Virus record (IMG/VR): IMGVR_UViG_3300031754_000231
Location: 1 to 26,605 of that record
DNA from: a virus
Length of the DNA: 26,605 bases
Strand: one strand, 5' to 3'
The notes under the pieces are model-generated. The model saw only the letters and a program-made list of their open reading frames with translations. It did no database searches and was not told the DNA's origin. The first letter of the stretch is position 1, and every line of letters begins with the position of its first letter. This document shows, one piece after another, positions 1-26,605 of this stretch. The position numbers and the translations under genes are program-made.

Positions 1-715
1 GCCCCGCATAGAAATTATTCGCGTTCTGGCTGATGGAGGTATTCGTGATCGCCGGCGTCGTGGTCGGCGTCGCCACGTTGGTCGTAAACAGCGGCGCGAA
101 GCCTCCGTCGCTGACGCTCGTGACCGTGCCAGTCGCGCCGGACGTGGGCGGCATGACAAGCCAAATGCAGACCGGGAAGCCTCCGCAGGTATGGAGGGAA
201 TTGTCGGTCAAGTTGAAGTACACGCTCCCCTGTCGCGCGCCAGCAATTTCCGCGTCGTTGTAGGCGGCCGCACCTGGCAGGGGATTCGACAAGTTCACTA
301 CGACGGGCGGGGGAATGACCGACGAGGTGACGTTCATCGAAGCCCCGGTAATGACGAGGTTCCGGATGAAACAACCGTTGGTGGCCGTCGCCGCCGGACA
401 AATTTGCAGGTTCCAGGAACTTCCTGAAGGGGTAATCGTCATGTTATCCGGAACGGCTACGCTCGTAAAACTCCCGGTGTTGTCGAGCGCTCCTGGACCG
501 AGGACGGGAACAGTCTGAAACTTGTTGAAGGGCACTCCGTTTTGAAAGTACTGCGCGTTGGGATTTGTCGGGCTAGGGATGAAGGTGAAGAGGTAAGTGC
601 CGTTTTTCCACAGAACTCCGCCAGAATCCGTGATCGTTCCTGAGACGGTAGTTTGAGAGTAAGCCAGCGGAGAGAGAAACAAAACGAGCAGAACGACCGA
701 TAGGACTCGCCACAT
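1..715 (-). CDS. Tail-fibre-like protein with N-terminal signal peptide (partial, runs off left edge)
   Basis: The reading frame opens at an ATG at 715 and stays open to the window edge (238 codons). Residues 1-20 form a classic Sec signal: Trp-Arg, a long Val/Leu/Phe core, then Ala-Tyr-Ser before Gln. The rest is Thr/Ser/Asn/Gly-rich and beta-like. It ends in a GTVTSVSDGG stretch followed by an alternating Thr-Pro segment and an ANNFYAG motif, a style I associate with repeat-containing phage tail fibres. No strong Shine-Dalgarno is visible; a GTACTGGTAC decamer lies 15 bases upstream. It follows the tiny acidic gene in the same direction. Fibre identity is inferred from position and repeat style; a secreted host-like surface protein is the alternative, and the C-terminal part needed to decide is outside the window. 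Confidence 0.7.
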   Translation of the reverse strand, partial: MWRVLSVVLLVLFLSPLAYSQTTVSGTITDSGGVLWKNGTYLFTFIPSPTNPNAQYFQNGVPFNKFQTVPVLGPGALDNTGSFTSVAVPDNMTITPSGSSWNLQICPAATATNGCFIRNLVITGASMNVTSSVIPPPVVVNLSNPLPGAAAYNDAEIAGARQGSVYFNLTDNSLHTCGGFPVCIWLVMPPTSGATGTVTSVSDGGFAPLFTTNVATPTTTPAITNTSISQNANNFYAG

Positions 716-763
716 GAAACGATATGGTAGTACCAGTACAGAAGGAGTTAAAGAAGTTTCTTC

Positions 764-865
764 TTAGTCGTCGTCTTCTTCGGCGCACTCTTCGATGTCA
801 TCGGCCTCAGAAGATTCGTCTTCTTGCAGGATGTCTTCGGAGTCGTCGATCGCGTCGGGCATCAT
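764..865 (-). CDS. Tiny highly acidic protein (33 aa)
   Basis: This is a 33-codon frame beginning MMPDAIDDSED and ending EEDDD, with roughly half its residues Asp or Glu and one Cys. Its first ATG overlaps the TGA of the ATP-grasp/HAD gene as ATGA, the coupling pattern used throughout this window, and a second ATG follows immediately. It fills the gap before the fibre gene. No family is recognised. Acidic microproteins can be DNA mimics or chaperone-like partners, but nothing here shows that. A weak AAGAAG/CTTCTT hairpin (751-765) overlaps its stop. The overlap and fit support reality; the short length keeps confidence moderate. Confidence 0.5.
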   Translation of the reverse strand: MMPDAIDDSEDILQEDESSEADDIEECAEEDDD

Positions 866-2439
866 GTCACGAGTTCTCCGGTATTGGCTTCAACCTCTGT
901 CGCGCGGTCATCAAAGAGTTCCACCATTTCGTAATCTTTTTCCGCCGTGACTTCCAAGGACAAACCAAGGTTCTCGCGCAACCAGTCGTACACTTTGACG
1001 ATCTCTTGGTAGTCTTGCGGGACAGCGGCCCGCGCAGTGAAGATGCGCACTTCTTTGCCGCTATTCACCATGCGCTTGATGCGTGAGACCATCTTAGGAA
1101 TCGGCTCGCCTATGGACTTCTGTCCTGAGCGGTGCATGGCCAGAGTTTTATCTAAATCGACTCCCACGTATCCGCCGTCGATGTCGCCCATCAACTTGGC
1201 CAGTTCTCTGAAGTCTTTGAGGCATACAGAACCCAAATCAGTTCGCATCTGTTTGTTAGGAATGCGCAGCCCAGCGCAGATACGGTAGGCTCGCGCAAAG
1301 GCTTCTCCAATGCTCTGGCCGTGTCCGTTTACCACCCCAAGAATCCCGTAGCCGCCCGAGCTCTCCAGTTCGCCGGCAGCATTCAACTGCACGTCCTGGG
1401 GATAGAACCATTTGCGATCGGCAGGGGATAAGCCTGCCATTGGCACCCGTTCCTGCGCATGGAATTGCTCGGAAGGCCAGGGCGGAATAGTGAGTCGCAC
1501 GCCGGCGCCGAACCCGTCCAGTAAGGTTTCCTTGCAGTCGTACCCGCGCGCAAGGCTGTCCAGGAAGTAGCCGAAGTCGAAGGCGCATAGGGTCGTTAGC
1601 AGCGTCGGGAAGGCGTCGTAGCCCATACGGGGAGTAAATTCGAGCGCGTAGCAGCCTCGTTCGTTCACCACGGAGTTGACATCGATCGCGCCGCGGTACA
1701 TGCGTTCTTCAAGTAGTCTGGTCAGCGGGAGGAGGAGTTCCTTTACCAGCGGGTCCTTCATCGAGCACTTCCACACGAGGTTCCCGGTACAGCCGCCGGA
1801 TGGCCCGAGGTCGTCGTTCAAGAACTGCTTGCGCTCGATCGTGTGGTTGAACATCCCCTCAACCCAAGTCTTGCCGTTGAACCAGCCCTCGGTCGAGACA
1901 GCCACGCCTTGGATGTATTCCTGGATGACCAGTTCGATTTCATCGCCGCCGATCAGCGTATGGAAGTGCTCGAGCATCTTCACGGCGTCTTCCTGGTCGT
2001 AGGAGACGTAGGACGGGATGACCCCGCTCGAGTGACCTTCCGGCTTGAGGACAACCCTATCCCCGTCCCCGAGCTTCTTGATCGCTTTCACGGCGTCATC
2101 CCAGGACGAAACTCTAACAGACTTGGGAGTCTGGATTTTGGCCTGCTTGAAGACTTCTTCCGAGTACTTGCGGTCGGATTCCAGTTTATCGCAAAAGGAA
2201 CTTCCGCCGACGGTGGGCACGCCTGCATCGCGGTAGGTGTCGAGCAGTGCGCCAGCTCCGGTGCAGTCGGCGATTACAGTTTGTCCAAAGGAATACTCGG
2301 TAGCGGTGTCGATGAGTCCGTGGCAGCGCTTATCGGCTTCGGTATCACGGATCCAGATGCGGGCGTCGTGACCCTCTTCCTTGAGGCGAAGGGCGAGACC
2401 TGTTCCGTCGCCCCCTTCGCTCAAGAGAAGAAAGCGCAC
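862..2439 (-). CDS. PurD-like ATP-grasp ligase fused to a HAD-family phosphatase
   Basis: The protein is 525 aa from a GTG. Residues 1-105 resemble the N domain of phosphoribosylamine-glycine ligase (beta strand then GGDGTG). Residues about 106-400 look like an ATP-grasp fold: VVLKPEGHSSG supplies the ATP-binding lysine region and LEFTPRMGYD matches the metal-binding E-F-N-x-R-x-G stretch of PurD. Residues 424-525 are a HAD domain with DLDKT (428-432) as motif I, IFTAR as motif II and DDR near the end as motif IV. ATP-grasp enzymes join a carboxylate to an amine through an acyl-phosphate; HAD domains usually remove phosphate. The substrate is unknown, and the Asn of EFN is replaced by Thr, so true GAR synthetase activity is doubtful. 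The start sits only 6 bases after the upstream stop, without a clear Shine-Dalgarno. Confidence 0.85.
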   Translation of the reverse strand: MRFLLLSEGGDGTGLALRLKEEGHDARIWIRDTEADKRCHGLIDTATEYSFGQTVIADCTGAGALLDTYRDAGVPTVGGSSFCDKLESDRKYSEEVFKQAKIQTPKSVRVSSWDDAVKAIKKLGDGDRVVLKPEGHSSGVIPSYVSYDQEDAVKMLEHFHTLIGGDEIELVIQEYIQGVAVSTEGWFNGKTWVEGMFNHTIERKQFLNDDLGPSGGCTGNLVWKCSMKDPLVKELLLPLTRLLEERMYRGAIDVNSVVNERGCYALEFTPRMGYDAFPTLLTTLCAFDFGYFLDSLARGYDCKETLLDGFGAGVRLTIPPWPSEQFHAQERVPMAGLSPADRKWFYPQDVQLNAAGELESSGGYGILGVVNGHGQSIGEAFARAYRICAGLRIPNKQMRTDLGSVCLKDFRELAKLMGDIDGGYVGVDLDKTLAMHRSGQKSIGEPIPKMVSRIKRMVNSGKEVRIFTARAAVPQDYQEIVKVYDWLRENLGLSLEVTAEKDYEMVELFDDRATEVEANTGELVT

Positions 2440-2445
2440 GGAGGG

Positions 2446-2691
2446 TTACTTCGGCGAGACCTTGTGCTCTTGACCGTACTGTCGCCGCAAAGAACTGCCC
2501 TGGTTGGCAATCGGTCGGCCGTGCTGTTCCTTGTTGTTGAATTCCGCCGTGCCATGGTCGAAGGAAACGCCGCCGGCCTCGACGGTGGAAGAACCGTCAC
2601 GAATCGGACTCGTGAAGTCTTCTCCGTCGATGATGTGAGTCGCGGCGTTCGCTTCTCGAATCGCGTCTTCTTTTCTGCCCAGGTAACTCAT
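2446..2691 (-). CDS. Hypothetical small phage protein (81 aa)
   Basis: A well-formed small gene: GGAGG lies 7 bases before the ATG at 2691, and the stop falls just before the ATP-grasp/HAD gene. The protein is polar and Gly/Asn/Gln-rich (SYLGRKEDAIREA at the start, HKVSPK at the end), without membrane segments, cysteines or a motif I recognise. It lies between the long internal-protein genes and the ATP-grasp/HAD fusion and is probably co-transcribed with both. No function is proposed. Confidence 0.7.
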   Translation of the reverse strand: MSYLGRKEDAIREANAATHIIDGEDFTSPIRDGSSTVEAGGVSFDHGTAEFNNKEQHGRPIANQGSSLRRQYGQEHKVSPK

Positions 2692-2782
2692 AAAATCCTC
2701 CAGTCCATGCCAGTGGCCGTGGGTCGGTGGGAGCCGGTCAGTGCGCCTTGCTCAATCCAACTGGAAGCGTACTCCCCGTAAT

Positions 2783-2968
2783 CTAGTCGGTCAAGCGTCT
2801 CCTACAAGGAATTCGCGGAATAGGCATCCTAGTGCGCTTGCTCTGGGTTTCCGGCAGGCAGTCGACTCCGCTCATCTTGACGGGTTCGTCTTTGTTGGTC
2901 GCGGAAAATGCCGGGTGCTTCCCGTGGATGGGCTTCTTGATCTTGCCGAGTGGCACGTGCTGGCTCAT
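2783..2968 (-). CDS. Hypothetical small basic protein (61 aa), C-terminal frame uncertain
   Basis: The frame opens at an ATG at 2968 with GAGGAGG 11 bases upstream, a strong though slightly distant ribosome binding site. The first 40 residues (MSQHVPLGKIKKPIHGKHP onward) look like a normal basic protein. The last 20 are Arg-rich with AGG, AGG and AGA codons, and neighbouring frames read more naturally there and on into 2692-2782. That suggests either a genuine short gene or one whose tail was shifted by an indel. No family recognised. Confidence 0.5.
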   Translation of the reverse strand: MSQHVPLGKIKKPIHGKHPAFSATNKDEPVKMSGVDCLPETQSKRTRMPIPRIPCRRRLTD

Positions 2969-3047
2969 GGGGTACTAGTCCTCCTCTTCATGGTTTCGTT
3001 TTTCTTTCCGTCTTGTAAAGAACAACATTCGCTCTCAGGATTGCAGA

Positions 3048-3191
3048 ATGATTAAAGCCCTTCTGATTCTCGCCTTCATCATCGTTCTTGCGGTCGTCGA
3101 TGCCAAACTGTTATTCGTCGGATTGGTTGGCGGTATTGTCGGCTTCCTGTGGCCGGTCGATATATCACGGTACCGCCCCGCCGGCCGATGA
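3048..3191 (+). CDS. Plus-strand membrane microprotein (47 aa)
   Basis: The frame is ATG at 3048 to TGA at 3191. It starts MIKALLILAFIIVLAVVDAK and continues with a second hydrophobic, Gly-rich stretch (LLFVGLVGGIVGFLW) before a short polar tail. Two transmembrane helices separated by Asp-Ala-Lys are likely. It occupies the otherwise empty gap between the leftward genes ending at 3165 and starting at 2968, overlapping only the last 27 bases of the former. AGGA lies 8 bases upstream as a weak ribosome site. Size and topology fit a small holin- or spanin-like lysis factor, but that is a guess; it could also be a chance antisense frame. Confidence 0.45.
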   Translation: MIKALLILAFIIVLAVVDAKLLFVGLVGGIVGFLWPVDISRYRPAGR

Positions 3192-5018
3192 AGGCTTGTT
3201 TTTACTGTGAAGCCATTCATAGAGCGCTCCTGCACCGACAGCCCCCGCGGCTCCCCACCCTGCTTTTTTGATTTTATCGGCCAGTACTTCCCGTGCAATG
3301 GCTTCCCTCTCAAACGGAGTAATCTGCGGCTTCTCGGGAGCCTTCGGGAACGTGGGCCGCTTCGGTGCCGCTGGCATTTCTCCGGCCGAGGAAGGCATCG
3401 CTTTAACCTGTTCGATGAAGCCCTTGAGCCGGCCGGCAAGCGCTTTGTCGGCGCCGTACTTCTGGTACTTCCCGATTTCCTCGATCAGTCGGTCGCCCGC
3501 CTTGCCCTTCAACTGGTCGATGACGAACGCGGGATCTTCGGCATCCAGAATCCTTCTGATCGGCGACCCGCCCTTCGAGATGGCGGACTTGTCGTGGAAG
3601 ACGTCCTTATACTCGGACCATTCACGCATGACTTTGCTGTGCTTCCCGCCGAGACCCACGCTATCGGCGGATGCTTGCAACTGGTTGCCTAACTTGTCTC
3701 TCACCATCTTCACGGATTTATAGAGGTCCGTCGGGATTTCGCCGCCGCCATAGAGGTACTCGTTCAGTTTGGTGTACGCGCGTCGGAGGTCCGAGTATCT
3801 TCCCGCCTGTGCCGCGCGCGCGGCTTTATCCATGGAGACTTCGGACTTGCCATTCACTTCCGTCTTGCCGATCTCCGCCCGGCTCTTTTTCAGTTTCTCG
3901 GCCAGTTCCGCTTCCGTGAAGCCCTCTTTCATTTCCACCGACCCGCCGGTGATGGCGTCCTGAAAGGAGATGAGTCCTTGCGCGGAAGGTTCCCGCGGAA
4001 TGATTTGATACCTGCTCGGGAGGTCTGCGCCTGGCTCGATCGAGGCCATTACGCGATCAAAGGCCGTGCGGCTATCTTCGAACAGCAAGCCCTCTTTGGC
4101 TTTCTCCGCTGCTTTCTGCACTGGAACTATATCGACTTCCGGGCCTTTGGCTTGCACCGCATCCTGCACCTTGTCGAATTCTTTGCCTAGCGAAGTAGCG
4201 ATCTTTTCGTCCGCCAATTCGAGGTTCTCTTTGAGCAAGCCCGCCATGTCGTTCTGGTGCTGGACGGCGATGCCTTTCTTGGCCTTGACGGCCGATTCCG
4301 TGGCGGAGGCTTCCTTGGTCGCTTCGGTGTGTTTCTGAATAGCCTCGCGGTAATCCTGCATTACTTGTTGCTTGGCTTCTTTGTGCTCCACGAGTTTCTT
4401 CTGGTGCTCCGCTTCGATCTTGGCGACTTCGGCGGCATGCGCTTCTTCGAGCGCTTTGACCTTGCTCTTGAAGACGGACTTCACGAGTTTCCCGGCCTTG
4501 GTTTCTCCAGCCTTGCTGACGGCCTTCACGCCGGTTTCTCCGGCCGCTTCCATAGAGGAAAACTGCGAAGCGGTAGCCAGCGCTTCTTTCGGTGTCGCTC
4601 CGGAAACCAGCGCACCCGCACCGCCCCCAGCACCAACACCGGAGGCGCGTGTAAGCATGGGCAGCAGCCACTTGAGGAACCCGGAGCCGCCGGCAGCAGC
4701 CTCGGCGCCGGGAACCAAACCCGCGACTGCTTCTCCTCCAACCATCCCAAAGGCGCCTTCGGTCACCGCTCGTTGCGCGCCGCGAACCGGCGCCAGTTCT
4801 TTCTCCGTGCCCGTGATTCCCGTAGGCGTGAAGATGCTGTACGCCCTGGTTTTCTCCTGCAATTCATCGAGTGGACGACGCACGGCAGCTTGCGCCTGCT
4901 TGACGGCATCGGGAGTTTCAATCTTGTCGAAGTAGTCCGGCGGCAATGTCTGAGGAGGCGGAGCCTTCTTGTCGAAGTAATCCGGAGGAAGCGTTTTCGG
5001 AATGTCGCCGTTCGGCAT
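3165..5018 (-). CDS. Long coiled-coil virion protein, candidate internal/ejection protein
   Basis: About 617 aa from the ATG at 5018, which overlaps the preceding TAA as TAATG; a GTG at 5045 would add nine residues and is less likely. The N-terminus holds two copies of TLPPDYFDK. Next come Gly/Ala-rich hydrophobic stretches (around GGEAVAGLVPGAEAAAGG and GAGGGAGALVSG), a long charged coiled coil rich in Ala, Glu and Lys, a globular middle, and a Gly/Ala C-terminal hydrophobic segment (WGAAGAVGAGALYEWL). Long helical proteins with membrane-active segments after the tail genes match the ejection proteins of short-tailed phages in position and style. No catalytic motif such as a transglycosylase was recognised. 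Function is inferred from context. Confidence 0.8.
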   Translation of the reverse strand: MPNGDIPKTLPPDYFDKKAPPPQTLPPDYFDKIETPDAVKQAQAAVRRPLDELQEKTRAYSIFTPTGITGTEKELAPVRGAQRAVTEGAFGMVGGEAVAGLVPGAEAAAGGSGFLKWLLPMLTRASGVGAGGGAGALVSGATPKEALATASQFSSMEAAGETGVKAVSKAGETKAGKLVKSVFKSKVKALEEAHAAEVAKIEAEHQKKLVEHKEAKQQVMQDYREAIQKHTEATKEASATESAVKAKKGIAVQHQNDMAGLLKENLELADEKIATSLGKEFDKVQDAVQAKGPEVDIVPVQKAAEKAKEGLLFEDSRTAFDRVMASIEPGADLPSRYQIIPREPSAQGLISFQDAITGGSVEMKEGFTEAELAEKLKKSRAEIGKTEVNGKSEVSMDKAARAAQAGRYSDLRRAYTKLNEYLYGGGEIPTDLYKSVKMVRDKLGNQLQASADSVGLGGKHSKVMREWSEYKDVFHDKSAISKGGSPIRRILDAEDPAFVIDQLKGKAGDRLIEEIGKYQKYGADKALAGRLKGFIEQVKAMPSSAGEMPAAPKRPTFPKAPEKPQITPFEREAIAREVLADKIKKAGWGAAGAVGAGALYEWLHSKNKPSSAGGAVP

Positions 5019-6865
5019 TACTGCCCCTGTGGAGCCAGTGTCCACGGATCACGGGAACCCTTTTTACGCTGGTACTTCTTTCCGGTTACCGGGTCGGTCT
5101 GAATGTCCATTTCTCCGGGAGTCCTTCGGCCAGCTTTGGGAATCGCCTCATGGAGAATCTTCGTTTGATTGTCGAAGGCATCGAGTTGCTTGAGCATCAT
5201 TTTGGTGCTGCCACTCTTCAGCCCGGGAAGGATGCCGCGAATAGCGTTCCGCAAATCCTGAGCACCCTGGCCCATGCCCGCTACAGTTCGGAGAGACATG
5301 GCGCGTTCATTCAAATGTCCAATCCAGGTTACGAAGTCCATCTGCTTGTCGGTCAATTCTTGCGCCGCGAGCGCGGCAGCTTCCGTTCTGGCCAAGGTTT
5401 CGTCTTCGGTATGGGTGACCAAATAGAGTTTAGCAATCTGTTCGGGAGAGAATGGCTTGTCCAGTTCCGTTATCGCCAAGCGCGCTTTCTTGGACGAAAA
5501 CTCGATGTCCTTCATCTGACCTTCTCTGGTAGTCAGCTTCGTGCCTTCGCCGCCGCCAGCGAGCCCTTCAGCGATAGCCGCTCCGGCCGTCGTCCACATT
5601 TCGTGCGGCAATCCCTCATCGTCATACTTGATGACTTGAACCGGTCGCGTAGCGTTGTATGCCGTGCCGCGCGCCGAAGCCAAGGCCAATCCGTTCCGCA
5701 CGCGAATGGCATCGGCTTCCTTCCCGAATTTCCTGAGTGCCTCACCGTACCCGGGGTCGCTGCGGCCCTTCGGATAATCCTTCGGGTCCGGAGGCGGGCC
5801 GATTTCCGCCGCGATGATCGGGTCGATACGCAGCAGTTGCTTTTCCTTTGAAGCGTCGATCGCGCCTTCGTACAACTTCTGGTCGTGGTCGGTCCAAGTA
5901 GGGTCTCCCGGAAGAATCGGCATGCCGTTCCTCCAGACCCCTACAGGGATGCCATTGGCCATCATGATTCCTTGCTTCCCTTTGGCTGCGCCGGTAATTT
6001 CATTCCCGGTTTCTGCGTCCCGTAGTATATGGGCGTCGGTGCGGTCGTTTTTGTTGACAGCCCAAACTTTTCCATCAATGCCGGGGATGTACTGATACTT
6101 CTGGCGCGCTTCCGCGCTGGCCTTTTCGATGTCCAGCACGGTTCTCGCCATGTCGTATTGTTCCTTGGCGTTGGTTCCCGCGCGCGTCATGGGAATCTTG
6201 GCGTACAGTTCCTTACTCATGCGGGCTTGTTCGTCGGGCGTCAGTTGCGGCTCTTTCGGTTTGCCAGCGGCTCCCATGGTGACCGCACGTAGCAATGGCC
6301 GCACCATCTTCTTTAGGTTCTCTGCCGCGCCGCGTTTCTTCTGCTCCTCTTCCTTGGCCTGCTTCATCATGCGCTGGAAGCCTTCGGTATAGGCGTCGGT
6401 CTTGCTGGGATCCAGCCAGGACATTTGCAGGGCTTTCTGCATGCGCTTGACCTTCTTCGCGTCTCCGAGAATCGCTTGCACTTTCGATTGTGCCGCCTGA
6501 ATCGCTTGCTGGTCGCCGCCGACCTTCGCGGCTTCGAGCTCGTCCCCGGCTTCTTTCAGGTATTCCCAGTCGGCGGTAGCTGCCGATACTTGCTTCTCTT
6601 TCTGTGCGGAGACGGCGTTGCGCACCATGCCGCCGACTTCGGCGCCAAAGCGCTCAAAACCATAGTTGGCGGGCCATGCAGTATTCATGCCGATGTTGCG
6701 CGCGGCATTTATGTCCACCTGTCCAGGGATGGGGATCGGATGCGGCTTCGCGGCAATCTGCGGCGTAGAAGCCGAGCGCGTCAGCATCTCGAGCAGTCGC
6801 TTGGTGGTCTCATCGGGCGAGGGGCTTTGCCCGAGCGTGGCTCCCGGTACTGCGCCAGTGGTCAT
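5018..6865 (-). CDS. Long helical virion protein, candidate internal/ejection protein
   Basis: The protein is 615 aa. Its ATG at 6865 overlaps the stop of the small upstream gene as ATGA, and its stop overlaps the next gene as TAATG. It is mostly charged and helical: residues 80-190 are rich in Lys, Glu, Ala and Gln (AKEEEQKKRGAAENLKKM), followed by a mixed domain and a C-terminus rich in Lys and Pro (GKKYQRKKGSRDP). There is no signal peptide and no clear enzymatic motif. Paired with the next long gene, it suits a role in the capsid core or genome ejection. A tail hub or scaffold role cannot be excluded. Confidence 0.8.
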   Translation of the reverse strand: MTTGAVPGATLGQSPSPDETTKRLLEMLTRSASTPQIAAKPHPIPIPGQVDINAARNIGMNTAWPANYGFERFGAEVGGMVRNAVSAQKEKQVSAATADWEYLKEAGDELEAAKVGGDQQAIQAAQSKVQAILGDAKKVKRMQKALQMSWLDPSKTDAYTEGFQRMMKQAKEEEQKKRGAAENLKKMVRPLLRAVTMGAAGKPKEPQLTPDEQARMSKELYAKIPMTRAGTNAKEQYDMARTVLDIEKASAEARQKYQYIPGIDGKVWAVNKNDRTDAHILRDAETGNEITGAAKGKQGIMMANGIPVGVWRNGMPILPGDPTWTDHDQKLYEGAIDASKEKQLLRIDPIIAAEIGPPPDPKDYPKGRSDPGYGEALRKFGKEADAIRVRNGLALASARGTAYNATRPVQVIKYDDEGLPHEMWTTAGAAIAEGLAGGGEGTKLTTREGQMKDIEFSSKKARLAITELDKPFSPEQIAKLYLVTHTEDETLARTEAAALAAQELTDKQMDFVTWIGHLNERAMSLRTVAGMGQGAQDLRNAIRGILPGLKSGSTKMMLKQLDAFDNQTKILHEAIPKAGRRTPGEMDIQTDPVTGKKYQRKKGSRDPWTLAPQGQ

Positions 6866-7089
6866 ATCGTGATTCTCGCTTCGTACAATTCTTCCGCCCA
6901 GCGCTCCAAAGTCTCTTCATCGACGGTTGGTTCGTCGTCCAGCAAGGGATGGCCTTTCGGCACCAGCACTATTTCTCGTTCACCGACGACTTGAATGTAG
7001 AACCGCCCATCCGCGGTCATGGGCTTGTCGGGACACCGGAAGCTCCTCTGGAATTCGAGGAACTCTTTTGTCCCTTCGTCGAATCTCAT
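6862..7089 (-). CDS. Hypothetical small acidic protein (75 aa)
   Basis: The ATG at 7089 overlaps the stop of the previous gene as ATGA, with GGGAG upstream, and its own stop overlaps the next ATG. Residues 1-50 alternate beta-like stretches (GRFYIQVVGEREIVLVPKGHP); the C-terminal 25 residues form an acidic helix (DEETLERWAEELYEARI). One Cys is present. The coupling on both sides argues for a virion or assembly accessory protein made in step with its neighbours. No family recognised. Confidence 0.75.
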   Translation of the reverse strand: MRFDEGTKEFLEFQRSFRCPDKPMTADGRFYIQVVGEREIVLVPKGHPLLDDEPTVDEETLERWAEELYEARITI

Positions 7090-7928
7090 ATCGCTCCCGC
7101 CGCCGCGATGGCGTCGAGAATCGCGGTGTCCGCCCCGGGAGAAATGGCGGAAATGATGCCGGAAGCAGCACCGGCGCCGCCGCTGATTAGACCGCTAGCA
7201 CCTAAAATCGAACTCAGGATACCGCCACCGCCGGCAGACTTGCGCTGAGAAGTTTTGTCCGACGTGCCCATCATCACGTTGATGAAGTCCTGAAGCGACT
7301 GCTCGTACATCTGGGTGACCAGTTGCCCTTCGTTCAAATTCACCTGCGAGAGAAAATCTCCGAGTCCCACGGCAGCAGGAGAACCGAAACGATTCCCCAT
7401 GGCGCTGAACTGCTCCATGATGTCGGCTTCGCCGCGCTGGATGCCGGGCTGCAAGGAAGCAAGGAGATTGTTGATGGCACTCTGGTTGTAGCCTGCGCCA
7501 CTGGAAAGAAAATCCAGAATCATGTGCGCCGTGCCGTCGCCGTAAGTTTTCTTCAGGTCGTTGAACAGGCGCGTGTAATCCTTCGGACTCATCTTGCCCA
7601 AGCCGAAGGGGTCGCTGGCAGAACCTCCCGTCGCATTGGTGCCCCCGCCGGGCAAGAGTGCCCCGCCAGAGGAGGGATAGGGACTCGTGTTGGCGGGGAA
7701 GTTCGGCGCCGTCGTGGCCGTAGGAGACCCCGGGACAGCCCCGCCAGTGGTCGTGATCGCAAAAGGATTGTTCTGCGGAGCGCTGCCCTTCGACCCGCTC
7801 GTGCCGACCATGGGCAGCAAGGCATTCGGACCTTTCTCGGCGAAGTCCATCATCACAAGAGGGTTGCCAAGATTCGCACCGGTCGGATTATTCCCGGTCA
7901 GTAAGAGCGGATTGGGAGTCGAGCCCAT
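7086..7928 (-). CDS. Gly/Pro/Asn-rich virion protein, candidate tail-tip or internal protein
   Basis: 280 aa from an ATG that overlaps the upstream TAA (TAATG). Residues 1-110 are low-complexity (Asn, Pro, Gly, Ser, Thr) and probably disordered. Residues 115-220 form a helical domain (SPKDYTRLFNDLKKTYGDG onward, and a Gln/Asn-rich segment with MYEQSLQDFINVMMG). Residues 230-280 are Gly/Ala/Ile-rich and hydrophobic, like a membrane-active tail. A similar arrangement occurs in small ejection proteins of short-tailed phages. The assignment is inferred from composition and position. Confidence 0.75.
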   Translation of the reverse strand: MGSTPNPLLLTGNNPTGANLGNPLVMMDFAEKGPNALLPMVGTSGSKGSAPQNNPFAITTTGGAVPGSPTATTAPNFPANTSPYPSSGGALLPGGGTNATGGSASDPFGLGKMSPKDYTRLFNDLKKTYGDGTAHMILDFLSSGAGYNQSAINNLLASLQPGIQRGEADIMEQFSAMGNRFGSPAAVGLGDFLSQVNLNEGQLVTQMYEQSLQDFINVMMGTSDKTSQRKSAGGGGILSSILGASGLISGGAGAASGIISAISPGADTAILDAIAAAGAI

Positions 7929-8671
7929 TATGTTCTTTCCACGCGAATCGTGACTTGACGGGTGCTGAGTCGCTGGTCGCGCTCCTGCTGATTTTCAAGC
8001 GAAGCAATCAGCCCCGGCCGTTTCTCGGGATTCTCCGGGTCGCCGTACAGCAACTCATGAAGCTTATCCGCTTGGTCCCACCAGCGCATTGCTACACAGC
8101 CTCTTCTCGCGGCATCGTAGCACATCACCGCTTCCCACTCGTTGGCAATATAGACCGGCGAACTGGCCAGGTTCGCATCGTTAAAGGGGTGCTTCTTCTG
8201 GTAGGGCAGGAACACCGCGAAGTTTCTTGTGGGTTGCGCGCCGAACCAGAAGTTCCCGCCGTAGCGCGTGTACTTGAAGGGAATCCCTCCGGGCACGTTC
8301 ATCAACGGCTGAATGGCTTTCGGCTCCATGTAATCCATCGGGTAGGTTACGCCGCTGGCGAGCACCGTCGTCGAGCCTGCAAAGAAGATTACCGGGTCTT
8401 CGAGGCGCGAATAGTCTTCGCCGCTGTTCAGAAAGTAACTCACCGGAAAAACGTTGGCGCTGCCTTGAAAGCCAAGTCCCGGGCCGATGGTCACTGTCGG
8501 ACCGATCAAACGGAGTTCCTCGAAGGGATACTTCGGAGTGAGTTCCTGCAGCGAGCGCGAGATCCATTTCGCTGCCTGCGCCTGCGTGATGTCCTGGCGG
8601 TTCTCGAGCGCCTCGATCACATCCGGCACGAGGTCTTGAATCAACTTCGAGTAGGACCCGGGGTTGTACAT
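7928..8671 (-). CDS. Putative head-to-tail adaptor-like virion protein
   Basis: About 247 aa from ATG at 8671, one base after the upstream TGA; a longer upstream frame exists but would overlap the preceding gene and reads unnaturally. The N-terminus is helical (SKLIQDLVPDVIEALENR and AAKWISRSLQEL). The middle is beta-rich with many aromatic and Pro residues (GGIPFKYTRYGGNFWFG, FAVFLPYQKKHP). A C-terminal helical part follows (ANEWEAVMCYDAARRG). Helices flanking a beta domain are typical of connector/adaptor proteins of short-tailed phages. The similarity is one of pattern only. The C-terminus is charged (RQVTIRVERT). Confidence 0.75.
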   Translation of the reverse strand: MYNPGSYSKLIQDLVPDVIEALENRQDITQAQAAKWISRSLQELTPKYPFEELRLIGPTVTIGPGLGFQGSANVFPVSYFLNSGEDYSRLEDPVIFFAGSTTVLASGVTYPMDYMEPKAIQPLMNVPGGIPFKYTRYGGNFWFGAQPTRNFAVFLPYQKKHPFNDANLASSPVYIANEWEAVMCYDAARRGCVAMRWWDQADKLHELLYGDPENPEKRPGLIASLENQQERDQRLSTRQVTIRVERT

Positions 8672-8672
8672 G

Positions 8673-9113
8673 TCAGCCTGCCAGTAAAACCTCAAAGCTA
8701 CCGGACGTGGTAGCGCCCATGGCGATTTGCACGTTCGACAACCCGGGAGCAATCCCATTGATTACCAGTGCGCTCAATGCCGGGGAGGCGTACAGGAAAA
8801 CTCCTCCCACATCGAGGTTGACGACATTGGCAGCCGCTCCGCCCGAAGGCGTCACCGACAACACGGCATTGCCGCCTCCTACTCCGCCGATATTACGCAC
8901 GTAAGCGAAAGCCCAGAGCGTCACAGGCGGAGCGGGAACGAAATTTTGCGTGCTGTTTACCGGGATAAATATATTTCCCTGGTACTGCACGTTCACGGCC
9001 TTGAAAGACACAGGGGGAGCAATCCTGCTCATCACCTGCACGCTAGTAATCAGGTCCGCGAGGGTAAGCGTAAGGTTTGCGGTGACGATACTGGTAGGAG
9101 CCGGGAGAGCCAT
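8673..9113 (-). CDS. Beta-rich virion protein, paralogue of the upstream gene
   Basis: 146 aa, ATG at 9113 with GAGGTG upstream overlapping the previous stop. It is almost free of charged residues and beta-rich. The C-terminal half (LWAFAYVRNIG, a TPSGGAA stretch, VGGVFLYASP, FEVLLAG) lines up with that of the neighbouring gene at 9123-9512 (VWIVYVRNLD, TPQGGAA, PGGIFLYFQP, DVIIAK), so the two are tandem duplicates that diverged. Small beta-sandwich proteins of this kind usually decorate capsids or tails. The N-terminal half is longer and less conserved. Confidence 0.8.
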   Translation of the reverse strand: MALPAPTSIVTANLTLTLADLITSVQVMSRIAPPVSFKAVNVQYQGNIFIPVNSTQNFVPAPPVTLWAFAYVRNIGGVGGGNAVLSVTPSGGAAANVVNLDVGGVFLYASPALSALVINGIAPGLSNVQIAMGATTSGSFEVLLAG

Positions 9114-9122
9114 AAACTCACC

Positions 9123-9512
9123 TCACTTGGCGATAATTACATCTGCCGAAGTCGTGCCCGCCGAAGGCGTGAGCGTCAACGCCGTGATGCCGCCGGCACC
9201 CTCGGTAGGCTGGAAGTACAGGAAAATCCCTCCGGGAACCAGCAGGCAGGTTTCCGCCGCGCCGCCTTGCGGAGTGAATGTCACCGTGAGGTTCGCGGCC
9301 GCATCCAGGTTCCTTACATAGACTATCCATACCGTCGCCGCCGGCAAGGGCACGACCGTAGCGCCGGTACATTGAAAGAACTGGTCGGAGAACGTCACGG
9401 TAGCGGCGAGCGTAGGATTGTTCAACTGGCGCGTGACGATCTGCTGCGAAGGCGCGAGCGTCGTGTCGGTGATGTTGATTGACGCTGCGAGGACGATTGA
9501 GAGATTGGGCAC
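9123..9512 (-). CDS. Beta-rich virion protein, first of a tandem pair
   Basis: 129 aa from a GTG at 9512 preceded by GGAGG. It is hydrophobic, Thr/Ala-rich and nearly free of Lys. It shares with the downstream gene the ordered blocks (I/A)YVRN, TP-x-GGAA, (P/V)GG(I/V)FLY and a short beta C-terminus. Two cysteines are present (QCTG and TCLL), absent from the paralogue. A decoration or tail-surface role is likely. The decamer GTACTGGTAC lies just upstream of the ribosome binding site. Confidence 0.8.
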   Translation of the reverse strand: MPNLSIVLAASINITDTTLAPSQQIVTRQLNNPTLAATVTFSDQFFQCTGATVVPLPAATVWIVYVRNLDAAANLTVTFTPQGGAAETCLLVPGGIFLYFQPTEGAGGITALTLTPSAGTTSADVIIAK

Positions 9513-9534
9513 GCTACACCTCCGTACCAGTACT

Positions 9535-9879
9535 TCAAATCACGACAACACTATACCCCGCTGTTGCGGTCGTACACTTCAAAAAGATTTGTGTTTTGCT
9601 CCAAGGGGTCACCAGCGACTTGTAAAGAACGCCGCCATTGTCGGTGTGGCCGAAGAAAGTCACCGGTATCCGCCCCAGAACGTGGGTCACGGCGAATTCG
9701 GTGTTGGCGACTCCGGGAGTGGTTCCGGAAGCCTTGCTGCATTCCATGTTCTGCTCAGGGTCGCTGTTTCCAGTTGTTGAGCCGAAAGATACGTTTCCGG
9801 CCAGTACGCGCGCATTCACTTCGCCCTGTCTTCGCAAGGCGGTCAGTTCCGGTTTCAGAACGGTACGTTGCGGTTTCAA
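9535..9879 (-). CDS. Hypothetical virion-associated protein (114 aa)
   Basis: The frame starts with TTG at 9879; GAGGA lies 6 bases upstream, overlapping the preceding stop, which decides this start. The N-terminus is basic and helical (KPQRTVLKPELTALRRQGE). The C-terminal two thirds are beta-rich with aromatic residues (VTFFGHTDNGGVLYKS, KTQIFLKC, AGYSVVVI). A helical base plus a small beta domain is common in phage fibre, receptor-binding or decoration proteins. It sits in the tail gene block. No family recognised. Confidence 0.75.
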   Translation of the reverse strand: MKPQRTVLKPELTALRRQGEVNARVLAGNVSFGSTTGNSDPEQNMECSKASGTTPGVANTEFAVTHVLGRIPVTFFGHTDNGGVLYKSLVTPWSKTQIFLKCTTATAGYSVVVI

Positions 9880-9886
9880 TGTATCC

Positions 9887-10366
9887 TCATGCGTACTTCT
9901 GCCCTACTTCCACTTTTCCGCAGAGCACGATTTGCGCGATCGAGAGTGGCCCGGCATTGGCTGGTCGCGTGATCGAAAGCTGCAAATTCTGCGCCGTCAG
10001 GCGAAGCCCCTGGACCGTGGTCAGGAGAACCCCGGTCGGAATCTGGTTTCCAAGGTTCACGGTTATCAAGGATTCGACGGGATTGCCGTTGCCGACAACT
10101 GTTCCCTGGTCGGTCGTGCCGGAAAGGGCAAACGTCGCCGTGAACGGCCCAAGGTCGCGGTAAGTAAGAATCATCCGCGTGACGCTCGGTATCCTTCCCG
10201 GCAGGACTTGTTCCACCTTGAACTTGTAGACCGAAGGATTGATCGGATCATTAAAACCTCTTCCGGGGTCGAAAGCGTAATAGCCCGTCACTCCCGATTG
10301 CGCGTTCTGCATGGGGAACAAATAAATCTTGGTGCTGGCCGCTACGCCGCCGAAAGATTGGCTCAT
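9887..10366 (-). CDS. Hypothetical tail accessory protein (159 aa)
   Basis: The ATG at 10366 overlaps the stop of the beta-propeller/Hint gene as ATGA, so its translation is coupled to that tail protein. It is beta-rich with Gly, Thr and Val throughout (TKIYLFPMQNAQSG, LTYRDLGPFTATFALSG, LQLSITRPANAGP), one Cys, and no membrane or catalytic motif. Coupling suggests it is made in a fixed ratio with the upstream protein and may assemble with it. If the upstream Hint domain is autocatalytic, this is the nearest candidate partner, but there is no direct evidence. Confidence 0.75.
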   Translation of the reverse strand: MSQSFGGVAASTKIYLFPMQNAQSGVTGYYAFDPGRGFNDPINPSVYKFKVEQVLPGRIPSVTRMILTYRDLGPFTATFALSGTTDQGTVVGNGNPVESLITVNLGNQIPTGVLLTTVQGLRLTAQNLQLSITRPANAGPLSIAQIVLCGKVEVGQKYA

Positions 10367-12063
10367 GGCTTCACCGGGCGGTTGTTATGCGCCACGGCCC
10401 CATTCTCCAGGATGAAATGCCGGTCCTCTTCGTCGTCGCTAAGAACGTGGAGGTTGTAGACCGTGCCCTTCCAGTTCTCGACGCGCTTGAGGTCCGGCCA
10501 CGCCTTCGCGGCCTCAATCCAGTCGTCTTCTTTCCAAATGCCGTGTTCTTCGGTGACCAGTTCGCCGTTGCCCATGTCCAGCATGGTAGCGGAATAGTCT
10601 TCGTGGACGACCAACACCGCCTTGCGGATCCCGTTGCGGTTGACGATTTGAAACTCGATTCCCCATGGCAATTCGTCAAACCGCTGTAAGCCCAGCGGGG
10701 TGACAACACGCACATTGCCGGTAAAGCAGCCGAATCCTCCGCCGCCTCCGATGCCTCCTCCACCACCACCTGAACCGCCGCCCGTTGCCGGAGTTCCCGA
10801 CCCGGCGCTGACCGACGGAGGAAAGAGTCCGGGAACCCCGAGCGAAGTGAGGATCCCGGTCCAGCACTGTTCCGGACGTCCGGTAATCAAGAGTCCTTGG
10901 GTATCGATAACCGCCCAGTTCTTGTCTTCGACCGAGTACCAGTAGTGGCGCGTAAAGGTTTGCAAGGGAATCGAGATGATGTACAGCACGTAGGTATAGC
11001 CGAAGATCAAGAAGGGGATGAGTTGCCCCACGGGCACGCCGCTGGTCCTGCTAAGGTCGGTCATAATCGCATCGCGCGCGGTGCCGCCAATGGCCTCAAA
11101 CGAGGCTACGCCCATCTGGTAAATCTGTTCGGCGGAAACGAAGCACCCGATGGCACCGTACTGCGCGATGCTCCAGGGGTAGACGTTCCCAATGCCGCGG
11201 TCGGAAGCCCACAAGTGGTCGAACTGGAACGGAGCAATGCCTCTTCCCGTAGGCGTGACCTGGGTGATGCCGGAACTGCGGAACACGAATCCTTGAATGC
11301 CGATGGTGAAAAAACCGGTGATGCTGTCGGGCACGTCCAGGAAGTCGTTCTCGCCGGCGTTGGTATTGGCAGCGAAATCCCAGACTAGCGGCAGTCCGTT
11401 CGCGCTCCACCAGATACGATTCGGGAAGCTGTAGACCACGCCCGTACCGTTGTCGAGCACCGAGACGCTGGCTAAGAGTAAATGGTTGTCGAGTTCGGCG
11501 AGGTACACTCCGCCGATACTAAGCGGCCCGGTTGAGCCGGGAATGACCGTAGGCGCATCGGCAACGGGAACCGCGGCAATCGATGTGGAACCCGGAGCTC
11601 CGGCGTTCGCAGCCGAAGGCGCATTGGCGATGCCGTCCCAGGAAGCCAGGAACGTTCCACCGTTCGTGTAGTACAGCAGATTGGCAAACGTGCGGTAACT
11701 GACCGGAATGCCGACAAGGAGCGCGGGCCCGCCGAGGATGGCCCACGGCTGCGAAGAACCCGGGGGAGTGCCGGCTGGCGCGAGTTGCCACAAGCCGCGC
11801 GTGGTAAACGCCACGGTATGCGCGATGCCGTTCACATCGTTGAAGGTGGTCTGTCCGAGTCCCAGGTTCGACTGATCGGTGCCGGGAAATTCCAGTTGGA
11901 AGACTGGAGCGGAGCGCAGTTCCGCATTCCGGAACATGAACCCGGAAGTGAAAGGAGTGGCGGTATCGGGGATTAGAATTTCGGGAGCTTGAACATGTAA
12001 CCCGGTGAACGGGCCAGAATACGTGATCTCAAAGTACCCTGTTGCATCAATCTTGACCGACAC
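10363..12063 (-). CDS. Beta-propeller tail protein (nozzle/hub-like) with C-terminal Hint domain
   Basis: 566 aa from a GTG at 12063, behind GAGGAAGG. Residues 1-420 show repeated short beta blocks (LLYYTNGGTFLASWDG, HLLLASVSV, GFVFRSSGITQV, AIGCFVSAEQIYQMG). Their order resembles the propeller-type tail nozzle/hub of short-tailed phages such as P22 gp10; this is pattern-level only. A Gly-only linker follows (about 425-445), then a Hint domain from Cys446 to Asn560. Hint features seen: CFTGN at the start, TEEH with His507 as the block-B histidine, and AVAHN at the end, followed by NRPVKP. The protein is therefore likely self-processing or anchored through its C-terminus. The downstream gene is coupled by ATGA. 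Confidence 0.88.
   Translation of the reverse strand: MSVKIDATGYFEITYSGPFTGLHVQAPEILIPDTATPFTSGFMFRNAELRSAPVFQLEFPGTDQSNLGLGQTTFNDVNGIAHTVAFTTRGLWQLAPAGTPPGSSQPWAILGGPALLVGIPVSYRTFANLLYYTNGGTFLASWDGIANAPSAANAGAPGSTSIAAVPVADAPTVIPGSTGPLSIGGVYLAELDNHLLLASVSVLDNGTGVVYSFPNRIWWSANGLPLVWDFAANTNAGENDFLDVPDSITGFFTIGIQGFVFRSSGITQVTPTGRGIAPFQFDHLWASDRGIGNVYPWSIAQYGAIGCFVSAEQIYQMGVASFEAIGGTARDAIMTDLSRTSGVPVGQLIPFLIFGYTYVLYIISIPLQTFTRHYWYSVEDKNWAVIDTQGLLITGRPEQCWTGILTSLGVPGLFPPSVSAGSGTPATGGGSGGGGGGIGGGGGFGCFTGNVRVVTPLGLQRFDELPWGIEFQIVNRNGIRKAVLVVHEDYSATMLDMGNGELVTEEHGIWKEDDWIEAAKAWPDLKRVENWKGTVYNLHVLSDDEEDRHFILENGAVAHNNRPVKP
10384..10728 (-). other. Hint / bacterial intein-like domain (within the tail protein)
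   Basis: This 115-residue segment has the full set of Hint landmarks: N-terminal Cys (nucleophile for the N-S shift), TxxH in block B, a Tyr-Asn-Leu-His beta strand in the block F region, and C-terminal His-Asn. There is no homing endonuclease insert. The residue after His-Asn is Asn, not Cys, Ser or Thr, and only six residues remain, so ordinary splicing is not possible. BIL domains with this arrangement are known to cleave at one or both ends. Confidence 0.8.
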
Positions 12064-12072
12064 ATGCCTTCC

Positions 12073-12588
12073 TCAGTTCACCGTGATCTGAACGTAGCCG
12101 GTAGCTGGAAGCGTGTTGATGACTAGGCCGCGAATCCAGTAGACCTTTCCGTAGGTGAATGGCGCGAAGTCGGCGGTCGCTTGACTCGTGGGATTCCATA
12201 CAATATCCCCAAACACATCGGTCAGCAGCAAGGTTTGCGCGGCAGCCGAGGGCTGCCAGAGGATTTGTTCGGCACGAATCATGTCGAGGTAAGCGACCGT
12301 CAACATATTCCCTACGGCGCCTGCGTTGGCGAGGCCGCGATTCTTCATCTGGTTCTGAAGAAGTACCGTCGTGGCGCTGGGCACGGTCAGGACGCGATAC
12401 CCGCCCGCATAACCGGCAACGTTCGGAGCCTGAATGCTGACGGCTTGACCGCTCGAACCCACCGCGAATCCATGCGCGCCGCTGGTCACGAGCAAAGATT
12501 CCCCCTGATTCACAATGCTGGTCAAAGCGAAACTACTCGCTTGGTCGGCATTGAGAAAACTCCACGGGTTTGCCGCAATTTGCGCCAA
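12073..12588 (-). CDS. Hypothetical structural protein (171 aa)
   Basis: The frame starts with TTG at 12588, 8 bases after GGAG that overlaps the upstream TAG; no better start is available. The protein is beta-rich and uncharged (SLLVTSGAHGFAVGS, GGYRVLTVPSATTVLLQN, GKVYWIRGLVINTLPATG). The C-terminal block (LLLTDVFGDIVWNPTSQA) resembles small head- or tail-completion beta domains, but I cannot name the family. It lies directly upstream of the beta-propeller tail gene and is likely a virion component. Confidence 0.78.
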   Translation of the reverse strand: MAQIAANPWSFLNADQASSFALTSIVNQGESLLVTSGAHGFAVGSSGQAVSIQAPNVAGYAGGYRVLTVPSATTVLLQNQMKNRGLANAGAVGNMLTVAYLDMIRAEQILWQPSAAAQTLLLTDVFGDIVWNPTSQATADFAPFTYGKVYWIRGLVINTLPATGYVQITVN

Positions 12589-12597
12589 AGAAAACTC

Positions 12598-13521
12598 CTA
12601 GTCGTAGTTAAACTTGGCGGTGAGGAACATGGCGATGACATCCATGGTTGTCGCCGCACCTACGTTGAAATCGAATTCGATGACTACCGCGGTATTCGGC
12701 GTGATGATGAAGCCCTGGTTCGCCACTGGAACAGGGACGGGAGTGGTATACGCCTGCGCATTCGTAGCCGTCTGCAGGTTGTTGGTGGCTTGGGCAATAA
12801 GGGTAGTTACGGTGGGAGCCACCAGGTTCGGATACTGCACGGCAAACAATCCGATGGTCGGAACGGTCAGGTTCGCTCCGGTAATCAGATAGGTTACCGC
12901 CAAGCCGGTAATGGCGATGCCCTTGGGCCGCGGCGCCGTCACCGGAGTCAACTGCGAAGACCCGGCGAACGGCGGACGTCCTGAAACGCTGCCCGGAGTG
13001 GTGAAAAGATTCTGTGTGATCGGCGCGCCGCCTGTAGCGGCTCCGGTATGCGCGTTGACTACCGTAGCGACGGTGATGTGCGTGGCATCGGGGATAGCGG
13101 TGATGCGCGTGAATTCCTGCACGCCCGAGGCTACGGTATCAAGCGTAACGAAAGAGCCGACCGTGAAGCCGACACTGGAAAACACCGCGATGTTCACGAG
13201 CGACCCAGCCACGATGCTGGCGGTCATCAAGGTCGTCGGACTGCCTACAGGAAGGTTCTGCGCTCCGCCGGCCCGCGCGGAACCAAAGAATTGCTGCATG
13301 TCGTCCTGCACGCCGGTCCGGAAGATCAAACCAGTAACGCCGGCAGCGACAACCACGGCACCTGCGGCGGCCGCGTAGTGGAGCGAGAATTCTCCTGTCG
13401 CTATCTTGGTGATGGTAAAAGCGGTGGCCCCGGTGTTAACGATGTCCGCTCCCGGAAGGAGCGAAATCAATCCATCGGAATAAGGGGTATCGGCTGCAAC
13501 TGCGGATTGTGTTCTGCTCAC
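12598..13521 (-). CDS. Beta-rich structural protein (307 aa)
   Basis: GTG start at 13521 with GAGGAG 6 bases upstream. Ala, Val, Thr and Gly dominate and charged residues are scarce, as in virion shell or tail-tube-like proteins. A middle segment (VGFTVGSFVTLDT, ITAIPDATHITVATV) has the pattern of a small beta domain found in many phage structural proteins. The C-terminus contains FDFNVGAATTMDVIAMF. Its position after the capsid and small head genes would suit a tail or head-completion protein. It ends in TAG, showing that amber is used as a stop here. Confidence 0.78.
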   Translation of the reverse strand: MSRTQSAVAADTPYSDGLISLLPGADIVNTGATAFTITKIATGEFSLHYAAAAGAVVVAAGVTGLIFRTGVQDDMQQFFGSARAGGAQNLPVGSPTTLMTASIVAGSLVNIAVFSSVGFTVGSFVTLDTVASGVQEFTRITAIPDATHITVATVVNAHTGAATGGAPITQNLFTTPGSVSGRPPFAGSSQLTPVTAPRPKGIAITGLAVTYLITGANLTVPTIGLFAVQYPNLVAPTVTTLIAQATNNLQTATNAQAYTTPVPVPVANQGFIITPNTAVVIEFDFNVGAATTMDVIAMFLTAKFNYD

Positions 13522-13588
13522 TGTATTCTCCTCGCCACCGGGTCTCTACTTCGCTCCGGCACATGGGTTAGTTAGAGGAATCTTTTTC

Positions 13589-13861
13589 TTAAAAAATCCC
13601 AGCTCTCGCAGACACATGCTCAAGTTGAGCAGTTACGTCGGTTGGGTTGTAAGTCTTGGGATCCGGTACGAGTTCTCTCCTGTCCTTCGAAATTTCCCGG
13701 GCGGTCCGGAGTTCAAACGAGCCGTTGATGTCGCGGTCCGCGCAGCCGTAGACGCGGCAGACCAGCAACCCCGCGTCCCACACGCACTCCGACAACGGAA
13801 CCTTGCGTTGGCATCTTTGGCAGGTCCAAAAAACATAATCCATGTACCCGCGCCAGATCAC
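13589..13861 (-). CDS. Small zinc-ribbon-like protein (90 aa)
   Basis: The start is a GTG at 13861 whose GTGA overlaps the stop of the previous gene; an internal ATG at residue 7 is possible. Near the N-terminus are C-x2-C (TCQRCQRK), a single Cys in SECVW, and C-x4-C (VCRVYGCAD), enough for one zinc site. The C-terminal half is polar and helical (ELRTAREISKDRRELV). It belongs to a run of three coupled small genes after the capsid gene, the usual place for head-completion and neck proteins. Function not known. Confidence 0.72.
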   Translation of the reverse strand: MIWRGYMDYVFWTCQRCQRKVPLSECVWDAGLLVCRVYGCADRDINGSFELRTAREISKDRRELVPDPKTYNPTDVTAQLEHVSARAGIF

Positions 13862-14109
13862 TTCGTTTTTCCTCGCTTGGGCTTCTCTTCCGTTTCTTCT
13901 TCCGTCTCGGGTTCTTCCGCCGGAGGCTCATTCATCGACCAGCCCACGGTATTCACGCCGAAGGCCACGCCTAGGTTGGCGACGTGCAATTCCATGTAGC
14001 GCAGGGCTTCGTCTCGGGTCTTGGCGCGTTCGAACGTAGGCCCACAGGAGCACTGTGCAAAGTACGTGCCGTCGTCGTTGCGCTTGAAGGTAATCTGGTG
14101 ATGGGCCAT
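13858..14109 (-). CDS. Small CxC/His protein with acidic tail (83 aa)
   Basis: ATG at 14109, overlapping the upstream TGA as TGATG and spaced 6 bases from AGGAG, which decides it over a GTG one codon earlier. The N-terminal half reads beta strand, CSCG, helix ending in HV (FAQCSCGPTFERAKT then ALRYMELHV), a CxCG...H pattern also seen in the plus-strand gene at 23581. The C-terminus is Glu/Pro-rich then Lys-rich (EEPETEEETEEKPKRGKTK). Probably a small metal-binding or adaptor protein of the head region. Confidence 0.72.
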   Translation of the reverse strand: MAHHQITFKRNDDGTYFAQCSCGPTFERAKTRDEALRYMELHVANLGVAFGVNTVGWSMNEPPAEEPETEEETEEKPKRGKTK

Positions 14110-14342
14110 CACGCACTCCTGATTGCATCTACCCCGGCAAGCTGAATGACACTGCCCTTGTTGCGCTCGAGCATCTTGTTCCTTACAGCATCCTTGGCCA
14201 GTTCGAGCATGCCGTAACAGACGAAAGCGTTATCGATCGGGCCATTCAGGTTCATGGCGCCGGTCAGTTGGTCGAGCGTGATGGTCAGCACGAGCACGTG
14301 ACTCGGGACTGCAGTCTTCGCTTGACCGTTGCCGTTGTCCAT
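14109..14342 (-). CDS. Hypothetical head-region protein (77 aa)
   Basis: ATG at 14342 with AGGT upstream. It is the first of three coupled small genes downstream of the major capsid gene. A beta-like N-terminus (VLVLTITLDQLTGAMNLNGP) leads into an amphipathic helix (AFVCYGMLELAKDAVRNKM) and a short polar tail. It has one Cys and no known motif. A head-completion role would fit its place but is not shown by the sequence. Confidence 0.72.
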   Translation of the reverse strand: MDNGNGQAKTAVPSHVLVLTITLDQLTGAMNLNGPIDNAFVCYGMLELAKDAVRNKMLERNKGSVIQLAGVDAIRSA

Positions 14343-14372
14343 TTCTTGTACCTACTTGAAAACAAAATACTT

Positions 14373-15335
14373 CTATGGACCGAAGCTGCCGAACGTTCCC
14401 CATGGAACGGTGGCGCCGACGCTGAACCGCTGCGTCGAGAGGAACAAGAGCACTTGGGTCTGGAAGTCGTCGTCGGTCTGCGCCGCGAGACGCTCTCTCC
14501 AGTAGAACTTCATCTGGTGGCCGGACTTCTCGGCGATCAGGAACCACGCCGACGGGCTGGTCAAATAGTTGAGTTCGAGGCCCTCAAGTTTGTCCGCGAG
14601 CAAGGCGTTCAGTTCGTTGTCGTTGGTGCCGGGCTTTCCTGGCGAGCCGAGCAGTTCCCTCACAATCCAGCGCAACTCTGGCGGGTGAATGAGGTGGCGG
14701 GGCTGGACGTGAATGGGGATGCCGCGGCCATCGGGCATGCGCGTGAAGATGTTGATGGCCTGCTGCAATGCCGTGAAGCTCAAATCCGTATCCGGGCTGG
14801 GGCGGTTGGGGTAGGTGCCCGCCGAAGAGATGATCGACGAGATGCCCGGAGCGAAGGCCGTAGCTTCGGTGCCGCCAAGCAAAGGCTGCGCGGTGTTGAA
14901 TAGAGAAATTCCGGTGTTGGTCAGCACCGTCGAGCCGCCCAGATTGAAGATCGAGGCGCTTACTGCTTCTTGCGCAAAGAGTGCGGAACGGGCATGGGAC
15001 TTAGGCATCTCGCGGATGATGCCGTACTTGTCGTCGGCGATCAGTTGGCGGGTGACTTGACTGAGCAAACCGTACTGCAGGTGGACGTATTTCTTGGTGC
15101 CGCCCTGCAGGATGCCGTCCGAGAGCGGACGGGTACCTTCCGGCATTTCCGGCATCGGGCCGGTCCCGGAAAGTTCGTAGTCGATTTCGTAGGCGTCCTC
15201 GCTGTCCATCTCGTTCAGGAAATGCGGGTATTGCGCCATGCGTGCCTTGAGATCGAAGAACTGTACGAAAATGTGCCTCAGACCAGGCGCAAGAAGCGGC
15301 GGAAAGTTTGCGCGTGACATCTGTGTGATTGGCAT
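14373..15335 (-). CDS. Major capsid protein (HK97-fold candidate)
   Basis: 320 aa from ATG at 15335 with GGAG upstream. It follows terminase, portal, scaffold and decoration genes, the canonical place for the coat protein. The N-terminus (SRANFPPLLAPGLRHIF) and an early acidic arm (EMDSEDAYEIDYELSG, the E-loop position) resemble coat proteins of the Mu gpT-like/HK97 group. Next come a helical spine (YGLLSQVTRQLIADDKYG) and a C-terminal segment with LTSPSAWFLIAEKSGHQ and YWRERLAAQ, the P-domain-like part. Its size is usual for this fold without extra domains. It ends in TAG. Confidence 0.85.
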   Translation of the reverse strand: MPITQMSRANFPPLLAPGLRHIFVQFFDLKARMAQYPHFLNEMDSEDAYEIDYELSGTGPMPEMPEGTRPLSDGILQGGTKKYVHLQYGLLSQVTRQLIADDKYGIIREMPKSHARSALFAQEAVSASIFNLGGSTVLTNTGISLFNTAQPLLGGTEATAFAPGISSIISSAGTYPNRPSPDTDLSFTALQQAINIFTRMPDGRGIPIHVQPRHLIHPPELRWIVRELLGSPGKPGTNDNELNALLADKLEGLELNYLTSPSAWFLIAEKSGHQMKFYWRERLAAQTDDDFQTQVLLFLSTQRFSVGATVPWGTFGSFGP

Positions 15336-15366
15336 TTATTCGACTCCTCTCCGCCTGAAAGCGGTA

Positions 15367-15996
15367 CTACGCGATGATCTGGATGGCGGCGTTCAGGAAC
15401 ACGAACAGCACGTGTCCGCCGACCGTGCCGATGGGTTCTCTTGGATCGATGCCCACGATTTCGAGCACGGCGTTGGCGCCCACCTTGTTGGTATCCGCGA
15501 ACCAGAAAGAATTGCCCGGGTCTTTGGTCAACCCGAATATTGCGCCCACTTGGGTTTGCGCTGTGGCTACCGGCGTGTTGGTCGCGGAAGTACCGATCTT
15601 GGCGCGGAAGACGGTGGTCAAGGAAGCCACAAAGAACCTGAGGCGGCCATCGGACATCGGCACCATCGGCGGAGTAATGACCGCCGAAGGTACATTGGGG
15701 TTGGCAGCGTAGTTTCCGACGACCGACCCGATACCGAGGATGGGCGAAAACCCTACAGGAGCTCCGGAACCCGTCGCGCCGAGGTTATTGGCGACGATTT
15801 CCGCCATGATGCCGGCGATGCCGTTGGTCAGCGTGGCGCCGTCCCAGGCCTGCAACCCGCCGTCCGCGGCCTTCACCTGGACCGGGGTGCCATAGACAAA
15901 GGTTTGGCCCGCTTCTTCAATTTGCGCACGGACCATGAAAGAGTTGGCATCGCCCACATTCTGTTGCGGATCGATGGCGTCGGCGAAATTGCTCAT
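15367..15996 (-). CDS. Capsid decoration/cement-like protein (209 aa)
   Basis: ATG at 15996 after GGGAG. Immediately upstream of the coat gene, as head decoration proteins often are. It is beta-rich with few charges (FVYGTPVQVKAADGGLQAWDG, GIAGIMAEIVANN, SDGRLRFFVASL). The pattern of a modified-property beta domain (GTPVQ...AADGGLQAW followed by GIAGI) is common in phage head proteins of this position. The C-terminus (GGHVLFVFLNAAIQIIA) is hydrophobic. The role is inferred from place and composition. Confidence 0.75.
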   Translation of the reverse strand: MSNFADAIDPQQNVGDANSFMVRAQIEEAGQTFVYGTPVQVKAADGGLQAWDGATLTNGIAGIMAEIVANNLGATGSGAPVGFSPILGIGSVVGNYAANPNVPSAVITPPMVPMSDGRLRFFVASLTTVFRAKIGTSATNTPVATAQTQVGAIFGLTKDPGNSFWFADTNKVGANAVLEIVGIDPREPIGTVGGHVLFVFLNAAIQIIA

Positions 15997-15999
15997 GGT

Positions 16000-16572
16000 T
16001 TACTCCCTTTTCGCTACCGTCGAAGTGTTTTCCGGAGTAGCGCGATTCCTAAGATCGGAGACTACGGCATCATCCGTGAGCATGGTCTTGATGCCCGGGG
16101 TCAACTGTTCCGTGCGCATGACCTGGCGGTTGGCGTCGACGAAGCCATGCTCCCGCGGCGAGGTCAAACGGATGGCATCCATCATCTGGGACTTGCGGAT
16201 TTCCGCCCAGCGCTGGCGGCTCACTTTCATCAGGCGACGGTCGCCGTTGCGGATGTCGTTCTTGTCGAGGACCGTACTGGGCATCATCATTTCCACGTCG
16301 TCGGTCGTCGCGTACTGGAAGCCGATATGTCGAAGCCCGTCCACCCGTTCATGGCTGGGATTGGTTCCGTTCCTATCGAACGCCCAGAAGTATTCGAAGT
16401 CTTTGTTCTTCCTGAGTTTGATCTGGCCGGAGAGCGGCATGTGCGCGGGCTTGGCTTCGATACTGGGATTCAGAAGAATCTGAAGGTCTTCCGACCACTT
16501 CGATTCGTGGGGAGCATTCTCCGCGATGTCCTTCAGGATCCTTTTCGGGACGTTGGGATCGACGCCGCCCAT
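16000..16572 (-). CDS. Hypothetical head protein (190 aa)
   Basis: ATG at 16572, overlapping the scaffold-like gene's TGA as TGATG, with GAGGT 10 bases upstream. It is charged, with Asp, Arg, Lys and Met abundant (KIKLR-like QIKLRKNKDFEYFWAF, VEMMMPSTVLDKNDIRNG, SRQRWAEIRKSQMMDAI). No signal, membrane segment or cysteine. Coupling with the scaffold-like gene suggests an assembly or head-processing role. No protease motif was recognised. Confidence 0.75.
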   Translation of the reverse strand: MGGVDPNVPKRILKDIAENAPHESKWSEDLQILLNPSIEAKPAHMPLSGQIKLRKNKDFEYFWAFDRNGTNPSHERVDGLRHIGFQYATTDDVEMMMPSTVLDKNDIRNGDRRLMKVSRQRWAEIRKSQMMDAIRLTSPREHGFVDANRQVMRTEQLTPGIKTMLTDDAVVSDLRNRATPENTSTVAKRE

Positions 16573-17267
16573 CAGTGGGTAACCTCATTGGCCTTGGCGA
16601 ATTCGGCAGGGTCGATGTGCAGTTTCCGGAGCGTTTCGGCATCGGTTGGGGCAATCGTTTCGCCGGTGTTGCCCTTGCTCGTGCCGTCTTCGAGGTAGAA
16701 GCGGCGCTTGTCGCCCTGTCCTTGCACCTTCAGACCGGCCTTCATGGCCGCATCGCCAATCACCATTTTGACGACGTTGCTGCAGTAGGCTCCGTAGTCC
16801 GCGCCAGCCTTGCGCTGAATCGGGGTGTCATCGAAAATCTTGCGGATGTCCGGCTTGAGGAAATCAAATTCCGGGCCGAGCGCGTCGAGGGTTTCGCGTT
16901 CCGTGAGCCGCGCATTGGTCTTGGCCATTTCGACGTAGGCGGGAAGGATGTTCTGCTTCTTCCATTCCTCTTCGGCGGCGTCGTCCATGCTGGCATCGGC
17001 GAGCGAAACGCGCTTCGTCGTATCGTTCGTTCCTTCGGTTCGCGCCGGCGTGGTTTTCTTCGCGACTTCTTCGAGGTTTTTTTGCCAGGTGGCCACGGCT
17101 TCGACTTTATCGGCCAAGGGTTTCAGGCGCGCGTCGAGCGAAGCGCCGAGTTTTTCGACCAGCAAATCCGCTTCACTCTTACTCTGTTCGGTTTTCTTTT
17201 CGTCGGGAGGAGTGGTCTCGGACTTGCCCTTGGTGCCTTCATCCTTCTTGGAGTCAAACCAACCCAT
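16572..17267 (-). CDS. Scaffold-like head assembly protein
   Basis: About 231 aa from ATG at 17267 (GAGGG 8 bases upstream); a GTG two codons earlier sits too close to that site. The N-terminus is Lys/Glu/Thr-rich and disordered (KKDEGTKGKSETTPPDEKK), followed by a helical coil (EADLLVEKLGASLDARLKPLADK), a second charged helical region and a short globular C-terminus. Such charged helical proteins between portal and coat genes are usually scaffolds. It has its own candidate promoter and hairpin upstream, just past the HNH gene. Confidence 0.75.
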   Translation of the reverse strand: MGWFDSKKDEGTKGKSETTPPDEKKTEQSKSEADLLVEKLGASLDARLKPLADKVEAVATWQKNLEEVAKKTTPARTEGTNDTTKRVSLADASMDDAAEEEWKKQNILPAYVEMAKTNARLTERETLDALGPEFDFLKPDIRKIFDDTPIQRKAGADYGAYCSNVVKMVIGDAAMKAGLKVQGQGDKRRFYLEDGTSKGNTGETIAPTDAETLRKLHIDPAEFAKANEVTH

Positions 17268-17293
17268 GAGCACATCCCTCAGTTCCGATGCTG

Positions 17294-17329
17294 CTAGGAC
17301 GATACGCCAAAGTCCTAGTACCTAGTCAA
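17294..17329 (-). promoter_or_regulatory. Candidate promoter with inverted repeat before the scaffold-like gene
   Basis: On the minus strand TTGACT (17329-17324) is followed after 19 bases by TATCGT (17304-17299), a poor but possible sigma-70 pair. A perfect 7-bp inverted repeat CTAGGAC/GTCCTAG (17294-17300 and 17312-17318, 11-base loop) encloses the -10 region. It has no T-run after it, so an operator or leader hairpin is likelier than a terminator. It would separately drive the head genes after the HNH insertion. Confidence 0.35.
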
Positions 17330-17751
17330 GCACTTTTTTCGATTTGTGCTCTCAATGCTCTATTCCACCAATTTCTCTTCCACCCCTCCGGGATTACTAA
17401 GCGCAATTGTTTTGGATGGGAATACTTCCGAAGCCGCCAATCTGGGTCTTTTACGGGTTGCCCGTTTCGATGTAGCGCCTTATGTTGAAGTGGTGTTACA
17501 GCCAGAAGATGTTTTGGATTCACGCACAGGAAAGTTTCGCAAGTGTGATGGACTTGTAGGTCGTCAGATATATCTCCATGTGCAAGTTGGTAGCTGAAAC
17601 GGTGAGCTAGCATGTGCGTATGCTTTCTCAATTCCGTGTCAAAGAACCTATAATCACCATACCCTTTTGATTGAGTCCCGCCCGTCCACCACCAGCAGGT
17701 TTCAGTTTTGAGGACATAATTCCAGAAAGTAATTTTCTTGAGTAGGTGCAT
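17326..17751 (-). CDS. HNH homing-type endonuclease
   Basis: 141 aa. It contains CWWWTGG near the N-terminus, GYGDYRF, AHRFSYQLAHG, then VHHTC and CVNPKHL, the conserved HNH-3-type core: HH as the catalytic pair and Asn-Pro-x-His-Leu as the metal-binding arm. The ATG at 17751 directly follows the upstream TAA with only a weak GGAAAG site. Over 17341-17580 I counted 112 G or C in 240 bases (about 47%), clearly lower than neighbouring genes (60-70% in lines counted on each side), which suggests separate acquisition. Free-standing HNH genes of this kind nick DNA to spread themselves. It sits between portal and scaffold genes without splitting either. Confidence 0.88.
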   Translation of the reverse strand: MHLLKKITFWNYVLKTETCWWWTGGTQSKGYGDYRFFDTELRKHTHMLAHRFSYQLAHGDISDDLQVHHTCETFLCVNPKHLLAVTPLQHKALHRNGQPVKDPDWRLRKYSHPKQLRLVIPEGWKRNWWNRALRAQIEKSA

Positions 17752-18036
17752 TTACTGTATTTCTTTCCACGCTTTCAAATCTTCCTCGAAGCCGATATTC
17801 ATGCGAATGGCAGCTAATTGGCCGCGCAGAAAGTTTACTTGTTCCATGGTCTTGGCGCTGTGTTCGAGGCGGTAACTGAGGTCAGCGAGTTGGTCCGCCC
17901 ACTCCGCCTGGAGGAGTTTGTACCCCGGCTGGTCCACCAGAAGTTGCGCCGCCTCGAGTTGCTCCGGCGCTAAGAGCCTGGGCCAAAGCTGCGAGACGCG
18001 GGTCGGCTGCTCCGTTCGCTCCTTGCGTTTTGCCAC
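17752..18036 (-). CDS. Hypothetical helical protein overlapping the portal gene end
   Basis: 94 aa from GTG at 18036, behind AGAGG. The frame begins inside the portal gene's 3' end and overlaps it by 155 bases in another frame. It reads as a normal helical protein after the portal stop (ADLSYRLEHSAKTMEQVNFL, GFEEDLKAWKEIQ). A start later in the overlap (GTG in LLVDQ) is also possible. It is probably a small portal-associated factor, coupled to the portal by the overlap. The exact start is uncertain; the downstream half is well supported. Confidence 0.65.
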   Translation of the reverse strand: MAKRKERTEQPTRVSQLWPRLLAPEQLEAAQLLVDQPGYKLLQAEWADQLADLSYRLEHSAKTMEQVNFLRGQLAAIRMNIGFEEDLKAWKEIQ

Positions 18037-19936
18037 TTGGTTCAGCCTCTCCGAGATTCGGCTCTGGAGCATACGCCTCGGGCTGGTCGAATTCAAACTC
18101 TCGCAGCACTTGCCAGAAGAAATTATTCTGGCCTCGGGCGACGGCCATGAAGTACGCCTTGTGCTGGTCGGGGATCGCGGCATTCGAAATAGCCTGCAAA
18201 AGATTGGCCATGCCCATGTGGTGCTGGCGCAGAGTCATATTCAGCAAAAGAAGATTCTGCTTTCTTACTTCACGGTTCGCGGAAGCGGAACTTGCTCGTA
18301 TGGGGATTCTGATTTTGCGTTCCAGGAAATCGGAGAGCGCTTCAGCAAGAAGCTGGTCATCGACGCCGAAGAGGTTGCCTTTTCCGCCCGTGCCCATAGC
18401 TCCGTACATGTCGGTCGTAAGTGAAATCAGGCGTACATGCGAATGGCGGAAGTCGGACGTTCTATGTCCCACTCTTGAATTCGCATCCTGCATGACCGCC
18501 AAGGTGCCCATGGAGCCGAAGCGGCCTTTCTTGTCGGCGCTTCCTGCTCCCATGCCGGCGACGGCCGGACCTACTCCAGCCCTATCCTGCGCCTGGCGCT
18601 GGATCATGGTTTCGTTCTCGATCGAGACCGAGGACATATTCGGTTCGCCCACGCTGATGTGTTCGAAATCATCCTTGCGGAACGGAGCGCCGGCGCCGGG
18701 ATACATCTGGAAATTCCTGTCGATGTTCTTGTTGCCGGGGTCGATGCGGTTGATGCCGAGAATGCCGAAGGCCGTAGCGTCGTGGCGCTGGTTCTTGGTG
18801 GTGCTCAATTCTTCCTGGTAGTGATCGAGCATCCAGGCATAGCCTTTGCCGAGCTGGCCTTTTCTATCGTTAGAGAGTTTCGTCTTCACGATCGGAAGTT
18901 GGTTGTGCGGGATGAAGTTGAAGACCATGCGGAGCACGGTTTTCGTTTCGAAGTGGTACCACATAATAAGGCGGTACTTCACATCGTTGTGGAACCACGC
19001 GAAGTAGCACTCGTGGATGTCCCATTCGGCCATCGAGGAATCGTCCGAAGCGTCGAGGCCTTCCTTTTGCTGCGCTCTCCTCTTCGTTTCCGTGGGGCCG
19101 AAGCGGTCGGGGTGCGTGATGATCTTGTCGACGGCTTCTTTGGGATACATCTTGTCGGCCAAGCGTTCGGCAAGGTCGCGGCGGTCGAGCGTCAAAACGT
19201 GGTAGACCACGGCGGATTCGTCGAGGGTGTCCTTCTTGATGTCGAAGCCCACGTCCTCGTGCTCGAGGTTCACGACTTTCGGCCCTTTGTAGAGGACCGA
19301 TTCGCTCATCTCGGTTTTTTTGGTTTGCTCGTCGTAGCCGACGTATTCGGCTTCGATTCTTACTTCCGGACGGGCTTTAACGAAGGAGGTTCCGAGGCGC
19401 GCGCCATCGGCGAACCAGATGTTTTCGATGGAATAGAGGTTCAGTTCCGTGGGTTCATAGGCTGCGCAGTCCATAAACACTTCAAGCGCGCGGGCCTTTT
19501 CGATGTTGCGCTGCGCATCTTGCTGCTTCGCGGCCCGCGCAAGCCAGCGGTAGATGGCGATCGGGGAGGTCAAATAGATCAGCCCCATGACCCGGGCGGC
19601 GATGTCGTCGATGGTCTGCCCGACGAGTTGCACCACCAAGTTCGCGCAATTCGGAAAGGGAAAGGACTTCTCTTTTTCCTTAGGCTGGCCGTCGGCAATC
19701 TGTCTTAGCCGGGGAATCTCGTGCTTGTTCAGGCGTTCGAGTTGTTTCTGGTACACGCGAATCTTTTCATGCACCCACTTCCGGATGGCTTCGTCGACTT
19801 CCTTGCTGAACTGGGTGTCGTGCAGTTCAAAGGACCGCGAGCGGCGAAAACTGATTTTGGTGGGCGTGATGTCCTTGTCGGGGAGCGCGGGGGCTTGCTG
19901 CGGAATGGTCTCGGGAATCGGCGGAGCGGTGGCCAC
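17882..19936 (-). CDS. Portal protein (head-tail connector)
   Basis: 684 aa from a GTG at 19936, just after the terminase. Basic helical N-terminus (HEKIRVYQKQLERLNKHE), then FPFPNCANLVVQLVGQTIDD, which matches the common portal pattern of a Phe-Pro-Asn motif followed by a membrane-facing helix. A long central region contains WFADGARLGTSFVKARP and YAWMLDHYQEELSTT (portal stem-like), and a Gly/Pro/Thr-rich C-terminus likely disordered in the virion. Gene order, size and motifs support it. It forms the dodecameric ring through which DNA is packaged. Confidence 0.85.
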   Translation of the reverse strand: MATAPPIPETIPQQAPALPDKDITPTKISFRRSRSFELHDTQFSKEVDEAIRKWVHEKIRVYQKQLERLNKHEIPRLRQIADGQPKEKEKSFPFPNCANLVVQLVGQTIDDIAARVMGLIYLTSPIAIYRWLARAAKQQDAQRNIEKARALEVFMDCAAYEPTELNLYSIENIWFADGARLGTSFVKARPEVRIEAEYVGYDEQTKKTEMSESVLYKGPKVVNLEHEDVGFDIKKDTLDESAVVYHVLTLDRRDLAERLADKMYPKEAVDKIITHPDRFGPTETKRRAQQKEGLDASDDSSMAEWDIHECYFAWFHNDVKYRLIMWYHFETKTVLRMVFNFIPHNQLPIVKTKLSNDRKGQLGKGYAWMLDHYQEELSTTKNQRHDATAFGILGINRIDPGNKNIDRNFQMYPGAGAPFRKDDFEHISVGEPNMSSVSIENETMIQRQAQDRAGVGPAVAGMGAGSADKKGRFGSMGTLAVMQDANSRVGHRTSDFRHSHVRLISLTTDMYGAMGTGGKGNLFGVDDQLLAEALSDFLERKIRIPIRASSASANREVRKQNLLLLNMTLRQHHMGMANLLQAISNAAIPDQHKAYFMAVARGQNNFFWQVLREFEFDQPEAYAPEPNLGEAEPSGKTQGANGAADPRLAALAQALSAGATRGGATSGGPAGVQTPPGGVGGPTR

Positions 19937-19953
19937 GACAGGAAGCCTAGCAC

Positions 19954-21633
19954 CTACCAGCCAGTGACGCTAGCATGTCTTGCGGCAAATGTATTTTTCT
20001 GGTTCACGAGGTACTTGATGACGTCGTTGTTAGAAGTGGCGTCGAGCGTTTGGGGGACGTAGCCCATGCAGTCGAGCACGTCCACGGTGGGCGAGGCGGG
20101 ATACGCCAGATATTCGGAGATGAATTCGGTCTGGCTGCGGTGGCAGAACACGTTGCCGTTTCTAAATAACGGTTCGAGGGCTTCGATGCGGTTTTTCTTG
20201 GCGTTCGCGGAATTGTCGTAGGGGAGTTCGATGATGTGCACCGGCCACTTCACGCGGTTGTTCTTGTCTTCGAGGTAGAACTTCATCAAGTTTTGCGCCG
20301 CCACGGTTTCGAGGTACGCCGAGCGCAGTTCCCACTTTTCGGCGAGAGAGTAGAGTTTATCCACCAGGTCCGAATATCCGGTGGGCTTGGCCCACACTTC
20401 GCAGATGTAGACCCTTTGGCTTTCCGCATGGTAGCCCACGATCAGGATGACGTGGTTGGCGCGTTTCTTTTTCTTGGCGTGCGCGAGGTCCACGATCATG
20501 CGCTTGCTGAGAGCTCCGGCTTCGATGTTCTCGATGGTTTCGCCGTCCCGGACTTCGTGGTGGATTTCAAGGAAGTTGCGGAGGTCTTCTAGCGGAAGGT
20601 CGGGGCGGCTGGCCTGGTAGCGGAAGTAGCGCAACCATTCGGGTTTGAAGATTTGCTCCTCGGGAAGCATCGAGACGTTGAGCATCTGGTGGGCGTAGTT
20701 GTAGGGTCCCAGGCGGTTGCGGTAGCGCTCCAGCTTCTTCATGGTCCATTCTTCGGGGAAGATGGGGGTATTCGGGGGATGCAAGCGGCAGCAGCCGCCT
20801 TCGGCGGAATGCGTCTCCCACTTGAATTCTGGCTCGTGAATGCGGATCCAACTGTTCAGGTCATCGTGGCTCCAGCGGTTCCCGACGATCAGTTCCTCGT
20901 CGATCTTGTCGGCCATCTGGATGACGTTGCCTTCTTCGTCTTCGATGGGTTCCTGGTCGTAGACGCCGGTAATGAGGCGGTGGTAGTCGATGGTGTCTTC
21001 CATCACGATTTCGCTTTTGAGGGCGTCCCTACCCACCATGTCGTCTTCGATGATGAGGTCGAAGTGCTGCGACTGAATGGCCTGGCCCACGCCGCGGTAG
21101 GTGAAGGTCGCTTCGGCGCGGTCCATGGTGCGTTTCTGATACTTGGCCTTTTCGTTCCAGGTGGCGTCCGGAGGAGGAAGTATATCGCTGAAGGCTAGGC
21201 GGAACCTCGTGTTGTTCAGGAAATGGTTGTCCACGTTCTTGGCCATGATGGCGGCGTTGTCGCCGACTTCGGTGGCGATCAGAATCCGGATGTTCTGGTT
21301 GTGAATTCGCTTCATCCAGGCGATATAGGCATCGTCCATGCCGGCGGCGCGCATCAGCAGTTCGTCGTGGACGGTGAAGGGTAGCGCGCGCCACATGGCG
21401 TAGGCTTCGGTCACGCAGGTGGACTTGAAATGTCTACGCGGGATTTCGAGGCCCAGTTGTACGTTGTCGCGCTCGAGCGACCGCGTGATGCACTGGTAGT
21501 GGAGTTTCCTAACGCGCTTGCGTTTGAGGGTGAACTGGGTAAAGAAGAAGTGCGAAGCGAGGGAATTCAAACGGACAGCAGTCTTAAAGTGGTTTTCGTT
21601 GTCGGTTGGTACTGGAAGCATTTGCCAGCGCAT
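19954..21633 (-). CDS. terL: Terminase large subunit
   Basis: About 559 aa from the ATG at 21633, overlapping the upstream TAA (TAATG); a GTG 12 codons earlier is the alternative. The ATPase part shows a variant Walker A PRRHFKST (residues 65-72) and Walker B LIIEDD (193-198). The middle has PEEWTMKKLERYRNRLGP, a conserved terminase block. The nuclease part shows MIVDLAHAK (Asp382), YLETVAAQ (Glu442) and a late VDVLD. It pumps and cuts phage DNA at the portal. A separate small terminase was not recognised. It ends in TAG. Confidence 0.93.
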   Translation of the reverse strand: MRWQMLPVPTDNENHFKTAVRLNSLASHFFFTQFTLKRKRVRKLHYQCITRSLERDNVQLGLEIPRRHFKSTCVTEAYAMWRALPFTVHDELLMRAAGMDDAYIAWMKRIHNQNIRILIATEVGDNAAIMAKNVDNHFLNNTRFRLAFSDILPPPDATWNEKAKYQKRTMDRAEATFTYRGVGQAIQSQHFDLIIEDDMVGRDALKSEIVMEDTIDYHRLITGVYDQEPIEDEEGNVIQMADKIDEELIVGNRWSHDDLNSWIRIHEPEFKWETHSAEGGCCRLHPPNTPIFPEEWTMKKLERYRNRLGPYNYAHQMLNVSMLPEEQIFKPEWLRYFRYQASRPDLPLEDLRNFLEIHHEVRDGETIENIEAGALSKRMIVDLAHAKKKKRANHVILIVGYHAESQRVYICEVWAKPTGYSDLVDKLYSLAEKWELRSAYLETVAAQNLMKFYLEDKNNRVKWPVHIIELPYDNSANAKKNRIEALEPLFRNGNVFCHRSQTEFISEYLAYPASPTVDVLDCMGYVPQTLDATSNNDVIKYLVNQKNTFAARHASVTGW

Positions 21634-21794
21634 TATGTTTTTTTCTTGGCACGCCACTCTCTCATCCACTGTGTCGCGTGCAATCGGTTCTCTCTATTCC
21701 ATCTCTTCTTTTTGTTTGTCCGACATATTCTACACGCTCTTGAGCCGTCTACTTCGATACGCTTCCGAAAGCGCTCTGGTAGTCGTTCGATCAT
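21633..21794 (-). CDS. Small basic CxxC protein (53 aa)
   Basis: The ATG at 21794 overlaps the upstream TGA as ATGA, and its own TAA overlaps the terminase ATG. The protein is Arg/Lys-rich with one CxxC (RACRICRTNKKKRWN) and Trp in WMREWRAKK, a style seen in small HNH- or DNA-binding phage proteins. No full HNH motif is present. Its place before the terminase could suggest a small packaging factor, but this is only position. Confidence 0.65.
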   Translation of the reverse strand: MIERLPERFRKRIEVDGSRACRICRTNKKKRWNRENRLHATQWMREWRAKKKT

Positions 21795-21988
21795 GCCGTC
21801 GAGTCTGACACCTTCGCGTCTCGATTGGCAATCCAACTCTTGTACCACTCGGGGATGCGCCGCTTGTAGTAGTTGGCTTGTTCCTCGGCGTACTGCTCGA
21901 CGGAGATGCCGCGCTGTTTGAGGTACTGCTCAAGCGTCGGGTAGTGAATCGAAACGATAATGATCTCTTCGGCGTCCCGCAGGGCCAT
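21791..21988 (-). CDS. Hypothetical small protein (65 aa)
   Basis: ATG at 21988, without a convincing Shine-Dalgarno; the stop overlaps the next gene as ATGA. The protein is helical and Tyr/Glu-rich (YPTLEQYLKQRGISVEQYAEE, YYKRRIPEWYKSW) with an Ile-rich strand (EEIIIVSI) at the start. No cysteines, no membrane segment. It lies between the GroES-like gene and the basic gene before terminase. Confidence 0.65.
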   Translation of the reverse strand: MALRDAEEIIIVSIHYPTLEQYLKQRGISVEQYAEEQANYYKRRIPEWYKSWIANRDAKVSDSTA

Positions 21989-21994
21989 GAGAGT

Positions 21995-22516
21995 TCACGC
22001 GGTCGTGTGCGCAGCGACTTTCTTTTTTAGGCGGCGGAGTTCGAGATGCCCGCGCACCCTGCAAATCGCTTCGCTCTCGTGCATGATGACGACGAGATAT
22101 TCTTTTTCCTCGCCTTGCGGAGTTTCTCCGCCGAGTTTCAACTGGTGACCGGCGTAGGACGGAAACATGATGGATACGCCGTTCTCGTGGCGTTTGACAT
22201 CCGGGCCGCAGGAAACGATGGTTCCGGTCGTGGGTTCGTTCTGGCGGTCTTCCGGAATGACGATCCCACCTTCGATCACCGTTTTTCCCTTGCACTCGGG
22301 GCAGAGAAGAGTTCCCCCTCCACGGCACAGCAAGCAGAGCGCATCGACGTTCACAATGCTCCTTCCAGATCCGAAGCAGTTCTCGCACTTGATTTCGCCC
22401 TTGCCGAGACAGAACGTGCATTCGTAGCCGGAGCGAAATTCGTCGCGGAGCAGAATAATGTAATCGCCAGAGGCTTCGAGTTCCAGCGGGCCGATGCGCA
22501 ATACGTTGTCAGTCAT
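21995..22516 (-). CDS. GroES-like co-chaperonin with inserted DnaJ-type zinc finger
   Basis: 173 aa from the ATG at 22516 (overlaps the previous stop by 8 bases; an upstream ATG at 22567 is possible but would overlap 59 bases). N-terminal ASGDYIILLRDE matches the first strand of GroES. Then four CxxC units with CTFCLGKG, CENCFGSG, CLLCRGGG, CPECKGKT (Cys 33, 36, 44, 47, 61, 64, 72, 75), the DnaJ zinc-finger pattern. EGGIVIPE follows, equivalent to the mobile-loop GGIVL of GroES, then TTGTIVSCGPD, FPSYAGHQLKLGG and EYLVVIMHESEAICRVRG, the GroES core. GroES caps the GroEL chamber; DnaJ fingers hold unfolded protein. A GroEL gene is not seen in the window. The tail is basic (LELRRLKKKV). Confidence 0.85.
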   Translation of the reverse strand: MTDNVLRIGPLELEASGDYIILLRDEFRSGYECTFCLGKGEIKCENCFGSGRSIVNVDALCLLCRGGGTLLCPECKGKTVIEGGIVIPEDRQNEPTTGTIVSCGPDVKRHENGVSIMFPSYAGHQLKLGGETPQGEEKEYLVVIMHESEAICRVRGHLELRRLKKKVAAHTTA

Positions 22517-22727
22517 TTCCGGTATTCGCTCCTGTTCCTGGATAGGGTGCGTGGATTTCCATGACATTGACCGCTCCCCATTCGTCTTTCATGATTCGAT
22601 AAAGCGCCAAAGGATTCGGCATAGTGAAGCAGCGGAAAAAGTCGCCAGAGTATTTTACTCCTTCGACGGTGAGCCAATCCTTTTCAGCGTCATAGGAAAA
22701 ACTCAAGGGCAGGGAACCGAGACTCAT
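22509..22727 (-). CDS. Hypothetical small protein (72 aa)
   Basis: ATG at 22727 with GAGGAG 7 bases upstream, overlapping the preceding RHH gene's stop as ATGA. The N-terminus is beta-like with aromatic residues (LPLSFSYDAEKDWLTVEG, YSGDFFRCFTMP), followed by a helix and a Gly/Asn/Pro tail. The GroES-like gene starts 8 bases before its stop. No family recognised. Confidence 0.72.
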   Translation of the reverse strand: MSLGSLPLSFSYDAEKDWLTVEGVKYSGDFFRCFTMPNPLALYRIMKDEWGAVNVMEIHAPYPGTGANTGND

Positions 22728-22927
22728 CGCAAACTCCTCAGCAGGTCTTCTCCGCTGGGGGTCTTGTCCAGTTCCGGCGGAGGAGTTTGTTTGTTGCCTT
22801 CGAAATAAAGCAGCAGCGCGGTGCGGATGATGCTGGAATGCGTGCAGTGCCGTTTCTTGGCGGCAGCCTGCAGCATCTCGAACTCGTATTGCGGGACGCG
22901 GATGTGGATGACGCGGGCGTTTTTCAC
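22724..22927 (-). CDS. Ribbon-helix-helix (CopG/Arc-like) DNA-binding protein
   Basis: 67 aa from GTG at 22927, overlapping the upstream TGA as GTGA; the open frame extends further upstream but reads out of frame there. VIHIRVPQYEFEMLQAAAKKR followed by HSSIIRTALLLYF gives the beta strand, helix, Ser-capped second helix of the RHH fold. The C-terminus is Pro/Glu-rich. Such proteins bind DNA as dimers and often repress their own operon. Regulatory role inferred from the fold. Confidence 0.72.
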   Translation of the reverse strand: MKNARVIHIRVPQYEFEMLQAAAKKRHCTHSSIIRTALLLYFEGNKQTPPPELDKTPSGEDLLRSLR

Positions 22928-23127
22928 TCCACTCTCCAAGTGCCGAGTGCGCTGACCATGTACAGTTCGTGGTCCAGTATGAATTTTCCGTCGGTGGTTT
23001 TGGACACGCTCTTGCCCAGGCGTTCGGCCATGTTCTTCACGAGTTTGCCTTCGATGTACAGGCACACCGCGTCGGGGCGTCCGAAGCGCAACTCCTGCCA
23101 CAATTCCTCGAGCACGTCGGCGGTCAC
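22924..23127 (-). CDS. Hypothetical small protein (67 aa)
   Basis: GTG at 23127, overlapping the upstream TGA as GTGA. A helical N-terminus (ADVLEELWQELRFGRPDAV) precedes an antiparallel beta-like stretch (CLYIEGKLVKN, GKFILDHELYMVSALG). The longer frame further upstream is not used because another gene occupies that DNA in a different frame. No known motif. Confidence 0.65.
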   Translation of the reverse strand: MTADVLEELWQELRFGRPDAVCLYIEGKLVKNMAERLGKSVSKTTDGKFILDHELYMVSALGTWRVE

Positions 23128-23294
23128 GGGCGGTTCACTCGTTCTTTCGGGGTGCGCAGCCGCTTGTCCTCGTACTCGCAGTTGTACAGATAGTTTTGCA
23201 TGTTCTTCAGCAGGCTGCGGCGGCGTTTCTCCGGCAACTTCCCGAGCGTGCGAGATGGAGAGAGTAAAGCCATGTTCGGAAGCGTGCGCCTCAT
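23124..23294 (-). CDS. Small basic protein (56 aa), first gene of the leftward late operon
   Basis: ATG at 23294 to TGA at 23124, ending in a GTGA overlap with the next gene. It is Arg/Leu-rich (LSPSRTLGKLPEKRRRSLL) with a Tyr/Asn patch (MQNYLYNCEYEDK). No Shine-Dalgarno is visible, and a candidate -10 lies only 8 bases before the ATG, so translation may be nearly leaderless. It is short and without known relatives, but the coupling supports it. Confidence 0.55.
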   Translation of the reverse strand: MRRTLPNMALLSPSRTLGKLPEKRRRSLLKNMQNYLYNCEYEDKRLRTPKERVNRP

Positions 23295-23301
23295 GAACAG
23301 G

Positions 23302-23331
23302 AATATACATGCTTGACGGGAAGCCCCGCAA
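23302..23331 (-). promoter_or_regulatory. Candidate leftward promoter for the late operon
   Basis: TTGCGG (23331-23326) and TATATT (23307-23302) are separated by 18 bases on the minus strand. The -10 matches five of six consensus positions; the -35 only three. The expected start of transcription is next to the ATG at 23294. It overlaps a stronger plus-strand promoter, giving a compact divergent control region. Confidence 0.35.
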
Positions 23332-23341
23332 CGATTATGTT
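23313..23341 (+). promoter_or_regulatory. Candidate sigma-70 promoter for the rightward operon
   Basis: TTGACG (23313-23318), a 17-base spacer, and TATGTT (23336-23341) form a well-spaced sigma-70 pair on the plus strand (five and four of six matches). The predicted start at about 23348 is only some four bases before the first useful ATG at 23352. It is the best promoter match I saw in the window. Confidence 0.5.
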
Positions 23342-23351
23342 AGGCACCGCA

Positions 23352-23606
23352 ATGCAATGTCCCATTCACAGTACTAGGACCGTGCCGTGCATCAGTTGCA
23401 TCCGCGCGAAGGCCGGGAGCGTCACGAGCGCGAAGAAGAAGCGGGCCGCGAGAAAGAACGCGAAGAAAGGCGCGAAAGCCCGCTGGAAGAATCATCCCCA
23501 GGACATCAAGCGCATGATGAAGAAAGAGCATTGTTCCCGGCAGTGGGCTTCGGTGCTGGTGCGCAGAGAGCGGGAGCGCCGTGAAAACCCTGGTAGTCCG
23601 TCCTGA
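23352..23606 (+). CDS. Small Lys/Arg-rich protein with cysteines (84 aa)
   Basis: ATG at 23352, almost at the predicted transcript start. The N-terminus has Cys-Pro and C-x2-C (VPCISCIRAK); the rest is strongly basic (SAKKKRAARKNAKKGAKARWK and LVRRERERREN), as expected for a nucleic-acid-binding protein. The end overlaps the next gene by 26 bases. It is the first gene of the rightward group that includes the methyltransferase. Histone-like or DNA-binding is a guess from composition. Confidence 0.6.
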   Translation: MQCPIHSTRTVPCISCIRAKAGSVTSAKKKRAARKNAKKGAKARWKNHPQDIKRMMKKEHCSRQWASVLVRRERERRENPGSPS

Positions 23607-23793
23607 TACGGTCGGAACCCCTCAGCTTGAAGAACATAGTGTCGGGATTTACATCGACGACTTACCGATTGCGCGGCACTTTGGATGTATCTGTTCTTGC
23701 GGTTGGCGATCAGCGAACACCACGCAACGCGAAGCGGAAGAGAGCAAGAAAGCCCACTTAGCCCAACATGAGCATCCTGCTAATCCGCGGTGA
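23581..23793 (+). CDS. Small CxCGW zinc-finger-like protein (70 aa)
   Basis: GTG at 23581 with GGAG 5 bases upstream. After a beta-like N-terminus the segment FGCICSCGWRSANTTQ leads into a helix ending HLAQHEH. CxCGW followed by a helix with two His is a recurrent small zinc-finger style in phage and actinobacterial proteins. It overlaps the methyltransferase start by 26 bases. The related CxCG...H arrangement is also in the gene at 13858. Confidence 0.65.
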   Translation: MKTLVVRPDTVGTPQLEEHSVGIYIDDLPIARHFGCICSCGWRSANTTQREAEESKKAHLAQHEHPANPR

Positions 23794-24799
23794 CGCTCGA
23801 TCGATTCCGCTCGCCGACCAGAGCGTGAACTGTGTGGTGACGAGCCCGCCTTACTGGCGGCAGCGCAACTATAAAATCTCCGGGTAGATCGGACTCGAGC
23901 AAGCACCAGAAGTATATTGCGCGAGTCTCGTTCAGTGTTTCCGAGAGGTCCGGCGTGTCCTGCGTGATGATGGAACGCTATGGCTCAACCTCGGTGATAA
24001 ATGGGCTTCTGGCGGCAATGGCGGAGGAGGTTCATTCATGGAGAATCGCCAAGAGGCCTGGGCACACGCCAAAGATGCGAAGGGATGGAGAAGTCCTCCA
24101 GCGGGATATAAAGACAAGGATTTGGTCGGCATCCCATGGATGGTTGCTTTCGCGCTTCGGGACGATGGTTGGTACCTACGGCAGTGCAACATTTGGGCCA
24201 AGCCGAATTGTATGCCCGAATCGGTGACTGACCGTTCGACGGTCTCGCACGAATACATTTTTCAGTTGAGCAAGTCGAACGATTATTTCTATAACTCAGA
24301 CCTTGCGCGAACGCCGCCGATGCCTAGTACTGAAACTCGTTTGGCGCAAGACGTTGAAAATCAAACGGGCAGTGAACGTGCGAATGGGCAAGGCAAGACC
24401 AACGGCACCATGAAGGCCGTTAGGCGTTCTGACAAAGAGCGCGGCCACTCGAGACGCCACAACAGATTTAACGATAGATGGGATGCCATGAGCGAAGCCG
24501 AGCAAATGGCGAATGGAGCGAACCTTCGGTCTGTCTGGTGGGTGAGTCCAGCACAAACGACTGACGACCATTACGCGGTGATGCCGGAACAGATTGCAAG
24601 AATTTGTATTCTGGCCGGGTGCCCTGCTGGCGGAACGGTATTTGATCCCTTCTGCGGTTCGGGGACAAGTCTCCTAGTAGCCCGGAATCTGCAATGCCAC
24701 GCGATCGGCATGGACCTGAACGAAGCGTACCTGGCGATTGCGCAGCGGCGCTTACGTCAGGAAGTTTTCGACTTCAGTGCAGTTCCTTCCAGTCGATGA
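23768..24799 (+). pseudogene. Beta-class DNA methyltransferase interrupted by an in-frame amber codon
   Basis: The frame runs 344 codons from ATG at 23768 with a single TAG at 23885-23887. Before it: SPPYW (26-30), the catalytic motif IV. After it, in the same frame: RRVLRDDGTLWLNLGDKW, LVGIPWMVAFAL, DDGWYLRQCNIWAKPN, ESVTDRSTVSHEYIF, and near the end DPFCGSGTSLL (293 onward), the AdoMet-binding motif I. Motif IV before motif I places it in the beta class; SPPYW favours N4-cytosine, though N6-adenine is possible. The TAG falls where relatives usually have Gln (G-Q-IGLE), a single-base CAG to TAG change. TAG ends several other genes here, so it should stop translation. The downstream part alone (ATG 24038) lacks motif IV. 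No restriction partner is seen. Confidence 0.82.
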
Positions 24800-25328
24800 C
24801 TCGGTGCAATTCAAAGCCGTTCTTCGCTACCCCGGTCTGTCCGTGCAGAAAATCGAACAGGCCCACTCCGGTAATCTCGACCTTCACGCTATGCGCAGGG
24901 AGTTTCTTGAAGCGTTTCCCGGCCCGGCCGAAGCGCATTTCCCAGGAAGCGCGCAACTTCGTCGCTAACTCGACGACTCCTTTAGGCACGCAGTTCCCGG
25001 AAACCATTTCGACGACCATGGTGATGCCGGGAGAGGCGGGATCCTCGACCACGATATGGAAGTCTTCGTCGGCTTCGAGTTTGAACCCCACGAGGTACCC
25101 GGTGACGGTATAAGTCTTGAGTTCAGCAGGAAAGCGCGTATCGGGATGAGCATCGAGTTCGGCTCTCGTCGGTGCCGGAATGGCGTTCAGTTCCGCGATC
25201 GAGCGAACCACGGGATTGAAGTCCACTCTGCCGGCATCCTTGTCGGCGGAAGTTTTGACCGCCCAGCGCTCGGTACCGCAGGAAAAGACGGCAGAAGCGA
25301 AGAGAAACAGGAACGAGAGGCGTTTCAT
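24774..25328 (-). CDS. Secreted or lipoprotein OB-fold-like protein
   Basis: 184 aa from ATG at 25328, coupled by ATGA to the upstream gene. Residues 1-17 are a signal sequence (KRLSFLFLFASAVFSCG) whose Val-Phe-Ser-Cys could be a lipobox. The mature part has the strands of an OB fold (YTVTGYLVGFKLEADED, FHIVVEDP, TMVVEMVSGNCV), then VKVEITGVGLFDFLHGQTG and GFELHRVIDW; the HGQTG...N-G-x-ELH ending is a hallmark of a widespread bacterial family of unknown role. It overlaps the methyltransferase 3' end tail-to-tail by 26 bases. In a phage it may act at the cell envelope, for example in exclusion, but no function is shown. Confidence 0.78.
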   Translation of the reverse strand: MKRLSFLFLFASAVFSCGTERWAVKTSADKDAGRVDFNPVVRSIAELNAIPAPTRAELDAHPDTRFPAELKTYTVTGYLVGFKLEADEDFHIVVEDPASPGITMVVEMVSGNCVPKGVVELATKLRASWEMRFGRAGKRFKKLPAHSVKVEITGVGLFDFLHGQTGVAKNGFELHRVIDWKELH

Positions 25329-25471
25329 CGGTAGGTCCTTTCCGCGAAGTTGCCCATATCCTTAAAACCTTCTGCGGTGACGATCATGTTACGTCGGCAG
25401 ACGGGGCAAAGTACATGGTCGCCGACCGGTGCGACGTGGTGGAGGGGTGTTTTACAGTTGCAGCACTTCAC
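25325..25471 (-). CDS. Tiny zinc-finger-like protein (48 aa)
   Basis: GTG at 25471 whose GTGA overlaps the previous stop, ending in ATGA with the lipoprotein gene. It contains KCCNCKTPLHH and LCPVCRRNM, two CxxC knuckles about 17 residues apart, a typical single-zinc ribbon. The C-terminus is short and polar. Too small for a clear family; likely DNA- or protein-binding. Confidence 0.65.
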   Translation of the reverse strand: MKCCNCKTPLHHVAPVGDHVLCPVCRRNMIVTAEGFKDMGNFAERTYR

Positions 25472-25761
25472 GGCCGGGAGATGCACCAAAGGGATTTCCG
25501 GTCTTTCACGGTAGAGAATTTATAGACGTGCGGCGTGCCCTGTTCTCGGAGTTCGGCGAAGCGCTGGTTACGCAGGTCCTTATCCAAAAACTCTTCGATG
25601 GTGAACCGCGAACCGGCGATTCTCTTTTCCCGCCCAGCAAACGGCGTGCGGGCTTTCTTCATGCGGTAGACGGGGTGTCGCCAGCCCGGGCGTTGCGTAT
25701 CGCGGTCAGCGGCACCGCCCTGACCGAAAAGCATGGACTTCATCAAGTCGAGGAAGTTCAT
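25468..25761 (-). CDS. Hypothetical protein (97 aa)
   Basis: ATG at 25761 overlapping the upstream TGA (TGATG). Basic and polar: FLDLMKSMLFGQGG at the start, an Arg-rich middle (RMKKARTPFAGREKRIAG), and a helix/strand C-terminus (TIEEFLDKDLRNQRFAELREQ, VYKFSTVKDRKSLWCISRP). No recognised motif. Part of the rightmost leftward operon of small genes. Confidence 0.68.
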   Translation of the reverse strand: MNFLDLMKSMLFGQGGAADRDTQRPGWRHPVYRMKKARTPFAGREKRIAGSRFTIEEFLDKDLRNQRFAELREQGTPHVYKFSTVKDRKSLWCISRP

Positions 25762-25937
25762 CAGTAGTGCTCGCCTTTAAGACGGAAAGTGCTGTAGTCG
25801 ATCGGCGCTCCCGGCGCATGGTCCAGAAAGAAGCGCTTGTCCTGGCACGACTGGCAGTTGCAGAACTGCCATTTCGATTCTGCGGTGTGCTTCTCGAAAG
25901 GCTTGTAGGCCCGATTGGGATCCCGGTAGCGTTCCAT
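25761..25937 (-). CDS. Small cysteine-rich protein (58 aa)
   Basis: ATG at 25937 behind AAGGAG 8 bases upstream (one of the best ribosome sites here), overlapping the RHH gene's TAA as TAATG. WQFCNCQSCQDKRFF holds three cysteines in C-x-C-x2-C, with His elsewhere, a possible metal site. The rest is polar and aromatic. Coupled to the next gene by TGATG. Function unknown. Confidence 0.7.
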   Translation of the reverse strand: MERYRDPNRAYKPFEKHTAESKWQFCNCQSCQDKRFFLDHAPGAPIDYSTFRLKGEHY

Positions 25938-26263
25938 TATTTGTTCTCCTTCTTCGGTTTCAGCAGGTTGCGGACCCGTTTACAGTAAATGCAGTCGCAA
26001 CCTATTTCGTGGGCGGTCTTCCTGGCGACGGTTGCGTCGATTTCGGAATTAAAATCGGCCTGGGATGCAGGTCGCGGGGATGCAACAGCGCTCCGTTGAC
26101 CCAAATCCAGGTCTCCATCTCGCCGCACCGCTTTGTCGTCACCGTTCGCATTACACCGTTCCCGTATCCATGCCGATAAACTCAATGCCGCGTTGTCGGC
26201 TCGCAGATTCCACTCCGCCAATTCCGCATCCTCGACCCGAATCTGGATCGGTCGCTTGGGCAT
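25937..26263 (-). CDS. Ribbon-helix-helix regulator with C-terminal cysteine motif (108 aa)
   Basis: ATG at 26263; the open frame extends 19 codons further to a TTG but through the repeat region. KRPIQIRVEDAELAEWNLRAD then LSLSAWIRERCN is a clear RHH (Arc/CopG-type) strand-helix-helix. A polar linker follows, and the end IGCDCIYCKRVRNLLKPKK has C-x-C-x2-C, perhaps metal-binding. First gene of the right-hand leftward operon. Three TGTATGTAC repeats lie across and upstream of its start and are the natural operators for self-repression. No strong Shine-Dalgarno, so a short or absent leader is possible. Confidence 0.75.
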   Translation of the reverse strand: MPKRPIQIRVEDAELAEWNLRADNAALSLSAWIRERCNANGDDKAVRRDGDLDLGQRSAVASPRPASQADFNSEIDATVARKTAHEIGCDCIYCKRVRNLLKPKKENK

Positions 26264-26315
26264 GTATGTACATTTCCACGCTGTATGTACGAAGTCAAGC
26301 GAATTGTATGTACAT
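26262..26315. repeat. Three TGTATGTAC direct repeats, candidate operator array
   Basis: TGTATGTAC occurs at 26263-26271, 26282-26290 and 26305-26313 (start-to-start 19 and 23 bases). The first and third extend to TGTATGTACAT; each contains GTAC, and ATGTACAT inside them is palindromic. The first copy covers the ATG of the ribbon-helix-helix gene. A TTGACT element (26298-26293, minus strand) lies between copies two and three. The arrangement fits binding of an RHH dimer array over its own promoter. Confidence 0.6.
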
Positions 26316-26605
26316 CTCAACCGCTACTTTTTGGCGAAAACTATGGGATGGAGGCTCCCGAAGCGGAGTCAAGACCCCCACAGGAAATAACCCCCTCGGG
26401 CCCGAAAGCATAGTTTCGTCGTATCAAAAGCATGCTTTGCCGTTCGCCTGCCAATCGTATTCCAGTTCAATCGGCCGATGATTGGCGGCTAATCGGAAAC
26501 ACTTTCGCCTGGCGCGCAACGACTGAGACCGATAACAGTTATTGTGTAAAGTATCAGTACTATGTGTTTACTACGACTTAGCAAGTATCCAGTGTTTATG
26601 CGGAC
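26316..26605. other. Gene-free right end with small palindromes
   Basis: No convincing complete gene lies in this stretch. It holds three short perfect palindromes: TCGGGCCCGA (26395-26404), ATCGGCCGAT (26470-26479) and ATAACAGTTAT (26532-26542), the last in an AT-rich tract. A GTATCAGTAC (26551-26560) differs by one base from a decamer found before two leftward genes. An ATG at 26562 opens 14 codons to the window edge on the plus strand but has no ribosome site. The stretch is likely a control region at the edge of the early operon. Confidence 0.4.

Follow-up and report, generated by a model that had tools for sequence, protein, structure and literature searches.

The window analysed here is the whole of a 26,605-base virus record from IMG/VR. 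On its minus strand it carries a gene for a GroES-like protein with an inserted zinc finger, upstream of the genes for the terminase large subunit (TerL) and the portal protein (Table 1). In the Pfam search of this protein, Cpn10 was matched over residues 77-142 with 30.6 bits (curated cut-off, 21.1), while DnaJ_CXXCXGXG, with the protein considered alone, scored 15.3 bits and so remained under its cut-off of 32.7, and no J domain was detected in the 173 residues. The BSD2_CRD and Anti-TRAP profiles also matched residues 33-78, both below their cut-offs; the Anti-TRAP and antitermination-Q-like matches were dismissed, as these are cysteine-rich proteins judged to reflect the finger only. The finger contains eight cysteines in four CxxC motifs (C33-C36, C44-C47, C61-C64, and C72-C75), which belong to four CxxCxGxG-like units, the last of them reading CPECKGK.

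Table 1. Features of the finger-bearing GroES-like gene and of the neighbouring structural genes in the window (aa, residues of the encoded protein).
Feature	Position	Strand	Evidence or remark
Finger-bearing GroES-like gene	21995..22516	-	Unbroken single ORF, 173 aa + stop; Pfam Cpn10 3.5e-7
N-terminal part, aa 1-27	22436..22516	-	Extra N-terminal strand(s) and GroES strand 1, DYIILLRDE
SGYE hinge, aa 29-32	22421..22432	-	Invariant columns in the 36-row alignment (see text); low pLDDT at aa 28-31
DnaJ/BSD2-type zinc finger, aa 33-78	22283..22420	-	Sequence; BSD2 fold match; family profile
Hydrophobic tripeptide I85-V86-I87	22256..22264	-	At the GroES IVL (GroEL-contact) position; alignment with two bacterial GroES
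Remaining Cpn10 barrel, aa 95-156, without roof hairpin	22049..22234	-	Cpn10 profile, structural matches, hhalign
C-terminal extension, aa 157-173 (HLELRRLKKK...)	21998..22048	-	Kept in the main clade; absent from GroES; pLDDT <50 from aa 161
Terminase large subunit (571 aa)	19954..21669	-	phrog_38, 1.1e-47; downstream of the finger-GroES gene
Portal protein (684 aa)	17882..19936	-	phrog_332 6.1e-8, phrog_1216 portal 3.7e-7; next in the module
Major head protein, possible client	14373..15335	-	phrog_133, phrog_4523, phrog_371, 1e-7 to 1e-6

The initial annotation listed a first GroES strand, four CxxC motifs with their eight cysteines, GGIVIP in the tripeptide position of GroES and the remainder of the GroES fold; all of these elements are present in one 173-residue frame. 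The insertion site was located by aligning the window protein with a bacterial GroES and with E. coli GroES. Strand 1 (DYIILLRDE, residues 18-26) pairs with GroES MNIRPLHDRVIVKRKE, and the order is shared with GroES apart from the insert: strand 1 (DRVIVKRKE in GroES), the finger, GGIVI (GGIVL in GroES; GGIVIPE at residues 83-89 of the phage protein), and then 11 residues up to a conserved glycine in both proteins. This last stretch being of equal length, the C-terminal arm of the mobile loop is unchanged in length, and on this alignment the finger is lodged in the N-terminal arm, where it replaces about six residues. The initial annotation had placed the finger before the mobile loop; its position at the loop base was retained by our alignment, but the insert lies within the loop rather than ahead of it. 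A YAG-type motif after the GD strand is common to the family and to GroES/Cpn10; the segment linking VSCGPDV to the NGVSIMF strand has no roof hairpin. Most members of the family retain the hydrophobic triplet, and in some it is not fully hydrophobic (GGIHIP, GGLAHA, and GGISHA). Ahead of the first finger cysteine, the SGYE hinge shows an invariance unusual for a linker, which must be interpreted knowing that a pattern containing SGYE had been used to collect most of the 36 rows and that TGYE, TGFE, and SGME occur in other members.

A monomer model was obtained from the 36-row family alignment, with a mean pLDDT of 77.9 and a pTM of 0.56; folding the window protein without an alignment gave a pLDDT of only 30 and was not used. 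The barrel and finger blocks mostly reached pLDDT values of 77-96, with low values at the hinge, in the tripeptide loop (residues 80-88), and in the C-terminal tail. Those at residues 80-88 are expected because the tripeptide loop would be mobile. In the N-terminal part, strands were modelled at residues 5-8, 11-14, and 19-24. A GroES barrel was indeed predicted around the finger: the model matched Cpn10 over 84 residues located on both sides of the insert (Z 11.1) and T4 gp31 with Z 10.0, the top Foldseek match also being gp31 (1g31), and GroES was likewise among the best structural matches. The finger alone (residues 27-80) was superposed on BSD2 (6ekb) with Z 6.5, 2.4 Å over 52 residues and 36% identity, and the barrel was aligned with a bacterial GroES by hhalign at 96.8% (E 2.1e-10).

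The window protein used alone as a query retrieved no relatives in viral contigs. A pattern combining the last CxxC with GG-hydrophobic-P retrieved 14 IMG/VR stretches, eight of which were true relatives by translation. The alignment of these eight with the window protein led to 41 loci, and a terminase-anchored scan together with a further pattern added more. After removal of duplicates, and counting the window protein, the family comprises 60 distinct sequences in which the finger region can be read, and the finger is kept in all of them (three or four CxxC motifs in 54, two in 6). The search for proteins matching both profiles was positive: among the 36 aligned relatives, 35 matched Cpn10 and 35 matched DnaJ_CXXCXGXG at E<=0.1, with best E-values of 2.4e-10 and 6.1e-8, respectively. 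Against solved structures, the family profile retrieved Cpn20 (1.6e-16) and GroES (1.2e-7 and weaker) and, on the finger side, BSD2 (1.4e-6) and the E. coli DnaJ zinc domain 1exk (7e-4). Substitutions are strongly skewed to synonymous sites in the finger and the barrel alike, as exemplified by the finger of the L016/L017 pair, with pS 0.5 and zero amino-acid changes.

These data bear on the possibility that an assembly error or a frameshift joined two separate genes. No point in its favor was found, the identical join recurs in dozens of independent contigs, and the recovery of 60 distinct sequences, with purifying selection across both parts, refutes it to the point that its probability is negligible. 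The same conservation, together with purifying selection in both parts, excludes chance. The finger-bearing GroES architecture is therefore real, and the initial proposal, in which a DnaJ-type finger is inserted in a GroES fold at the base of the mobile loop, holds by sequence, by conservation in the family, and by structure prediction. The initial annotation knew of no earlier description of this architecture, and we did not find one either: it is absent from PHROGs and NCBIfam, it was not seen among the predicted viral structures in the matches listed (none of which exceeds 17% identity to the query), and the literature searched does not mention a GroES-zinc finger fusion, although such an absence is no proof that it is undescribed.

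The distribution of the family is restricted to uncultivated phages in our searches. No member was found in isolated phages, in 50,697 phage records, or in plasmids; the family scan was negative in bacterial and archaeal genomes, the signature not being found in 84,980 species genomes; and no finger-less version was detected among phages related by terminase. Weak matches to Bacteroides phages and to a B. finegoldii plasmid were rejected, as they overlap short genes (87-90 residues) without room for a finger; the short plasmid gene is annotated as co-chaperone GroES. One remote member, reached by the terminase scan, was located on a contig of 47.7 kb assigned by binning to a Sulfuriferula MAG. 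This single MAG contig provides a weak link to Sulfuriferula as a host, as phage contigs can be mis-binned.

The finger itself is not uniform across the family. In DnaJ, motifs 1 and 4 hold one zinc ion and motifs 2 and 3 the other. In L047 and L002/L014, the two motifs of the half finger can be read as 1 and 4, motifs 2 and 3 having been lost, so a complete zinc site is predicted to remain in these members; the motif alignment of the L046 half finger is ambiguous. In a tree built without the finger (118 columns, several forks open), the half/full state switches at least four times. Since L046 and L047 are nested among members with full fingers, the finger was likely reduced at least twice on this tree. 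Three members present a further CxxC...CxxC knuckle in place of the GroES roof hairpin (L036:3124-3768, L068:4680-5450, and L104:5049-5729). These four-cysteine knuckles occupy three separate places in the tree, and therefore the roof knuckle either arose at least twice or was lost frequently.

The likeness to GroES, Cpn10, and chloroplast Cpn20 concerns the barrel fold, the strand order, the hydrophobic tripeptide, the length of the loop that follows it, and the YAG-type motif. In contrast to these proteins, the phage protein has a finger of about 45 residues in the loop, N- and C-terminal extensions, and no roof hairpin. The loop of gp31 is longer than that of GroES and gp31 has no roof hairpin either, so that the lack of a hairpin is not a strict criterion against a relationship with GroES/Cpn10. 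T4 gp31 and RB49 CocO, which substitute for GroES in their phages, share with the window protein a phage-encoded GroES fold; gp31 nevertheless lacks a zinc finger and shares only 15-22% identity, and the window gene, unlike that of gp31, is tied to TerL and the portal. The cysteine-rich domain of DnaJ (Hsp40 type I) has the same four CxxC motifs and is supported by the profile matches, whereas the window protein has neither the J domain nor the substrate-binding beta domains of DnaJ, and its loops between motifs are shorter. The fold of the finger is shared with BSD2/ZnJ2, DnaJ-type zinc-finger chaperones of plants and algae that lack a J domain, although BSD2 is a free finger and the phage finger is borne by a lid. 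Medium-chain alcohol dehydrogenases belong to the same fold superfamily, and many of them carry a structural cysteine zinc lobe, which interrupts the GroES-like fold at another place. Weak ADH_N matches were obtained in 14 members, and related oxidoreductases reached Z values of up to 7.5 with the model. However, the phage protein has no catalytic domain and Cpn10 scores far better.

A family of uncultivated bacteriophages thus encodes a finger-bearing GroES-type lid, usually just before the gene of the DNA-packaging motor. The order finger-GroES, TerL, portal, all on the same strand, is found in nearly all loci, with TerL within about 2.2 kb after the finger-GroES gene in 56 sequences. Starting from the terminase, the gene is present upstream in 49 of 78 loci; 23 of the 29 loci without it are too short upstream to judge, and the remaining ones (L120, L122, L125, L126, L128, and L130) have enough upstream DNA and lack the gene. 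No ordinary GroES was detected with Pfam Cpn10 in these six records. In L134 and L135, the gene is located elsewhere in the genome, far from TerL, next to a gene that looks primase/helicase-like by eye, and no TerL was seen near the finger-GroES gene in L051-L053. The position of the gene before TerL and the portal, on the same strand, suggests a role in head assembly or packaging. As no phage GroEL (Cpn60) gene was found in 39 records, which may be fragments, the partner would be the GroEL of the host.

We consider it fairly probable that the protein is a phage co-chaperonin capping host GroEL for head and packaging proteins, its finger most likely contacting clients at the rim. Judging from the fold, seven copies would form a GroES-like lid, which would dock on the apical domains of host GroEL via the retained hydrophobic tripeptide and, in infected cells, stand in for the GroES of the host in the folding of the phage's head and packaging proteins. 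We infer GroEL binding, zinc binding, and client contact alike: each subunit's DnaJ/BSD2-type finger is predicted to hold two zinc ions, and the seven fingers would ring the seam between lid and GroEL, where, at the rim of the chamber, they may retain or steer phage proteins that are large or prone to assemble. BSD2/ZnJ2-type finger chaperones have been linked to the Rubisco large subunit (PMC5818400). By analogy, the Cpn20 lid step and the BSD2 finger step, divided between two proteins in chloroplasts for Rubisco, would be joined in one phage chain. Counting against this proposal, the insert could lower the affinity for GroEL, and the tripeptide of some members is not hydrophobic throughout. 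A lid lacking the GroES roof hairpin would also leave a hole at its top, unless this is filled by the extensions. A broader and more tentative reading, which we hold to be somewhat less probable than its negation, is that of a co-chaperonin class in which chaperone zinc fingers form a ring on the lid where it meets GroEL, allowing one protein both to capture or hold and to encapsulate phage structural proteins, with fingers at rim and roof in L036, L068, and L104.

For the finger at the seam, client contact is the most likely role, and a spacer giving a larger chamber is ranked second. As a spacer or affinity tuner, the finger would lengthen the mobile loop or set the affinity for GroEL, without touching clients, and would make room for oversized ones. 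A parallel would be T4 gp31, whose longer loop is considered to make the cage larger, and several observations would fit such a role: the placement of the finger at the loop base, gp31 as the top Foldseek match, the variable size of the finger with its two-CxxC forms, as if length rather than a binding surface mattered, and the sizes of the portal and terminase, both above about 60 kDa. We nevertheless find it rather unlikely, since a spacer would not need four CxxC motifs in Gly-rich DnaJ spacing to be conserved so strongly and the amino acids of the finger are under purifying selection.

Two further explanations were weighed. The gene occupies the usual place of the small terminase subunit, sometimes ends next to TerL (L046, L062, L072, and L088), and has no small terminase detectable by Pfam among the neighbouring small ORFs tested; a GroES ring with fingers might therefore bind DNA or the terminase and replace the small subunit without acting on GroEL. 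Such a packaging ring is improbable, as the GroEL-contact tripeptide and the loop length are retained, the gene of L134/L135 lies far from TerL and beside the primase/helicase-like gene, and DnaJ/BSD2 fingers are protein-binding. The other is a redox-switched lid, in which oxidative stress would drive zinc out of the finger and link its cysteines by disulphides, so that the lid is switched on or off. This is likewise improbable, as no redox-specific signature was found and the related algal finger protein ZnJ2 did not reduce disulphides in an insulin assay, disulphide formation by oxidation being excluded as well (PMC5818400).

With its inserted finger, the lid of the preferred co-chaperonin reading may adapt the host's folding machine to the proteins of the phage. 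To our knowledge, GroES lids are almost always minimal barrels, and a conserved lid with a chaperone finger in the very loop that grips GroEL would represent a new way to re-programme this machine, as well as a natural test of how much the mobile loop tolerates. The family also marks a large group of uncultivated phages in which the proteins of the head and of packaging seem to require particular assistance in folding.

Other genes of the window display features of their own. A protein of 525 residues (862-2439, minus strand) contains a GARS-like ATP-grasp domain (PF01071, 1.4e-9), and its C-terminal stretch, HAD-like by eye, matches a PHROG annotated as phosphoheptose isomerase; homologues are found in L051, L052, and L053, which carry remote finger-GroES genes too. 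The virion protein at 10363-12063 (minus strand, phrog_3287) ends in a C-terminus, GCFTGNVRVVTPLG ... FILENGAVAHNNRPVKP, that appears Hint/intein-like by eye. A DNA methyltransferase (24038-24799, plus strand, phrog_67, 2.6e-36) is encoded on the strand opposite to the structural module. Finally, an HNH endonuclease (17326-17751, minus strand, PF13392, 1.5e-6) is located near the portal gene, and similar ORFs are found between or beside the terminase and the portal in several relatives.
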